DNA of 64,000 bases from Kovacikia minuta CCNUW1 (GTDB taxonomy: Bacteria > Cyanobacteriota > Cyanobacteriia > Leptolyngbyales > Leptolyngbyaceae), in the NCBI RefSeq assembly GCF_020091585.1, contig NZ_CP083582.1, positions 6,830,536 to 6,894,535 on the forward strand, written 5' to 3'. The notes under the pieces are model-generated. The model was given only the letters and a program-made list of their open reading frames with translations. It had not been told where the DNA came from and did no database searches. The translations under genes and the position numbers were made by a program. Shown here piece after piece: positions 1 through 64,000 of this stretch; position 1 is the first letter of the stretch, and every line of letters starts with the position of its first letter.

Positions 1-645
1 TGCACACGAAAGACTGTGAAGTCTCACCCAAAGGACACAAACCCCTCTAAAATGTTAATATATCTTTACAACACGCAATCAGAACATTGATTGATCATCC
101 TGAGGCAGTTGGATAGCAGTTGAATAAAGGATTCCTCACTTTGCCCCTTTACCCCCCCTCGTTAAAAATTAGCCCATTTTAAGCAAAAGAAAAGTTGGCG
201 GTTGCACATAGCCTGCACAATTTATTTTCTGTCTAAAGTTTTCCAACTAAGCAATTGCTTTTCCTGATTAAGAGGGGGTTTAAAAGTTTTGATTTGATGG
301 GTTGGTATTTAAGGACGGAGTGTTCCATCAACCATTCTTCGAGCCTTTTGGGACGCGCTTTGGCGATGCTTGCCCTGACCAGAGATGATTCTTCAAGATT
401 TAATTTATGTTCGATTAATTTAAAGATTTTCTTAGAAACCTGAATCTAGTTTACAGTTAGGATTGACTAATGTTTATTTATGTCGTTTTCACGCAACTTC
501 TCTAATCAATCTTGGGTTTGACTGTTACAAGTAACTTATAGAAAAGATTAGTGTTTTTTATTGTTCGAATCTACTTTTTGAGATTTGTAACCATCTTTAG
601 GGGTTTCTAGCCACTTTCTAAGCAAGTTTCTGGTTTTTGTAGTGT
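1..645. other. AT-rich leader region without a recognisable gene
   Basis: No convincing coding region, RNA gene or repeat array was found here. It is AT-rich with many in-frame stops. The promoter of metG is expected in its right part, but no clear -10/-35 pair or Shine-Dalgarno sequence can be named before the metG ATG. Confidence 0.5.
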
Positions 646-2253
646 ATGGATTTTAGGACAACCGATAACAATCGATTTACCGTCACAACCCCGCTTTATT
701 ATGTAAACGATTTGCCCCACGTTGGTAGCGCTTATACCACGATCGCAGCGGACGTTTTGGCTCGTTTTCATCGACTTCAGGGAAAGTCTGTGCTATTAGT
801 CACAGGCACCGACGAGCATGGACAAAAGATTCAGCGTACCGCTGAGGGGTTAGGACGCACACCCCAAGCGCATTGCGATCAGGTCGTTGCTGGGTTTGAG
901 GCGCTCTGGCACCAGTTGGATATTAAATACGATCGCTTCATTCGTACAACCAACCCCCGCCACGAGGCAATTGTGAAGGAATTTTTCCAGCGGGTCTGGG
1001 AGCGGGGGGATATTTTTCTGGGTCAGCAAAAGGGCTGGTATTGTGTCTCCTGCGAGGAATTTAAAGAAGAACGAGAGTTGCTGGAAGAGCATCGCTGTCC
1101 CCTCCATCCGAATCGGGAAACAGAGTGGCGAGATGAGCAAAACTATTTCTTCCGGCTATCCAATTACCAGGAGCGCTTGCAGGCATTTTATGCGGAACAC
1201 CCCGGCTTCATCCAGCCGGAGATTCGCCGGAATGAGGTGTTGAGCTTTGTTAACCAGGGGTTGCAAGACTTCTCCATTTCTCGTGTCAACCTGGACTGGG
1301 GAATTCCGCTACCCACTGATCCCAGCCATACTCTTTACGTCTGGTTCGATGCCCTACTGGGTTATGTAACGGCTCTTCTAGAACCGGAGCAGGAACCGAC
1401 CCTGGAAAATGCCCTGGCCCATTGGTGGCCCATCAATCTACACCTGATTGGTAAGGATATTCTGCGGTTTCATGCCGTATACTGGCCTGCAATGCTAATG
1501 TCAGCAGAATTACCGATCCCCAATTGTGTTTTTGGACACGGCTTTTTGACTAAGGATGGTCAAAAAATGGGGAAGACGCTCGGTAATGTTCTCGATCCGG
1601 TTGAGCTGGTAAACCGCTATAGCTCAGACGCCATTCGTTACTATTTCTTCAAAGAAATTGAGTTTGGCAGGGATGGGGACTTTAACGAAACCCGGTTCGT
1701 TAATATCTTGAACGCAGATTTAGCCAATGATTTGGGGAATCTGCTCAACCGGACGCTAAAGATGGTGCATAAATACTACGGTGCTCAGCTACCAGCCATT
1801 CCTGAGGAAGGTTCCCTGGCAGAGAATTCATTGATAGGGGCAGGTCGGGAACTGGGCGATCGTGTTGGGGACGCCTATCGTTCCCTTGCATTCAGTGAAG
1901 CTTGTGAAGCCATTCTGACCCTGGTCAGGATGGGGAATAAGTTCATTGATGAGCAGGCACCCTGGTCCCTCTATAAGCAGGGACGGCATTCGGAAGTTGA
2001 GCAGGTTTTATACACTGTACTGGAGACAGTCAGGCTGGCAGCTTACCTTTTGTCCCCCATTACCCCCGATCTCAGTACCGCGATTTACACACAGTTAGGG
2101 TTCAAAATTAACTTTAATGACCAGACCTTAATTCATGTTTCGGCTCCGTTCTCAGCCCATTCCCGCTGGGGAATACTTTCTCCCAGTCAGGAGTTAGGCG
2201 AACCTCAACCTGTTTTTCAACGGCTAGAACTTCTTGAGGTGGTTTCTTTGTAA
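646..2253 (+). CDS. metG: Methionine--tRNA ligase
   Basis: Cytoplasmic class I aminoacyl-tRNA synthetase that charges tRNA-Met. The 535-aa product starts with a Rossmann core (PLYYVNDLPHVGSAY, the HIGH-like motif at about residues 17-31). A Cys-rich zinc knuckle (CVSCEEF ... CPLHP) lies around residues 130-155. The KMSKS-like loop is KMGKT at residues 307-311. The C-terminal half is the helical anticodon-binding domain. The length fits the short bacterial form that lacks the C-terminal dimerisation domain. The ATG at 646 is used because the conserved N-terminus begins about 13 residues downstream; no Shine-Dalgarno sequence is visible, which is common in cyanobacteria. The gene stands alone, 95 bp before the NYN gene on the same strand. 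All signature motifs are intact. Confidence 0.97.
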   Translation: MDFRTTDNNRFTVTTPLYYVNDLPHVGSAYTTIAADVLARFHRLQGKSVLLVTGTDEHGQKIQRTAEGLGRTPQAHCDQVVAGFEALWHQLDIKYDRFIRTTNPRHEAIVKEFFQRVWERGDIFLGQQKGWYCVSCEEFKEERELLEEHRCPLHPNRETEWRDEQNYFFRLSNYQERLQAFYAEHPGFIQPEIRRNEVLSFVNQGLQDFSISRVNLDWGIPLPTDPSHTLYVWFDALLGYVTALLEPEQEPTLENALAHWWPINLHLIGKDILRFHAVYWPAMLMSAELPIPNCVFGHGFLTKDGQKMGKTLGNVLDPVELVNRYSSDAIRYYFFKEIEFGRDGDFNETRFVNILNADLANDLGNLLNRTLKMVHKYYGAQLPAIPEEGSLAENSLIGAGRELGDRVGDAYRSLAFSEACEAILTLVRMGNKFIDEQAPWSLYKQGRHSEVEQVLYTVLETVRLAAYLLSPITPDLSTAIYTQLGFKINFNDQTLIHVSAPFSAHSRWGILSPSQELGEPQPVFQRLELLEVVSL

Positions 2254-2348
2254 ACGCTATTCCTGGACAAACTGATAATTTCATTCCAAATGCCGAATAA
2301 ATCAGTCAAAACATTGCTTGATATCATAAAAACCGAGGTATAAAACTC

Positions 2349-2951
2349 ATGTTAAATAGCAACATAGAAACCGAATCTGTTTTTACCCAAGAGCAGGTGC
2401 TCGAAAACCGGGGCAGGGTTGCCATTTTTATTGATGGTTCCAATTTGTTTTATGCGGCTCTCCAATTGGGGATCGAGATCGATTACACCAAGCTGCTTTG
2501 TCGGTTGACTGCGGGTTCCCGCCTTTTACGCTCTTTCTTCTATACGGGCGTCGATCGAACAAATGAAAAACAGCAGGGATTTTTGCTCTGGATGCGGCGC
2601 AATGGCTACCGGGTGATTTCTAAGGATTTGGTGCAGCTTCCCGACGGTTCCAAGAAAGCAAACCTGGATGTGGAAATTGCGGTGGATATGATGTCGTTGG
2701 TTGGCTCCTACGATACCGCAGTTCTGGTGAGCGGAGATGGGGATCTTGCCTACGCCGTGAATGCGGTCAGCTACCGGGGCGTGCGGGTGGAAGTGGTGAG
2801 TTTGCGCTCCATGACCAGTGATAGCTTAATTAATGTTGCCGATCGCTACATTGATCTGGATGGCATTAAAGAAGATATCCAAAAGACTCCCCGCAGCTAT
2901 ACCTACCGTCCTTTGTCCAGCATCGGGTTGATGGATGAGGACGAGGGCTGA
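2349..2951 (+). CDS. LabA-like NYN domain protein (DUF88 family)
   Basis: This 200-aa protein belongs to the NYN (PIN-like) nuclease fold family. Conserved acidic positions are visible in FIDGSNL (about residues 27-33), KANLDVEIAVDMM (about 107-119) and VSGDGDLAYAV (about 127-137). These are the usual metal-binding aspartates. In Synechococcus the homologue LabA acts in output of the KaiABC clock; whether this copy does so cannot be read from sequence. Family members are thought to be RNases. It lies 95 bp after metG and just before lptC, all on the plus strand. The ATG at 2349 precedes a short variable leader before the domain. Confidence 0.88.
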   Translation: MLNSNIETESVFTQEQVLENRGRVAIFIDGSNLFYAALQLGIEIDYTKLLCRLTAGSRLLRSFFYTGVDRTNEKQQGFLLWMRRNGYRVISKDLVQLPDGSKKANLDVEIAVDMMSLVGSYDTAVLVSGDGDLAYAVNAVSYRGVRVEVVSLRSMTSDSLINVADRYIDLDGIKEDIQKTPRSYTYRPLSSIGLMDEDEG

Positions 2952-3044
2952 GCGCTCAAAAGAGACCCGTTCCCAACTTGAACTTTTTAGCGGTTCCAGT
3001 TGTCTATTCTCTTGAGTTGATGTCTGTAGGGCGCGGAAACTTTC

Positions 3045-4221
3045 ATGCCAGGTTTGTTTAACTTTGCTCGTTATCGGTTCCTTGGTTCCCTTGTGTTAAG
3101 GGCAGTGTTAGTCCTATCTCCTGCTGACAGCAGGTGCTTGCCGTGAACGAAACCGCGCCGCTGAGAGGATTGCGAAGGACAGTCAACAGATCCAGGATTT
3201 TGATAACAGCCTGACGTTTAATGATTTGACATTGGAAGGGTTTGATAAGCAGGGCAAGCGCCGCTGGAAGGTGAAGTCGAAGCAGGCAAGTTACAGCAAG
3301 GACAAAAAGACTGCCAGAATTCAACAACCTGCGGGTGAACTGTATCAGGATGGCAAGGCGATCGTGCAGGTGCGCGCCCAAAGTGGTGAGGTCAAGCAGG
3401 ATGGGGAGAATGTTTTCCTGCGCGGGCAAATTCTGGCAAAGGATTTACGGAATGGCTTAATTTTGCAAGGCAATGAGTTGGAATGGCAGCCCAGAAATGA
3501 TCTGTTGATTGTGCGAAATAATGCAACAGCGTTGTATCAGGAGACCAGAGTTTCGGCAAACACAGGGCAATATTTCACCCGGAAAAAGCGCCTGGAGTTG
3601 AAGGATCGGGTCGTTGCCAATTCGAAAAAGCCCGATGTGCAGTTTCGCTCCGATCAGGTGGTCTGGTTGGTGGATCAGAAGAAGTTGATCAGCGATCGCC
3701 CCCTCCAAATTGACCGTTCTCTGCCTGGAAAACCCGCCCCCGATCGGGCAACTTCAGCTGCGGGAGAGGTAAATCTAGGTACAAAAATAGCCACCCTGAA
3801 GCAAAATACCCAGATTACGTTGAGCGATCCCCCTGTTCAGGTATCCAGTAACTCGCTGGTTTGGAATCTGGCGACCAGAACCATTGTTTCTGACCAGCCC
3901 GTCACCCTGGTTAACCAGAAGCAACGGGTGACTCTGACGGGCGATCGGGGTCAGGTCAATACCCAAACCCAAATTGCAAACCTGGATGGAAATGTGCGGG
4001 GCATTGGCACCCGCAATCAGTCCCAGCTTTCCTCTGATCACCTGACCTACAATCTGGGAACGCAACAGTTTCTGGCGGAGGGCGGTGTCAACTATCGGCA
4101 GGCAAATCCCCCGTTTAATTTAGTGGGTCCCCGGGCAACGGGCAAAGTTGGGGATCAAACGGTATTAGTCAATGGGGGTCGAGTTAGAACTGAGTTTATT
4201 CCCGACTCCGTAATCCGATAA
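3045..4221 (+). CDS. lptC: LPS-assembly lipoprotein LptC-like, N-terminus frameshifted
   Basis: Periplasmic or inner-membrane component of the lipopolysaccharide export bridge (LptC/OstA beta-jellyroll family). The main frame reads FNDLTLEGFDKQGKRRW followed by repeated OstA-like segments (SDQVVW, LSSDHLTYNL). The frame is open only from 3112, after stops at 3097 and 3109, and has no good start codon there. One frame away, an ATG at 3045 encodes a basic-hydrophobic signal (MPGLFNFARYRFLGSLVLRAV) that would run into LLLTAGACRERN, a lipobox-like end, if one base near 3117 were removed. The restored protein is about 392 residues, a normal cyanobacterial size. A single extra base at about 3112-3120 is therefore inferred. 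The last 57 bp overlap the convergent gene on the minus strand. Confidence 0.8.
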
Positions 4222-5142
4222 TGTAATCTGCACTTTTTGGTTGTCGTGGGTGTGACGGGCAATTTCCGTTAGAAATTGATGGGCGGCTGTCACCGAACTA
4301 AATTCGCCACTGAAGCCAGGTTGAGTGGTGGAACTGGTAGCTTGAGTGAGTTCAATTCCATCGAAGTCGGTGTGTCCTAAATCTACGCTTGCCAATTGCC
4401 TTCGGTCTGGACTCACCTGCTCAATGATAAGTTTTTCTCGGCGAACTGGAACTTCCACAATTTGGGTTTCCACTTCCTTGCGAATAATCACCTCACCCAC
4501 CTTGCGTCGAGTCCGGTTAACCACCAAACGCTCATCCAACAGACGAATTGTTTTACCAGGCAAGTTTTCGGAGGCAGACTGCACGATTGGCTTGGATGCC
4601 GCCTGGGGGATCGGTACAGCGGATTGCGAAAAATCGTCAAATTGCTCGTTGCGGATGGCATCTCTGTCTGGAGCGATCGCCTGGGCTGGAGGTGGGATGG
4701 GGGTGGAAGGTGAAGAAACCTTTGTTTTGGCAAATCCCCGATCTTCTAGCGGTGCCGAAGCTTCTAGCGGTGCTGAAGCTTCCAAGGGCATTTCGATCGG
4801 GTGCAGCGGAGCGGACTCCCGCACTGATTCTGGAGAGGCGTTAGCCAAACGATAGCCAGGTAAATTGAGTGCTTCATCCTGGCTCAATCCTTTGAGGTAG
4901 ACTCGGCGAGCAGACTGATCAATCTGAGCCTGGGCAAAGGGTAGAAGCACCGGATGCTTGGTGAGCGTGGGATCAGGGTTAATCACCATGTAACAAGCCT
5001 GTCCCATTCTGTCTGTTAACACATCTGCAACTTTTCCAAATCGCTCTCCCGATTCAGAAAATACCTCAAACGACTCAAGCGTTTTGTTGTTGGATGGATT
5101 TCGATCGGGCGGTTTAGAGGTGCCAAATCCTAAAGATGCCAT
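4165..5142 (-). CDS. PRC-barrel / DUF2382 (YsnF-AvaK) stress protein
   Basis: The 325-aa protein has an N-terminal PRC-barrel-like region (about residues 22-95, FGKVADVLTDRMGQACYMV), a low-complexity linker rich in Ala/Pro/Ser (about 110-190), and a DUF2382 domain (about 200-270, RLLDERLVVNRTRRKVGEV). The family is often stress-induced; biochemical function is unknown. The start at 5142 is chosen because GGAG lies 7-8 bases before its ATG. A farther upstream ATG would add 17 unrelated residues. The linker holds three copies of an EASAPL-type motif. The gene converges on lptC with a 57-bp overlap. A second protein of the same architecture lies upstream. Confidence 0.85.
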   Translation of the reverse strand: MASLGFGTSKPPDRNPSNNKTLESFEVFSESGERFGKVADVLTDRMGQACYMVINPDPTLTKHPVLLPFAQAQIDQSARRVYLKGLSQDEALNLPGYRLANASPESVRESAPLHPIEMPLEASAPLEASAPLEDRGFAKTKVSSPSTPIPPPAQAIAPDRDAIRNEQFDDFSQSAVPIPQAASKPIVQSASENLPGKTIRLLDERLVVNRTRRKVGEVIIRKEVETQIVEVPVRREKLIIEQVSPDRRQLASVDLGHTDFDGIELTQATSSTTQPGFSGEFSSVTAAHQFLTEIARHTHDNQKVQITLSDYGVGNKLSSNSTPID

Positions 5143-5215
5143 AACCACTCCGCTTATTACTAAATTTTTATCTGTAAAGGTGGAATCAGGCAATTTCTGG
5201 AAAATAAACGACCTA

Positions 5216-5279
5216 TAGGGGCAGGTTTTATAGACAGATTGCAGGGTTTACAATTCGATTCTGGCTAAACCTGCCCCTA
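5216..5279. repeat. Hairpin repeat with TAGGGGCAGGTTT arms
   Basis: Inverted 13-bp arms (TAGGGGCAGGTTT and its complement) enclose a 38-bp spacer in the 5143-5671 gap between the two PRC-barrel genes. The arms match perfectly. It resembles the short palindromic intergenic repeats common in cyanobacteria and has no coding content. The rest of the gap is AT-rich; a smaller imperfect hairpin at about 5574-5597 (AGGGGTATAGCA / TGCTACACCCCT) could terminate the minus-strand gene ending at 5672. Confidence 0.7.
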
Positions 5280-5671
5280 CTGTCGGGTATCTTCTTTTGT
5301 AGAAATCGCCTTATATGAAATTTGAATCGACGTATACCTCCAAGGTTTGAACCAGGGATCGAAGCATCATAACCAACGAAGTGGCTTAAACCGCCAAGAT
5401 TTTGGTTAAGATGCGTCCGTCCAGATTAATCAAAGGTTTGTCTGCATCGTTGCGTAGGTTTGTTTGAAGCAGAAAACCCGACATCCCCATAGGCAGGAGA
5501 TCTCATAACCTCAATCGGTTTAAAAAGACAATGTTGTTGAATGCTGTCTTTAAGAGCTTAATGAAGGGGTATAGCATTGCTACACCCCTAAAGCAGGCAT
5601 CCTATCTGATTAACTGATCGGCAGACTTTTCGGCAGACTTTGAAGTGTTGCCAAGTTAATCAGTGAATTGT

Positions 5672-6604
5672 TTAGATCCGTTCATTGGGTCTTTTGTTGA
5701 CGACGGGACGACCTTTTGTGTCGATGTCCAGTTCTTCTCGGCGGAGTTGTTCTTCCGCATCAACGGTGTCGCGATCGACTTCCTTCCTAACGTTGACTTC
5801 TTCCCGAACGAACGCTTCTTTACGAATGTCGGGGGTTTCTTCGTAAACTTCCACTCTGGCAACCTCGCCTTCATGGAACGATGCTTCGCCGGGGGCTACT
5901 GCTCGACCAATGTCGGTAGGGTTGGTGCGTTCGACCACCACCCGCTCTTTTTCGACCGGCACAGAAACCCGTTGAGTTTCCGTTTCGACGTGCTTCCCGA
6001 TCGACACTTCTCCCGTTTTCTGACGGGTTCTATTGGCGATCAGGCGCTCCTGGTATAGCCGGAGGTTTTGATGATCCCGATCGTTTACTTCATACAAGGC
6101 AGGGTCTCGATCGTAGGAATAGCTGGAGCGGTCATAATCGGCACGACCAATCGGGCGATCAGCGGCGCGATCAGCAGTACGGTCGATAGTGCGATCGTCA
6201 GCAGTGGAATTTACAGAAGTACCAGAATCTACGGGAACTTCGCCAGGTATTCCAACCGGACGGTAGGTCTCTCTAATTCTTTCTTCGTGGTCATAGTCAA
6301 CCACCGCATTACTATCGTAGGCAGGCATATTTTCAACCTGCTCTTTAGATAGCCCGCTAACATAAATGCGGTGATCTGGATGACTGATGCGAGCGCGACC
6401 AATCGGCAACAAAACTTTTTTGCCTAGAATCCAAAGTCCGGTGTTGACAACCAGGTAGCGGAAATTACCCCCGTCGTCCACCAAAATGTCATCTACAGAA
6501 CCGAGTTTGTCGTCGCCAGAGTAAAGGGCATAGCCGATGACATCATTGTCATCGAAGTGCTGGCGGTAGTCTGGATCGAAATCTTTGATTTTATGTAAAG
6601 CCAT
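5672..6604 (-). CDS. PRC-barrel / DUF2382 protein, second copy
   Basis: The 310-aa protein begins MALHKIKDFDPDYRQ; GGAGA sits about 9 bases before this ATG, so the longer frame with 11 more residues is not preferred. The PRC-barrel covers about residues 10-90 (IGYALYSGDDKLGSVDDILV). A charged Asp/Arg-rich linker follows (about 110-160), then DUF2382 (about 170-295, LRLYQERLIANRTRQKTGEV). The C-terminal third is very rich in Glu, Arg and Val and may be a long beta or coiled segment. It is a paralogue of the gene 530 bp away on the same strand. Function is unknown; the family is linked to stress tolerance. Confidence 0.87.
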   Translation of the reverse strand: MALHKIKDFDPDYRQHFDDNDVIGYALYSGDDKLGSVDDILVDDGGNFRYLVVNTGLWILGKKVLLPIGRARISHPDHRIYVSGLSKEQVENMPAYDSNAVVDYDHEERIRETYRPVGIPGEVPVDSGTSVNSTADDRTIDRTADRAADRPIGRADYDRSSYSYDRDPALYEVNDRDHQNLRLYQERLIANRTRQKTGEVSIGKHVETETQRVSVPVEKERVVVERTNPTDIGRAVAPGEASFHEGEVARVEVYEETPDIRKEAFVREEVNVRKEVDRDTVDAEEQLRREELDIDTKGRPVVNKRPNERI

Positions 6605-6918
6605 ATTATTGCTATCTCCAAGACGAACACCCCTCAAAGTTAAGGCGGGAGATCAGGTTCCTCCTCCCTCAAATGATTGAGCATTGCCTGTTTCATAAGG
6701 CTGATCTGAGGGAGGCTCGAAACATTTAAGAAAGAATGTTTCTGTTTTTCTCTCAATACAAATTTCGTTACAAATGTGTTTGTATACCTCTGCTAATAGG
6801 CAGATGCAGGGTTTTATTGAAATTTTTAACGTTACGTCAAGTCCTTAATTTTTGACAGAAACCTAAATTAAAGGGATTTCTAGTCGTTTTTTTTCGCACC
6901 ACAAAGGAGATTTCGCAA
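6605..6918. promoter_or_regulatory. Divergent intergenic region
   Basis: This 314-bp gap separates the minus-strand PRC-barrel gene from the plus-strand membrane-protein gene, so both promoters must lie here. It contains an inverted repeat CCTCCCTCA ... TGAGGGAGG at about 6664-6716. No promoter elements could be named with confidence. AAAGGAG at about 6903-6909 is the ribosome binding site of the plus-strand gene. Confidence 0.45.
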
Positions 6919-7557
6919 ATGACCGATTATAGTGACCGCCCGATCAATCGTGTAATTGATCAACCTGTCGCCGCTATCCCAGCGACTGACTATCACGATC
7001 GGGTTCGTTGGGGTCCAGTCTTAGCAGGTCTTGTTGTTGCTTTGAGTTCTCAGCTAATCCTCAGTGCCCTTGGTGCTGCAATTGGTTTAACGTCGATCGC
7101 TGGCTCAGGTGCCCCCCGATCGGATGCCGGTGGAGTTAGTTCTGCGGTTGGGATCTGGGCAATTATTTCCTTACTGATCTCCTTGTTTATTGGAGGTTGG
7201 ATCACAGCTCGCGCCTGCGGACCGATGAATCGTAATACCGCTCTATTGAATGGGGCGATTCTGTGGGCAACGACTTTAGCCATTAGTGCCTGGTTGCTGG
7301 CAAGTGGCGTATCGGGAGCCTTTGGGATTCTGGGTGCGAATGCTGGCGAGATTATTAATCAAGCGCAACAGTCGGGGGCTGCGGTGCCAAATAATGCCCC
7401 AAACGTCACCGCTGACCAAACCCGCGACATTGCTGGTAATGCGGCAAAGGTTGGCTGGTCATTTGCGTTGGGTTCACTGTTAGGCTTAGCTGCTGCCCTG
7501 TTTGGAGCTTCCGTTGGCACCCGGCATCCCCGCGCCAATCTGGTAGTTGAGCGCTAA
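6919..7557 (+). CDS. Small integral membrane protein of unknown function
   Basis: The 212-aa protein has a hydrophilic N-terminus of about 30 residues and about four transmembrane segments: about 33-58 (GPVLAGLVVALSSQLIL), 74-96 (GIWAIISLLISLFIGGWI), 110-140 (AILWATTLAISAWLL) and 178-202 (WSFALGSLLGLAAALFGA). The loop between the last two is rich in Asn, Ala and Gln and contains INQAQQSG. A clear AAAGGAG precedes the ATG by 9 bases. Similar proteins are found near PRC-barrel/DUF2382 genes in cyanobacteria, and the divergent pairing here suggests joint regulation, but no function is known. Confidence 0.82.
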   Translation: MTDYSDRPINRVIDQPVAAIPATDYHDRVRWGPVLAGLVVALSSQLILSALGAAIGLTSIAGSGAPRSDAGGVSSAVGIWAIISLLISLFIGGWITARACGPMNRNTALLNGAILWATTLAISAWLLASGVSGAFGILGANAGEIINQAQQSGAAVPNNAPNVTADQTRDIAGNAAKVGWSFALGSLLGLAAALFGASVGTRHPRANLVVER

Positions 7558-7558
7558 A

Positions 7559-8902
7559 TTAATTTCCCTGATACATCCTGATCTCTAATGCCGATCGCAA
7601 TGCTTCGTTGCGGCTGGTATTTCCCAAACTGGCTGAGGCACTTCGAATTGGGGATGTTGGCCTAATGGCAATGGGGCGAGAAGGGGAACTGCCCCACTGA
7701 TTCACCAGGGATTGCAACAAAAAGTCCTGCTGGTCGCGTAAGCCTTCCAGGTTAGTGCCCCGGTTGATGATGGCAAACCAGACCAAACCTCGATCGCGGG
7801 TCGGCAATACCCCTGCCAGAGCACTGACATCGTTTAATGTGCCCGTCTTGACAACTGAACCAGCGGGAATTTTGCGGGCTTCAATCGTACCGTGGTCGCT
7901 GCCAGCAATTGGAAAGAGATCGGCGATCGTCAAATTTCGGGGTTGTAGATGGCGTTGAAGTGCTGCAAACATGCCGCAAACGGCTCTAGGAGAAATCCGG
8001 TTTTCCACCCCTAAGCCAGAGCCATTCCTGAGTAAAATTTCCTCCGCAGGAACGTTTGCAGCCAGCGCAGCCTTTTGGGCCACCTTGTGGGCACCCCCCA
8101 GGGAGTTTGCCAGGGATTCAGCAATCACATTGTTGCTGTAAATATTCATCAACTTCAGCAGGTGGAACAGGGGCAGGGAGCGATGTCGCAGCAGTAAGGT
8201 CTGCTGCGGTAGCAAGTCCGTGCCAGAGGAAATCACCTGAACGGCCCCATCGATCGCCACCTGGGGACGGGGGGTATGGGCGGGAAGCGTTCGGAACTGA
8301 TATTCTGCTTCCTCGGACCAGGTTTTTGAATTCAAAGCTTGCTTGAACAACCCTCCCGACTTTTGGGGATTTGGCTCAAAATTCATTAAGAAGTTGCCGC
8401 TGACAATCAGGTTGCCCGCCACCCTGCGAACACCCAGTTGGTTTAAGTCATTGGCGATCGCAAACGCTTCCTCCCACACCATCAGTGGGTCACCCCCACC
8501 CCGCACCACTAAATCTCCCTGCAACACCCCATTCTGAATGGGTCCCGTAGCACTGATTAACGTCTCAAACTGGTGATCCTTACCCCAGGTTTGCAAGGCT
8601 GCCAGGGATGTTGCCACCTTGGTCAGCGAAGCTGCTGGCAGGGGTGTGGTTCCCGAATTACTGGCAAGAAAGGTGGAACCCGACTGAAGCCAAACACCCT
8701 GAGCCGTTGCACTTAAACCAGTGCCCGAGAGTCTTTGCAGGTATTGGTTCAGCGTGGTTTGAGTCACGGGATCGGGATCGCCTGGTAACACCGCCCAGGG
8801 AGTTTGCTGATCCGCTACCAGGCTAACTGACTGCACCGGATCGGGAACACCCGCCATTGTGAGCCAGAGAGAAACTATCCCTGAGCTAAATAGTTCCAGC
8901 AA
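7559..8902 (-). CDS. dacB: D-alanyl-D-alanine carboxypeptidase/endopeptidase (PBP4, S13 family)
   Basis: Periplasmic peptidoglycan hydrolase that trims D-Ala or cleaves cross-links. All three penicillin-binding motifs are present: SLTK (about residues 92-95), SNN (in IYSNNVIAESL) and KTG (in VVKTGTLNDVSALAG). The hydrophobic N-terminus ELFSSGIVSLWLTMAG is a likely signal peptide. The start is taken as TTG at 8902 because a strong AGGAGGT lies 4 bases before it; the frame is open farther upstream to a TTG at 8926, but that would place the Shine-Dalgarno sequence inside the gene. The product is about 447 aa, normal for the family. It ends 2 bp after the convergent membrane-protein gene. Confidence 0.93.
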   Translation of the reverse strand: MLELFSSGIVSLWLTMAGVPDPVQSVSLVADQQTPWAVLPGDPDPVTQTTLNQYLQRLSGTGLSATAQGVWLQSGSTFLASNSGTTPLPAASLTKVATSLAALQTWGKDHQFETLISATGPIQNGVLQGDLVVRGGGDPLMVWEEAFAIANDLNQLGVRRVAGNLIVSGNFLMNFEPNPQKSGGLFKQALNSKTWSEEAEYQFRTLPAHTPRPQVAIDGAVQVISSGTDLLPQQTLLLRHRSLPLFHLLKLMNIYSNNVIAESLANSLGGAHKVAQKAALAANVPAEEILLRNGSGLGVENRISPRAVCGMFAALQRHLQPRNLTIADLFPIAGSDHGTIEARKIPAGSVVKTGTLNDVSALAGVLPTRDRGLVWFAIINRGTNLEGLRDQQDFLLQSLVNQWGSSPSRPIAIRPTSPIRSASASLGNTSRNEALRSALEIRMYQGN

Positions 8903-9046
8903 GCTTACCTCCTGAGACGGTGCCAAATAGGAAATTGGTCATCTTGGAATGTAACATCAGAAAGGTAAAAGAGTGAGGCAGACCCATTAACACCCTCAAT
9001 CTACAATCTAAATCAGTTGCATTCCATGAAGGACAACGGAATCTTA

Positions 9047-9403
9047 GAGGGTGTTTGAAAAGTCCTACTGTCGGTAGCAAAGATGCGATCCCCCTAAGTC
9101 CCCCTTAATCAGGGGGGCTTTAAGCCTGTTTCCCCCTTTTTAAGCTACCGTGTACACACAAGTCGGAAATCTGTGAACACAAGTCCTGAAACCCTTGCTC
9201 TGCCTCAACTTTGGAAATTGGCTGAAATCTCAATAATCTCGGCTTATTGAGAACCGGCAACGAGAAATCAAGGTTGTGGAGGATCAGGTTTTCGGAAAAC
9301 GAATCAGCGATCGACTTGTGTGTACACCGTAGCCTTTTTAAGGGGGGTTAGGGGGGATCTCTGAGTGTTGCATCTTACAGTCCATACCTTTTCAAGCATC
9401 CTC
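9047..9403. mobile_element. 159-bp miniature element (IS5-like ends), copy A, interrupted by a 190-bp element
   Basis: The outer element has imperfect terminal inverted repeats GAGGGTGTTTGAAAAG and GAGGATGCTTGAAAAG and is flanked by TTA on both sides (9044-9046 and 9404-9406), a likely 3-bp target duplication. After removing the inner 190-bp insertion and its 8-bp duplication the element is exactly 159 bp, the same as the copy at 57149-58999. It has no coding capacity. The core contains the C5CTTAATCAG5-type palindromes that serve as insertion targets. The end sequence and TTA duplication suggest mobilisation by an IS5-family transposase; that is inference. Confidence 0.85.
9144..9333. mobile_element. 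190-bp miniature element with IS50-like ends, copy 1
   Basis: Terminal inverted repeats GCTACCGTGTACACACAAG and GCTACGGTGTACACACAAG (one mismatch) bound a non-coding 190-bp unit. It is flanked by the perfect 8-bp direct repeat CTTTTTAA (9136-9143 and 9334-9341). It is identical base for base to the unit at 57214-57403. Its ends match those of the complete insertion sequence at 57446-58930, so that transposase can be expected to move it in trans. It sits inside a 159-bp outer element. Confidence 0.93.
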
Positions 9404-9546
9404 TTAGACTGGTGACTCTAGATGAGGGATTTGGGGATATCCAATTCCTCCCTCCACCCCCGTTCTGATAAAAAACTCCCATTCCTACATTGTTTGTCTA
9501 GCTAAGAAGGTATAGTGAGCTTAGATAACGTGTTAAGTGTCCCTCG

Positions 9547-11565
9547 ATGAGCAACCCCACTTCCGTTCTGGAAGATCTGCTGCGAGAACTGCCCGACCTG
9601 AGAACCCAAATTTACTTCAAGTCTTCCCTAACTGCCCTTTCCCATGCGATGGAAGACCAGGTCTTGGCTGGGGTCAACACGTCGCTAGTCATCGCCAGCT
9701 TTCAACGAGAACGCTTTTATCGCCAAGAAGCCCATCGCTATCTGCGCATTTCAGAACGGGCAGAGCAGGTTTATGTTCTCGCTGCTCCAGAAACAGATTT
9801 TGCCAATCGCTCCAGCCAATATGAGACGGTTGCATTTGAGCCGAGAGACACCCTGGCGCAGGAGTGGCATCTTGTTGTCGTTGGACCTCGTTATGCTGCC
9901 TGTCTCATCTGTAAGGAGCGGCAAACCTCCACAGGTGAGTCTGCAACACCTCTGGCAACAGATCAGGCACGGCGATTTGAGGGAGTCTGGACCTTCGATC
10001 GGCGCACCGTTTGCAAAGCGGCAGAACTCTTACTTGATCGAATTCTGGTCTACCGTCCAGAGTTGAAGCATAAGATTACTCACGCGAAGGCAGGGCTTTC
10101 GACCGAGGTTCGCACCGGGTTCAACAACCTCGATCCGGAACCTTTTGCAGAACGATTGGTTACCTACCTGCAAGCGGGACAATATAAGTTGCTCAAGGCA
10201 TATCGATCGATCGCCGCCCAGGAGCGCAAGGAACGTCTGGTCAACTCAATTACCGCTGCCATTCGCCGCTCCCTGAATCCCGATGAAATTTTTAAGGTTG
10301 CTGTGCAGGAATTGGGGCAGGCATTGCGAGTCTGTCGGTGTTTGATCTATCGCTGCAAGGAAACAGACACCAGTGTCACGATTCAACATGAATATTTAGG
10401 GGCAGCGGTTGATTCCCTCGTGGGACAGGAGTGGCCCTTACAACATAACCCCCTATTTCAAGAAGTTTTGCAACGGCAAGAACGGGTATATGTGGATGAT
10501 ACCCATGCCGATCCCTGGCTCCTGGAGAACAATCAACAGATTTCAGCACAGCGTCTCCGGAGTAGTTCTGCGGGGATATCGCTGGTTCAGCACTGGCAAA
10601 TTCAATCCTGGTTAATGGTTCCCGTTATTCACCAAAGCCGATTGCTGGGCATTGTGGAATTGCACAATTGCCGGGCAACCCTGCACGAGTGGACAGATGC
10701 CGAACTAGATTTGGTGGAAGCGATCGCTACCCAGGTTGGGGTAGCCCTGATCCAGGCTGAAGCCTACGCCAACCTGGAAGACTTAAACCAGCAACTCGAA
10801 GCCCTCGATCGAACCCGTGCCAACCTGATCGCCATTACAGGACACGAACTACGAACGCCCCTCTCCACAATTCAGGTGTGTCTGGAAAGCCTTGCAAGCG
10901 AACCCGACATGCCAACTGAATTACGCCAGGTGATGCTCAACACCGCTTTGTCCGATGGCGAACGGATGCGGAAGCTAATCCAGGACTTTTTAACCCTGTC
11001 AGAACTAGAAAGTGGACGGGTCAAGTGGCATCTCGAAGCCCTACCCTTGAAGGAATGTGTTGACCTGGCACTGAGCAGTATGCGCGCCCGCCAACTGCAC
11101 AACGAACTTCCCAAAATCGTCGCCAATGTATCGCCAGACCTACCCCTGGTTCAAACTGATGGGGAGTGGGTGGTTGAAATTCTCTCTAAGCTGTTAGACA
11201 ACGCCTGCAAGTTTACCAATCCAAATGGGCAGGTGACGATTCGAGCCAATCCAAATGGCAACCAAATGCTGGAGGTGACCGTTGCCGATACCGGTCGTGG
11301 GATTGAATCCAAGCGGTTAGAAACCGTATTCGATCGCTTTTACCAGGAAGAAGGCGCTCTCCGCAGAACGACAGGAGGCACGGGGCTGGGGCTGGCGATC
11401 TGCCGCCAAATTGTTACCGGCTTAGGCGGCAGAATTTGGGCAGAATCTGATGGTAAAGATAAGGGCAGCGAGTTTCACTTCACCATCCCGATTTCTCAGA
11501 ACGAGAGCAACAAGCAGCCCGTAACACCGGCAAAAAAGACCAGGAGTCGAGGGGCCAGGGGTTAG
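9547..11565 (+). CDS. Hybrid sensor: DICT - GAF - histidine kinase
   Basis: The 672-aa protein is a cytoplasmic two-component sensor. It has an N-terminal DICT sensory domain (about residues 1-190), a GAF domain (about 225-400), a HisKA domain with the phospho-acceptor His433 in TGHELRTPLS, and a HATPase domain with N box LLDNACKF, G1 DTGRGIE and G2 GTGLGLAI (about 540-660). No transmembrane segment is seen. DICT domains are linked to light- or redox-related signalling in cyanobacteria; the ligand is unknown. No response regulator is adjacent, so it is an orphan kinase. The basic C-terminal tail (KKTRSRGARG) runs into an intergenic purine-rich repeat. Confidence 0.92.
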   Translation: MSNPTSVLEDLLRELPDLRTQIYFKSSLTALSHAMEDQVLAGVNTSLVIASFQRERFYRQEAHRYLRISERAEQVYVLAAPETDFANRSSQYETVAFEPRDTLAQEWHLVVVGPRYAACLICKERQTSTGESATPLATDQARRFEGVWTFDRRTVCKAAELLLDRILVYRPELKHKITHAKAGLSTEVRTGFNNLDPEPFAERLVTYLQAGQYKLLKAYRSIAAQERKERLVNSITAAIRRSLNPDEIFKVAVQELGQALRVCRCLIYRCKETDTSVTIQHEYLGAAVDSLVGQEWPLQHNPLFQEVLQRQERVYVDDTHADPWLLENNQQISAQRLRSSSAGISLVQHWQIQSWLMVPVIHQSRLLGIVELHNCRATLHEWTDAELDLVEAIATQVGVALIQAEAYANLEDLNQQLEALDRTRANLIAITGHELRTPLSTIQVCLESLASEPDMPTELRQVMLNTALSDGERMRKLIQDFLTLSELESGRVKWHLEALPLKECVDLALSSMRARQLHNELPKIVANVSPDLPLVQTDGEWVVEILSKLLDNACKFTNPNGQVTIRANPNGNQMLEVTVADTGRGIESKRLETVFDRFYQEEGALRRTTGGTGLGLAICRQIVTGLGGRIWAESDGKDKGSEFHFTIPISQNESNKQPVTPAKKTRSRGARG

Positions 11566-11999
11566 GGGGGAAGGGAGAAGGGAGAAGGGGAAGGGGGCAA
11601 GGGACAGGGAAAGGAATAAGGGATAAAGGATTAAACAATCCTATTCCCCACCTTCGATCGCTGATTCCTCCCACTTGCTGATTCCTCCCACTTACAGCCA
11701 CTTGCATTTGAATTAACCACACCCCACACCCCACACCCCACACCCCACACCCCCACACCCCCACACCCCCACACCCCCACACCCCTTTTCCAAGACTGGG
11801 GCTTACTGAATCAGAAAACCGCTGTAATTAGCACCCTCCTACCCTTTGCGCTTTAGCCTCAACTCAAACCTCAAACCTTAAAACTCAAAACTTCTACCCT
11901 TCGCCCCCAATTGCTAACAACTGTTACAGATCCAAAAGAACTTCGCTGATGGGCACAGATGGAATGATAGGATTCCCTAAAACGTGAGAGAGAAATCCA
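11566..11999. repeat. Low-complexity intergenic region with CCCCACA heptamers
   Basis: The first 60 bp are a purine run of GGGAGAA/GGGGAA units. From about 11719 to 11785 the strand carries CCCCACA heptamer repeats that grade into CCCCCACA octamers. The 11695-11830 part, flanks included, is homologous to 61351-61446. The psaD promoter should lie in about 11890-11990. Frames across the repeats on either strand are artefacts of the period. Confidence 0.75.
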
Positions 12000-12419
12000 A
12001 TGGCAGAAACGCTTTCTGGACAACCCCCTTTCTTTGGCGGTGGTACAGGTGGACTACTGACCAAAGCCTTTGTTGAAGAAAAATATGCTATCACCTGGAC
12101 TAGCCCCAAGGAGCAAGTTTTCGAACTTCCAACGGGCGGTGCAGCCATCATGCGACAAGGTGAAAACTTGCTTTACCTTGCACGCAAAGAATATGGCATT
12201 GCCCTGGGTGGACAATTGCGGAAATTTAAAATCACAGACTACAAAATCTACCGGGTTTTCCCCAATGGGGACATTGAGTATCTCCATCCCAAGGATGGAG
12301 TCTTCCCTGAGAAGGTAAATCCGGGGCGTGAAGCCGTTAATACGAATGCCCGCAGCATTGGCGAAAATCCAGAACCTGCAAAGCTGAAGTTTAGCGGAAC
12401 AACCACCTATAACGCCTAG
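12000..12419 (+). CDS. psaD: Photosystem I reaction centre subunit II (PsaD)
   Basis: Stromal-side extrinsic subunit of photosystem I that docks ferredoxin and stabilises PsaC. The 139-aa product has the expected length and strongly conserved blocks, such as [37 protein letters not shown] and [21 protein letters not shown]. The basic region near [15 protein letters not shown] is the ferredoxin-contact part in the family. GAGAGAG a few bases before the ATG may serve as a weak Shine-Dalgarno sequence. The gene is monocistronic: heptamer repeats lie upstream and a strong hairpin terminator lies 36 bp downstream. Confidence 0.98.
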
Positions 12420-12455
12420 TCTGCATCCTATCCTTTAGGATTTACATCTTCCGCG

Positions 12456-12489
12456 ATCGCCTCAGAAAGTGATTCTGAGGCGATTTTTT
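12456..12489 (+). terminator. Rho-independent terminator of psaD
   Basis: A perfect 12-bp stem (ATCGCCTCAGAA with its complement) closes a 5-base AGTGA loop and is followed directly by a run of six T. It begins 36 bp after the psaD stop codon. This is the clearest intrinsic terminator in the window and includes part of a HIP1-like GCGATCGC. Confidence 0.9.
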
Positions 12490-12719
12490 GGTTGTAGATT
12501 GTAGAGGGTATCAGGTGTGATACCAATGTGAATTCAAAACGTGACCGATCGGGTAGGGGCGTTTGGCCAAACGCCCTTACAGGATGTTGATGGGCCACGA
12601 AGACTATTTAATTGGGTATTAGATGTGAGTTTCCAGTCACCAATTTATCAATTTGACACCTGTCTACTCTTCACTGGCCACTATCCACTGTTCACTGTTC
12701 ACTGCTACTACTCCCCCTG
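12490..12719. other. Intergenic stretch with a short palindrome
   Basis: Between the psaD terminator and the DUF4079 gene there is no coding signal. A hairpin of 14-bp arms with one mismatch (GTAGGGGCGTTTGG / CCAAACGCCCTTAC) lies at 12553-12580. A pyrimidine-rich CACTGTTCACTGTTCACTG repeat of period about 7 precedes the next gene. Confidence 0.6.
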
Positions 12720-13172
12720 ATGCACCTCCCCTCCTTTCTCTGGCTTTGGAAAATAGCTGCCTGGTCAATGGGGTTTGCGATCGTTGCCTATTTATTGCTG
12801 GCAATCTCTGGCAGTTGGATGTTGTTAATTCGTCGGCAGCACCATTCCCACTCTGACGACTACCGCCCCGACTGGTTGCGCCCATTTCACTACCTCACAG
12901 GTGCAGTCATGGCAGGGTTGGTGCTGCTGTTATTGGGAATTGGGATTGTCGGCACCCTGGGGCACTATGGCAGTTTGGGGCACTCGCCCCATTTAATGGC
13001 TGGATTGCTTGTGGTTGACCTGGTGTTCCTATCTGCCTGGAGCGCGACCCAAATTAGCCCTACAAGAACCTGGGCAAGATGGCTCCATCTGGGAACCAAT
13101 CTTGTTTTGTGTATTGCCTTTATTTTTGTCTCTTTCACTGGGTGGAGTGTGGTACAAAAGTACCTCCCCTGA
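12720..13172 (+). CDS. DUF4079 family membrane protein
   Basis: The 150-aa protein has four predicted transmembrane helices, about residues 4-38, 58-80, 92-108 and 124-144. Conserved features are [11 protein letters not shown] and [22 protein letters not shown], typical of DUF4079, a family related to cytochrome b561-like membrane proteins. Histidines HH (41-42), H57 and H123 could in principle bind haem, but that is not shown for the family. It lies 32 bp before upp on the same strand and may be co-transcribed. Confidence 0.85.
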
Positions 13173-13204
13173 AGATCCCGTTGCATCTACAAAGGAACTC
13201 GTTC

Positions 13205-13840
13205 ATGACTGGCAAGGTTATCGTTATCGACCATCCGCTGATTCAGCACAAACTGACCCTCATGCGTCGGGCTGAAACCAGTACAGCAAAGTTTCGAGCA
13301 CTGATGACCGAAATCAGTATGTTGTTAGCCTATGAGGTAACGCGGGATTTGCCCCTCCGGTTTGATCCCATCAAAACGCCCCTTGCCAGCATGCATGCCC
13401 CTTCCCTGGCTCCTGACAAAAAGCTCGTAATTGTGCCGATTATGCGAGCGGGGCAGGGAATTTTGGATGGCATGCTGCAACTGATGCCTTCTGCCAGGGT
13501 GGGGCATATCGGTTTATATCGTGATCCGACAACGCTGATCCCGATCGAATATTATTTCAAGGTGCCCCATGATATTGAAGAACGGGACATGCTAGTCGTT
13601 GATCCCATGATTGCAACCGGGAATTCTGCTGTGGCGGCAGTGCATCGGTTGAAGGAAACTAATCCTCGATCGATGAAGCTTGTTTGTTTACTGGCAGCAC
13701 CAGAGGGGATCAGTAACTTTCACGAACAACATCCCGATGTTCCGATCTACACAACCGCGATCGATGAAGGATTGGATGAACACGGTTACATCATTCCAGG
13801 CTTGGGAGATGCGGGCGATCGGCTATTTGGAACGAAATAA
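13205..13840 (+). CDS. upp: Uracil phosphoribosyltransferase
   Basis: Converts uracil and PRPP to UMP in pyrimidine salvage. The 211-aa product starts [17 protein letters not shown]; the ATG at 13205 follows AAAGGAA and matches the normal start of the family. The frame is open upstream only by overlap with the DUF4079 gene. The PRPP-binding loop is [10 protein letters not shown], and the uracil-binding C-terminal motif is [16 protein letters not shown]. Full length and intact. The purine genes farther downstream make this part of a nucleobase-handling neighbourhood. Confidence 0.97.
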
Positions 13841-13869
13841 GGAAGTCATCTATAGCGATCCTATTTGGA

Positions 13870-13906
13870 TTGTGAGAAAGGATTCCAGTGGAATTCTTTC
13901 TCACAA
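13870..13906 (+). terminator. Hairpin after upp
   Basis: Two 17-base arms starting TTGTGAGAAAG, with one mismatch, flank a 3-base loop 30 bp downstream of upp. It lacks a clear T run, so it may be a terminator or an RNA-stabilising hairpin. The remaining gap to 14176 has no reliable gene. TAGGACCTACGCAAAAC near 13952 resembles the end of an insertion-sequence remnant, but no transposase can be shown. Confidence 0.55.
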
Positions 13907-14176
13907 AGTCTCTCACTCTCACAACTGATTTAGGACTGTTATACATAAATAGGACCTACGCAAAACTTGGAGTTTGTAGCCCAAAACCTCATCCCGTATC
14001 TCATTGACACTTAAACCTCCAGATTGGGCAAAAGGTGCAAGACCTGCTAAAGAGTGCTCTTCTGATCTTTCAAAGTATCTGGGAAAGTAAGCAGATCGGG
14101 TGAATGTATAGATTAGAGGTAAAGTCGAGTTCGTCGTATTCCTTATTCCTAAGTCCAACCCCTACAACAAAATTTT

Positions 14177-14686
14177 ATGGAAACCTATTTGCTGAGAAAA
14201 ATAGCGGCTCAGCCTGTAACTGCCGAATTATTTCAACCCTACGGTCAGGTCATCATGGCTTCAGAGGATGGCAAGCCCTATGGTTCGGAGGATGCCCAGC
14301 TTCAGTTGCAGAATGGCACTCCCCGGTTTTACATCATGCGATTGCGCGATCGCGGGCGCAAATTTCATCGGATCACCCGCCATCTTCGTTGTACCCAGTG
14401 TTTGGGATCGCTAGAAGGAAAGGATTGGTGGATTGGGGTAGCCCCCCCGTCTGAGGCAGCTTTGCCCAACTGGGAAGAGGTCAGAATCTTTCAAATTCCC
14501 GGTAACTGCTTTATTAAATTGGAAGTAGGAACCTGGCATGCGGGTCCCTACTTCCATCACGCCAGTGTTGACTTCTACAATCTTGAGCTAAGCGATACGA
14601 ATATCACCGATCACGATACCTGCAACCTTTTGGAACATTTCGGCGTTGAGTTCGAAATTGTTCAGGAAGCGGAGTTGGTGGAATAG
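14177..14686 (+). CDS. allA: Ureidoglycolate lyase family protein
   Basis: The 169-aa product matches the AllA/ureidoglycolate lyase cupin-like family, which releases urea and glyoxylate in the last step of allantoin breakdown. Visible family features are the N-terminal ELFQPYGQVI, an HRITRHLRCTQCLGSL segment and the metal-site region LEVGTWHAGPYFHHASVDFYNLEL. Length is normal. The guanine deaminase and xanthine dehydrogenase genes 8-15 kb downstream support a role in purine catabolism, though uricase and allantoinase are not in this window. The ATG at 14177 is the only sensible start. Confidence 0.85.
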   Translation: METYLLRKIAAQPVTAELFQPYGQVIMASEDGKPYGSEDAQLQLQNGTPRFYIMRLRDRGRKFHRITRHLRCTQCLGSLEGKDWWIGVAPPSEAALPNWEEVRIFQIPGNCFIKLEVGTWHAGPYFHHASVDFYNLELSDTNITDHDTCNLLEHFGVEFEIVQEAELVE

Positions 14687-14692
14687 GTTTTC

Positions 14693-15061
14693 CTATAGTT
14701 CTGCCAGCTCAACGAGACGAACACCAAAGGTTTCCACATCAGTGGCTCCCATAACTGTGAGGGCAAGCTCAGCCATCTGGTCGAGCAGAGATTGACTTGA
14801 AATTTGCCCCATCAAAATCACGACCCTACCCCGCTGGGTAATGCAGAGTTTATCAATTAAATGGGGCTGAAACTGTTTGCGAAAGGTCTGCTCGACCCGT
14901 TTTGCTAGACCACTGTGGTCATATTCCCCATTTAAGCCAACCCGTTCTGGGGGAATGGTTTTGAAAAAAGAAGGAAAATCAGGTGCGCTATCAGATGCTT
15001 TCGATTGAGCGTGAAAATCCCAACTTCCTTCGAGATTGGTAGAGTACACCAATGAACTCAT
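14693..15061 (-). CDS. Conserved hypothetical protein, BON-like C-terminus
   Basis: The 122-aa protein is not clearly recognised. Residues about 50-118 (VEQTFRKQFQPHLIDKL ... GRVVILMGQISSQSLLDQM) have the alternating alpha/beta pattern of a BON-like domain: helix, strand, strand, helix, strand. The N-terminus is polar and probably unstructured. No signal peptide is seen. It converges on the ureidoglycolate lyase gene with only 6 bp between stops. Coding potential is good, but function is unknown. Confidence 0.65.
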   Translation of the reverse strand: MSSLVYSTNLEGSWDFHAQSKASDSAPDFPSFFKTIPPERVGLNGEYDHSGLAKRVEQTFRKQFQPHLIDKLCITQRGRVVILMGQISSQSLLDQMAELALTVMGATDVETFGVRLVELAEL

Positions 15062-15243
15062 AACTGCCCCCTACTCACGATTTCTTGAGCTAATCGGAGA
15101 TTAAGTAAAATACTAACGTCAATTTATCTTTAGCAAGAATTAAGAACTGTTACCGATGCTACCTGATGATTGCTTTGTAGTAATTCAATGGTTGAATCTT
15201 AAAAGCTCGACCAATTTCTGATCGAGCTTAGTAGAGTGACTGA

Positions 15244-15357
15244 TTAAAGACCGAGCTGGTTCCCGCGACGATATTGAAGATATGCCGCAACAAATAAGCC
15301 AGCAATCGTAATTGGGATTAAGCCAAGCACAATCCCTGAAAGAATCGGTTCTACCAA
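15244..15357 (-). CDS. petG: Cytochrome b6-f complex subunit 5 (PetG)
   Basis: A 37-residue single-helix protein read on the minus strand: [16 protein letters not shown] followed by [20 protein letters not shown]. This is the PetG signature. The protein is needed for assembly or stability of the thylakoid cytochrome b6f complex. The start codon is TTG at 15357, which codes the initiating Met; AAAGGAG lies 7 bases upstream and fixes this start. It is too short for standard gene calling. It is divergent from the cytM-like gene, so photosynthetic electron-transfer genes adjoin here. Confidence 0.95.
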
Positions 15358-15683
15358 TTTGAATCTCCTTTTGTCCTTAGCTCAGGTTTTGCAAAATGTA
15401 CTTTTACTCATTTGCTTTTTACTCATAGTACTATACCAGCCTGATAGCGGTTTTAATGTATCAGCGTTAGCCTCAGGAGCAGAAAACGAGGAATAGAACT
15501 GCAACCCTGAGACCGAGGATTTCAGATTGAGCGAGAGATTTTCCTTACATAACTTTGCATTTTCGCAAAGTTATCTGAAGAAGCTCTAAAGTATTATAAG
15601 GATGCGATTCGGGAGACATTAGATTTCCGCTGCGATCGCAACTCCGCTTTTCACTCTTTGCTCTTCACTTTTAGCTGCGAATT
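15358..15683. promoter_or_regulatory. Divergent region between petG and the cytochrome c gene
   Basis: 326 bp with no coding signal. It must contain the petG promoter (minus) and the cytochrome promoter (plus). A HIP1-like GCGATCGC lies near 15633 and an imperfect repeat TTTGCATTTTCGCAAAG near 15550. No promoter boxes could be assigned. Confidence 0.4.
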
Positions 15684-16058
15684 TTGGATAACCAGCTTGC
15701 TACAAAGGACAGTTGGATTTGGCAAACTGCACTGGCAGTTCTGGCTATTTTTGCTGTCGTGATTCTGGTAGTTCTGGGGGTCTATCAATTTCGACTGTCA
15801 GACCCTTACGTGCGGAATGTGCTCTCTCTTAGTGGTAATCCGGTTCAGGGACATGAAATCTTTCAAATGAATTGTGCTGGCTGCCACGGAACCCAAGCCG
15901 ACGGTCGAATTGGTCCCAGCCTTTTAGGAGTTTCCGATCGCAAATCCAAAATCAGTTTGATCCAGCAGGTCATTAGCGGTCAAACCCCACCTATGCCCCA
16001 ATTTCAACCCAATCCTCAGGAAATGGCAGATTTATTGAGTTATTTGGAAAGCCTGTAG
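15684..16058 (+). CDS. cytM: Membrane-anchored c-type cytochrome, CytM-like
   Basis: The 124-aa protein has one N-terminal transmembrane anchor (about residues 13-33, WQTALAVLAIFAVVILVVL) and one class I cytochrome c domain. Haem attachment is CAGCH (about 69-73); the axial Met is in PPMPQF (about 100). This matches cyanobacterial cytochrome cM, a respiratory/photosynthetic carrier associated with stress and dark conditions. The start is TTG at 15684, with no obvious Shine-Dalgarno sequence, so the exact N-terminus is uncertain. It lies opposite petG. Confidence 0.82.
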   Translation: MDNQLATKDSWIWQTALAVLAIFAVVILVVLGVYQFRLSDPYVRNVLSLSGNPVQGHEIFQMNCAGCHGTQADGRIGPSLLGVSDRKSKISLIQQVISGQTPPMPQFQPNPQEMADLLSYLESL

Positions 16059-16516
16059 TTAGGTGATAGGTGTTAGGGGGGAAAGGAAGAAGGGGAAAGG
16101 GAAGGGCGAAAGGGGAAAGAAAGAAGGGGAAAGGGGAAAGAAAGAAGGGGAAAGGGGAAAGAAAGAAGGGGAAAGAAAGAAGGGGAGAGGCATTTCTCCA
16201 GCGATCCTCAGCATGAGAATGATTCTCACAAAAGTGCTCAGTTTTAATAGTTATGAATGGTTGGAACCCACATTCTGCTGTTCATAAATTGAGCGCGCAA
16301 GCTTTCAGAGGCGCTGATTTCAGTACAAATGTTTCAAAATGAGAAATGCTCGCATTTCTCATTCCCCAGCACTTGGCTTCAACCTAAAACTCAAAACTTA
16401 CAACTCTCCTCCCCTTCGCCCTTCGCCTTTTCCCCTTCGCCCTTCACCTTTTCCCCTTCCCCCTTCCTCCCTCACCTTCTCAAAACTCTTAATTCCTAAT
16501 TCTTAATTCTTAATTC
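16059..16516. repeat. Intergenic region with GAAAGAAGGGGAAAGG tandem repeat
   Basis: From about 16078 to 16190 the sequence repeats GAAAGAAGGGGAAAGG-type purine units, and from about 16405 to 16470 the complementary pyrimidine units TTCCCCTTCGCCC appear. The two arrays are roughly complementary and could pair over 200 bp. The plus-strand frame that crosses the first array is an artefact. Nothing else was recognised. Confidence 0.75.
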
Positions 16517-17719
16517 TCAACTCTTAATACTCCCCATCACGCCCTCTACAAGCCAATCCATTTTTTCTAGTTCCGGGTCCTGTTGCTTATAGTCCTTGCC
16601 TGCCGGGATCACAACCTTTCCCGTGTTGTCCTTCAAACCGCCTTTGTAGATGATCAACGAACTGTCTTTCAATTTCGTCTTGGCGGCTTCTGCATCCTGT
16701 TTGGCTTTTTCGCCCACAGCTGGACCGTAGTCTGAGTTCTTAATGTAACCTTCCTTATAGCCACCTCGGACGATGTGGGGAATGCCCCCATCCATCAATG
16801 TTTTGCCACCTTGAACCAGCGAAATGTATTCAGAGTAGATCTTAGACCAATCCCATTCTGCGCCAGTCAAATAGCCTTTGGGGGCTAATTTTGCCTGGTT
16901 CGCGTGATACCCGGTACAGTAAATCCCGCGCTTCTCAGCCGTCTCCATCACAACCTTGGGGCTGTCCACATGGCAGGTGACGACATCAACACCCTGGTCT
17001 GCCATACTGTTTGTGGCTTCCGCTTCTTTGACGGGGAGTGACCAGTCCCCAGTAAACACGACCTGGGTTGTAATCTTCGGATTCACACTTTTTGCCCCCA
17101 GGGTATAAGCGTTAATGTTGCGAAGTACCTGCGGGATCGGTTTGGCGGCAATAAAGCCCAGTTTATTGGTTTTGGTTGTATGTCCTGCAACAATGCCTGA
17201 AACGTATTGGGCTTCATCGATGTAGGCAAAATAGCTGCCTACATTCTTGGGGTGCTTCCCTTCGGTATAGAGACCGCCGCAGTGAAAGAACTGAATATTG
17301 GGATACTTGACTGCCATTTGGAGAATATGGGGGTCAAAGTAACCAAAGGATGTGGGGAAGAGGACGGTTGCGTTATCTTGATCAACCATGCTGCCCATGA
17401 CTTCCTGAACTTCTTTAGTTTCAGGCACCTGCGCTTGCTCGATCGCCTTCACACCGGGTAGTTTGGCAATCACCTGTTCGCCTTCGTAATGAGCCTGGTT
17501 GTACCCATAGTCATCTTTGGGACCAACAAAAATAAATCCCATCACTAGTTCCTTGCCTGCGGGCGCACTAGCCGTGGGACTGCCTGAACTAGCTTCTGGC
17601 TTCTCCGGTGTGGAGGAACACCCCACCCAAAAACGGGAAGTTACGCCAAACGCTCCCGTTGCGAGTAGCCCACGAATCACCTGACGACGGGCAATAAAAA
17701 GGGGACGGTTGCTGCTCAC
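16517..17719 (-). CDS. BMP-family ABC transporter substrate-binding lipoprotein (nucleoside/purine-type)
   Basis: The 400-aa periplasmic binding protein starts at GTG 17719, preceded by AGGAGGAG. An arginine-rich leader (ARRQVIRG) and hydrophobic stretch end in the lipobox WVGC (about residues 31-34), so it is a lipoprotein; the paired arginines leave Tat export possible. The mature part is the BMP/PnrA fold (GFIFVGPKDDYGYNQAH; GSYFAYIDEAQYVSGIVAG; GTGYHANQ-like site). BMP proteins bind nucleosides or purine-like ligands. Permease and ATPase genes are not adjacent. The location near guanine deaminase and xanthine dehydrogenase suggests a purine-related ligand. Confidence 0.88.
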   Translation of the reverse strand: MSSNRPLFIARRQVIRGLLATGAFGVTSRFWVGCSSTPEKPEASSGSPTASAPAGKELVMGFIFVGPKDDYGYNQAHYEGEQVIAKLPGVKAIEQAQVPETKEVQEVMGSMVDQDNATVLFPTSFGYFDPHILQMAVKYPNIQFFHCGGLYTEGKHPKNVGSYFAYIDEAQYVSGIVAGHTTKTNKLGFIAAKPIPQVLRNINAYTLGAKSVNPKITTQVVFTGDWSLPVKEAEATNSMADQGVDVVTCHVDSPKVVMETAEKRGIYCTGYHANQAKLAPKGYLTGAEWDWSKIYSEYISLVQGGKTLMDGGIPHIVRGGYKEGYIKNSDYGPAVGEKAKQDAEAAKTKLKDSSLIIYKGGLKDNTGKVVIPAGKDYKQQDPELEKMDWLVEGVMGSIKS

Positions 17720-17965
17720 GTTCTACTCCTCCTGGAAAGATATAGCGGTTGTGGGATTTAAGGCAGAGGGAGAGGGCCATTTTTCTCCACGTCTGCCCGC
17801 TGCGTTCTGAATCAAACGTTTCACCGAGTTAAAACTGCTGCACGGGTAACCTTGTGGTTCCGTCAGATGGGTTAGATTATGGTCTTCTAATCAACACCGT
17901 GATTGAACCACTGGGTTTTAGTCAGATTTGTTGTTTGGTATACTTTCATACTTTTTGGTTACTTT

Positions 17966-19156
17966 ATGACCAACTTCGACTGGATTGTAGTAGGTGCTGG
18001 GATCACGGGCGCGGCACTGAGTTATGAGTTAGCCAGAAAGGGCTTTTCAGTCCTATTGTTGGACCGCCATCGATCGCCCCAGGGGGCAACCCGATTTAGT
18101 TACGGTGGGTTAGCGTTCTGGTCTGGAACCACTGCTCTGACCCGCCAAATCTGTGCGGAAGGCATCGCGCTGCATCGCACTCTATCGGAAGAATTGGGAC
18201 AGAGCACCCAGTTTCGGGAAATGGATTTAGTGTTGACGATCGCCCCAGATGCCGATCCCCAGGAAACTGCTCAAACCTATGCCAATTTTGCAATTCCTCC
18301 CCGCTTGTTGAGCGTATCAGAAGCCTGCGAATTAGAACCCTTGTTGAATCCAGCGGCGATCGCTGGTGCCCTGACCGTCAAGCATGGGCACATTGACCCA
18401 GAAGCAACCACACGGGCGTACACTCAGGCTTTTATCCGTCTGGGCGGAACGGTTCAGGTGGGTCAGGTTACGGGTTTACTGCAAACAGAAGGACTACAGG
18501 TCAGCGGGGTTATCTGTGGAACCGAAACTTACACCAGCGCTAATGTTGCCCTATGTGCTGGGGCACATTGTCGGACACTGTTAAAAGCAGTTGGGATTCC
18601 GGTTCGGCTTTACTTTACCCATGCCGAGTTAATTGAAACGCCTCCTGTGGAAATTAAACTCCAGACGTTGGTGATGCCAGCCGAAACGAAACGATTTGAA
18701 CTAGAAGCCAGAGCCAGCCAAACAGAGGTGGATGCTCTATGGGATCAACCGGGGCATGAACCCGTGCCCCCAATTCTGGACGCAGGTGCGATCCAATTTA
18801 TGGATGGTCGTTTAAGGATCGGGCAGATGAGTAGAACGCTGACCAATCCAGAGGCATCCGTTGACCCGGTAAATAGTGAGTTAGCCCTGCGAACCCAGGT
18901 GGGAACCCTTCTGCCTGCCCTGCAAGATTTACCAGGAACGTGGCACCACTGCCTGATTTCGTTTAGCTGCGATCGCCTTCCTCTGGTCGGCGCAGTCCCC
19001 ACCATGAAAGGCGTTCACCTATTTTCTGGGTTCAGTAACCCCCTGGCGATCGTTCCTGCCCTGGCAAGACGATTTGCAACCCATGTAGCTGTACAGCCAG
19101 ATGAGATAATTGCCCAGCTCTCACCTGGACGATTTAGTGATAAACGCGGTGTGTAA
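17966..19156 (+). CDS. FAD-dependent oxidoreductase (DAO / glycine-oxidase type)
   Basis: The 396-aa protein begins MTNFDWIVVGAGITGAAL, where VGAGITG is the Rossmann FAD motif. The ATG at 17966 is preferred over an earlier start that would add a hydrophobic, non-conserved leader. The C-terminal motif CLISFSCDRLPLVGAVPTMKGVHLFSGFSN is typical of the D-amino-acid/sarcosine oxidase (DAO) family. The substrate is probably a small amine or amino acid. It is divergent from the BMP gene (246 bp gap) and could belong to the same nitrogen-scavenging theme, but this is inference. Confidence 0.87.
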   Translation: MTNFDWIVVGAGITGAALSYELARKGFSVLLLDRHRSPQGATRFSYGGLAFWSGTTALTRQICAEGIALHRTLSEELGQSTQFREMDLVLTIAPDADPQETAQTYANFAIPPRLLSVSEACELEPLLNPAAIAGALTVKHGHIDPEATTRAYTQAFIRLGGTVQVGQVTGLLQTEGLQVSGVICGTETYTSANVALCAGAHCRTLLKAVGIPVRLYFTHAELIETPPVEIKLQTLVMPAETKRFELEARASQTEVDALWDQPGHEPVPPILDAGAIQFMDGRLRIGQMSRTLTNPEASVDPVNSELALRTQVGTLLPALQDLPGTWHHCLISFSCDRLPLVGAVPTMKGVHLFSGFSNPLAIVPALARRFATHVAVQPDEIIAQLSPGRFSDKRGV

Positions 19157-19163
19157 CCTGGAA

Positions 19164-19232
19164 GCTCAGATCCCCGGTTTCTCGTTGAATGTGATCTACT
19201 GGATTACCTTGTCAGAAACCGGAGATCTGAGA
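19164..19232. repeat. Hairpin repeat, AGAAACCGG family
   Basis: Imperfect 17-18 bp arms (CTCAGATCCCCGGTTTCT and AGAAACCGGAGATCTGAG) enclose a 33-bp spacer just after the oxidoreductase gene and before the convergent porin end. It may act as a bidirectional terminator. The AGAAACCGG core recurs at 25975-26039 and 48153-48238. Confidence 0.7.
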
Positions 19233-19265
19233 GTAGTTGATCCCTCCGTTAATTAGAACCGTTCA

Positions 19266-21153
19266 TTAGAAACTAAACTGCGCTCGCAAGTTACCAACGA
19301 AGACCGTCGGATTGCTGTCAAAGTTATTGGCATTAAAGATGGCGTAGAAGGCTGGAACCAACGCAATGTTGTCCGTTAGGGGATAGAAGTAGGACGCTTC
19401 CAATTCGTACATCGTGCCACCATCGCCAGCACCTGACACATAAAATTCTTCCCCATTCAGAATATCCATTGGCATCAGGAAGGTAAGCACTGCTAATGAA
19501 CCTTTTTTGAGCAAATCATTAAACCCTAAACCCACCTGGAACGACTGAGATCTAACCAACCGACTATTTGGTTTCAGGGTTGTCCAGCCCATACTGTAGC
19601 GCCCGAAGACACCAAATTTAGGGGTGATTGCCCAGTCAAAGTTGACAGCAACCGTATGTGCAAACGCATACTTCAGCCCACCGTCTGAAACACTTCCCGA
19701 TAGGGGATCAAACACAGAGAATCCGGGACCTGCATCCAGGTAACCATAGGGAATCGGTTCACCGATCGCGCCACCCACCTGACCACCGTAGGCTTGAATC
19801 CGGGAGTAGTTATACATGAGGCGCAGGTTGATACTTTCCGTAGGGGAAATCGTCAACTCCGCCGTTGAGGTATTCGTTCCACCAAACAAACCAAAGGTTG
19901 GGTTGCTAGAAGTGTTGAATCCGAACTGGCTGGGTAGGAACTCTGTATTTTCACCCAGGTAGCCTGCTGCAAATCGGAATGTCTTATTGATATTCCATTC
20001 AAAAATCAGACCCGAACCCCGGTCGATCGCGTTGGTTTGAGTGCTGCCGATCGAGTCAAAGCTGCTGGCACCTGTGAGGAAGAAGGTGTAACGGTTGAAG
20101 TCAAAAGTACGATACCAGTTCACCCGTGGTCCAACCGTTACTTTAAAGGCGTCGCCGATCGGAAAACTGTAGAACAGGTCGTGAATCACAACATCACTTC
20201 TGCCATTAACTGGCCCCGCAGATTGATCTGTAAAGGGTGTGCCGTAGGCATTAAAGAACCCCGCAGAAGCATACTGGTTTGCCGGAGAGATCGAGTTTCC
20301 AGCCGTCAATTGGGTAACCAGACTATCCTTGCCGGTAAAAGCAGGTATTCAGCGTCAACCAGGTCAGGAAGCCAAAGGTTGTTGATGGTTTGCCCGTTCT
20401 TTGAACGAGTGGGGCACCTGTAACGGCATCACGTGCGCCAGCAAAACGTAAATCTGCGGGAACTCCTGGCAATCCTTCATAACGCACATCTTCCGTGGCA
20501 CCTGCATCTGTCAGGTTAAACCAGACCAGACCGTTGAGCTTGGTGGTCGTTGAAAACTGTTGCTTCTCCAGGGTGGCAGTCCGCACTTCCAGGGCATCGA
20601 TTCGACCCCGCAGGGCTGCCAGTTCAGCCGCAAACTCCTCTTGCAGCTTTTGCACCGTAATCAAATCTTCTTTCTTCACCAGATCAGCGGTCGCCGCCGC
20701 CAATAACTCATTGATCCGGTCTAAGCAGGCATTTACCCCAGCTGCAAACTCGTAACGGCTGAGGGCACGATTGCCCCGATAGGTTTTGTCGGGGTAGCCC
20801 ACAATACAGCCATACCGCTCGACAAGGGACTGAAGCGCCTGAAATGCCCAGTCAGTGGGCTTAACATCGGTTAGCTGGGAAACCGATGTAACCTGATCCA
20901 TACCTGTTGGCAACTCTACCGCTGCTTGCTTGAGGTCTCCCACATTAGCAACCGGTTCAGCGTCAGCTTCAGCCGTCATCAGGGGATCTGAAATGCTGGT
21001 GACAACCGACTGAGGGGATTCTTGCACCTCAGTCGCAGCGACTCTGGAGGCTACCCCCCCTACCAATATGCTTGAAATAATTAGAGTGGTTCCCAGGCTA
21101 CCCGGTGCAGCCAATATGGATTTCCACCTATTCTTATTCATAATGTTAGCCAT
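19266..21153 (-). pseudogene. SLH-domain iron-uptake-type porin, frameshifted
   Basis: Outer-membrane porin of the cyanobacterial SLH/OprB type. The ATG at 21153 has GAGGAG just before it. A signal peptide (about residues 8-35) is followed by an SLH domain (WAFQALQSLVERYGCIVGYPDKTYRGNRALSRYEFAAG in the family pattern), a coiled coil (ELLAAATADLVKKED to LEKQQF) and a beta-barrel ending in LRAQFSF with a terminal Phe. The frame breaks at 20337-20340: reading one T fewer in a run of four joins LTWLTLNTCF to TGKDSLVTQLTAGN. The restored product is about 628 residues, normal for the family. One extra base is inferred, either a real mutation or a sequence error. Confidence 0.88.
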
Positions 21154-21165
21154 CGAACTCCTCAC

Positions 21166-21531
21166 ACCAAACGTCGAAACTGAAAACTAAGTCTACAGGA
21201 TACTCGACTTAACCTTCGCGATATGTAATTTTTGGCACAGCCTCGAACCGAGGAAATAGATATTTCAGTCAATCAGGGTGAGGTAGAAGTAAGAAGGTGA
21301 GTAAGAAAGTGAGGGGGAGGGAAAGGATGAAGGCGGCCGTGTTTCAGATTTGTGGGTGATGTCCGTAGAGACGTTCCGGCGGAACGTCTCTACGGCAGAC
21401 GAACAACCTAGTTAGAACACCACCACGACGGGGGAGGGAGGACAGGGATGAAAGTTTTAAATTTTAAGTCGAAGGGACGACTGAAGACTGACAACAACTA
21501 ACAACTACCCATTACTAATGACCAACAACAA
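21166..21531. other. Intergenic region with a perfect 15-bp hairpin
   Basis: The 366-bp gap between the divergent porin and methyltransferase genes has no coding content. At 21363-21395 a perfect palindrome (CCGTAGAGACGTTCC, 3-base loop, complement) matches a repeat type frequent in cyanobacterial intergenic DNA. An AGTAAGAAGGTGAGTAAG purine stretch lies before it. Promoters were not resolved. Confidence 0.65.
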
Positions 21532-22302
21532 ATGACAAACGACCCTACACCCCTACAGCAAATGAATCCCCTGGAACGGTTTTCGGGATTGGCGGAGGAT
21601 TATGCGAAGTATCGCCCCAGCTATCCAGCAGAGGCGATCGCAACCCTCCTGAGCGATCTGGGTGAACCGACTCAACTTGTCGCAGCAGATATTGGAGCGG
21701 GCACTGGGATTGCCTCCCGTCTGCTGGCAGAAAGGGGCGTGCGTGTGTGGGCGATCGAACCCAACGGGGATATGCAGCGGGCGGCGGAACCCCATCCCGG
21801 CATTACCTTCCAATCTGGGAATGCGGAGCAAACCCATCTCCCCGATCGCTCAGTCGATCTGGTAACTTGCTTTCAGTCATTTCACTGGTTTGACCACGCT
21901 CAATGTTTACCCGAATTTCACCGCATTCTGAAACCAACAGGGCGACTGGCGGTAGTTTGGAACGATCGCGATCGCAGCGATGAATTAACTCAGGGTTATA
22001 GCGATCTTATCTGCCACCTCTCTAACCGCCATCCCGCCGAGCAGCGTCTGGTGGCACAACAGCCCCTCAAATCCAGTTCAGCGTTCCATAATCTGCGCGA
22101 ACATATCTTTCGCTACCAACAGGCACTGGACTTAACTGGTTTAATAGGTCGGGCACAAAGTGTTTCCTATCTTCCCAAAGACAAAGCCACCCAGCAGCAA
22201 TTGTTCGACGGTATGAAGGAGTTATACGATCGTTGGGCTGATCAGAAAGGTTTTGTCTATCTAACCTACCGTACCCAGGTTTTTTTAACCGACCCAAAGT
22301 GA
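21532..22302 (+). CDS. Class I SAM-dependent methyltransferase
   Basis: The 256-aa protein has the Methyltransf_11-type fold. Motif I is VAADIGAGTGIASR (about residues 49-62), followed by the acidic strand end AIEPNGDM and the DLVTCFQSFHWF segment. The N-terminal RFSGLAEDYAKYRPSYP is typical of this UbiE-like group. The substrate cannot be inferred. A start at the internal ATG 21562 (MNPLERFSG) is equally possible. The gene stands between the porin and guanine deaminase genes with filler repeats on both sides. Confidence 0.88.
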   Translation: MTNDPTPLQQMNPLERFSGLAEDYAKYRPSYPAEAIATLLSDLGEPTQLVAADIGAGTGIASRLLAERGVRVWAIEPNGDMQRAAEPHPGITFQSGNAEQTHLPDRSVDLVTCFQSFHWFDHAQCLPEFHRILKPTGRLAVVWNDRDRSDELTQGYSDLICHLSNRHPAEQRLVAQQPLKSSSAFHNLREHIFRYQQALDLTGLIGRAQSVSYLPKDKATQQQLFDGMKELYDRWADQKGFVYLTYRTQVFLTDPK

Positions 22303-22521
22303 ATTAAAAATTAAAAGTTTTGCGTTTTGCGTTTTACGTGCGGAGTAGGGAGTGGGGGAAGAGTTTTGAGTTTTAAGTTTTGAGTTTGAGTTAATTCTGG
22401 CTCCTGGCTCCTGTTCCACTTTTGAATTTTGAATTGAAATCTCCGCGTCCTCGCGTCCCCATCTCCCCCATCTTCTGCCTTCTGCCCCCTGCCCTCTGTC
22501 TTCTTCTACCCACCACCACCG

Positions 22522-23865
22522 ATGCCCGATTCTCCCTCCCTCCCTTCATCAGCGAAAGCCATTCGAGGCGCTTTTCTGGACTTTGTTGGCGATCCGTTTT
22601 ATATGGCTGAGCCGGACTGTATTCGCTACATTCCCGATGGTTTACTGGTGGTTGAAAACGGCAAGGTGCAAGCCTTTGGTGCCTATGAGGCGGTGCAACA
22701 AGCGTATACCCATTTAGAAACAACGACCTACACAAACAATCTGATCTTGCCGGGATTTATTGATTTGCATGTTCACTACTCGCAAACGGAAATGATTGCA
22801 GCCTATGGGGCGCAGTTGTTGGAGTGGTTGAATACTTACGTTTTTCCAACCGAAGCAAAATTCAAGGATGCCGAGCATGCTCGCAATATTGCATCTTTCT
22901 TTTTAGATGAATTGCTACGCAATGGCACAACAACGGCACTGGTTTTGACAACCATTTTTCCTACGTCCGTTGATATCCTGTTTGAAGAAGCCCAACGCCG
23001 CAATATGCGTTTAATTGCGGGGCAGGTTTTGATGTCGCGGAATGCGCCGGAATACCTGCTGAATGATGCCAAAACTGCCTACCAGCAAACCCGTGAGCAA
23101 ATTCAGCGGTGGCATGGCAAAGAGCGTTTGCTTTACGCCATTACTCCCCGATTTGCGATCACATCTACGGATGAGGAATTGCACCTGGCAGGAGAGCTGA
23201 AGGCAGAATTTCCCGATGTCTATGTCCATACCCACCTGTCGGAAAACAGGCAGGAAGTGGAATACACTGCCGAGCTGTTTCCCAACAGTAAGGATTATCT
23301 GAATGTGTATGAGCAGTTTGGTTTAGTGGGCGATCGCTCCGTGTTTGCCCATTGTGTGCAACTGGATGATTCCGCCTTTCAACGATTGTCTGAGGCAGGG
23401 GCAGCGATCGCTTTTTGCCCCACGTCTAATCTGTTCCTGGGTAGTGGTTTGTTTCGCTTAAGTCAAGCCAAGTCGGAAGATTATCCCGTAAAGGTTGGTT
23501 TGGCAACGGATGTGGGAGCCGGAACCAGCCTCTCTTTGCTCAAAACCATGAGTGATGCTTACAAAATTATGCAGCTTCAGGGGGAAAGTTTAGGTGCCTT
23601 CAAAGCGTCCTACCTGGCAACATTAGGAGCAGCTAAAGCGCTTTCCCTGGACGATAAGTTGGGAAACTTTGAGGTTGGCAAAGAAGCAGATTTTGTGGTT
23701 CTGGATCTGCAAGCCACCCCATTGATGGCATTACGAAATTCTGCCCTGGAAGCAGATTCTCTCAATGACATTGCCGAGAAGATTTTTGGGATGATGATTT
23801 TGGGAGACGATCGAGCCGTGCGGGCAACCTATGTGGCAGGAGCGTTAGCGTTTGGGGAGAAGTAG
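22522..23865 (+). CDS. guaD: Guanine deaminase
   Basis: Hydrolyses guanine to xanthine and ammonia, committing it to catabolism. The 447-aa amidohydrolase has the zinc motif HVH in LPGFIDLHVHYSQTEM, metal-ligand histidines in VYVHTHLSE and VFAHCVQLDD, and the catalytic Asp in GLATDVGAGTSLS. C-terminal residues KLGNFEVGKEADFVVLD are typical of the family. Length is normal. It is followed closely by a Rieske oxygenase and the xanthine dehydrogenase genes, which would act on its product. Confidence 0.95.
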   Translation: MPDSPSLPSSAKAIRGAFLDFVGDPFYMAEPDCIRYIPDGLLVVENGKVQAFGAYEAVQQAYTHLETTTYTNNLILPGFIDLHVHYSQTEMIAAYGAQLLEWLNTYVFPTEAKFKDAEHARNIASFFLDELLRNGTTTALVLTTIFPTSVDILFEEAQRRNMRLIAGQVLMSRNAPEYLLNDAKTAYQQTREQIQRWHGKERLLYAITPRFAITSTDEELHLAGELKAEFPDVYVHTHLSENRQEVEYTAELFPNSKDYLNVYEQFGLVGDRSVFAHCVQLDDSAFQRLSEAGAAIAFCPTSNLFLGSGLFRLSQAKSEDYPVKVGLATDVGAGTSLSLLKTMSDAYKIMQLQGESLGAFKASYLATLGAAKALSLDDKLGNFEVGKEADFVVLDLQATPLMALRNSALEADSLNDIAEKIFGMMILGDDRAVRATYVAGALAFGEK

Positions 23866-23935
23866 GGTGGGATGTGAGGTGTGGGGTGTGGGGGTATGGG
23901 GGTGTGGGGTGTGGGGGTGTGGGGTGTGGCGGATC
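23866..23935. repeat. GGTGTGG heptamer array
   Basis: Seven-base units of the GGTGTGG/GGGTGTG type fill the gap between guaD and the Rieske gene. The Rieske frame is open through it, but the array is upstream of that gene's Shine-Dalgarno sequence and is therefore untranslated. Confidence 0.8.
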
Positions 23936-23959
23936 AAAACAAGTCAGATTGGAGGTTTC

Positions 23960-24988
23960 ATGGTTGGGCAGATTTCGGAGCGCTTTTCTTCTGCGGAAGT
24001 AATGAATGGGAAGGTGAAAGATCCGCTCCTGTTAAATGACTGGCATGTACTGGCGCGATCGCAGGATCTGCAACCCGGATCAGTGATGGGAGCGCGGCTG
24101 CTGGACACCGATCTGGTATTGTGGCGCGGCAAAGATACCCAAATTTTTGCCTGGGACGATCGCTGTCCCCATCGCAGTGTGCGGCTCTCCGTTGGCAAGG
24201 TGGTGGAAGATACGCTGGTCTGTTCTTACCACGGCATGGTCTACAATCCGCAAGGACGCTGCATCAAGGTGCCCTCCTGCCCCGATTATGTGCCTCCCAA
24301 ACAGGCCTGTGTACGCACTTATAAAGTGCAGGAGCGCTACGGTTTGGTGTTTGTCTGTCTGGGGGAACCGGACAAAGACATTCCCGATTTCCCAGAGTGG
24401 AATGCGCCTGGCTATCGCACCATTCTCTGTGGTCCGCACTATTGCCGCTCAAATGGGTATCGGGCGATCGAAAACTTCCTGGATCTGGCCCACTTCCCCT
24501 TCGTCCACAAGGACATTCTCGGAGATCCCAACAAAACGGTTGTGGACGATTACGAAGTTTCAACGAACGAAAATGGCATCCGCCTGCACGACATCCGCAT
24601 CTGGCAACCCGACCCGGTTGGGATTGGACAGGGAGCCTTTGTGATTTATAACTACTGGGCACTGCGCCCTTTAACCGCCTATCTAACGAAAGAAACCCCC
24701 ACTGGAGAAGGGCTAACCATTCTCTACTGTGTTACACCCATCAGTGAAGAAGAATGCATTGGTTGGATGTGCATTGCGATTAACTATGGCGATCCGGATC
24801 AGGATCAGGACATCAAAGCTTTTCAAGATAACGTTGTGCTTCAGGATGTCGTCAATCTAGAATCCCACAATCCCAAACGACTGCCGTTGAATATGCAGGC
24901 AGAATTTCATGTCCCCTGCGATCGGGGTTCCCTCGCCTACCGAAAATGGTTGAAAAATCTGGGTGTAAGGTATGGGGTCATCGTTTAG
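23960..24988 (+). CDS. Rieske [2Fe-2S] ring-hydroxylating oxygenase, alpha-subunit type
   Basis: The 342-aa protein starts MVGQISERFSS; GGAGG at 23951 fixes the ATG at 23960. The Rieske domain (about residues 25-135) has CPHR and CSYH ligand pairs. The catalytic domain carries the mononuclear iron facial-triad pattern D-x2-H-x4-H in LDLAHFPFVH. The family hydroxylates rings using a partner reductase, which is not present here. Its position between guanine deaminase and xanthine dehydrogenase suggests purine or purine-derivative oxidation, as proposed for HpxD in Klebsiella; this is inference. Chlorophyll-related oxygenases share the fold, so that alternative stays open. Confidence 0.88.
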   Translation: MVGQISERFSSAEVMNGKVKDPLLLNDWHVLARSQDLQPGSVMGARLLDTDLVLWRGKDTQIFAWDDRCPHRSVRLSVGKVVEDTLVCSYHGMVYNPQGRCIKVPSCPDYVPPKQACVRTYKVQERYGLVFVCLGEPDKDIPDFPEWNAPGYRTILCGPHYCRSNGYRAIENFLDLAHFPFVHKDILGDPNKTVVDDYEVSTNENGIRLHDIRIWQPDPVGIGQGAFVIYNYWALRPLTAYLTKETPTGEGLTILYCVTPISEEECIGWMCIAINYGDPDQDQDIKAFQDNVVLQDVVNLESHNPKRLPLNMQAEFHVPCDRGSLAYRKWLKNLGVRYGVIV

Positions 24989-25137
24989 GTGGTAGTTGGT
25001 AGGTGTCAGGTGTCAGTCACCAGTTTCCAGTCACCAATTATCACTGTTCACTGCTCACTGTTCCCTGTTCCTGCCTCCCCCACCTTCTGCCCTCTGCCCT
25101 CTGCCTTCCTCTCCGCGCCCCCCATCCCCTTCACCCA

Positions 25138-25974
25138 ATGGATTTGCACACCATTGAAACCTATCTACGCCCAACCCATTTCGCTGCGGTGGATTGGAAA
25201 CCCGGATGGGCATGGCTGGCTGGCGGCACCTGGCTGTTTTCGGAACCGCAACCCACGCTCAACACCCTGGTTGACCTGGACCCCTTGGGCTGGGCAGAGG
25301 TTGAACAGGATGAGGCACGACTGGCAATTGGGGCAACTTGTACTTTTGCCCAACTGTTGAACTATCCCTGGGAGATCGAGTGGCGGGCGATCGCTGCCCT
25401 CAAGGATGCGATCGCTGCCCTGGCAGCCTCCTTTAAGGTGACGCATCTAGCCACGATCGGGGGCAACCTCTGCCTCGCCCTCGCAGTCGGCGTCATGGCT
25501 CCCCTGATGGTTTTGCTTGCTGCCACCTATGAAATCTGGAGTCCCACTGCCTCTGCCCGCTTTATTGCCGCCCAGGACTTTCAACTGGGGATACAAAAAA
25601 CCACCTTGCAACCCGGTGAAGTCCTGCGTCGCATCTGGATTCCCAAATCCTCCCTATCCTGGCAAACCAATGTGCAACGATTCGGCATTGCTGCCACCGA
25701 TCCTGCCCTCTCCCTGGTTATGGTTGCCCGTCACCCGGCAACCTCGGCAACCCGCATCAGTCTCGGAGCCTGTGTCGCCATCCCTTACCTGATGGAGTTT
25801 TCCCAATTGCCAACGCCAGAAGAACTTGCCGAAGCGCTGCAATCAGTGAACTGGCTACAAGACTTCCGAGCCAGCGCTCAATACCGTCAGCAAATCACAA
25901 AAGTGTTGATTCATCGATCTTTACAAGAAGTGAACGGAAGAGAATTGGGGGGCAACTTAAGCCGGGACAGCTAG
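25138..25974 (+). CDS. Xanthine dehydrogenase FAD-binding subunit
   Basis: The 278-aa protein is the FAD_binding_5 / CO-dehydrogenase medium-chain type. WLAGGTWLFSE and ATIGGNLCLA correspond to the two FAD pyrophosphate loops (usually AGGTDL and TIGGNL). It passes electrons from the 2Fe-2S clusters to FAD. The ATG at 25138 is chosen because the upstream part of the frame is low-complexity filler. It precedes the 2Fe-2S/Mo gene by 154 bp, with a hairpin repeat between. Length is near normal. Confidence 0.88.
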   Translation: MDLHTIETYLRPTHFAAVDWKPGWAWLAGGTWLFSEPQPTLNTLVDLDPLGWAEVEQDEARLAIGATCTFAQLLNYPWEIEWRAIAALKDAIAALAASFKVTHLATIGGNLCLALAVGVMAPLMVLLAATYEIWSPTASARFIAAQDFQLGIQKTTLQPGEVLRRIWIPKSSLSWQTNVQRFGIAATDPALSLVMVARHPATSATRISLGACVAIPYLMEFSQLPTPEELAEALQSVNWLQDFRASAQYRQQITKVLIHRSLQEVNGRELGGNLSRDS

Positions 25975-26039
25975 AGAAACCGGGGTTCTGCGAAGTGTTG
26001 AGACTAAAGCGGTTAAGGCTAAAAAGAACCCCGGTTTCT
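25975..26039. repeat. Hairpin repeat, AGAAACCGG family
   Basis: Perfect 15-bp arms (AGAAACCGGGGTTCT and its complement) separated by 35 bp lie between the two xanthine dehydrogenase genes. They belong to the same palindrome family as 19164-19232 and 48153-48238. As a transcribed hairpin it could modulate expression of the distal gene. Confidence 0.75.
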
Positions 26040-26590
26040 GGCTATGGGTCGCAGCTTAAGTTGATACCCGAAAAAACGAAATACAAAACATCGAAGGTTG
26101 TAAAAATCCGGACTAACAGCTAATAACCGTGTCAGAAACGATCAACTTTCAAGTTAACAACCAAACCTATACTCTAAGCTGTTCTCCAGGAATCAGCTTG
26201 TTAAGCCTGTTGCGTCAATTGGGTTGGTTCGGGGTACATCGAGTTTGTGAAACAGGGGACTGTGGAGCCTGTACGGTTTGGCTGGATGGCACTCCCATTC
26301 ACAGTTGCCTTTATCCAGCCATCCGAAGTCAGAACCACACCATCACCACGATCGAAGGCTTAACCCAGGCTAAACAACTATCGCCCGTGCAGCGGGCATT
26401 TCTGGAAAAACAGGGGTTTCAATGCGGCTTCTGCACCCCCGGCATGATCATGAGTGCTGAGAAAATTCAGTTTGCATCTGAACCGGAACTGCGGTTAGCC
26501 CTGCGAGGGAATCTCTGCCGCTGCACAGGGTATGGGGCGATCGTGGAAAGCATTTTGATAGGGAAAGAACCACTCTCCGTTCCCCCTTTT

Positions 26591-26665
26591 GCAATTCAAA
26601 ACTCAAAACTTAAAACTCAAAACTCTTCCCCCCCACCCCCCACCCCCCACCCTACACCCCAAATT
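26591..26665. repeat. In-frame heptamer filler 1 in xanthine dehydrogenase
   Basis: CTCAAAA-type heptamers followed by C-rich CCCCACC units encode an interdomain linker (about residues 155-179) between the 2Fe-2S and Mo domains. The same repeats occur in intergenic regions of the window. The position is a natural linker, so the insert is easy to tolerate. Confidence 0.85.
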
Positions 26666-27068
26666 GGACAAAGCATTCCCAAACAGGACGGTCCCGACAT
26701 CGTAACGGGAAAGCCTGTTTTTACCTCTGACTGGGCACCAGCGGGGCTGTTGCACCTGAAGCTGTTGCGATCGCCCCACGCCCATGCCCGGATTCATCAA
26801 ATTTGGACCGATCGGGCAAAAGCCCTTCCCGGTGTGCATCTAATCCTGACCCATACAGATGTGCCCCGTCGCGCTTACACAACTGCTGGACATGCGGAAC
26901 CCGTTCCCGATCCGCTGGATCACTTTATTTTGGACAACAAGGTACGCTTCATTGGTGATCGGGTTGCCGCCGTGGTTGCCGATTCACTGGCGATCGCGGA
27001 GCAAGCCTGCCAACTAATTGAGGTAGAGTATGAGATCCTGCCCCATGTCGTTGACCCCGTGGAGGCAA

Positions 27069-27282
27069 TGGGGAATGGACAGAAGGCAGAGGGCAGAGGG
27101 CAGGAGGCAGAAGGGGATGAAGACGCGAGAACACGGGGACGCGGGGATGCGGAGAATTTAATTCAAAATTCAAAATTCAAAATTCAAAATCCTCCCCTCT
27201 CCCCACTCCTCACTCCTCACTCCTCACATTCAATTCAGAACTCAAAACTCAAAATTCAAAACTCTTCCCCCCCTCCCGTCCT
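27069..27282. repeat. In-frame heptamer filler 2 in xanthine dehydrogenase
   Basis: GGCAGAG, TTCAAAA, CACTCCT and CTCAAAA heptamers encode about 71 residues between VDPVEAM and VLHDEPD, where relatives have only a few residues before the conserved HDE. The translation repeats IQNSKFK/IQNSKLK. The reading frame is preserved across the insert. Confidence 0.88.
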
Positions 27283-28617
27283 TCACGACGAACCCGACTC
27301 TTGTGGCATTTACGACGCCCAACGAAATCTGGCGGGATACGTTGCATCGGCGGGTGGAGATGTCGAAAAAGGATTTGCTGAGGCGGATCTGGTGGTTGAG
27401 GGCACCTATTCCCTTCCCCGTGTACAGCATACCCACCTGGAACCCCATATCTGCACCAGTTGGATGGATGAACAGGGCACCCTGGTGGTGCGTACCAGTA
27501 CCCAGGTGCCGTTTCATTGCCAGCGGGTGCTGTCGGAACTATTCGATTTGCCAAAGGAACAGATCCGGGTTTACAAAGCGAAGGTGGGCGGTGGATTCGG
27601 GAATAAGCAGGAAATTCTGTGTGAGGATCTGTGTGCCCTGGCTACGTTACGAACTGGAAAACCGGTGCAGTGGGAGTTTACCCGCGAGGAGGAATTTACC
27701 TGCACCAACAGTCGCCACCCGATGATCATTCGTCTGAAAACGGGCGTTAAAGCAGATGGAACACTGGTGGCACAGGAGATGGAAGCGATCGCCAACACTG
27801 GAGCCTATGGCAACCACGGGGAAACCGTGATCTTTGTGACCGGCAACAATTCCCTGGGCATGTATCGCTGTCCTAACAAACGCTATACAGGCTATGCCGT
27901 CTACACCAACACCATGCCCTCCGGGGCTTTCCGGGGCTATGGCGCAACTCAGGGGGTTTTTGCCGTCGAAACTCAACTCGATGAAATTGCCCGCCGATTG
28001 CATCTCGATCCCCTGGAACTGCGTCTGAAAAACGTCATCCGTCCCGGAGATCGGGTTGCCTCTGGGCACAGCGAAACCCCTTTTAACCGAATTGGCAGCT
28101 ATGCCCTGGAAGCCTGCTTGACTCAGGTAGCTGAGGCGCTTAATTACACACCCAGTACGCCAGCCGTGGTTGATGGGTTTCTGCGGCGTGGAATGGGTTT
28201 TGCCCTTTCTATGCAAGGAAGCGGAATTGCAAAAGACCACCTCGCCTGCGTCAAGTTGAGGTTAAATCCAGACGGCAAGTTTTGCCTGCGATCGGGTTCT
28301 GTAGATCTGGGCACAGGTTCCGACACCTCTCTACGTCAGATTGCGGCTCAGGTTCTTGGTGTTACAGTTGCCGACATCGACCTTAGTTACAGCCGACACC
28401 CACCAAACCCCCTTCGATGCAGGTTCCTATGCCTCCGCCACCCTCTGCATCTCTGGTCAAGCCACCAAACTCGCCGCCGAAAAACTCCGTACCCAATTGC
28501 TGGACTTTGCCGCCCCACTCCTGGAAGTAAGTCCTGAAGAACTGACGATCGCTCACGGCATGATTCGATCGGCACACCAATCCATTTCCTTGCCGGAATT
28601 GGTGCAAGCGGTGATGG

Positions 28618-28805
28618 GGAGCCAGGAGCCAGGAGTCAGAAATCAGGAGGTGAGTGGAGAAGGAGATGGGGGAGATAGGGGAGACACGGAGACACGGAAA
28701 CACGGAGACGCGGAGATTTCAATTCAAAATTCAAAATTCAAAATTCAAAATTCAAACCAAACTCAAAACCACCCCCCACTCCCTACTCCCCAATCCCTAC
28801 TCCCT
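28618..28805. repeat. In-frame heptamer filler 3 in xanthine dehydrogenase
   Basis: GAGCCAG heptamers, ACACGGAG octamers, TTCAAAA heptamers and CTCCCTA units encode about 60 residues between LVQAVMG and LEAESAYVAPE in the Mo domain. The frame is again preserved. Confidence 0.85.
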
Positions 28806-29350
28806 CTCCTAGAAGCCGAGTCCGCCTACGTTGCTCCCGAATCTCCCCTCACCTTTATGGTTCAGGGGGTGGAAGTTGAGGTAGACACAGAAACCGGGAA
28901 AGTGACGGTGTTGCGATCGGTGCAGGCAATCGACCTGGGAAAAGCAATTAATCCCCAGATTTGTCTGGGGCAGGCAGCGGGCGGCAGTGTCATGGGGCTT
29001 GGGTATGCCCTGCTGGAAGAACAGATTGGGGACGATCACGGCAAAATTCTGAATCCCAATTTCCGCGCTTACCGAATACCGACCGCTGCCGACATCCCCC
29101 CGATCGAGATCTTTCTGATCGAAACGAATGATCCCTACGGTCCCTTTGGCGCAAAAGGGGTGGGAGAAATCGCCATCAACGGCATGGCTCCTGCGATCGC
29201 AAACGCCATTGCCCATGCAACAGGAGTCAGTCTAACCCAACTCCCCATGACTCCAGAACGGGTTTGGAGAGGAATGAGGGAGGAATTTTGAATTTTGAAT
29301 TAAAACCCGTGTCTCCACATCCCCGCCTCCCTAGCTCCAACTCCTGCCAT

Positions 29351-30472
29351 TTAAGACACACCTGATTTACTCACAGGTTGTTCCCTTTCTTCAAAATCCG
29401 ATGGAACCTCTGTCACAGTGACTGGAACGGGAGGATTGATTCCAGTTGACCGGATCGTGTCAACGGTGCCCTTAATAAAGCTGGCAGTAGGGACAGTCAC
29501 AATTAATCCCACAACGCCCCCCAATTTGACGCCAATAAATAGGGAAATCAGCATCCAGACAGGATTTAACCCAATCAAATCGCCAACGATACGCGGAGCC
29601 AGAACATTTTCGCAAATCTGCGCCACGATCAATGTAAACGCCAGAACTTTGACACCCAACCAAAAATTTTGCAATGCCAGCAATAGACTGACAACGCCGA
29701 TCGACGTAATTCCCCCAAACGGGATCAGACTGCCTGCACCAATCACCAGACCAAACAACAGCGCCAGAGGGGTTCCCAGAATAAACAAGACGGTGATTTG
29801 AGCAACACTGACGATCGCCGCCATTGTAAATTGACCAGCAATATAGCGTTCAAAATTTTCTGGCAAATATTCCCGCACTCGACTATTCCATTGTGGTGGG
29901 AGCCAGCTTAGAATCCCTTCCCAGAGGCTTTCTCCTCGAAGAACTAGAAAGATGGAAAAGACGATCGTCAGAAAGATATTGACAATACTGCCGATTGCAC
30001 TAAAAGCCAGACTGATAATTTCCCTGGTAAAGGAACGCAGAATACTGGTCAATCGCTCAATTAATTGATTAATGGTGGCTCGCAAGTCAAACGGCAACTG
30101 TTGCGCCACTGCCCAATCTTCCAGGGTTGCCAACTGTTGTTGACCAGATTTCAGCCACTCCGGCAGACGGGTGATCAATTCGTTTGCCTGCTGCAAAATC
30201 AGTGGGCCCAAAACTAACACCAGGACAGACAGGATCAACAACGCCACCAGCAGCACAATTCCGACTGCGAAGCCCCGTCTAAGTCTAAGCTGTTGCAGAA
30301 ACCGAATTGGGTAGTCCAGCAAAAAGGCAATCAGGGTTGCCACAATCAAAATGCTGACCAGCGGTTGTAACTGCTCGACCAGAACCAGCAACAACCAACC
30401 ATTGAGAAAAATAATTGGGAACGTTAACCCAAGCGAGAACGGGCGTGGAAGCTTTTTGATGGAATCGAACAT
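29351..30472 (-). CDS. AI-2E family transporter (UPF0118)
   Basis: The 373-aa integral membrane protein has about eight transmembrane helices and the family's central soluble helical region (about residues 95-150, LPEWLKSGQQQLATLEDW). Conserved segments include ENFERYIAGQF, GAGSLIPFGG and NVLAPRIVGDLIGLNPVW. Members export autoinducer-2 or act as Na+/H+ antiporters; the substrate here is not known. The C-terminal tail is polar. It converges with the xanthine dehydrogenase gene and is divergent from the RusA gene. Confidence 0.9.
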   Translation of the reverse strand: MFDSIKKLPRPFSLGLTFPIIFLNGWLLLVLVEQLQPLVSILIVATLIAFLLDYPIRFLQQLRLRRGFAVGIVLLVALLILSVLVLVLGPLILQQANELITRLPEWLKSGQQQLATLEDWAVAQQLPFDLRATINQLIERLTSILRSFTREIISLAFSAIGSIVNIFLTIVFSIFLVLRGESLWEGILSWLPPQWNSRVREYLPENFERYIAGQFTMAAIVSVAQITVLFILGTPLALLFGLVIGAGSLIPFGGITSIGVVSLLLALQNFWLGVKVLAFTLIVAQICENVLAPRIVGDLIGLNPVWMLISLFIGVKLGGVVGLIVTVPTASFIKGTVDTIRSTGINPPVPVTVTEVPSDFEEREQPVSKSGVS

Positions 30473-30827
30473 AAAAACTTTGCCGATAGCTCAGGCAACG
30501 GGAAAACAGGGTGCTGGACACATTTATTCTAATGGACATTGAGGTCTGAGGAGGCAGAAGTCAGGAGATATAGCCATAGTCACGCAAGTATAGGACATCC
30601 TATATAGCAGTAAGGATGCAAGATGAGTGATGAGGGATAAAGTCAAAGGTATCAACAGTAGCCTTGTAGGTACTGGTATGCAAAAGGGTACTTTAAATAG
30701 AGAGATCCCCCCATGCTTCGGTAAGCACCTGACTTTGACTGTAGACATCCCCTATTGCAGTGACCGTAAAATAACAAAGAGCAATACTGACGATTATTTC
30801 TAAAGAGTATTTGAATTCTTAATCAAA
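30473..30827. promoter_or_regulatory. Divergent intergenic region before the RusA pair
   Basis: 355 bp of mostly AT-rich DNA with a short palindrome ATAGGACATCCTAT near 30588-30603. It should contain promoters for the AI-2E transporter and the RusA operon. The left boundary of the AT-rich patch falls here. No terminal repeats or integration site could be found. Confidence 0.45.
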
Positions 30828-31241
30828 GTGAATGTCCCTATTCTACTTGAATTTGTGTTACCCAGAAGACCATTATCTTATCAAGCAAAAAATTCTAAAC
30901 ACAAGCAAGAATGGCGTGATTTTATATACGGAAGAGCTTTCTCCCAGTGGACTGGAAATCCAATCACAAAAGGAGGTTTAAAGTTTTCCGTTGTCTATCT
31001 TTGTGAAGACGATCCGGGGGATATTAATAACATTATCAAGCCCATCCAAGATGCTCTAATCACATTAGTTTACTCGGATGACAGCGTGATTTGGGATGTT
31101 ACTGGACATATGCGACTATTGTCCGAGCCAATAGATATTATTGGATTACCACCCCTGTTAGCTGAAGCAGTAATTGGTGGTACAGAATGCATTTACGTTA
31201 GAATTACAAACTCAAGCGAGCTGAACTCGGAGCTAAAGTAA
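30828..31241 (+). CDS. RusA-like Holliday junction resolvase family protein
   Basis: The 137-aa protein fits the RusA endodeoxyribonuclease family, homodimers that cut four-way junctions. The diagnostic block is DDPGDINNIIKPIQDALITL followed by VYSDDSVIWDV. In E. coli RusA the catalytic set includes D70, D72, K76 and D91; here the aligned residues are D65, N67, K71 and D84/D85, so one catalytic Asp seems to be Asn. The start is GTG at 30828. The stop codon overlaps the ATG of the next gene by one base (TAATG), so they are translationally coupled. The DNA is AT-rich and has no HIP1 site, unlike its neighbours, which suggests acquisition. Confidence 0.83.
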   Translation: MNVPILLEFVLPRRPLSYQAKNSKHKQEWRDFIYGRAFSQWTGNPITKGGLKFSVVYLCEDDPGDINNIIKPIQDALITLVYSDDSVIWDVTGHMRLLSEPIDIIGLPPLLAEAVIGGTECIYVRITNSSELNSELK

Positions 31242-31942
31242 TGGTAAGTAACAGTGAACAACGCACATCCATTGAAGTAGTTGCTCAAGCGCTTGAGGAA
31301 AAAGGCTACTCTGTAGTGATTGAGCCAAGTCCATCTACCATTCCTTTTGAACTGCCTAACTATCAGCCGGATTTACTAGCTACTCGGGGTGACGAACATT
31401 TAATTATAGAGGTCAAATCAAGAGACTTTGCTAGACCCCTAGAAAGGTACAAGGAAATCTCAGAAATCGTTAGTCGGCAAAAAAATTGGCGGTTTATGCT
31501 TTCTACAATTGAAGATAGATATCAAGATGAAGGTACAGTGCTGACAACAGATATTGATACTAAGTCCTTAGCTAAATTTATCTCAAAACTTGAGTTAATC
31601 CTTGATACGGAGAACTACGACTTAGCATTGCCATACCTCTGGACAGCCTACATTTCTGGGATGCGGATTCTAGGACAACGCCAAGGCGTGCCTATTGACG
31701 CAGCTTCGGACAAGAGCGTTTTGAACTATATGTATTCGCTTGGAGAAATATCTAACGAGGAGTATTCTAATTCTCTTCAATACTTAAAACTCCGAAATGA
31801 AATAGTGCATCGCTTAGATATCAAAATATCGAAGGAACAGGCAAACGAAATGCGGCTTTTTGTCATAGGTAAATTAGTTGAGTGGGGGCTACTTAGCAAA
31901 GACTTACTGACGTTAGCTCACCATAATACCGCTGGATCGTGA
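31241..31942 (+). CDS. Putative PD-(D/E)xK nuclease - HEPN fusion protein
   Basis: The 233-aa protein has two parts. Residues about 10-110 resemble a PD-(D/E)xK restriction-endonuclease-like fold (REase AHJR-like), with D44 in QPDLLA and E57-x-K59 in LIIEVKSR. Residues about 120-215 are all-helical and carry RNEIVH (R185-x4-H190), the RNase motif of HEPN domains. Both catalytic motifs look complete. HEPN domains occur in toxins and anti-phage systems, while the nuclease fold acts on DNA. It is translationally coupled to the RusA-like gene. No known named system matches this pair to my knowledge; the function is inferred only from motifs. Confidence 0.75.
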   Translation: MVSNSEQRTSIEVVAQALEEKGYSVVIEPSPSTIPFELPNYQPDLLATRGDEHLIIEVKSRDFARPLERYKEISEIVSRQKNWRFMLSTIEDRYQDEGTVLTTDIDTKSLAKFISKLELILDTENYDLALPYLWTAYISGMRILGQRQGVPIDAASDKSVLNYMYSLGEISNEEYSNSLQYLKLRNEIVHRLDIKISKEQANEMRLFVIGKLVEWGLLSKDLLTLAHHNTAGS

Positions 31943-31988
31943 TGATGATTCTCTGGACTTTCCCTAGAAAATCGTGCTCATTTAGCTT

Positions 31989-33986
31989 TTAACCTTTAGC
32001 CTTTCTCCATAGTTTAATGGTTTTATCCTGACTGCCACTGGCAATGACCGTGCCATCAGGGGCGATCGCGACACAACTGACCGAATCCGTGTGATTCACC
32101 AGTGCGGTCATTTCTTTCCCGGTTCCAACATCCCATAACTTCACCGTTTTGTCCCAACTGCCGCTGATTAATACATCCTCAGCAGGGGAAAAGGTGAGCG
32201 CAGAGATTGACCAGGGATGTCCTGAGAGGGTACGCATGCATTCCCAAGTAGTCGTGTCCCATAGGCGAATGGTGCGATCTTCGCCTGCCGTTGCCAGAAG
32301 GTTGCCATCCGGACTAAAGGCGATCGCTCTAACTGCCGCCGTATGTCCTGAGAGGGTACAAATTGACTGAAACGTGGATAAATCCCAAATCTGGATGCGG
32401 GAATCGGTGCTGGCACTGGCAAGGAGCGGGGTGTGGGGTGTGGGGTGTGGGGTGTGGGGAAGGGAGGTTTGAGGTTTGAGGTTTGAGGTTTGAGGTTTGA
32501 CTTGAACGGAGGGAGTAAAGGCGAGGGCATTGACTGCTAGAGTGTGTCCGCTGAGGGTGGTGATCAGGTCGTCTGTGGAGGGGTTCCAGAGGTTGATGGT
32601 TTTGTCGGAACTGCCGCTGGCGAGGAGGGTTCCGTCAGGGCTGAAGGCGAGGGCATTGATGGTGTGCTTGTGTCCAACTAAAGTGCGGATTTCCCGTTGT
32701 TCCTGAAGATCCCAGAGTTTGATCAGGCGATCGCTCCCCCCACTTGCCAGCAGAGTTGGAATTTGGGGATGGGAGGCAACAGATTTGACAAACTGGGAAT
32801 GCCCTTGCAGGACAAATTGTTCTGTTCCAGTTTGAATGTCCCAGACCCGAACGGTCTTATCATCACTGGCGCTGGCAATCAGTTGCGCTTCAGAATTGAT
32901 TGCGATCGCATTCACCCTGGCAAACAACCCCCGATGCCCAATCAAAGTCGCGTAGCATTCCCACAGAGGGGGAGGTGGGGGCGGCGCTGGCATCACAATT
33001 CTCTTACCTCGGATTCTTTGGATATGCGCGATCGCGCTTGCCGCTGACGCAAATCGCTGGCTGAGGGCGGGTTCTATGAGGCGATCGAGCACCTCGGCTA
33101 ATCGCAAAGCATCATCCGTAAAATGAGCCGCACCCGTTAACCAGCAATTGCGCCAGATCCATTGATTGGTTGAAAAATCAAACAGGTCAAAGGGACGAAT
33201 TCCAGTCAATAAATGAATGCAAGTGACGCCCAAACTATAGAGGTCACTGGCTAGTACAGCCTTGCCCTTCACCTGCTCTGGGGCAGCATATTCAGGGCTA
33301 CCAATCACGGTTCCTGTTTGCCCCAGCGGGGTTTCTGTCAACAACTTCGCTGCCCCAAAATCAACCAGAAACAGACAACTATCAGCCATCAGCCCACAGC
33401 TATCCGCTTTCTCATTCCTCACCCCTGACACCTGTCCCCTGACACCTTTCCCCTGTCCCCTAATCACATTTTCCGGTTTGATATCTCGATGAATTACGCC
33501 ACGGGAATGGATGAATTGAAGAACGGGCAACAAACTTTCTAAAATCTGCCAAATTTCTGCAATGCTGAACTTACCCCTGCTGGCTAAAGCCGTGGCTAAA
33601 TTTTCCCCTTCGATATATTCCTGAACAAGATAGAGTAGCCCATTCTGCTCAAAACTATCGAATAAAGCTGGGATTTGAGGATGATGTCCTAATTCGCTTA
33701 ACCGTTGGACTTCCTGTTGAAACAGTGATTTTGTCTGTTGGAAGGCAGAGCTTTCACTCCAGAATTGCTTGATTACACAGCGGATGGGCGGCGTCTGGGA
33801 GTGTTCGATCGCCCAAAAGGTTCTGCCAAATCCTCCCTGCCCCAAAACCCCAAGCCCCCGGTAGCGCTCCTGCAAGCGTAAGTCAGCCCCACAGGCATGA
33901 CAGAATAACTCAGCTTCCTGATTACGGGGTTCTAGACAACCGGGATTGAAGCAATAGGAGATTGAGACATAGGGGATAGCGTTCAT
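31989..33986 (-). CDS. Serine/threonine protein kinase with WD40 repeats
   Basis: The 665-aa protein begins with a zinc-ribbon-like motif (CFNPGCLEP ... CHACG, residues 12-33). The Hanks-type kinase domain (about 41-320) has the glycine loop LGQGGFG, Lys73, the catalytic HRDIKPEN (Asp168) and DFG (Asp209). A Pro run (334-340) leads to seven WD40 repeats (about 345-662). This architecture is common in filamentous cyanobacteria. Two heptamer fillers are in frame: about residues 177-203, between the catalytic loop and DFG, and about 493-520, inside a WD40 blade. Both keep the frame open. Substrates are unknown. Confidence 0.93.
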   Translation of the reverse strand: MNAIPYVSISYCFNPGCLEPRNQEAELFCHACGADLRLQERYRGLGVLGQGGFGRTFWAIEHSQTPPIRCVIKQFWSESSAFQQTKSLFQQEVQRLSELGHHPQIPALFDSFEQNGLLYLVQEYIEGENLATALASRGKFSIAEIWQILESLLPVLQFIHSRGVIHRDIKPENVIRGQGKGVRGQVSGVRNEKADSCGLMADSCLFLVDFGAAKLLTETPLGQTGTVIGSPEYAAPEQVKGKAVLASDLYSLGVTCIHLLTGIRPFDLFDFSTNQWIWRNCWLTGAAHFTDDALRLAEVLDRLIEPALSQRFASAASAIAHIQRIRGKRIVMPAPPPPPPLWECYATLIGHRGLFARVNAIAINSEAQLIASASDDKTVRVWDIQTGTEQFVLQGHSQFVKSVASHPQIPTLLASGGSDRLIKLWDLQEQREIRTLVGHKHTINALAFSPDGTLLASGSSDKTINLWNPSTDDLITTLSGHTLAVNALAFTPSVQVKPQTSNLKPQTSLPHTPHPTPHTPLLASASTDSRIQIWDLSTFQSICTLSGHTAAVRAIAFSPDGNLLATAGEDRTIRLWDTTTWECMRTLSGHPWSISALTFSPAEDVLISGSWDKTVKLWDVGTGKEMTALVNHTDSVSCVAIAPDGTVIASGSQDKTIKLWRKAKG
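32427..32510. repeat. In-frame heptamer filler in a WD40 repeat
   Basis: On the plus strand GGTGTGG units followed by TTGAGGT units; on the coding strand they translate to KPQTSNL-type and PHPTPHT-type heptads (about 28 residues). They sit between the FTP and LLASAS strands of one WD40 blade, where other blades of the same protein have only DG plus one residue. Confidence 0.9.
33378..33458. repeat. In-frame heptamer filler in the kinase catalytic segment
   Basis: Degenerate repeats of the intergenic types CCCCTGACACCT and ATCAGCC encode about 27 extra residues (177-203) between HRDIKPENVIR and FLVDFG. In typical kinases this distance is about 12 residues. The insert is therefore in the beta-hairpin that precedes DFG. 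Confidence 0.85.
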
Positions 33987-34060
33987 CAGGACATTCTCAT
34001 CTGCGGTGGGTTCCTCCGCCAGGGCAATTCTAGAAATGAGCCAGTCCTCATTCCTGCAAG

Positions 34061-34300
34061 TCAGTCAATAAACTCAACGGTTCTTTTAGCAAGCGCGGTC
34101 ATGGATAGATAAAATGCTTCGTCATTAATTTCATGGGATCTTGCCATTTCAATCGATAGCTTGAGCGCACTCACAAAGCCCGTGTAGAACTCCTGAGATT
34201 CTCCGTGGGAAATCACCGCCGAAACCGCTTGCAGGATCTCCAAGTTTTCCAGCGGCGCACCCTTGAGTAATGCAATTTCTTCTGTTGAGATTCGGTACAC
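34061..34300 (-). CDS. Small conserved hypothetical protein
   Basis: A 79-aa, probably helical soluble protein with no recognised domain (SAVISHGESQEFYTGFVSAL). The start is GTG at 34300, with GGAGGG ending 5 bases before it, which supports a real gene. It lies between the kinase gene and the DUF2126 gene on the same strand. No function is proposed. Confidence 0.65.
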   Translation of the reverse strand: MYRISTEEIALLKGAPLENLEILQAVSAVISHGESQEFYTGFVSALKLSIEMARSHEINDEAFYLSMTALAKRTVEFID

Positions 34301-34394
34301 GATCGCCCTCCAGGAAATTTAGGTCATCCAATCCGCTGTAGCCGATGTCAGCTTTCAAGGTGCTCTCAGCCAAACAATTGACACAAGATCATGA

Positions 34395-36695
34395 TTAAAA
34401 TCGGCGCAGATCCAATGTTAACGGATATTCCGGGTTTAACTTTAGGGGCAACAGGGGAATCTCTTTCGCTACCTCGTCTGCGGCAACATTCTGGGGGACG
34501 AACCGCTCTGTTCTGCGCAGCGCCGCTTCCTGAGGTGTGGCGGGAAGTTTGTCGTAGAAGCCGCCATCGGGACGGTTGACGTGGTAAGTACATCCTCCCA
34601 GCGATCGCCCCGTCCAGGTATCTGCCACGTCAAATTGGAGGGGGCTGTGGGGATTCACCGCAGGATGGAGATAGGCACCTAATTGTCTGGCTCGGAAGCG
34701 CACAGCCCCCACGTACTCCCCGGCAATTCCGGTTGACTTAAGCGGCATAGGGTAACCATTGCAGGTGACCTGGTAGCGGGAGGAACGACCATCCGGGTTG
34801 GGAGAGTTGCCAATTGCTCCCCGCAGCGTTACCTGAATCCGTTCCATTGAGGAATCCACATAGCGGGCAGTGCCGGAGCTTGTCGCTTCTTCGCCTAATA
34901 CATTCCAGGGTTCGATCGCGTGCCGCAGTTCTAACTGCAACGGTAAGCCACTATTCGTTTCCACGGTCATGCTGCCATAGGGGGGAAACCGAAAGTCAAA
35001 GAATGGCAGAAACCAATCGAACTCAAAGGTATAACCTGCCTGCTGCAAGTCAACCAGAACTGTCCTTAAGTCTGCGCCAATGTAATGGGGCAACAGGAAG
35101 CGATCGTGGAGACTGGTTCCCCAACGAATCAGACTGTGCGTATATGGTTTTTCCCAAAACCAGGCAACCAGTGCCCGGATCAGCAGCAGTTGGAGCAACC
35201 GCATCTGCTCGTGGGGCGGCATCGCAACCGCCCGAAATTCCAGTAGCCCCAGTTGGGTGCGGGGATTTTCTATAGGAAATAACTTGTCAATGCAAAACTC
35301 GGCTCGATGGGTGTTGCCCGTAACATCAATCAGCAGGTTCCGCAACAGGCGATCGACCAGGGCGGGGGGCACCTCCTGACCCGGTTGCAACACCTGGAAG
35401 GCAATTTCTAACTCATACAGGCTTTCGTGGCGGGCTTCATCTACGCGGGGCGACTGGCTGGTGGGACCAACAAATAAGTCGGCAAATAGATAGGAAAGAC
35501 CCGGATGGTTTTGCCAGTAGGTAATGATGCTGCGCAACAAATCTGGGCGACGGAGGAGCGGACTTGCCTCCGTTGTTTTGCCACCCAACGTGACATGGGC
35601 ACCCCCACCTGTGCTGATACAGCGACCATCCAGCATAAATTTCTGCGTACAAAGACGACACTGGCGTGCCGCTTCATAAAGCATTGAGTTGATTGCAACC
35701 AACTCCTCCCAATTCTCCGCAGGGTGAATGTTTGCCTCAATGACACCTGGGTCAGGCGTAATCTGAAATCCGATAATGCCCCCATTTGCTGGAGGCGTGT
35801 AACCCTCAATCACAACTGGAATCTGGGTTGTTGCAACCGTGTCTTCGATCGCACCCACCAAATCCACAAAGCTTCTGGCGGAGGTGAGTGGAGGCAGAAA
35901 AACATGCACCGTTCCTCGACGGGCTGCCACACTGAGCGCCACCCGAATTGAGTTGAGGGGTGATTCCAGCGGTTCGGCAGCAGGGGTTGTGGGGTTAGCA
36001 GCCAGCGGCAATGTAGCTTCTGATTCCAGTGCATCTGTCTCAGCGATCGTCCCCAGGGGCAACCGATAGCCGATCGGTGAATCTCCCGCAATCAGACAGA
36101 GCGCTGGAACACCGCCCCCATCCTCATCGGTGTGTGCGGAAAAAGCCCATCGACAAGTACTCCAGTGCAGTTTGCCATGCCTGACCACAGGCAGCAGTGG
36201 TAAGGTGTACCCGGCAAGCATGCCTGTACCCGGTTCGTGTGCAGCCAGAATGCCCCCTGGGCTGACACCTAACTGCTTGACCAGATTCCGCATAAAAATC
36301 TCTGCTTCCGCCTGGGTATGCCCGTAATCCTGTCCATCCTCTGCCCTGTAATCAGGATTGCGCCAGAGTGGAACGCCATCCTGCCGCCAGAAGCACCCCA
36401 ACGCCCAACGCGGCAAAACCTCACCGGGATACCATTTCCCCTGTCCGTAATGGAGTAGCCCACACCCCCTGGCAAACTGAGATTCCAACTGCTTGAGCAA
36501 CTGCCCTGCCAGTTGACGTTTATCCGCTCCCAACGCCTGCACCTGCCACTGGGGCGATTCAATATCATCCTCCGAAATGAAGGTTGGCTCCCCTCCCATC
36601 ATCAAACCAACCCCTAAATCCTCTAGCCGAGCTTCAACAGCTTGGGCGATCGCATTAATTTGCTGCCATTGGTGCTCAGAATAGGGAGAGGACAT
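34395..36695 (-). CDS. DUF2126 domain protein (transglutaminase-associated)
   Basis: The 766-aa protein corresponds to the DUF2126 half of the large transglutaminase-like/DUF2126 proteins. Conserved blocks include GLMMGGEPTFISEDD, GLLHYGQGKWYPGEVLPRWA, TGGGAHVTLGG and GTARYVDSSMERIQV. The N-terminal transglutaminase domain found in many homologues is absent. The ATG at 36695 is chosen because the frame upstream passes through filler repeats and overlaps the zinc-ribbon gene. Family members cluster with ATP-grasp and alpha-E proteins thought to make or modify a peptide; none of those are nearby. The function is unknown. Confidence 0.8.
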   Translation of the reverse strand: MSSPYSEHQWQQINAIAQAVEARLEDLGVGLMMGGEPTFISEDDIESPQWQVQALGADKRQLAGQLLKQLESQFARGCGLLHYGQGKWYPGEVLPRWALGCFWRQDGVPLWRNPDYRAEDGQDYGHTQAEAEIFMRNLVKQLGVSPGGILAAHEPGTGMLAGYTLPLLPVVRHGKLHWSTCRWAFSAHTDEDGGGVPALCLIAGDSPIGYRLPLGTIAETDALESEATLPLAANPTTPAAEPLESPLNSIRVALSVAARRGTVHVFLPPLTSARSFVDLVGAIEDTVATTQIPVVIEGYTPPANGGIIGFQITPDPGVIEANIHPAENWEELVAINSMLYEAARQCRLCTQKFMLDGRCISTGGGAHVTLGGKTTEASPLLRRPDLLRSIITYWQNHPGLSYLFADLFVGPTSQSPRVDEARHESLYELEIAFQVLQPGQEVPPALVDRLLRNLLIDVTGNTHRAEFCIDKLFPIENPRTQLGLLEFRAVAMPPHEQMRLLQLLLIRALVAWFWEKPYTHSLIRWGTSLHDRFLLPHYIGADLRTVLVDLQQAGYTFEFDWFLPFFDFRFPPYGSMTVETNSGLPLQLELRHAIEPWNVLGEEATSSGTARYVDSSMERIQVTLRGAIGNSPNPDGRSSRYQVTCNGYPMPLKSTGIAGEYVGAVRFRARQLGAYLHPAVNPHSPLQFDVADTWTGRSLGGCTYHVNRPDGGFYDKLPATPQEAALRRTERFVPQNVAADEVAKEIPLLPLKLNPEYPLTLDLRRF

Positions 36696-36795
36696 AGGAA
36701 GGGATGAGGGATGAGGGACGAGTTTTGAGTTTTGAGTTGGGGTATGGGTAACGAGTAGTGAGCTAACTTCTTTCTCATCCCCCATCCCCCATCCC

Positions 36796-37369
36796 TCATC
36801 CTTCCAAACTGTGTCCACAACTGGAGCAAAAGCGATCGCCGGGTTTAAGCGCGTTCCCACATTGGCTGCAAAACCGTTTAGCCGCCGATGGGGAGGTTGA
36901 ACTGGTAGCCGATGTAGACGCTGAAGTTGAAGCACCCATGCGCATTTCCATATTGCCCATCCGCATTTGCATTGGATTCATGCCCATCTGCATGTCACCC
37001 ATTTGCATCGGTTTCATCGGCTCCATCGGTTTCATCGGTTCCATCGGTTTCATCGATGGCCCTGAATTGCTGTCTGTTGGTTGCAGTTGCATCTGCTGCA
37101 ACCTGTCAGTAGACATGCCACCCGTCACACCCATGCTACTCCCCTGAATCTGAATCAGGGTTTCGCCCTGGGCAGTGGTAATCTTCAACAGCGCGCCACC
37201 TGGTGTTCGAAATACCTCAGGTGGGGCTGTCCAGGTACCCGTCTGAAAACCACGAACTCGATTGCTGCTGTTGCCCCGCACTGCTGCTGGCAACGGTGAC
37301 CATTGTCTGCCCCCCCTTGTTGTCTACATAGACCCGCTGTCCCATTCCCAGTTCACAGATATAAGCCAT
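36796..37369 (-). pseudogene. Met-rich zinc-ribbon protein, frameshifted near the N-terminus
   Basis: The C-terminus is a double-CxxC zinc ribbon (FCSQCGNALKPGDRFCSSCGHSL). Before it is a Met-rich tract with MKPMEP, MGDMQMGMNPM and MEMRMG units. The conserved part GFQTGTWTAPPEVFRTPGG is in the same frame. The natural start seems to be ATG 37369 (MAYICELGMGQRVYVDNKGG), but this lies in another frame. A run of seven G at 37310-37316 and a second site near 37250 would each need one base fewer to give QTMVTVASSSAGQQQQSSS and then GFQTGTW. Two extra bases are inferred. The function is unknown; the Met tract and zinc ribbon hint at metal binding. Confidence 0.65.
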
Positions 37370-38001
37370 TGCAGCCTCACAGTACTGAAGGTTTTTTAGC
37401 AGGTGGTAGGTGGTAGGTGGTAGGTGATAGCTACAACCTAACGGATCATAGATTTAGATGACCTACCGATACTATTTAACTCTCGTCTCCCAATTAAGAA
37501 ACCTGGTTCTAGGTGGCGTCCTGCACTACTTTAAGTACCACTTTAGATACCACTATTGATTCATTGTCAGATGAAGTTCACTTCTGGAGCGAGGTTCTTA
37601 ACAATTGTGTTATCTGAGCAGGAGGCAAAACGAGAACCTGACTCCTGGCTCCCCTGCCACTTACCACCTACCACCTACCACCTACCACCTACCACCTATT
37701 CTTAGAGCCGCGATCGCCACACCTTATCCATAAATTCCCCGTGAATTTACTGGTAAGACTTCCTAAAGTAGCTTCTCATCAGAGGATTACTGTATAAAGC
37801 TGGAAAACACAGGTGCAATTTCTATCCGTGCTTTTACAGGGACAAATTCCTGGCAGTGATAGCAGGTGTCAGGTATCAAGTGTCAGGTGTTAGGGAATCA
37901 AGCATCATTCATCAAGGATTTTATCTCCACACTCTACACCCCACACCCCACACCCTGTATCCAATTCTTACCCCCTTAAATCTCAAGTTGGAGTTGCGAT
38001 T
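37370..38001. repeat. Intergenic region closed by complementary heptamer arrays
   Basis: The 632-bp gap starts with a GGTAGGT array (37401-37430) and carries the complementary ACCTACC array at about 37661-37699. The two could pair across 230 bp. Between them are isolated filler units (CAGGAGGCA, CTGACTCCTGGCTCC). From 37861 to 37975 more fillers occur (CAGGTGTCAGGT, CCCCACA). GGAG at 37990 is the ribosome binding site for the following gene. No hidden gene was found. Confidence 0.75.
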
Positions 38002-40695
38002 GTGGAAACGAAACAATCTTTTTTTTTGGCAAATCATGGATCTTGGGCGAGTTCTCTCGCAGCATCTAATGCAGTACTCAATGCTTCTCCCGATCGCCCA
38101 TTGTCCTTCCCAGACGTATCCTCGCAGTCTTCCCAACATGCCAGTAGCGGCACAAACCTGGTTTTTATTGATTCAAGAGTCAACGGCTACCAAAACCTGC
38201 TAGATGGGTTGACACCGGGGACCGAGGCATATGTGCTGAGTTCAACCCAGGATGCGATCGCTCAAATTACTCAAATTCTGTTGAACCACACTGGAGTTTC
38301 CAGTCTGCACATTATTTCCCACGGACAATCGGCAGGCTTGCAAATCGGAGCGAACGGGCTGAATGAAACCAACCTGAGCCACTATGCGAGCGAGTTGCAG
38401 TCCTGGAAACAGGCGTTGGCTCCCGAAGCAGATATTCTGCTCTATGGCTGTGATGTAGCACAAACGGATGCGGGCAAAAGCTTTGTCCATCAACTAGCGC
38501 AGCTAACCGGGGGAGATGTGGCAGCATCCGATGACCTGACCGGAAGTTCCCCCCTGGGAGGTGACTGGAATTTAGAGTTCAACGTGGGTGAAATCACCAC
38601 TTCCCTGGCGTTGCAAGCAAATATCCTGCAAAATTATGCGGCTGTTTTGCAAACGGCACCTGTTCTGGATACCGCCGGTTCTCCGTTTCTGGATGCCATC
38701 TCCCAGGGAGCAACAAATCCAACTGGAACCACCATTGCAACTCTGCTCTCCAGGTTAGGTGGAACGGGAATTACAGATGTGGATCGAGATCCCAGGGCGA
38801 TCGCCGTGACCAGTGTAAATAACACAAATGGCACCTGGCAATACTCGACTAACGGCGGCACAAGCTGGACCAATTTTGGTGCCGTGTCCAACACCTCGGC
38901 AACCGTTCTGGGCGCAACCTCACTTTACTCTGGTAGTTTGGGCACTACGCCGGATACCCAGAACTGGCTCAGCTTCACCAGCCAGGATCTGATTCCTCCC
39001 ACAAACAGCGCGACTCAAACCGTCAGCAATGGTGGCACTACCCTCAACTCCACCATTGGTGGCGACAACGGAATCTATACGGGCTACAGCAACTACAACA
39101 CTTCAGGAACATTACAGAATACTGCTTTTCCGGTGCTTAACCGCGCCGCTGGTTATAGCATTACCTTTAAGTTGCAAGTGCTTTCAGAATCTCGTACTAA
39201 TCAAAGTCGCGCAGGCTTCAGCATCATTACCATCAGCAGCGATGGTACACGAGGCATTGAACTGGGCTTCCAGCAACTTTCTGGTACGACCGGAAACATT
39301 TTTGCTCAAGGAGATGGCAATACACCCAATCCGGGTGGGCAAGCAAATGGTTTATTCCTGGCAGCCGAGAATGTTTCGTTTAACACGAATCAGGACACCA
39401 CCTATACCCTGTCCGTTCTGGGCAATAATTACCAACTGTTTGCTAATGGGGCTCAGATCCTGACCGGACCCCTACGGGACTACACTGGCTTTAATAGCCC
39501 GGTTCCGATCGACCCCTACGAATTACCTAGCTTCTTGTTCCTGGGTGACAACACAACTTCCGCCCAAGCCAACGTTAAGTTGAGCCAGGTGGTCGTACAA
39601 ACCGACACCCGCATTCGATTTGTTCCCAACCCTGGCTTTGTCGGCACCGCCAATCTCTCGTTTCGTGCCTGGGACACCACCAATGGTTCAGCCAATGGTG
39701 CAACTGGAGTCAATGCTTCCGTCACTGGCAACACGACTGCTTTCAGTGCTGCTACTGAAACCGCGATCGTTAACGTCATCACTAATAATCCTGGTTCCGC
39801 TGGTCAAAAAACCCTTTACTGGCGCAACAATACCTCCGGGGGCAACAGTATTTGGCAGCTCAATGGCACTTCCTACCAGGGGTCCTTTTCCCTGCCTACC
39901 CTCAACAATGCAAACTGGACGATCGCCGGTATCGCCGACTTCACTGGTGAGGGTGAAGCAGATATTGTCTGGCAGAATCGGGCTACAGGACAAACGGCAA
40001 TCTGGCAATTACTGGATGGCATCACCTACAGCAGATCCTTCGCACTGCCGACCCTGAGCAACACCAATTGGGCGATCGCAGGAGTGGCTGACTTCGACGG
40101 TGATACCAGAACAGACCTGCTCTGGCGCAACAATGCCACCGGACAAAACGTCATCTGGAAGTTAAATGGCACGACCTATAGCACTGCCTACGCCCTGCCC
40201 ACCCTCAGCAATTTGAGCTGGACGATCGTTGGGGTAGCTGACTTCGACGGTGATACCAGAACAGACCTGCTCTGGCGCAACAATGCCACCGGACAAAACG
40301 TCATCTGGAAGTTAAATGGCACGACCTATAGCACTGCCTACGCCCTACCCACCCTCAGCAATTTGAGCTGGACGATCGCAGGAGTGGCTGACCTTGACGG
40401 GGATGGACAGAAGAATGAAGTCCTCTGGCGCAATACTGCCACTGGGCAAAACGTGATTTGGAAACTGAATGGCACCAGTTACAGCACAGCCTTCACATTG
40501 CCCCCGCTCACCAACGCAAATTGGTCGATCGCAGCAATTACAGACTTTGATGGCGACACCCAGGCCGATCTGCTCTGGCGCAACCGTGCCACCGGGCAAG
40601 CTGTTATCTGGCAACTGGATGGCAGTGCTGTAAGCGGTGCCTTCTCCCTACCGATGGTCGCAGGGTCTAGCTGGAACGTCTACGTTTCAGCGTAG
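38002..40695 (+). CDS. DUF4347 / FG-GAP repeat exoprotein
   Basis: The 897-aa protein starts at GTG 38002 with GGAG 9 bases upstream. Residues about 50-215 are DUF4347 (LVFIDSRVNGYQNLLDGL; SLHIISHGQSAGLQIG; DILLYGCDVA), found at the N-terminus of large cyanobacterial surface proteins. The middle (about 330-530) is a beta-rich lectin-like region. The C-terminus (about 598-895) has six FG-GAP/VCBS-type repeats (ADFDGDTRTDLLWRN). Two of these repeats come from an almost perfect 150-bp DNA duplication. No classical signal peptide is obvious. A role at the cell surface in adhesion or calcium binding is inferred. Confidence 0.88.
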   Translation: METKQSFFLANHGSWASSLAASNAVLNASPDRPLSFPDVSSQSSQHASSGTNLVFIDSRVNGYQNLLDGLTPGTEAYVLSSTQDAIAQITQILLNHTGVSSLHIISHGQSAGLQIGANGLNETNLSHYASELQSWKQALAPEADILLYGCDVAQTDAGKSFVHQLAQLTGGDVAASDDLTGSSPLGGDWNLEFNVGEITTSLALQANILQNYAAVLQTAPVLDTAGSPFLDAISQGATNPTGTTIATLLSRLGGTGITDVDRDPRAIAVTSVNNTNGTWQYSTNGGTSWTNFGAVSNTSATVLGATSLYSGSLGTTPDTQNWLSFTSQDLIPPTNSATQTVSNGGTTLNSTIGGDNGIYTGYSNYNTSGTLQNTAFPVLNRAAGYSITFKLQVLSESRTNQSRAGFSIITISSDGTRGIELGFQQLSGTTGNIFAQGDGNTPNPGGQANGLFLAAENVSFNTNQDTTYTLSVLGNNYQLFANGAQILTGPLRDYTGFNSPVPIDPYELPSFLFLGDNTTSAQANVKLSQVVVQTDTRIRFVPNPGFVGTANLSFRAWDTTNGSANGATGVNASVTGNTTAFSAATETAIVNVITNNPGSAGQKTLYWRNNTSGGNSIWQLNGTSYQGSFSLPTLNNANWTIAGIADFTGEGEADIVWQNRATGQTAIWQLLDGITYSRSFALPTLSNTNWAIAGVADFDGDTRTDLLWRNNATGQNVIWKLNGTTYSTAYALPTLSNLSWTIVGVADFDGDTRTDLLWRNNATGQNVIWKLNGTTYSTAYALPTLSNLSWTIAGVADLDGDGQKNEVLWRNTATGQNVIWKLNGTSYSTAFTLPPLTNANWSIAAITDFDGDTQADLLWRNRATGQAVIWQLDGSAVSGAFSLPMVAGSSWNVYVSA
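40091..40380 (+). repeat. Tandem 150-bp duplication inside the FG-GAP region
   Basis: Positions 40091-40230 and 40241-40380 are the same except for one or two bases (for example GCCCTGCCC versus GCCCTACCC). The unit is 150 bp, exactly one 50-residue FG-GAP repeat, so the frame is kept. The other repeats of the protein are diverged, which marks this as a recent duplication. Confidence 0.92.
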
Positions 40696-40843
40696 AGAGA
40701 GGGGAGAGGGGAGACACGGAGTTTCACCCCCCCCATTTCCCACCCCTTACTCCTCTCACTTAAATGCGTAATTATTTGTAACCATTCGGTGATAAGCTGA
40801 TCAATGGCAATCTTGAAATCACCATAGCTGAATCACAGAATAG

Positions 40844-42310
<1,467 letters not shown>

Positions 42311-42419
42311 GTGGTAGGGGTTAGGTGATAGGGGTCAGGCAGAAATTAAAGTTCTTGATCCCTAGCTCCTAGCTCCTAGCTCCTACTCCCCTACCCCCTA
42401 CCACCTATCACCTATCCTC
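42311..42419. repeat. Heptamer arrays between atpD and atpC
   Basis: The gap opens with GGTGGTAGGGG/TAGGTGA units and ends with TAGCTCC heptamers, then CCCTACC/CACCTATC units complementary to the opening. The transcript could fold into a hairpin between the two coding regions and affect the beta:epsilon ratio; this is inference. Confidence 0.8.
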
Positions 42420-42830
42420 ATGGCACTCACTGTTCGTGTAATTGCACCCGACAAAACTGTTTGGGACTCCGATGCGGAGGAAGTCATCCTGCCTAGCACA
42501 ACCGGACAACTCGGTATTCTCACAGGGCACGCACCCTTGCTGACCGCCTTAGATACCGGGGTGATGCGGGTTCGTGCTGATAAAAATTGGGTTCCGATCG
42601 CGCTATTTGGTGGCTTCGCAGAAGTCGAAAACAACGAAGTCACCATTCTGGTGAATGCTGCGGAACGGGGCGATTCCATTAATAAGGAAGATGCCCGCGC
42701 TGCTTTCGCTGAAGCCGAAACCAAGTATAACCAGTCGCAACAAAATGACGATCGGCAAATCAGAATCCAAGCGACTCAAGCATACAAACGTGCCCGTGCC
42801 CGCTTTCAAGCCGCAGGCGGCATGCTCTAA
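42420..42830 (+). CDS. atpC: F-type ATP synthase subunit epsilon
   Basis: Central-stalk and regulatory subunit of F1 (atpE in cyanobacterial usage). The 136-aa product has the N-terminal beta-sandwich ([38 protein letters not shown]) and the C-terminal helical hairpin that inhibits ATP hydrolysis. Length is normal. It is in the conserved beta-epsilon order. A strong hairpin terminator follows 56 bp later. Confidence 0.97.
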
Positions 42831-42886
42831 TCCAGCATTTCAAATCCTTCAGCCATAAAAATTGGTATAAGTCTCTATTTAGTCGC

Positions 42887-42930
42887 AGCGATCGCCCCCT
42901 TTTCCACCGGGCGATCGCTTTTCCGTTTTG
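42887..42930 (+). terminator. Terminator after atpC
   Basis: A perfect 11-bp stem AGCGATCGCCC/GGGCGATCGCT with an 11-base loop is followed by a T-rich tail (TTTCCGTTTT). The stem is built from HIP1 sequence. A close copy of this hairpin lies at 43493-43532 on the other side of the toxin-antitoxin pair. Confidence 0.75.
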
Positions 42931-42947
42931 GGAAGGGTGATCGCCCC

Positions 42948-43242
42948 TCACTCATCCTCAGACTGCATCATTTGCTGGGAGCCATGTAGGACTGCCAGGA
43001 TATCAATTTGATCGGGTTTGATGTAATAGATAATGCGATAAGAGCCTTCAATCACTTCACGAATCTGTTTAGTTTCAAACTCTGATACGACTCGACCTGA
43101 TAACGGAAAATTAGCAATTTGTTGAGATCTGCGAGTCAGACGATCAATCGTTCTGGTAGCATACTGAGGCGAATTTTGAGCAATGTTAGGTGTAGATCGC
43201 AGACAGATTCCTAACAGCTGTATCCGTCCAGAAAACCTTCAT
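42948..43242 (-). pseudogene. ParE/RelE-type toxin, frameshifted
   Basis: The minus strand encodes MKVFWTDTAVRNLSAIYT, then a TAA at 43186-43188. One base fewer there continues as YIAQNSPQYATRTIDRL and ends IIYYIKPDQIDILAVLHGSQ, the ParE fold. The restored protein is about 97 residues. ParE toxins poison gyrase and RelE relatives cleave mRNA; this sequence looks more ParE-like. Its ATG overlaps the antitoxin stop (ATGA), a typical toxin-antitoxin arrangement. The break may be a sequence error or may mark a dead toxin. Confidence 0.8.
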
Positions 43243-43427
43243 TGGGGCAATCCAAATTGCTTCCGCACCTCTTCAACACTGATTAGATGCCCAGCCTCGC
43301 TATCAGCTAATCCTGCTTCAATGGCTTGCCTGACATAAATTTCATGCATGAGATCATCCCACGTAGAGTTTTCAGGCAACCTATCAATCAGTTGTTTTGC
43401 GGCTTCTTTAATGTTGGTCGGTTTCAT
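43239..43427 (-). CDS. Antitoxin of a ParE-type toxin-antitoxin pair
   Basis: The 62-aa protein begins MKPTNIKEAAKQLIDRLPEN at ATG 43427; the upstream extension of the frame is not conserved-looking. It is helical and acidic (WDDLMHEIYVRQAIEAGLAD; ISVEEVRKQFGLPQ), matching small antitoxins encoded before ParE-type toxins in cyanobacteria. It would neutralise the toxin by direct binding and probably autoregulate the operon. Its stop overlaps the toxin start by ATGA. Confidence 0.8.
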   Translation of the reverse strand: MKPTNIKEAAKQLIDRLPENSTWDDLMHEIYVRQAIEAGLADSEAGHLISVEEVRKQFGLPQ

Positions 43428-43492
43428 AAAATTTCTGATTAGTAACTTTATTTGTGATTGTAATACTTTTGTGCTGCATGTCCTGTAGACAA

Positions 43493-43532
43493 CCGCGATC
43501 GCCCCCTTTCCCATCGGGCGACCGCTTTCTCG
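43493..43532. repeat. Copy of the atpC terminator hairpin
   Basis: GCGATCGCCC, 11-base loop, GGGCGACCGC with one mismatch is nearly the same sequence and orientation as the hairpin at 42887-42930. The two copies flank the toxin-antitoxin pair as direct repeats about 600 bp apart. It lies in the region between the antitoxin start and dxr. Confidence 0.7.
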
Positions 43533-43620
43533 TAAAGCAACTGTTTTATTTCAAGAATTCTGAAGAATTTGATCCCGCTGAACCGTAAGATGGGGAAGGC
43601 GTGGCTATACCTGTGACATC

Positions 43621-44797
43621 GTGAAAGCAATCTCCCTTCTTGGCTCAACCGGATCGATTGGGACTCAAACACTGGATATTGTTGCCCAAAACCCTGAGCA
43701 GTTTCGAATTGTAGGGTTAGCAGCGGGTAGCAATGTGGAGATGCTATCCCAACAAATCCGCCAGTTTCATCCAGAGATCGTGGCGATTTGTGAGACAGGC
43801 AAACTGCCAGAATTGAAGCAGGCGATCGCCGATTTGTCTCCCCAGCCAACCCTACTGGCAGGAGAAGATGGGGTGATTGAAGTTGCCCGGTACAGCGCAG
43901 CGGATGTTGTTGTAACCGGAATTGTGGGCTGCGCGGGGTTGTTACCTACCATTGCAGCCATTGAAGCCGGAAAAGACATTGCCCTGGCAAACAAAGAAAC
44001 ATTGATTGCTGGGGGACCGGTTGTATTGCCCCTGGTGCAAAAGCATGGCATTAAACTGCTGCCTGCGGAGCTCAGAACATTCCGCCATTTTTCAGTGCCT
44101 CCAGGGTGTTCCCAGGGGCGGTTTGCGGCGGATTTTACTGACCGCTTCCGGGGGGGCATTTCGGGATCTTCCCGTGGAAAAACTAGCTCAAGTAACCGTT
44201 GCAGATGCCCTCAAGCATCCCAACTGGTCAATGGGGCGCAAGATTACGATCGACTCAGCGACCTTAATGAACAAGGGGCTGGAGGTGATTGAAGCTCACT
44301 TTTTGTTTGGGGCGGATTATGACCAGATTGACATCGTGATTCATCCCCAAAGCATTATCCATTCACTGATCGAACTGCAAGACACCTCAGTTCTGGCACA
44401 GTTGGGTTGGGCTGATATGCGCCTACCCTTGCTCTATGCTCTTTCCTTCCCAGAGCGCATCTATACCGATTGGGAACCCCTGGATCTGGTGAAAGCGGGC
44501 AGCCTTACCTTCCGAGAACCAGACCATCAGAAATATCCCTGCATGAATTTAGCCTATGCCGCAGGACGGGCAGGCGGTTGTATGCCAGCAGTTCTAAATG
44601 CGGCAAATGAGCAAGCAGTGGCACTGTTTTTAGAAGAAAAAATCCGATTTTTAGATATCCCCCGTTTAATTGAGCAAGCGTGCGATCGCTACCAGATCCA
44701 CAACCACTCAACCCCATCCCTGGAGGACATTATCGCTGCCGATCAATGGGCACGGCAGGAGGTGTTAACGGCAAGTTTGATAGGAGTTGGGGGATAG
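43621..44797 (+). pseudogene. dxr: 1-deoxy-D-xylulose 5-phosphate reductoisomerase, frameshifted
   Basis: Second enzyme of the MEP isoprenoid pathway, needed for carotenoids, phytol and quinones. GTG at 43621 starts [20 protein letters not shown], the NADPH motif. The frame breaks at about 44070: LLPAEL should read [17 protein letters not shown], which appears if one G is skipped. This is the metal-binding D-S-E motif. The second frame continues normally ([35 protein letters not shown]) to 44797, giving about 391 residues. The pathway is essential in cyanobacteria, so an extra base introduced by sequencing is the best explanation. Confidence 0.93.
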
Positions 44798-45005
44798 GGG
44801 GTAGGTAGTAGGGGGTAGGTAGTAGGGGATAGGTGTCAGGTTTTACTAAACTTAAAAGGAAGTTGCTGTAGGTTAATTACAGCAATAAGCTGTAGGGTAG
44901 TCACTGCGCCCGAATTTTTATAATGAAACTTTTTGACAACAGTAGGCAGTGTTCACTCTAAAGGAAATTCCTACCCCCTGTCACCTACCACCTACCACCT
45001 ATTTA
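44798..45005. repeat. Intergenic region bounded by complementary GGTAGGT / ACCTACC arrays
   Basis: Immediately after dxr a GGTAGTAGGGGGTAGGTAG array runs to about 44840. Immediately before the next start the complementary CTACCCCCTGTCACCTACC array spans 44971-45001. The 130 bp between has no gene. Confidence 0.75.
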
Positions 45006-45275
45006 ATGGAATCAATTAGCAATTTTGCCTCATCATTTGGCGATGGAAATGTGATTCTGTTGATTGCAGCGATCGCCGTTTGTTTTTTGATTTTCTCCTG
45101 GTTACTCAAAGTGTTTCGATTCACAATTGGCCCTGCGATTTCAATTGTGGTGATTATGTTACTCCTCAAGGTTGTGTTTGGAATTAGTCCAAACCAGTTA
45201 TGGTACGAGGTCAAAGAAATTCCCCAGATGGTTTGGCAAATTGTGCTTGAGGGGTACAGAGCCGTTGTGGGTTGA
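45006..45275 (+). CDS. Small two-helix membrane protein
   Basis: The 89-aa protein has two hydrophobic helices, about residues 17-36 (VILLIAAIAVCFLIFSWLL) and 42-60 (IGPAISIVVIMLLLKVVFG), and a C-terminal amphipathic segment WYEVKEIPQMVWQIVLEGY. The ATG at 45006 follows an ACCTACC repeat; the earlier start would translate filler. No family function is known to me. It converges on the glycosyltransferase gene. Confidence 0.7.
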   Translation: MESISNFASSFGDGNVILLIAAIAVCFLIFSWLLKVFRFTIGPAISIVVIMLLLKVVFGISPNQLWYEVKEIPQMVWQIVLEGYRAVVG

Positions 45276-45291
45276 TTGTCCATTCACGTTC

Positions 45292-47019
45292 CTAAGAGCA
45301 GTGATAGCGTTGGGATTTATAGCCATCAACTCGCTTATTTTTTAGCACAGCGTCAAATTCACACTGTTCCATCCTTAAATCAGCAATTCCGTCATAGTTA
45401 ACCAGCCACAGGTCAAAGGGACGGGGGATTGCTTTGACGGTATTCCGCAAGGGGGAAGTTGGGAAATTGCAGGGTTCATCCTGGCTGGGGTTACAGGTTT
45501 GATGATCCAGATAATAGCGGCCAGTGGGGTCGGTTTGCTGCAACTCCCAGGCTAACCCCATCAATCGACCCGTCTGTCCGTGGGTGTGATGGGCGATCGC
45601 AACCACGATCGGGGTCTGTGAGGTTTGACGGATTAAATTCACGACCAGATCTGGACGATGGGTTTTCTGATAAGCAAAACCAGAGGTAACTGTGATTGCC
45701 CCCAGCAGACCCATGAGCCAGATGAAGAGATGGGGAGTGGGGAGTGGGGAGTGGGGAGCAGGGACTAAGATCTGAGGACTGAGGACTGAGGACTGAGAAC
45801 GCCAGTAGGGGGAAAGCCCAGCGGCGATGAGGACAATTACGATGGGGAAGTAAACAAATGAGTAGCGGAAGGCACGGGTGATGTCGGTATTTAATCCATA
45901 GTCCAGCATCAGCAGGAGGGCGATCGCGCTTCCCAGGACACCTGCGAACCCAAATACGACCCAGGCATGTCCACCCTGAACCTGAGCCCGCACCCCTCGA
46001 CCTGCAAGCCACCAAACCCACAGGCAAAATAAAACCACCCCGATCGCGGATGCCGTTGCAACGGGCTTTGCAACCTGCTGAATTGGTAACACGGTCAGCA
46101 TGGTCATCCCACTTGCAAGCGTATAGAAGATTGGCTGTAACCAGGGCAACTTCGCCGCTCCACCTGAATACACCCATTGTGTTAGCTCATTCCCATAGCT
46201 GCTCTGCCACGCCGGTAGCCAAACCAGGCTGGAAAAAAGTGTTCCCCCTGCGACCCAATAGATCCGCTTCCAGGCGGGTGAGGGGTGGGGGACAAGCTTC
46301 CATCGAAAATCTAAAATTTTCAATCCAACCAGGGTTATCCCTTCCGCAATTAACAAAAGTCCGAAAAAGTAATGCGTTGCAATTCCTAGCGCATTTGCGA
46401 CAATCCAGAGGAGGAGAACTCGAAGGGGTAACTGGTTTCTTTGCTGGAGCACCTGGAGAGCGATCGCGAAACAGGACAGGGAGGCAATTCCCAACAGCAC
46501 CGCCAGCGTGTAGTGGCGAGCATCCTGAGCCAAATAAATGCCAAAGGGAGAAACCGCCATGAGAGCCGCTGCCAACTGCCCCACTTGGCGAGAGCGAAAG
46601 GCGACCCAACCGAAACCAAACATGGCGGGAATCGCCAGGGTGCCAAACACCACGGAGAGCGATCGTCCCACCCAGACGGAAATTAGCCCGGTTTCAGATG
46701 GAAACAACCCCATCCACAGATGAGCCAGCACAAAATAGAGTGGCGGATGGGTGCTTTCAGTCATCAGATGCTGAACCACCGCATGAATATCGCCAGAAGG
46801 ATTGGTTTGTAAGGGTTGCAAAAGGGTCGCAGACGAAATTAGTTGATTCAACGGCACGGTACGAAAACTGTGCCCCAAACTGAAAACAAGGGTAGAAAAT
46901 TCATCCGTCCATAGGGGTTGGGAGATGAGATGGGTCAATCGTAACCCTGCGCCTATAGCGGTTAGAACCAGCAGTAGCAACGGATGCAGCCAAAAGCTAC
47001 GAATCAAATTTTTCAGCAT
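45292..47019 (-). CDS. Glycosyltransferase family 39 (PMT-like) membrane protein
   Basis: The 575-aa protein has about 11 transmembrane helices and the DE-type acidic motif in the first luminal loop (QPLWTDEFSTLVFS), followed by THPPLYFVLAHLWMG. These are hallmarks of the GT39/ArnT/PMT fold that transfers sugars from polyprenyl-phosphate donors. The C-terminal periplasmic domain has several Cys (CNPSQDEPCNFP). An in-frame filler (about residues 408-432) lies between transmembrane segments. The acceptor is unknown. The start ATG 47019 is followed by a normal signal-anchor. Confidence 0.85.
   Translation of the reverse strand: MLKNLIRSFWLHPLLLLVLTAIGAGLRLTHLISQPLWTDEFSTLVFSLGHSFRTVPLNQLISSATLLQPLQTNPSGDIHAVVQHLMTESTHPPLYFVLAHLWMGLFPSETGLISVWVGRSLSVVFGTLAIPAMFGFGWVAFRSRQVGQLAAALMAVSPFGIYLAQDARHYTLAVLLGIASLSCFAIALQVLQQRNQLPLRVLLLWIVANALGIATHYFFGLLLIAEGITLVGLKILDFRWKLVPHPSPAWKRIYWVAGGTLFSSLVWLPAWQSSYGNELTQWVYSGGAAKLPWLQPIFYTLASGMTMLTVLPIQQVAKPVATASAIGVVLFCLWVWWLAGRGVRAQVQGGHAWVVFGFAGVLGSAIALLLMLDYGLNTDITRAFRYSFVYFPIVIVLIAAGLSPYWRSQSSVLSPQILVPAPHSPLPTPHLFIWLMGLLGAITVTSGFAYQKTHRPDLVVNLIRQTSQTPIVVAIAHHTHGQTGRLMGLAWELQQTDPTGRYYLDHQTCNPSQDEPCNFPTSPLRNTVKAIPRPFDLWLVNYDGIADLRMEQCEFDAVLKNKRVDGYKSQRYHCS
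45725..45798. repeat. In-frame heptamer filler in the glycosyltransferase
   Basis: GGGAGTG heptamers and GACTGAG heptamers encode SQSSVLSPQILVPAPHSPLP on the minus strand, in a loop between the membrane segments ending GLSPYWR and beginning LFIWLMG. The frame is kept. Confidence 0.85.
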
Positions 47020-47411
47020 TTCATTCTGCTAGCCGGTTCCTTCAAAGCGGATCAGGATCAATTCTTTGCTCACGCAGTTTTGCAAGCAACTGTTCCCTGA
47101 GTCGTTGGGTTGTACTGTACCATAACGCCGATTCCCCGGATTGATTGTCTGTATGGTAGGGCAGTGGAGGAGATGAGGGGTAAGGAGGAGACCGTGAACA
47201 GTAGATAATCCCTGGCTGCCCCCTGCCCCCTGCCCCCCATTCCCTCCTACCCTACTTTCTGGCTTCTCATCCATCTGGGTGAATTCGATGCCCCATTGCG
47301 GAGTGAACTCCTGGGACGTGGTAGTTGCCTTTAGCAAATCTGACAGGATGTTTCCTCTGGGATTGCTGAAGCCCCCCAGTCATTCACTACTCGAATTTGA
47401 AGAGATTCACC
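47020..47411. other. Intergenic region, no gene recognised
   Basis: 392 bp between the divergent glycosyltransferase and SH3 genes. It includes a filler part at about 47160-47270 (GGCAGTGGAGGAG, CCCCCTGCCCCCTGCC). A minus-strand frame across it is low-complexity and unlikely to be real. Promoters of both neighbours must lie here. Confidence 0.55.
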
Positions 47412-48014
47412 ATGAACGTTAAGCTCCCCATTTTGTCTGCGATCGCCGCTGCTGCGCTCTCTGTTGGTGTTGCCCTGCCCGCCTTTGCCGGACCTGGAGT
47501 ACTGATTGGGCTGGAACCCGGTGCCCGTGTCAACGTCCGCTCTGAACCCAGCACCCGTTCCTACTCTCCCCATTACGGTTTGATTGGAGACAGAATTGAA
47601 ATTCTGGATCAAACTCAGGGATACGATGGCTATACCTGGTACTATGTCAGCTTCCGCTCCGGCGCGAGGGGTTGGGTGCGAGGAGATTTTGTCCGTCCAA
47701 TCAGCTACACACCGGATAGACCTAATCCCCCCAGAGAATCAACGGTTGCTGCCTTCAACACCAACACTTACAACGTGAAGGTTTACAGACAGCGAGGCCG
47801 GTTGTACATGGATGTTTACAACAAGCGCGCGGGTTACTCAGTCTTGAATAGGGCACCTGCGGCTGTTGACAACTACGGGCGGAGAACCAGTTATTACAAT
47901 ACTCGTGGCGAGTATGTGTACAAGGTGACTACTGCTCCCAATGGCAGGTACACCCTGGCAGTTCTTTATAACGATCGCCAGATTACCCGCGAACCCGGTT
48001 ATCAAATCTGGTAA
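47412..48014 (+). CDS. Secreted SH3-domain protein
   Basis: The 200-aa protein starts MNVKLPILSAIAAAALSVG, a signal peptide with a probable cut after PAFA (about residue 24). Residues about 25-90 are a bacterial SH3 domain (ARVNVRSEPSTRSYSPHYG; WYYVSFRSGARGWVRGDFV). The C-terminal 100 residues are Tyr/Arg-rich (RRGRLYMDVYNKRAGYS-like) with no recognised fold. Bacterial SH3 domains usually bind cell-wall peptides, so a periplasmic role is inferred. The start at 47412 is preferred over a nearby TTG. Confidence 0.85.
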   Translation: MNVKLPILSAIAAAALSVGVALPAFAGPGVLIGLEPGARVNVRSEPSTRSYSPHYGLIGDRIEILDQTQGYDGYTWYYVSFRSGARGWVRGDFVRPISYTPDRPNPPRESTVAAFNTNTYNVKVYRQRGRLYMDVYNKRAGYSVLNRAPAAVDNYGRRTSYYNTRGEYVYKVTTAPNGRYTLAVLYNDRQITREPGYQIW

Positions 48015-48111
48015 GGATTAGCCATATTGCTGAAACCTTTAGCCTTTAGCCATTTCCTTTCTAACCCCTGAAACCGACTGTCAGTAGTCCGCCCAGAAGT
48101 TAAAGTGACAG

Positions 48112-48152
48112 ACGATCGCCCTCTAGTTGGGAGCTAGAGGGCGATCGTTTTT
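48112..48152 (+). terminator. Hairpin terminator between SH3 gene and repeat element
   Basis: A 14-15 bp perfect stem (ACGATCGCCCTCTAG with its complement), a 7-9 base loop and a following T5 make a strong intrinsic terminator 98 bp after the SH3 gene. A partial second copy of the right half (TCTAGGGGGCGATCGTTTTTG) occurs at about 48242-48262, after the next repeat element. Confidence 0.85.
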
Positions 48153-48238
48153 GGTACAGAAACCGGGTTTCTTCTGTGAGATGCTCAAGTTTCGTTGCAT
48201 ATCCTCACCAGAAACCCGGTTTCTCGAAATACTGTACC
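48153..48238. repeat. 86-bp palindromic element with GGTACAG ends
   Basis: Terminal GGTACAG/CTGTACC and inner perfect 15-base arms (AGAAACCGGGTTTCT and complement) make an 86-bp MITE-like unit. It sits between two copies of the GCGATCGTTTTTG terminator tail. The inner arms belong to the AGAAACCGG hairpin family also at 19164 and 25975. The rest of the gap to 48430 has no gene. Confidence 0.75.
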
Positions 48239-48430
48239 GATGCTCTAGGGGGCGATCGTTTTTGAAAGGAAGAGGGGGCAGGGATAAAAGGGTTAGCTTG
48301 AAACTTCAAGCAATTAGACCTTATATCGGTTTAAACGGTCTTTTGGACAAATCGACGTTTGGAAGGGGCTTGGCAGTGCCAAGCCCGTACAAGCATTTGC
48401 TGCGTTTCCAATTCAAATTATTAGTTAAGC

Positions 48431-49129
48431 TCAACTAAACAGCGTAGTCGTCACACGCTGTAATACGTTTAAGCCTCGCAAAGACCCCTGGATCAGTCGA
48501 ACCGCACCGATTGGTTGTCGGAGCATCCCGATCGCCATCCGCCCTGGCAACAATGCCCCTTCTGAACTAAATGCCCAGGTGAGATCCGGCAAGTCGTGTT
48601 GAGAATCGTCACTAACCACCCGCAGCATGGCAACCGCAATCCCGATTTGACTCAAAAATTCCAGGGTTGGATAGCCTTCCATATCGACAACATCGGCAGC
48701 GGTAGCCAGCGATCGTTTTTCCGCAGCAGACCAGATGACGCGATCGCTCGTCAACGCCCTAACCAACGTTACTTGTTTACCTAATTTTTGCTGAATGTGG
48801 GTCGTGAGGGGGCGATTAGTGGGAAGAGGGTGTGGGGTGTGGGGTGTGGGGTGTGGGGTGGATGGGTCGTTGATACAGCCCTGATAGAGTACGAGGCTGG
48901 CGATGGAATGAGGGGAGGTTAGACTGCCACACAAACCCATCATCAAGATATTTGGCTGATTAGAAAAGTTTCCGTTTTCCTGAAGGGTCTTTAAGTGATT
49001 CCCGATTGGGATTGGACCGACCGGAACGGGAAGGACGATCGGGGGATCAGAAACCTTTCGCAAGCCCCGACAAACGGCTTGATACTCGGCACCCTGAGGA
49101 ACCAGGACGATTTGAATCGGCAAGGGCAT
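48431..49129 (-). CDS. Nucleoside phosphorylase-like protein
   Basis: The 232-aa protein resembles the PNP/MTAN phosphorylase superfamily, with GLCGSL (about residue 66-71), VDMEGYPTLEFL (about 148) and RVVSDDSQHDLPDL. In this fold these form the phosphate and ribose pockets. The natural substrate is not clear. A filler of PHPTPHT type (48821-48870) is inserted in a loop at about residues 88-103. It ends in the gap after the SH3 gene and is preceded by the large repeat protein on the same strand with a 12-bp gap. Confidence 0.78.
   Translation of the reverse strand: MPLPIQIVLVPQGAEYQAVCRGLRKVSDPPIVLPVPVGPIPIGNHLKTLQENGNFSNQPNILMMGLCGSLTSPHSIASLVLYQGCINDPSTPHPTPHTPHPLPTNRPLTTHIQQKLGKQVTLVRALTSDRVIWSAAEKRSLATAADVVDMEGYPTLEFLSQIGIAVAMLRVVSDDSQHDLPDLTWAFSSEGALLPGRMAIGMLRQPIGAVRLIQGSLRGLNVLQRVTTTLFS
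48821..48870. repeat. In-frame GGTGTGG heptamers in the phosphorylase gene
   Basis: The array GGTGTGG repeated about five times encodes PHPTPHTPHP on the minus strand, placed between YQGCIND and RPLTTHIQQ. Relatives are expected to have a short loop here. The frame is maintained. Confidence 0.88.
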
Positions 49130-49140
49130 GGGAAGAGGAA

Positions 49141-51241
49141 TTAAGGGGATGGCAACTGAGCGCCTCCTTCGGGAGGGGGTTCGGGTGCTGCTTCAGAGTC
49201 GGGTAAGGATTCGGGTGGATAAGGGGGTGGGTAGGTGCGAGACGGAGGTCTAGAGCGACGGGGGGGCGGTGCATAATAGGGATCGGGGGCAGAGGGGCGG
49301 AGGGAGGGAGGTGGGTTGGAGTAGGGGTCGGCGGAGCTTGGGTTTCCATCCGCAGGATTATCAGGTTGATTCTGGGGAGGACGCTGTTGGGCATACTGTT
49401 GCGCCGTCCAGTTGGCGATCGCAGACTGCGCTTCCCCATACAATGCCCGACCAGGGGGCAATTTGAGCGGCGGTATTAATGGCACTGGTCAACTGCCCCT
49501 GTCCTGCCAGGGCGGTAGCCTGATCGAGCAGGGGTCGATCCTGCGCGACTTGCAGTTGATAGGTCCAATCCTGAATGGCGGTCTGAGCTTCCTTGTACAG
49601 CGATCGCCCAGGACGAATTTTGGCAGCCACTCGGATCGCATCTCCCAGGCGTTGTTGTTTGGCGAAGGTCTGCGCCTGTTCCAGCAAGGGACCATCCTCG
49701 ATGAGTTGGATTTGCTGCGTCCACTGGGCGATCGCCGTTTGCGCCTCCACCCTCAGCGGGCGTTTGGGGGCAATCTGTTGGGCGTAGGCGATCGCGATTC
49801 GCAACGTCTCAGGTTTGCCTGTAGCTGCATACTGTTGCGCCTGAGTCAGCAAAGGACGATCCTCCACGCGCTGAATGTCGGCTTTCCACATAGACACCAA
49901 CGTTTGGGCATAGACCCGGCGCGGACGATCGGGAGCGATTCCCTGAGCCATCTGAATCGCCAGCTGGAAAGTGGGAATTTGCCACCAACTGGCAACCATA
50001 GTAGCTGCCTGCAATTGAGTCACATCCTGAATCTGCCGTTCTAACTTAGGAAAAAGTCCCTTTGTTTGAGCATAGAGGGGACTATTCGGCTTAATCTGAC
50101 GGATTTGGGACAGCACCAACCAGAGTTGCCAGAGTTGTTCGTAAAGTGGTCCTCTTGTGATCTGATTGTTGACCAGGGGCTGGGCACGGCTAAACCAGAG
50201 GACATCACGGGCATCTGGGGCAGGTATACCTCGTGGTAGCCCCTGTAAAGCAGCCGTCGCTCCCTTCAGATCGGTATGGGGTGACAGTTTCCCAGCAACT
50301 AGCGTAAATAGGGATTGAATCCAACCCTCCACATCTGCCTTGGCCTGGGTATGGGCATGGGTGTCGGGACTAATTTGCTCCGCCAGGGCGATCGCCCGCC
50401 CCAGAACCTGAATATCCTTTGGTGAGCTTTTGACCAAACGACGAGCCTGCTGGAGTTGGTCTGCTGCAATCTGTTCCGAACTAATCTTCTGCCGCAGGCG
50501 ATCAACATGCTGCACCCAATATTCACTCTCTAACTTGGAAAGTTTGCGGAGCTGCTGAACAGCCAGTCCCCAATTTCTGGCTTTCATCGCCGCCTGTACC
50601 GAATTAATAATTGCCTGCCCCTGGGTCAAATCTTTCTGCCAGTTTGTGATCGCAGCCTTTGCCTCTTTATGCACCGGACTGGTTACCGGGATTTTCTGAG
50701 CCAGGGCGATCGCTCCCTTCAAATCCAATTCGATCGCCTTGACCCGGGCAAGTTCCAGTACAGAACTCGACCATCCATCCATCAATTCCTGCACCCGGCT
50801 GTGGAGGGGGTGGTCCGCCGATAAACCTTTGGCAAATTCAAGCCCTGCCAGCAATGAGTCCGTACTTCCCGATCGGGCCGCCTGCTCAACGCAGAAAAGC
50901 TTTTCGGAATCTAGCCCCAGCGTCTGTGGGTGTTTACAGTTTGGCAACGGAGGCAAACTGGTCAACCACAGAAACGCTGCCACTCCGCTTCCAGCAAAGA
51001 ATGCCAGCAGTGACAGCCCCGCTAACGGTCCCATTACTGGCTTAACCTTGCGGCCAATTTTAGAGGCAACCGAACCAGATGCTTCCTTGGGTTGAGCCAG
51101 CCTCTCCGCTGTAGAATTGCGGGTTTCTATAGGGTGAACGACTCCAGCATCCTCTGACTCACCCATACCAACCCCAGACCCACCTGCTGTTGATTTGTTT
51201 GAACTCAACTTTTTAGCGTCTTTTAAGGTTATCCGTTCCAT
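49141..51241 (-). pseudogene. Membrane-anchored helical repeat protein, frameshifted
   Basis: ATG 51241 starts MERITLKDAKKLSSNKS. A single transmembrane helix lies at about residues 71-94 (GLSLLAFFAGSGVAAFLWL). Then come about ten degenerate repeats of 40-50 residues (ALAQ-I-P-xPL-xEAQxAI-xW-xxQ-IEDxPLL-QAQ), which look helical and TPR-like. The C-terminal tail is Pro-rich (PPPRRSRPPSRTYPPPYPP). The frame is broken at 49454-49458, a run of five C on the coding strand; one C fewer joins INTAAQIAP to GRALYGEAQSAIANW. The restored protein is about 699 residues. The function is unknown; cyanobacterial proteins of this kind are common. Confidence 0.78.
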
Positions 51242-51498
51242 CCTGCACCCACACTTCATCCACAAAAACCAAACAGGCAACTGAATTGTATTTGCTGTCT
51301 GTCAAATTTGCAGAAAACTATTGATGGATTTGAGTAATCTTTATAGTGAGAGTCAGGGGATCAGGGGGCAGGGGTCAGAGGTCAGCTTCCAGTTATCAGT
51401 TAGACAGGTACTGTTCACGGTCTCCTCCTCACCCCTCCCCTCCTCCCACTCCCTCACTTGCAACTCAAAACTCCCCATTCCCCATTCCCGATTCCCAG

Positions 51499-52080
51499 AT
51501 GCACTTAATCATTTGTGCTGGAATTCATGATCCCCAACTGACACAGGAATTTCTTAAGGATCTGTCTACGCGGCTTTCAGCTAGGGAAATACCACCTTAT
51601 GACTGGCTCATCTATCCCGTGGAAAACCATCCCCCCTATTCAGGGCCTCATATTTTATGGTTTGTGCATCAACAGTTAAGCCGTACCTACCCGGAACAAT
51701 TTCTCCAGATTCCCCTGGTATTTATTGGGTTTAGTGCTGGAGTGGTGGGTGCGATCGCTGCCGCCTGGGGTTGGCAACTGTTAGGTGGGGCTGTGCAGGC
51801 ATTTATTGCGGTGGATGGGTGGGGCGTGCCCCTGGGGGGAACCTTTCCGATCTATCGGATCAGCCATGACTCTTTCACCCATTGGAGTTCTGCTCTGTTG
51901 GGGGCAGGGGAAACTAGTTTCTATGCCGATCCAGCGGTAGACCATCTGGTTCTATGGCGATCGCCCCAAGCAGTCAAAGGCTGGCAAGTTTCTGCGATCG
52001 CATCCCAGCCCATCGTCTACACAACTGCTGCCACGTATATCGCAAACCTATTGCGAGGGGTGAATCTGCATAAGGCATGA
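51499..52080 (+). CDS. Alpha/beta hydrolase-like conserved protein
   Basis: The 193-aa protein begins MHLIICAGIHDPQLTQEFL and has the nucleophile-elbow motif GFSAG (residues 77-81) after the strand IPLVFI. The pattern suggests an alpha/beta hydrolase fold, though acid and His residues cannot be assigned firmly. Upstream in the same frame the sequence is filler (51346-51498), so the start at 51499 is preferred. The function is unknown. Confidence 0.78.
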   Translation: MHLIICAGIHDPQLTQEFLKDLSTRLSAREIPPYDWLIYPVENHPPYSGPHILWFVHQQLSRTYPEQFLQIPLVFIGFSAGVVGAIAAAWGWQLLGGAVQAFIAVDGWGVPLGGTFPIYRISHDSFTHWSSALLGAGETSFYADPAVDHLVLWRSPQAVKGWQVSAIASQPIVYTTAATYIANLLRGVNLHKA

Positions 52081-52187
52081 AGTTATGAAAGAAAGCTGTG
52101 CAAATCACGAGCGATTACGGGCATACGAACCAGGAAGAACCACCATAAAATAGTTCTATCGTAGGTGAATGAGGGAAAATCCTGCCC

Positions 52188-52778
52188 ATGACTGCTACCC
52201 CAACCAAACCCATAACACTTGAGGAGTATTTAACCTATGACGATGGCACCGATGCTCGTTATGAGCTTGTGGATGGGGTGCTAGTCGAGATGCCAACGGA
52301 AAGCCCACTCAATATCCTAATTGCCAGGTTTCTACTGGTGCATTTTGTCCAAATGGGCATTCCAATCGAACGGGTGGGTAACAAGCAGCAAATCGCCGTT
52401 AAATCCCCAAAAGTAACGGTACGAGAGCCTGATTTGATGATTCATTCTGAAGCATCTGCCGCCGCAATTTTGACCCAGAAGCAAGCATTGCTTAATCTTG
52501 ATATGCCAGCACCTATTTTAGTCATTGAGGTGGTTTCTCCGGGTGATCCTGGTAGTCAGAACTACGATCGAGATTATGTGGACAAGCGAAATGAATACGC
52601 TGCGCGAGGCATTCATGAGTATTGGATTGTTGATCCCGATCGGCAAATGGTTCTCGTCTTAACCCTGGCAGCAAACCAGTACCAGGAAACTCAGTTTACC
52701 GGAACACAATCGATTCATTCCCCCTTGTTCCCGAATCTGAACCTCTCGGTTGAACAACTCCTTAAAGCAGGAAGATAA
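52188..52778 (+). CDS. Uma2 family PD-(D/E)xK protein (DUF820)
   Basis: The 196-aa protein is the Uma2/DUF820 type, a restriction-endonuclease-like fold greatly expanded in cyanobacteria. Signatures are ARYELVDGVLVEMP (about residues 23-36), REPDLMI (about 81-87) and LVIEVVSPG (about 108-116), followed by DKRNEYAARGIHEYWIVDP. The biological role of the family is unresolved. It is a solitary gene on the plus strand. Confidence 0.92.
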   Translation: MTATPTKPITLEEYLTYDDGTDARYELVDGVLVEMPTESPLNILIARFLLVHFVQMGIPIERVGNKQQIAVKSPKVTVREPDLMIHSEASAAAILTQKQALLNLDMPAPILVIEVVSPGDPGSQNYDRDYVDKRNEYAARGIHEYWIVDPDRQMVLVLTLAANQYQETQFTGTQSIHSPLFPNLNLSVEQLLKAGR

Positions 52779-52813
52779 GCTTTTCTTGATACCTGTCACC
52801 TGACACCTGTTAC

Positions 52814-55800
52814 CTACTCTAGAATGGCGTTCTTGTTGAGGGCGATCAGTTTCCTAAACGCTTCGTTGTCCAATTCGGTTAACCAGGATTCATCATTCCC
52901 GACGATCGCCCCTGCCAGTTTTTTCTTGTCCTCAATCATCTGGTCGATGCGTTCTTCCAGGGTGCCGATCGCCACAAATTTGTGGACAAATACATTTTTC
53001 TTTTGTCCAATCCGGAAGGCGCGATCGGTTGCCTGATCTTCAACCGCCGGGTTCCACCAGCGATCGAAGTGGAAAACGTGGTTGGCTTTGGTGAGGGTAA
53101 TGCCGACGCCACCCGCTTTAAGGGACAGGATGAAAACCGAGGGTTCTGTTTCTGGATCTTGAAATTCGGTGATCATCTGCTCTCGCTTGTTACGGTTAGT
53201 GCCGCCGTGGATGTAATAGGTATTGAGGTGCAGGGTATGTTTCAGATAATGATCCAGGGCATCACCGATTTCTTTGAACTGGGTAAAGATCAGCAAACTT
53301 TCGCCTTCTTCCATTGCCTCACTCACCATTTCACTCAGACGGCTGAGTTTGTGCGATCGCTCTGGCGAAAAGTCGCTGTTGTCTTGCAGAAATTGGGCTG
53401 GATGGTTGCAAATTTGTTTCAGTTTCATCAGAGCAGAGAGGATGAGTCCCCGCCGATCGATGCCTTCCGCATTTTCCACCTTCTCCATCATATCTTTCAC
53501 AACTGCTTCGTAGAGTGAAGCCTGCTCTTTTGTGAGATTGCAAAACAGTTTTTGTTCTACCTTATCGGGTAAGTCTTTAATGATGTTTTTGTCGGTTTTG
53601 ACCCGGCGTAAAATCAGTGGCTCAACCAGTTTTTTCAGGGTGGTAGAACGGGTGCGATCGTTGTCTTTTTGAATGGGAATCTCAAATTGCTTGCGAAATT
53701 GGGGTTCCTTCCCTAAATAACCCGGATTGAGAAAGTTGAAGATCGACCACAGATCCATCAAACGATTTTCTACGGGGGTTCCTGTTAAGGCTAAGCGATG
53801 TTGGGCGGGCAGTTTGCAGATTGCTTTTGTTTGGGCTGAATGGGGATTTTTGATATTCTGCGCCTCATCCAGCACAATCCGGTGCCAATCCAGACTACTC
53901 AGCAGTTTCGCGTCCTTGCGTGCCAGGGTGTAGGAGGTAATCACAATATCGTAATCATGACAGATGGTTTGGAATTCCTGCTCGTCTTTGAAGCGGCGGG
54001 TGCCGTGGTGCAAAAGCGATCGCAGTTGGGGTGCAAACTTCTCGATTTCCTTCTGCCAGTTGCCCACAACGGACGTAGGTGCAATCAATAACGTGGGTTG
54101 GGTCGGTTGGGATGACTTCTCGTACACCAGGCGGGCGATGACCTGAACGGTTTTGCCTAAACCCATGTCGTCAGCAAGACAGCCATTTAAGCCCAGGGTA
54201 TCCAGATAGTTGAGCCAGGAAACGCCCCGTTGCTGGTATTCCCGCAACGTTCCGCGCAAACCGGGGATATCTTCCAGAAGCTCTAGCTTGCCTTTGTCCT
54301 CCAGGCGAGACAGCATCTCGGTCAGCAAATTATCGTGCTCTACCGTGATGTTGTCGTCGGTTCCAGCAGCCAGTTTCATCAACTCCATCAGGCTCATGTT
54401 GGGATGCTCCTGGGCGTGCTTTTGCCAGAAATCCAGCATTTCCTGCATCTTTTCCCGATCGAGTTCAATCCACTGTCCCCGAAACTGCACCAGGGGCGTT
54501 TTGGCATTGATCAGTTTGCGCCATTCAGATTCGCTTACCACCTCATCGCCGATCGCCAGTTGATACTGGTACTGGATCAATTGATCCAGACTAAAATACC
54601 CCTTATTCTCCTTGGCAGGCTTCTTCTGAGATACGCCTGCTTTCAGACGCAACTTGGCCCGTCGTCTACCTGTTGGAGTCCACCAGGCGGGAACTGCAAC
54701 TTTGTATCCCGCATCCTCCAAAACCCAGGCGGTTTCTTTCAAAAAGGCAAAGGCATCCTCCAGCTTCAGGCTCAGGGCAATGGGTTGGTCATTTTCCAGC
54801 CCATCCCAAAGTTTGGGATAGATCCGGGCAGCGTACCCCAAATTCAGCAGCAAATTCTTCTCAAAGTCCTTACCCAGATACTTTTTGACCTCGGTTTTAC
54901 CCCGCTGGTTCTTGTCCCAATATTCCGACAGGGACAGTTTGTAGGAGGGATCTTTCTTGGAAGCGACCCAAAACTCTAGCTGCCAGTCATCCTTAGCACT
55001 GGCGGCTTCCTGCAACTGAAACAACAAATCAAAGGCGGCATCCGTCTGGGTACGACTAATTTTGTCCCGCCAGATTTGCCATTGTTTGTATTCTTCTAAT
55101 GCTTTGCTGTCGGTGCGGTAGGGGGTAGATTTGCGGGCAGCATAAACGCAGTCGTAGATGAAGGTGTCCGTAACCTGCTTGTCAAACTGTTGGGTGTGGG
55201 GGGTGTGGGTAACAATCTCGTTGAGCAGGCATTCGGAGAAGTGCCGCAATAGAGTAGTTTTATCGTAGAGGCGAATGGTTTTTGGGGCAGTCTCCGCGCC
55301 ACTGGTACAGACCAGCGGCATGTAGTCCACATAGCGCTGCAAATCTGCCTCAAACTGCTCTGAAATCATTTCCCAGGTGGGATAGATTTCAAACTTAGGT
55401 TCCTTTTTGCTGCGTGTCTTTAGTTCCCGATATTTCAGTGCAGGAATGTACTGGTCTTTTAGAAGGATGGTTTTGAAGCGCTGGGTGTAGTGATACCAGA
55501 ACAGCAAATCATTTCCCAGTTGCAAGCCTTCTGGTTCGTGTAGTGAGAGAAAGTGCAAATCGTTGAGCAGTTTGATCACACTACTGACTTGATAGGAACG
55601 ATCGACGATTTCGGTAACGCGGTAGCAGTAAACTTCCCAATATTGCAACTCAAAACCATCGGGCAAATCGGCTTCTAAGTAGCGGGATAGTTCGATCGAG
55701 GGGAGTGGCTCCTGATCAGCCGTTGGTAGGGCAAAGAAGCGGGTTGAAATGCTGTTTTTAAGCGCAAATTTGGGGAAAGGTGGATCTTGAATCCCTAGTG

Positions 55801-55972
55801 TTTCCTTGAGATACGTCTCCAGTTCGTCTTCGCGCAGGGTGCGGTTATGGAGGTTGGGTTGCTTGGGGCGGGCGCGTTTTTTCTCCAGCGTTTCTACCCA
55901 GAGATAAAACGATCCGGCTTGGATAAATTCATCTGTTTCCTGAGGAATCCAGCTACCGTGTAGCACTCTCAT
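52814..55972 (-). CDS. SNF2-type DEAD/DEAH helicase with SNF2-associated N-terminus
   Basis: The 1052-aa protein has a long N-terminal region (about 1-560) typical of the bacterial SNF2-associated type, then the SNF2 ATPase. Walker A is DDMGLGKT, Walker B is [10 protein letters not shown], and the C-terminal lobe has [41 protein letters not shown] broken here into its motifs V (AGGVGITLT) and VI (DRAFRIGQ). It probably remodels nucleic-acid-protein complexes. Similar proteins are called HepA in Anabaena; heterocyst function cannot be claimed here. Complete and undisturbed. Confidence 0.93.
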   Translation of the reverse strand: [1052 protein letters not shown]

Positions 55973-56101
55973 GGGTAGATGCCTGGATAGAGTTTGTCTG
56001 AATTGTAGCGGGATTTATCGGCTCACGAAAGCCTTCTTCCAAGAACACAGGTAAGAACTGGTTATCCCTTTGCCTCTAGCTTTTTCTGTGATACCGTTTG
56101 C

Positions 56102-56881
56102 CTACTGGCAAACCTCTGCTGTACATTTCCCATAACGATCCTCTTGATAGAGCCGCAAAGCATAGTTGCCTGCGACTGTTTCCCGCAGGATTTGAATTTG
56201 TTCAACCATTTCGTTAGGAAGTTGGTTCAGTTCAGGAAAGCGTCCACCGTACTCTGGTGGTACCAATCCTGGAGCAGATAAACTTGCAAATGCTAAATCT
56301 GCTGCCGAAAAGCAATCTCCTACTAGATATTTACGCCCATCGGAAAGACGATCGCCCACCATCTTAAAAATACATTGAATGCGATGATAAGCAGCAACTG
56401 CGCTTTCATAATAGACGTTGTAACTGGAATGGACGAGATAGCGAGCGAAGGGAAACATCACAGGAAATAGTAATTTCTCCCAGGTTGGTACTCCTTCGCA
56501 CCAAAGCTTTTTCATTACACCTCGATTCTCAAGTGCATAGAAATAACCCCATTGTCTTGTTAAGACACCGAGTTGATGATTAAATTGTGCTTCTAACGCT
56601 TCAGTTTCCTGTCGTAAGACGGGTGAATCTGGATACAGTTTTAGGTGAGGCGGTGCCATTGTATCTAGATGTCTTAAGATCTCCCCTGAATCTGTAAATA
56701 TTTGCGCTTCAGTGACTAGAACAGGAACGCTGCTACCACCAAGTGGAGTTGTTTTCAGCCGATGGAGTGGAGGTAAATGGCATTCTTCGACGTAGGGAAA
56801 ACCTGTTCGATCCAAGGCCCATCGAACTTTCTCGCAGTAATGACTGATCCGAAATGTGATCAAGCGAGACGGAGATTTCAT
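56102..56881 (-). CDS. Glutathione S-transferase family protein
   Basis: The 259-aa protein has an N-terminal thioredoxin fold (RLITFRISHYCEKVRWALD; GSSVPVLVTEAQIFTDSGEIL) in which SVPVLV and DSGEIL are the glutathione-binding cis-Pro and Ser regions. An all-helical C-terminal domain follows (YLVGDCFSAADLAFASL). The start is ATG 56881, with GGAGCGATCG placing GGAG about 8 bases upstream, rather than the frame start nine codons earlier. The substrate is unknown. Confidence 0.88.
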   Translation of the reverse strand: MKSPSRLITFRISHYCEKVRWALDRTGFPYVEECHLPPLHRLKTTPLGGSSVPVLVTEAQIFTDSGEILRHLDTMAPPHLKLYPDSPVLRQETEALEAQFNHQLGVLTRQWGYFYALENRGVMKKLWCEGVPTWEKLLFPVMFPFARYLVHSSYNVYYESAVAAYHRIQCIFKMVGDRLSDGRKYLVGDCFSAADLAFASLSAPGLVPPEYGGRFPELNQLPNEMVEQIQILRETVAGNYALRLYQEDRYGKCTAEVCQ

Positions 56882-56969
56882 CGATCGCTCCGAAAGTTTG
56901 CCCCACATTATAGTACTGAATCGCTATAACATGGTGGATGAGGTGGAATCAAACCGAGAGTGTAGCACC

Positions 56970-57086
56970 CTACCCCTTAGGACGCAAATGTTTTCCCCCA
57001 ACAATGGCAATATTTGCATCAAGTAGAGGTTTGAGAATTGCCCATTCTGCATCACTCAAGTCACTCGGATAGGATTTCCGCTGAGG
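56970..57086 (-). pseudogene. Remnant of an IS5-family transposase
   Basis: On the minus strand the frame reads RKSYPSDLSDAEWAILKPLL and ends GGKHLRPKG before a stop. YPSDLSDAEWAILKPLL is the N-terminal signature of IS5-family (IS1031/IS427-like) transposases. The fragment has no start and about 35 residues, so it is a relic. It lies 62 bp from the 159-bp element whose ends look IS5-like, which may be more than chance. Confidence 0.75.
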
Positions 57087-57213
57087 TTAGGCAATTGTAG
57101 GTAGACAACTCATTGCCAGTGACTTAGACTCAACAAAATTTAGCCTAAGAGGGTGTTTGAAAAGTCCTACTGTCGGTAGCAAAGATGCGATCCCCCTAAG
57201 TCCCCCTTAATCA

Positions 57214-57403
57214 GCTACCGTGTACACACAAGTCGGAAATCTGTGAACACAAGTCCTGAAACCCTTGCTCTGCCTCAACTTTGGAAATTGGCTGAAATCT
57301 CAATAATCTCGGCTTATTGAGAACCGGCAACGAGAAATCAAGGTTGTGGAGGATCAGGTTTTCGGAAAACGAATCAGCGATCGACTTGTGTGTACACCGT
57401 AGC
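57214..57403. mobile_element. 190-bp miniature element with IS50-like ends, copy 2
   Basis: Identical to 9144-9333. It is flanked by the perfect 8-bp direct repeat CTTAATCA (57206-57213 and 57404-57411). It is inserted in the first C5CTTAATCAG5 palindrome of the outer element, not in the one used by copy 1. It is non-coding. Confidence 0.93.
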
Positions 57404-57445
57404 CTTAATCAGGGGGACTTTAAGCCTGTTTCCCCCCTTATTAAG

Positions 57446-58930
57446 GCTACCGTGTACACACAAGTGGGGCTTGAGCTAGTTTCCACCCGATGAAGATTGC
57501 CTCAAACTGCCGCAAACCATGAATTAGAGTAGGCATTCCGGGGGACGTTGGGAGCGATAACCCGACCATCCTCCTAAGCGAGCAATTAACCAGGTTGCCC
57601 AAGCTAAAGAACTGGGAGGATGAGGATTCTGCTGTTTTTGAGTGTGTCCTTGCAACGTCGGTTCTAGCTGAGTGAGGCATTGCTGCTGTTCATCGCTAAA
57701 GGCAACAGAGGCAGATAACTCAGGGTTATCTCGCCCTTCCACCAGTTGTAGGACTCGCACGGCAATCGACAGCGCCAGCACAGTCAAGCGTTGAATGGCA
57801 TCTACCGATTCCAGTTGCGTCGCTTCGAGATTGAGTCCGGCCTGTTTGAGGGTGGCAAACAGTTGTTCAATCCGCCAGCGCCAGCAGTACCACTGAATGA
57901 CTTGGAGTGCCTGTTCTAAGCAAACGACTTCATGAGTGGTCAACAGTCGCCAATGAATCGGTTGTTGTCCAGGGGGTGGGTTGACTTCCTGTGCCTCTAC
58001 GGCGTAGAGACCCACACTGGGAGGATAGTCGTGAGCGTTGAGGTTGTCGGGTCGCCGGATCTCAACCTTCGCCACACGCACAACTAGCAATGCCTCTCGT
58101 GCAGTTTGCCCTCGACGGGGATCTTCTACCACTTGCACGGTGTAACTTCCCTGAACGGGTTGAATCGTCAGGTAGTCATAGAGCGATAACGACTGATGCC
58201 ACAGACGACGATTTTGACACACCCTGATTAATAAATGGGTTTGAGCGTCTGGAACCGTCGCCCATTCTTCATACAGGTCGCTTTCACGGTCGCCGATATG
58301 AGTGATTAACCTCGCTCCTCCAGCCCTCAAACATCGGTTGCTGCCTTCAGCCGATCGCAGCCATTTGTAGGATTCCTTTTCCTCAATCGGCAGGTGTTGA
58401 TAGTCGCGTTGATGTTTATCGCTATGGTCGATGTCACGACTCCACAAATGAATGGTACTTAACCCTAATGGAAAGCCAGTCTCGGCATTCAGCACCAGGG
58501 TTGGATGAATGAAAAACCCAACATCTCGGTCGTTGCCAACGACCCCAAGTCCTTGCGGCTTTAACCGCCCTGCATGGGACTGCAAGTTAACCTCACTGCT
58601 ATCACTAATCGATAACACATGCAATCCTTCCACCTGCGCCTGGCACTGGTCAGCAACACTCCGCACTAACTCGGATATCGTCACGTTTTCATTCTCCAAG
58701 AAACGATAGTAGCCAATCTGTTCAGCTCGATTTTGGCTGATTTGGCGAATGTTTACCGATTGGTGCTGAAACATTGCTTCATACAGTGCCGCCCCCTTTT
58801 GACTAAACGAGGGTCACCAAATGCAGTTCCTTTGATTTGTGCTGCATGAATGAGAATGGGGTTATCCATAATCAATGAGAGTTTTGAGGAGCTACCTTAG
58901 TCTAGGCTCGATTTGTGTGTACACGGTAGC
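57446..58930 (-). mobile_element. Complete IS4-family (IS50/Tn5-like) insertion sequence
   Basis: A 1485-bp element with 18-bp perfect terminal repeats GCTACCGTGTACACACAA, flanked by the 9-bp duplication CTTATTAAG (57437-57445 and 58931-58939). Family members of the IS50 group make 8-9 bp duplications, so the fit is good. It encodes one transposase on the minus strand. It is inserted in the same palindrome of the outer element that holds the 190-bp element in copy A. Confidence 0.95.
57524..58869 (-). CDS. IS4-family (Tn5-like) transposase, -1 frame change near the N-terminus
   Basis: The main frame (58774 to 57524, 416 aa) has the DDE residues D58 (LSISDSSEVN), D162 (HIGDRESDLYE) and E303, with the YREK signature Y296-x2-R299-x3-E303-x6-K310. 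The C-terminus LAWATWLIARLGGWSGY matches Tn5. The true N-terminus appears to start at ATG 58869 (MDNPILIHAAQIKGTAFGDP), in another frame that runs to a TAA just past 58774. A -1 shift at AAAAGGGGG (about 58792-58800) joins it as GDPRLVKRGAALYEAMFQHQ, which restores the Tn5-type start. It could be a lost G, a sequence error or programmed frameshifting. Confidence 0.9.
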
Positions 58931-59036
58931 CTTATTAAGGGGGTTAGGGGGGATCTCTGAGTGTTGCATCTTACAGTCCATACCTTTTCAAACATCCTCA
59001 AAACTGATGTATGACCAGAACTGCCAACCTTTAGAT

Positions 59037-59128
59037 GAATGGCACTGACTTAAGGGATTTTAGATCCCCGGATTCTTGAAGAATCCGGGGATCTGGACGC
59101 CTAGTTTTTGCTTATTTCAGTGCCATTC
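59037..59128. mobile_element. 92-bp palindromic MITE with 10-bp target duplication
   Basis: Perfect 12-bp terminal inverted repeats GAATGGCACTGA bound 92 bp. The centre is a perfect 14-bp palindrome arm pair (AGATCCCCGGATTC, 5-base loop). It is flanked by ACCTTTAGAT on both sides (59027-59036 and 59129-59138). It is non-coding, and there is no related full-length element in the window. Confidence 0.85.
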
Positions 59129-59209
59129 ACCTTTAGATTCTCTTTATGAATCAGCTCTGAGCGATTATGGGTTCATTAATCCCTGGGGCAGTCGATCGCA
59201 GTCCCCAGG

Positions 59210-60991
59210 TTAAATTGTGCAAGAAGGAGCAGTAAGCAATTGGCTCTGGAGCAACAATCCGTATTCCAACCCCTCCGCTACCGCCAGATAGGACGCTTCC
59301 AGAATGTTTCTTGACACACCAACCGTTGTCCATCGGTGATGACCATCGCTCAACTCAACCAAAACACGGGTTTTGGCAGAAGTGCCTGCCCTACCATCCA
59401 AAATTCGCACCTTATAGTCCACCAGATGGAACGTTTCGATCTCAGGGTAGAAATTAATTAATGCCTTGCGTAAAGCCACATCCAACGCTGAAACCGGACC
59501 AATTCCCTCCGCAGCTTCCAGGATATCCCTACCATCGACAGCAACCTTAATCGTAGCCAGCGACGTAGTACGAGCCGTTTCTGCCTGCGGCACCATGTTG
59601 TAGTGAACCTGGAATCCTTTCACTTCAAAGGGACGCTGCCGTTGTCCTAACGCCTCACGCATCAATAACTCAAAACTGGCTTCCGCTGCCTCAAACTGGT
59701 ACCCCTCACTTTCCAAATTTTTCAGGTGGTGTAAAATTTGGCGACAGGCGGGGTCTTGTTTGTCCAGTTCGATCCCAAAACAGCGCGCTTTTGACAAAAT
59801 ATTGCTCAAGCCGGACTGTTCAGAAATTACGATCCGACGGCGGTTGCCAACCTGCTCAGGTTTAATGTGTTCGTAGGTCAAGGGATTGCGCTCGACCGCA
59901 CTGACATGAATTCCTCCCTTATGGGCAAAGGCAGATAAGCCAATAAACGGTGCATGGTCATCAGGCGCAAGATTAACCACTTCACTCACAAATCGACTCG
60001 TTTCAGTTAATTGTGCCAATTGGGCTTCAGAGATGCAGGCAAATCCAAGCTTTGTTTGCAAATTTGGAATCAGGGAACAAAGGTTTGCATTTCCACATCG
60101 TTCTCCGTAGCCATTAATTGTTCCTTGCACCATCCGCACTCCCTGCATAACTGCCGCCAGTGCGTTGGCAACAGCAGTATCAGCATCATTATGGGTGTGA
60201 ATACCCAACTGAGGTGAGGAGGGAGGGGTAAGGCGCGAAGCGTCAATGTTGAATGTTGAATGTTGAATATTGCGTGTTGAATTTCCTTGATCTTCTGGCT
60301 CCTGGCTCCTGGCTCCTGACTCCCGACTCCCTCCATCTGCCTTCTGCCCTCTGCCTTCTGACTCTTCTAAAAAGGGAAAATCAAATGCCTGAATGACTTC
60401 TTGAACAATCTGGCTGATTTCATGGGGAAGGGTACCCCCGTTGGTGTCACAGAAAACTAGCCATTCGGCACCAGCGGAGATTGCTGCCCGCAGGGTTTCC
60501 AGTGCGTAGGTGGGATTGCGCTTATAACCGTCAAACCAGTGTTCTGCGTCGTAGATTACCCGCCGACCGTTGGCACGCAAATACTCGATCGTGTCGCGAA
60601 TCATCGCCAGATTTTCATCCAGCGTTGTCTTCAGTCCCTCAGTAACATGCAAATCCCAAGATTTCCCAAATATCGTCACCCAACGAGTTCCTGCTGCTAG
60701 GATAGGTTGCAGCATCGGATCATCAGCCGCGATCGTACCAGGTCGTCGGGTGGAACAAAATGCGACCAATTCCGCCTGCGTCAGTGGTTCCTCCTGAAGC
60801 TGCCAGAAAAATTGAACATCCTTCGGATTTGCCCCAGGCCAGCCACCTTCGATGAACGGAACGCCTAGCTTATCAAGTTGGCGCGCAATTCGTAACTTGT
60901 CCTCGATCGAAAGCGACAGCCCCTCTCGTTGAGCACCATCACGCAGGGTCGTGTCGTAAATCCAAATTTGGCGGGAAATATCTGAAGTCAT
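59210..60991 (-). CDS. cimA: (R)-citramalate synthase
   Basis: Condenses pyruvate and acetyl-CoA to citramalate, the threonine-independent entry to isoleucine. The 593-aa protein has the HMGL-like TIM barrel: metal-binding DTTLRDGAQREG (about 13-24), HTHNDA (265-270) and NGYGERCGNAN. The C-terminal LeuA-type regulatory domain (about 460-585, VKVAVDGRDILEAAEGIGPV with DYKVRILDGRAGTSAKTRV) senses isoleucine in the family. About 53 residues (208-260) of in-frame filler are inserted in the catalytic barrel, between FDFPFLE and LGIHTHNDA. Otherwise it is complete. The start ATG 60991 is the only conserved choice. Confidence 0.93.
   Translation of the reverse strand: MTSDISRQIWIYDTTLRDGAQREGLSLSIEDKLRIARQLDKLGVPFIEGGWPGANPKDVQFFWQLQEEPLTQAELVAFCSTRRPGTIAADDPMLQPILAAGTRWVTIFGKSWDLHVTEGLKTTLDENLAMIRDTIEYLRANGRRVIYDAEHWFDGYKRNPTYALETLRAAISAGAEWLVFCDTNGGTLPHEISQIVQEVIQAFDFPFLEESEGRGQKADGGSRESGARSQEPEDQGNSTRNIQHSTFNIDASRLTPPSSPQLGIHTHNDADTAVANALAAVMQGVRMVQGTINGYGERCGNANLCSLIPNLQTKLGFACISEAQLAQLTETSRFVSEVVNLAPDDHAPFIGLSAFAHKGGIHVSAVERNPLTYEHIKPEQVGNRRRIVISEQSGLSNILSKARCFGIELDKQDPACRQILHHLKNLESEGYQFEAAEASFELLMREALGQRQRPFEVKGFQVHYNMVPQAETARTTSLATIKVAVDGRDILEAAEGIGPVSALDVALRKALINFYPEIETFHLVDYKVRILDGRAGTSAKTRVLVELSDGHHRWTTVGVSRNILEASYLAVAEGLEYGLLLQSQLLTAPSCTI
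60212..60370. repeat. In-frame heptamer filler in cimA
   Basis: On the plus strand GTTGAAT heptamers, GGCTCCT heptamers and GCCTTCTGCCCTCT units. On the coding strand they read as EGRGQKADG, SGARSQEPE and NIQHSTFNI, about 53 residues absent from ordinary CimA. The insert precedes the metal-binding HTHND motif by only a few residues and keeps the frame. Confidence 0.9.
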
Positions 60992-61471
60992 GGAGACTGA
61001 AGGATTGGGAGATGATAATGAATCGGAAATTAGCCAATAAAACTTATTCTAGGCATCTGCTTGCCTACTCCATTCAAAAATCCTGGGATTTTCTTAGGAA
61101 ATCGGGTTACAGAACTCAACTGAAAGACTGTAAAGAAATAATGTCCCGTTACATGCACCTGCCTACTTAAATGCTTGTTACACCTCCTCGCTTCTGAGTA
61201 ATTTATTACAGCCTGTCAGAATAAAATTAAACTTAGGTATCAGGGTTCAAAGGATAGTCAAAGCGATAAATTTTAAAGTTTAGGGCATCCTACCCTGTTC
61301 AATCCTTTACCGCTTGCGATTAATTCCCTCGCACCTAATACCTGTTCCTACAGCCAGTTCCATTTGGATTAACCACACCCCACACCCCACACCCCATACC
61401 CACTTCACAAGACTGTGACTTACTGATCTGAAAACCGCTGTAATTTATAGATTCAACTTCAGATAACCTGT
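60992..61471. other. Intergenic region with a dispersed repeat
   Basis: 480 bp between the divergent cimA and small-protein genes. Most is AT-rich without features. At 61351-61446 it matches the dispersed repeat at 11695-11830 (CAGCCA, ATTAACCACACCCC heptamers, AAAACCGCTGTAATT). No gene was found. Confidence 0.6.
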
Positions 61472-61810
61472 ATGAACCGATTGCTAATTGCATTTCTGAT
61501 TCTGCTTGCAGTGCTGTTAGGGCTGAGATTTATCAGTTCACCTTTTTTTCAGCAAAATATTTGGAATCGGATTGGAGCTTCTTCCCAAACTCAAACGACA
61601 GGGTTTAATAGCAACGTACCTACAGATATTTCTGCTAACAATCCAAGCAACCCCAGACCCTCACCAGGTACTCCAATTCAACCCAACAATCCGCCAACTA
61701 CCCCCTCCCAGCCCAGCAACCCCGAAAATTCAAATAATAATGGCGGGAATGCCAGCAATAAACCAGCGGTGCCAACTCCACCACGACGACCGATTCCAGG
61801 AAGTTGGTAA
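61472..61810 (+). CDS. Small Pro/Asn-rich protein with N-terminal anchor
   Basis: The 112-aa protein starts MNRLLIAFLILLAVLLGLRF, a signal-anchor or transmembrane helix, followed by a disordered tail rich in Pro, Asn, Ser and Thr (NNPSNPRPSPGTPIQPNNPP) ending in RRPIPGSW. No domain is recognised. It is probably anchored in the membrane with the tail outside. It lies 111 bp before thiG on the same strand. Confidence 0.68.
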   Translation: MNRLLIAFLILLAVLLGLRFISSPFFQQNIWNRIGASSQTQTTGFNSNVPTDISANNPSNPRPSPGTPIQPNNPPTTPSQPSNPENSNNNGGNASNKPAVPTPPRRPIPGSW

Positions 61811-61921
61811 ATGCAATCAGTAGGGAAAATATAGAATCAAGATGATCGGAGCAGAATTTAGTAAACCAGAACACTATCATGAGATCTCTGAGCACGAGAT
61901 TTTTGACTCGAAGGATGGGAA

Positions 61922-62749
61922 ATGCAAACACTTGATCGCCCCTTAGGACACTCTCTTGAAGATACATTGACGATCGCCGGACGCACCTTCCACTCACGCC
62001 TCATGACGGGCACCGGCAAATATCGCAATTTTGATGAAATGCGCCAAAGCATTGCTGCCAGTGGTAGTCAAATTGTGACTGTGGCAGTTCGACGGGTTCA
62101 GACGAACGCCCCTGGACACGAAGGTTTAGCAGAAGCGCTGGATTGGACTCAACTGTGGATGCTGCCAAATACGGCTGGCTGTCAAACTGCCGATGAAGCA
62201 ATCCGGGTTGCTCGTCTGGGCAGGGAAATGGCGAAATTATTGGGACAGGAAGACAACAATTTTGTCAAATTAGAAGTCATTCCCGATTCAAAATATTTAC
62301 TCCCCGACCCGATTGGCACCCTGGAAGCTGCTGAAAAGTTAGTCAAAGAAGGATTTGATGTGCTGCCTTACATTCACGCTGATCCGATATTGGCAAAACG
62401 CCTGGAGGAAGCTGGTTGTGTGACGGTGATGCCCCTGGGTTCTCCGATCGGCTCTGGGCAAGGGCTGAAAAATGCCGCCAACATTCAAATCATCATCGAC
62501 AACGCCAGGGTGCCGGTAGTGGTAGATGCGGGAATTGCAGTACCGAGCGAAGCCGCTCAGGCAATGGAAATGGGAGCAGATGCCCTATTGATTAATACCG
62601 CGATCGCCCAGGCCCAAAACCCTGTTGGGATGGCACAGGCAATGAACCTGGCAACAGAAGCAGGGCGATTAGCCTATCGGGCTGGACGCATCCCTGTTAA
62701 ATCCTATGCGTCTGCCAGCTCACCAGCCGCAGGCAGCATCACAGGTTAA
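61922..62749 (+). CDS. thiG: Thiazole synthase
   Basis: Forms the thiazole phosphate of thiamine from DXP, dehydroglycine and ThiS-thiocarboxylate. The 275-aa product has the conserved blocks [43 protein letters not shown] (containing the Schiff-base Lys), [13 protein letters not shown] and [23 protein letters not shown]. It is complete. No TPP riboswitch is visible in the 111-bp leader. The DXP used here comes from the same pathway as the dxr substrate. Confidence 0.96.
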
Positions 62750-63018
62750 TCCTCCAAATGGCGGAGAAATACTCCGTCTGTTGACTCTGTATCTGGCGCT
62801 ACCCGTGCCCTAAGCTGGATCTATAGTTTGTAAAGCATTTGTTACCCTTAGGGGAACCTGTGCTTTCAAATCTATGCTCCGGTGACGGTTTACCTTTCAG
62901 TGAAGTACATTTTAGACCTGGTTCCTGACTCCTTTAAGGTGTCTGTAATTTACTCACTAAAATCACTTGAAGTCGCTTTCTCCGTACCTTAATGGTGCGC
63001 CAGATATGATTAAAACCT

Positions 63019-63306
63019 ATGCTCAATAATAGCCTGACGGATTTTCACCGGGGTTGGATGATCGAAATTATCTCTGGAGAGAAAGGATTTCAGAGTACCT
63101 GCCGTTCTCCCGTGGGGGAGCAGTTGAATAATGGAGAACACTATCCCCATCACTTCATCGCATGGCGCATTGGTATGGAACTGATTGACCAATTCTATGC
63201 CTGCTATGCGCTCAAAACATTTCTGCGGGATGCCTACGAAGCAGAACATCTGGATTTTGAAGAATGGCGATCGCTCAATCAATCCCTGGTTCGCAATTTA
63301 ACTTAA
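63019..63306 (+). CDS. Conserved hypothetical protein
   Basis: The 95-aa soluble protein (FHRGWMIEIISGEKGFQST; RIGMELIDQFYACYALKTFL) is not recognised to a function. Composition and codon use look like the neighbours. The start is ATG 63019, with no strong Shine-Dalgarno sequence. It lies 165 bp before hfq. Confidence 0.65.
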   Translation: MLNNSLTDFHRGWMIEIISGEKGFQSTCRSPVGEQLNNGEHYPHHFIAWRIGMELIDQFYACYALKTFLRDAYEAEHLDFEEWRSLNQSLVRNLT

Positions 63307-63471
63307 AGCAGGATCACCCAAACGGTTGCCGATTAGCCCACTACGATCGCCCCCCACCCATTCCCTGGGATAACGTCCTCGTTAAACTATCTCAATCTCA
63401 AATCTCAAACCATTGCTTGTCGCTTAAACTGTACCTTGAGCCGAACAATCACGATTAGTAGGACAAAAGCA

Positions 63472-63687
63472 ATGACAACAGAATTAGAGACTGGGTTACC
63501 CAGTGTCCGCCAGATTCAAACCCTGGTTCGAGAAGAAAAAGAGGTCGAACTTAAACTCGTCACAGGTGACCTTTTGGCAGGCAAAATCCGCTGGCAGGAC
63601 ACCCATTGCATTGCTTTAACTGATCAATACGACCAAATTACAATTGTCTGGCGGCAAGCAATCGTCTATATGAAGCCAAGGAGTTAA
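63472..63687 (+). CDS. hfq: Cyanobacterial RNA chaperone Hfq
   Basis: The 71-aa Sm-like protein begins MTTELETGLPSVRQIQTLV. The Sm fold is visible: N-terminal helix, VELKLVTGDLLAGKIRWQDTHC and IVWRQAIVYM. This matches cyanobacterial Hfq, which is diverged from E. coli Hfq; in Synechocystis it is needed for phototaxis through PilB1 rather than classic sRNA binding. The frame is open 12 codons upstream, but ATG 63472 gives the family's usual start. Confidence 0.88.
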   Translation: MTTELETGLPSVRQIQTLVREEKEVELKLVTGDLLAGKIRWQDTHCIALTDQYDQITIVWRQAIVYMKPRS

Positions 63688-64000
63688 GGGGTAGGGGGTA
63701 GAAACCACACAAATACAGCGTTTTCCAATTTGCTGAGGTACACCTAACTCCATTGACTCCTTGAATGGATCTGTACTTCACTTGATTGAAAATTACTGTA
63801 AGTAGGAGATTGCAATTAAATATAAGACCTGTGTAGGTTGGCTTGAGGCACGAAACCCAACGCCTGCATAGGGTTAGGCTATCGTCAACCCATCCTACAT
63901 CTTATTGCAACGACCTACTTAAAGGGTAGAGCGAATACTGCCTGTTAGTATTGGCGACTCTCTGGGGAATCTAAATGAGTATTCCTTAGAGAAAATAAAT
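63688..64000. other. Right-end intergenic region with an imperfect palindrome
   Basis: 313 bp with no gene. At 63833-63898 an imperfect inverted repeat (GTAGGTTGG ... CCATCCTAC, with CGAAACCCAACGCC inside) belongs to a repeat type common near cyanobacterial genes. Anything beyond the window edge cannot be judged. Confidence 0.55.

Follow-up and report, generated by a model that had tools for sequence, protein, structure and literature searches.

Insertion sequences (IS) of the IS4 subgroup, as tabulated in PMC2266710 (Table 1), are 1400-1650 bp long, carry ends of the form -AATR--------WTW----, and are flanked by duplications of 10-13 bp; the YREK signature of the subgroup is defined in the same paper as Y-(2)-R-(3)-E-(6)-K. 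Nezha and other cyanobacterial MITEs are named in a review, and the likeness of the element described here to them lies in membership in the MITE class in cyanobacteria. A further point of comparison is provided by the internal eliminated sequences of Paramecium, which show a length periodicity of ~10 bp that is explained in PMC3464196 by helical phasing of the two ends; that paper cites a 1994 length study of IS50 that employed length-stepped IS50 derivatives.

The DNA analyzed here (the window) is a 64,000-nucleotide stretch of the genome of Kovacikia minuta CCNUW1. The element of interest has the following features, given in window coordinates.

59037..59128, plus strand: MITE without coding capacity, 92 bp, one of 7 identical copies in the genome
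59027..59036, no strand: left copy of the target-site duplication, ACCTTTAGAT, a 10-bp direct repeat
59129..59138, no strand: right copy of the target-site duplication, ACCTTTAGAT, a direct repeat matching the left copy perfectly
59037..59054, plus strand: left terminal inverted repeat, 18 bp, the first 12 perfect, 17/18 identical to the ends of the L090 IS
59111..59128, minus strand: right terminal inverted repeat, 18 bp, 16/18 identical to the left repeat and 17/18 to the ends of the L090 IS
59062..59094, no strand: internal hairpin, 16-bp arms (59062-59077 and 59079-59094) with a 1-nt loop, folding z of -6.6

This element is very probably a non-autonomous MITE that is cut out and inserted by a DDE transposase of the IS4 subgroup, supplied in trans by a partner IS. 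Matching ends, a matching duplication length, identical copies at different sites, and paralogous empty sites for one copy are all seen directly; the partner transposase would be the mover, and the cut-and-paste chemistry is presumed from the IS4 family. The 12-mer GAATGGCACTGA lies at 59037-59048 and its exact reverse complement at 59117-59128, bounding a 92-bp unit (GAATGGCACTGA...TCAGTGCCATTC) that sits between perfect copies of ACCTTTAGAT, as in the original prediction of a 92-bp element with perfect 12-bp ends and a 10-bp target duplication; the similarity of the ends continues past these 12 bp to 16 of 18 positions. When 2 mismatches are allowed, GAATGGCACTGA has 10 matches in the window, a count that is unremarkable alone because 6.35 are expected by chance, and only the two MITE ends are exact. 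Chance does not give an exact inverted pair of this 12-mer adjoining a perfect 10-bp direct repeat. None of the open reading frames (ORFs) of at least 60 amino acids in the ORF list overlaps the MITE, which is situated between the gene for an IS50-like transposase (57524-58774, minus strand) and the 3' end of a citramalate synthase gene (59210-60991, minus strand; TIGR00977), 81 bp beyond the stop of the latter.

The IS50-like transposase gene belongs to an IS at 57433-58943 with 38-bp ends that are 89% complementary. Its physical closeness, and the fact that its transposase and that of the likely partner both match IS4-family models, might suggest that this neighbor moved the MITE, but its 38-bp ends (TGTGTACAC-GTAGCCTTA) share nothing evident with GAATGGCACTGA, and the chance that it did so is negligible. 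The statement in the original prediction that the MITE is unrelated to the neighboring IS50-like family thus stands for the ends and needs a qualification for the proteins: the neighbor's transposase matches the NCBIfam model transpos_IS4_3 and pieces of that of the partner match transpos_IS4_1, which makes the two IS distant cousins in the wider IS4 family. A very similar IS50-like transposase ORF occurs elsewhere in the genome, between two long ORFs (L055, 3775-5139). An apparent second miniature element is present in the window at 57384-57465, with 33-bp inverted repeats (94% complementary) that are 16 nt apart and ends in common with the IS50-like element; the L013 copy of the MITE is inserted into a relative of this stretch.

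Copies of the MITE were sought by blastn in the whole genome (8.56 Mb, 3 contigs), with the MITE and its duplications as the query. The 77 matches represent 41 copies or pieces, the palindrome causing many places to be counted on both strands. The expectation that other copies would exist was borne out: seven of the 41 are identical 92-mers, each with different flanks, two others contain one difference, and the rest are 74-96% identical over the matched part, with several truncated. Genome-wide, GAATGGCACTGA with up to 1 mismatch occurs 77+70 times, versus 7+13 for the reversed control. At one locus (L020), two copies stand in tandem, and an identical 10-bp sequence precedes, separates, and follows them. 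Matches to single ends, when followed up, led to three elements with another hairpin sequence (L050, L051, and L056) that resemble an element already found by blastn (L044). At L057 (3163-3382), the same ends enclose an element of 220 bp that is flanked by a perfect 10-bp duplication, GAATATAGTT; its interior does not cluster with the MITE interiors. The count of own elements used below (n = 34) is the 41 minus 11 truncated or decayed ones, plus L050, L051, L056, and L057, with L042 retained despite a decayed right end. Among these, 25 of 34 are 92 bp long, and a duplication (1 mismatch or fewer) flanks 25 of 34. The 92-mer had no match in plasmid and phage collections.

Target duplications were compared across 142 elements in 22 genomes, the elements from other genomes being those among the matches listed. 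A duplication with at most 1 mismatch accompanies 97 of the 142 and is absent at this limit in the other 45; its length is 10 bp in 69 of the 97, 11 bp in 24, 12 bp in 3, and 9 bp in 1. The 44 exact 10-bp duplications, both strands counted, give the consensus VNCTATAGNB with the palindromic core CTATAG, which the core of the window duplication, CTTTAG, resembles.

Empty sites were found for one copy of the MITE. The L013 copy lies inside another repeat, three other copies of which are present without the MITE: two in the window, at 9087-9180 (86% over 99 positions with the joined flanks) and 57403-57468 (81% over 69 positions), and one in L022 at 824-904 (80% over 85 positions). These sites are paralogous, 80-86% alike, with small gaps at the junction. 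This comparison skipped elements whose flanks were too short; among the 85 rows that spanned a junction, many were self-matches or simple sequence, and the detailed examination covered L013, leaving L021, the G265 copies, and others aside. The relatives returned numbered 58, none of the same genus.

The partner of the MITE is likely an IS4-subgroup IS of ~1,480 bp, which resembles the MITE closely in its 18-bp ends, has duplications of 10 bp, and is found at similar targets. The original prediction had pointed to a transposase-bearing element with such ends as something to look for, and one was found, ~1,480 bp long, of the IS4 family, and with 10-bp target duplications. The ends of the example in Leptolyngbya sp. 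PCC 6406 (L090) are 17/18 identical to each MITE end. In the K. minuta genome, single-end matches led to a 1,480-bp IS at L052 1771-3250 (C1:4464770-4466249) with the duplication gtctatttct; a frameshift and an early stop interrupt its transposase gene. A second own copy (L058) is cut short by foreign sequence that is, by eye, another IS. The search for an intact partner transposase in this genome yielded two matches at E <= 1e-60, both of them defective. The C-terminal piece of L052 matches DDE_Tnp_1 (38.2 bits, cut-off 23), and the N-terminal piece of L058 falls just below the cut-off for Nterm_IS4 (24.4 bits, cut-off 25); the two pieces score 98.1 and 95.3 bits, respectively, with transpos_IS4_1, for which the cut-off of 115 applies to a whole protein.

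A scan of genome contigs gave 9 transposase loci, among which the genes of L090 (456 codons) and of L089, from a Synechococcales MAG (454 codons), are uninterrupted. The sequence GAATGGCACTGACATAAG is found at both ends of the L090 IS and at one end of the L089 IS, the other end of which has CCTAAG in place of CATAAG. At E <= 1e-60, the transposase is present in 24 of 388 genomes of the class. The 30 transposase loci returned comprise 12 with an end pair and a 10-bp duplication whose copies agree at 9 or 10 positions, 8 with an end pair and no duplication, and 10 with no end pair. Eight of the 12 loci with a duplication have GAATGKCACTGAC-type ends and 4 have shifted ends; the broken own IS is one of the eight, and one of its ends begins with A. 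More distant relatives of the transposase with shifted ends and perfect 10-bp duplications were observed at L144 1452-3064 (GAATGGCACTAAGAAAAG) and L145 982-2463 (AAATGGCACTGAAAAAG).

These features can be set beside the IS4 subgroup as described in PMC2266710. The L090 IS, with GAATGGCACTGACATAAG, and both MITE ends fit the end consensus of the subgroup given in its Table 1, whereas the broken own IS (GACGGAAG) has GG where the consensus has WT. The ~1,480-bp length of the partner IS is within the 1400-1650 bp listed there, and the 10-bp duplications of the IS and the mostly 10- to 12-bp duplications of the MITEs fit the listed 10-13 bp. All four of Y, R, E, and K occur in the three sequences read, but these differ from the signature as defined in that paper by one extra residue, reading Y-(2)-R-(4)-E-(6)-K; when the L090 protein is aligned with IS4 by blastp, a one-residue gap falls between the R and E of YREK. 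IS4 itself, from Escherichia coli K-12, has two ends that are 11-13/18 identical to the MITE ends and has a 12-bp duplication. Its transposase InsG was compared with the intact L090 and L089 proteins (the Pfam and NCBIfam scores above come from the own pieces at L052 and L058), giving 25-27% identity at E values of 2e-27 to 3e-27. A structure prediction for the transposase from two sequences had a mean pLDDT of 33 and was not used, and the single match in a search of solved structures (E 0.72) was disregarded.

If the MITE moves in this way, the IS4-subgroup DDE transposase, made in trans by the ~1,480-bp IS, would bind both MITE ends and bring them together, excise the 92-bp unit, and join it to a staggered cut at a palindromic, CTATAG-like target, with repair of the stagger producing the duplication of 10 bp or, sometimes, 11 or 12 bp. 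MITE-type end pairs 74-104 bp long occur in 15 of the 388 genomes (0 for the control pattern), and only 3 of the 388 have both MITE (15 genomes) and transposase (24 genomes) (P 0.058). Two MITE-rich genomes, G025 and G265, have no transposase match at E <= 1e-60. Because the two sets barely overlap and these MITE-rich genomes are without the transposase, the MITEs may outlive their partner or be served by an undetected one. In K. minuta, the only full-length partner copy found is broken, and the family therefore looks as though it was recently active, with 7 identical copies, but is now stranded, unless an undetected transposase serves the MITE.

The interior of the window element holds a palindrome that the original prediction had placed at its center with a size of 14 bp; the palindrome is present, and its size was understated, since it is a 33-bp hairpin. 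The pairs of this hairpin co-vary between subfamilies. Standard pairs occupy 98.1% of the pair cells in 35 elements from 5 genomes versus 89.2% in shuffles, and 64 cells are changed on both sides versus 24.3, neither value being reached in 500 shuffles (0/500 each). The numbers of pairs with a two-sided change (6 versus 4.1, reached in 28/500 shuffles) and of further pair types (13 versus 12.1, reached in 158/500) are less decisive. The count took 35 of the 44 distinct hairpin elements listed, and related sequences inflate such counts.

A selected regulatory function could produce a conserved hairpin of this kind, acting as a transcription terminator or RNA stabilizer 3' of the citramalate synthase gene, with the repeats arising from that function and not from transposition. 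The position of the MITE 81 bp past the citramalate synthase stop, the strong fold (z -6.6), and the co-varying pairs are in keeping with such a role, as is the setting of 26 own loci (flanking ORFs converge at 9, diverge at 3, and are in tandem at 12, and an ORF is overlapped at 2, by crude ORF calling). The hairpin is also found on its own. In the genome, 56 places match the pattern GATCCCC-N12-18-GGGGATC (control, 0); among the 50 of these listed, 24 are in copies with at least one recognizable MITE end and 26 are off such copies, including L041 and L046, which are also in the 41 blastn matches through hairpin likeness. At 10 of these 26 places that were read, no MITE end (up to 2 mismatches) was present within 60 bases on either side. 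Solo GATCCCC...GGGGATC hairpins were noted at the center of L099, L101, L102, L104, L106, L107, L108, and L110; they mostly have GACTTTT-type arms, which is the arm type of the MITE subfamily of L044, L050, and L056. Yet co-variation need not mean RNA function, as DNA-level repair can also keep palindromes symmetrical, and a terminator scan and a promoter scan each returned 0 sites. Rfam returned two miRNA families only, far below gathering scores. A regulatory hairpin would also leave unexplained the target duplications, the identical copies at unrelated places, and the ends in common with an IS, and it is a very improbable account of the repeat.

In other cyanobacteria, the MITE ends enclose short elements whose interiors differ. 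Interiors were clustered by blastn (n = 131); one G265 element with N (109 bp) is part of the totals of 132 and 142 and was excluded from the clustering. Elements with the GGTGGGCANTGCCCACC-type interior are mostly 92 and 102 bp long, and other types include one of 123 bp with a long hairpin in G173, one of ~133 bp in G226, and one of ~157 bp in G015. Elements in G088 and G182 and one element in G008 fall outside the GGTGGGC family in the clustering; by eye they share short stretches with that family at the same positions and were therefore not counted as independent origins. These comparisons bear on how the MITE arose. It could be a simple internal deletion of the partner IS, with the end remnants joined and no separately acquired interior, an origin that is compatible with the MITE reading and for which the 17/18 end positions in common with the IS speak. 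By eye, however, the interior has no likeness to the IS sequences beyond the ends, and MITE families with the same ends differ in interior, which makes an origin by deletion rather unlikely.

The hairpin was also considered as a cruciform hinge, in which the palindrome bends the short DNA for synapsis, and this idea was rejected. The interiors of the window element (z -6.6), G173 (-9.6), G226 (-5.1), and G265 (-3.2) fold much better than shuffles, but those of G364 (-1.0), G088 (0.0), G182 (+1.2), and the 102-bp G008 element (+0.3) do not; with four of eight interiors lacking such a fold, a strong palindrome is no requirement.

Lengths were surveyed in searches covering 74-104 bp and 106-166 bp in the 388 genomes of the class, 98-158 bp and 25-82 bp in 36 genomes, and 79-139 bp in 63 and 36 genomes of two families. 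The 25-82 bp search of 36 genomes returned a single element, of 82 bp. Among the matches listed, the elements with a duplication are distributed as follows: 90 bp, 1; 91 bp, 3; 92 bp, 52; 93 bp, 4; 94 bp, 1; 95 bp, 1; 102 bp, 13; 103 bp, 2; 105 bp, 1; 121 bp, 1; 122 bp, 1; 123 bp, 5; 124 bp, 1; 126 bp, 1; 132 bp, 1; 133 bp, 4; 135 bp, 1; 151 bp, 1; 157 bp, 2; and 220 bp, 1. The commonest lengths, 92, 102, 123, and 133 bp, are approximately whole helical turns apart, and up to 135 bp the common classes approximate 92 + 10.5 k. For a period of 10.5, these four classes give R 0.978 and P 0.0026; the addition of 157 gives R 0.822 and P 0.026, and the further addition of the singletons 105 and 121 gives P 0.07. 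These P values are optimistic, because the classes were picked after the data had been seen and share ancestry.

A possible, though doubtful, explanation is that the short elements are phase-locked, such that only lengths with both ends on the same face of the helix spread, giving a ladder of 92, 102, 123, and 133 bp with any interior. Both ends would have to meet one transposase complex across 56-97 bp of interior, and the changes from 92 to 102 bp in G025, in G008, and in the G265 group (three that are seemingly separate, by eye) would be steps on this ladder. A prediction was fixed before the last genome search, namely, that multi-copy families of 106-166 bp would lie within 1.5 bp of 113, 123.5, 134, 144.5, 155, or 165.5 bp, and it failed. 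The multi-copy family of G015 measures 157, 157, 157, 158, and 139 bp (5 of 7 matches), which does not fit, and the single elements of G189, at 126, 151, and 158 bp, are likewise off the predicted lengths; in G032, 133 bp fits and 122 bp just fits. Longer families, such as the 157-bp one, would on this view escape the ladder, as longer DNA twists more easily. Compared with the Paramecium sequences and the IS50 derivatives, as described in or cited by PMC3464196, the MITEs show few length classes, and 157 bp does not fit. If phase-locking is true, the length ladder would amount to an experiment of nature on helical twist in bacterial transposition and would supply natural data for studying how a transposase copes with very short DNA loops.

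The open-access literature yielded no description of elements with GAATGGCACTGA ends; the 12-mer itself appears in 11 papers, and the 10 listed have titles on unrelated subjects. Subscription papers were mostly outside this search, and an earlier description is possible. The evidence supports well a genuine MITE family that is ordinary in kind and new as a member, with a likely IS4-subgroup partner. For K. minuta, this links a high-copy repeat that had no annotation to a likely transposase and gives it a recognizable, CTATAG-like insertion target, and across cyanobacterial genomes it shows different interiors being carried by a single set of IS4-type ends.
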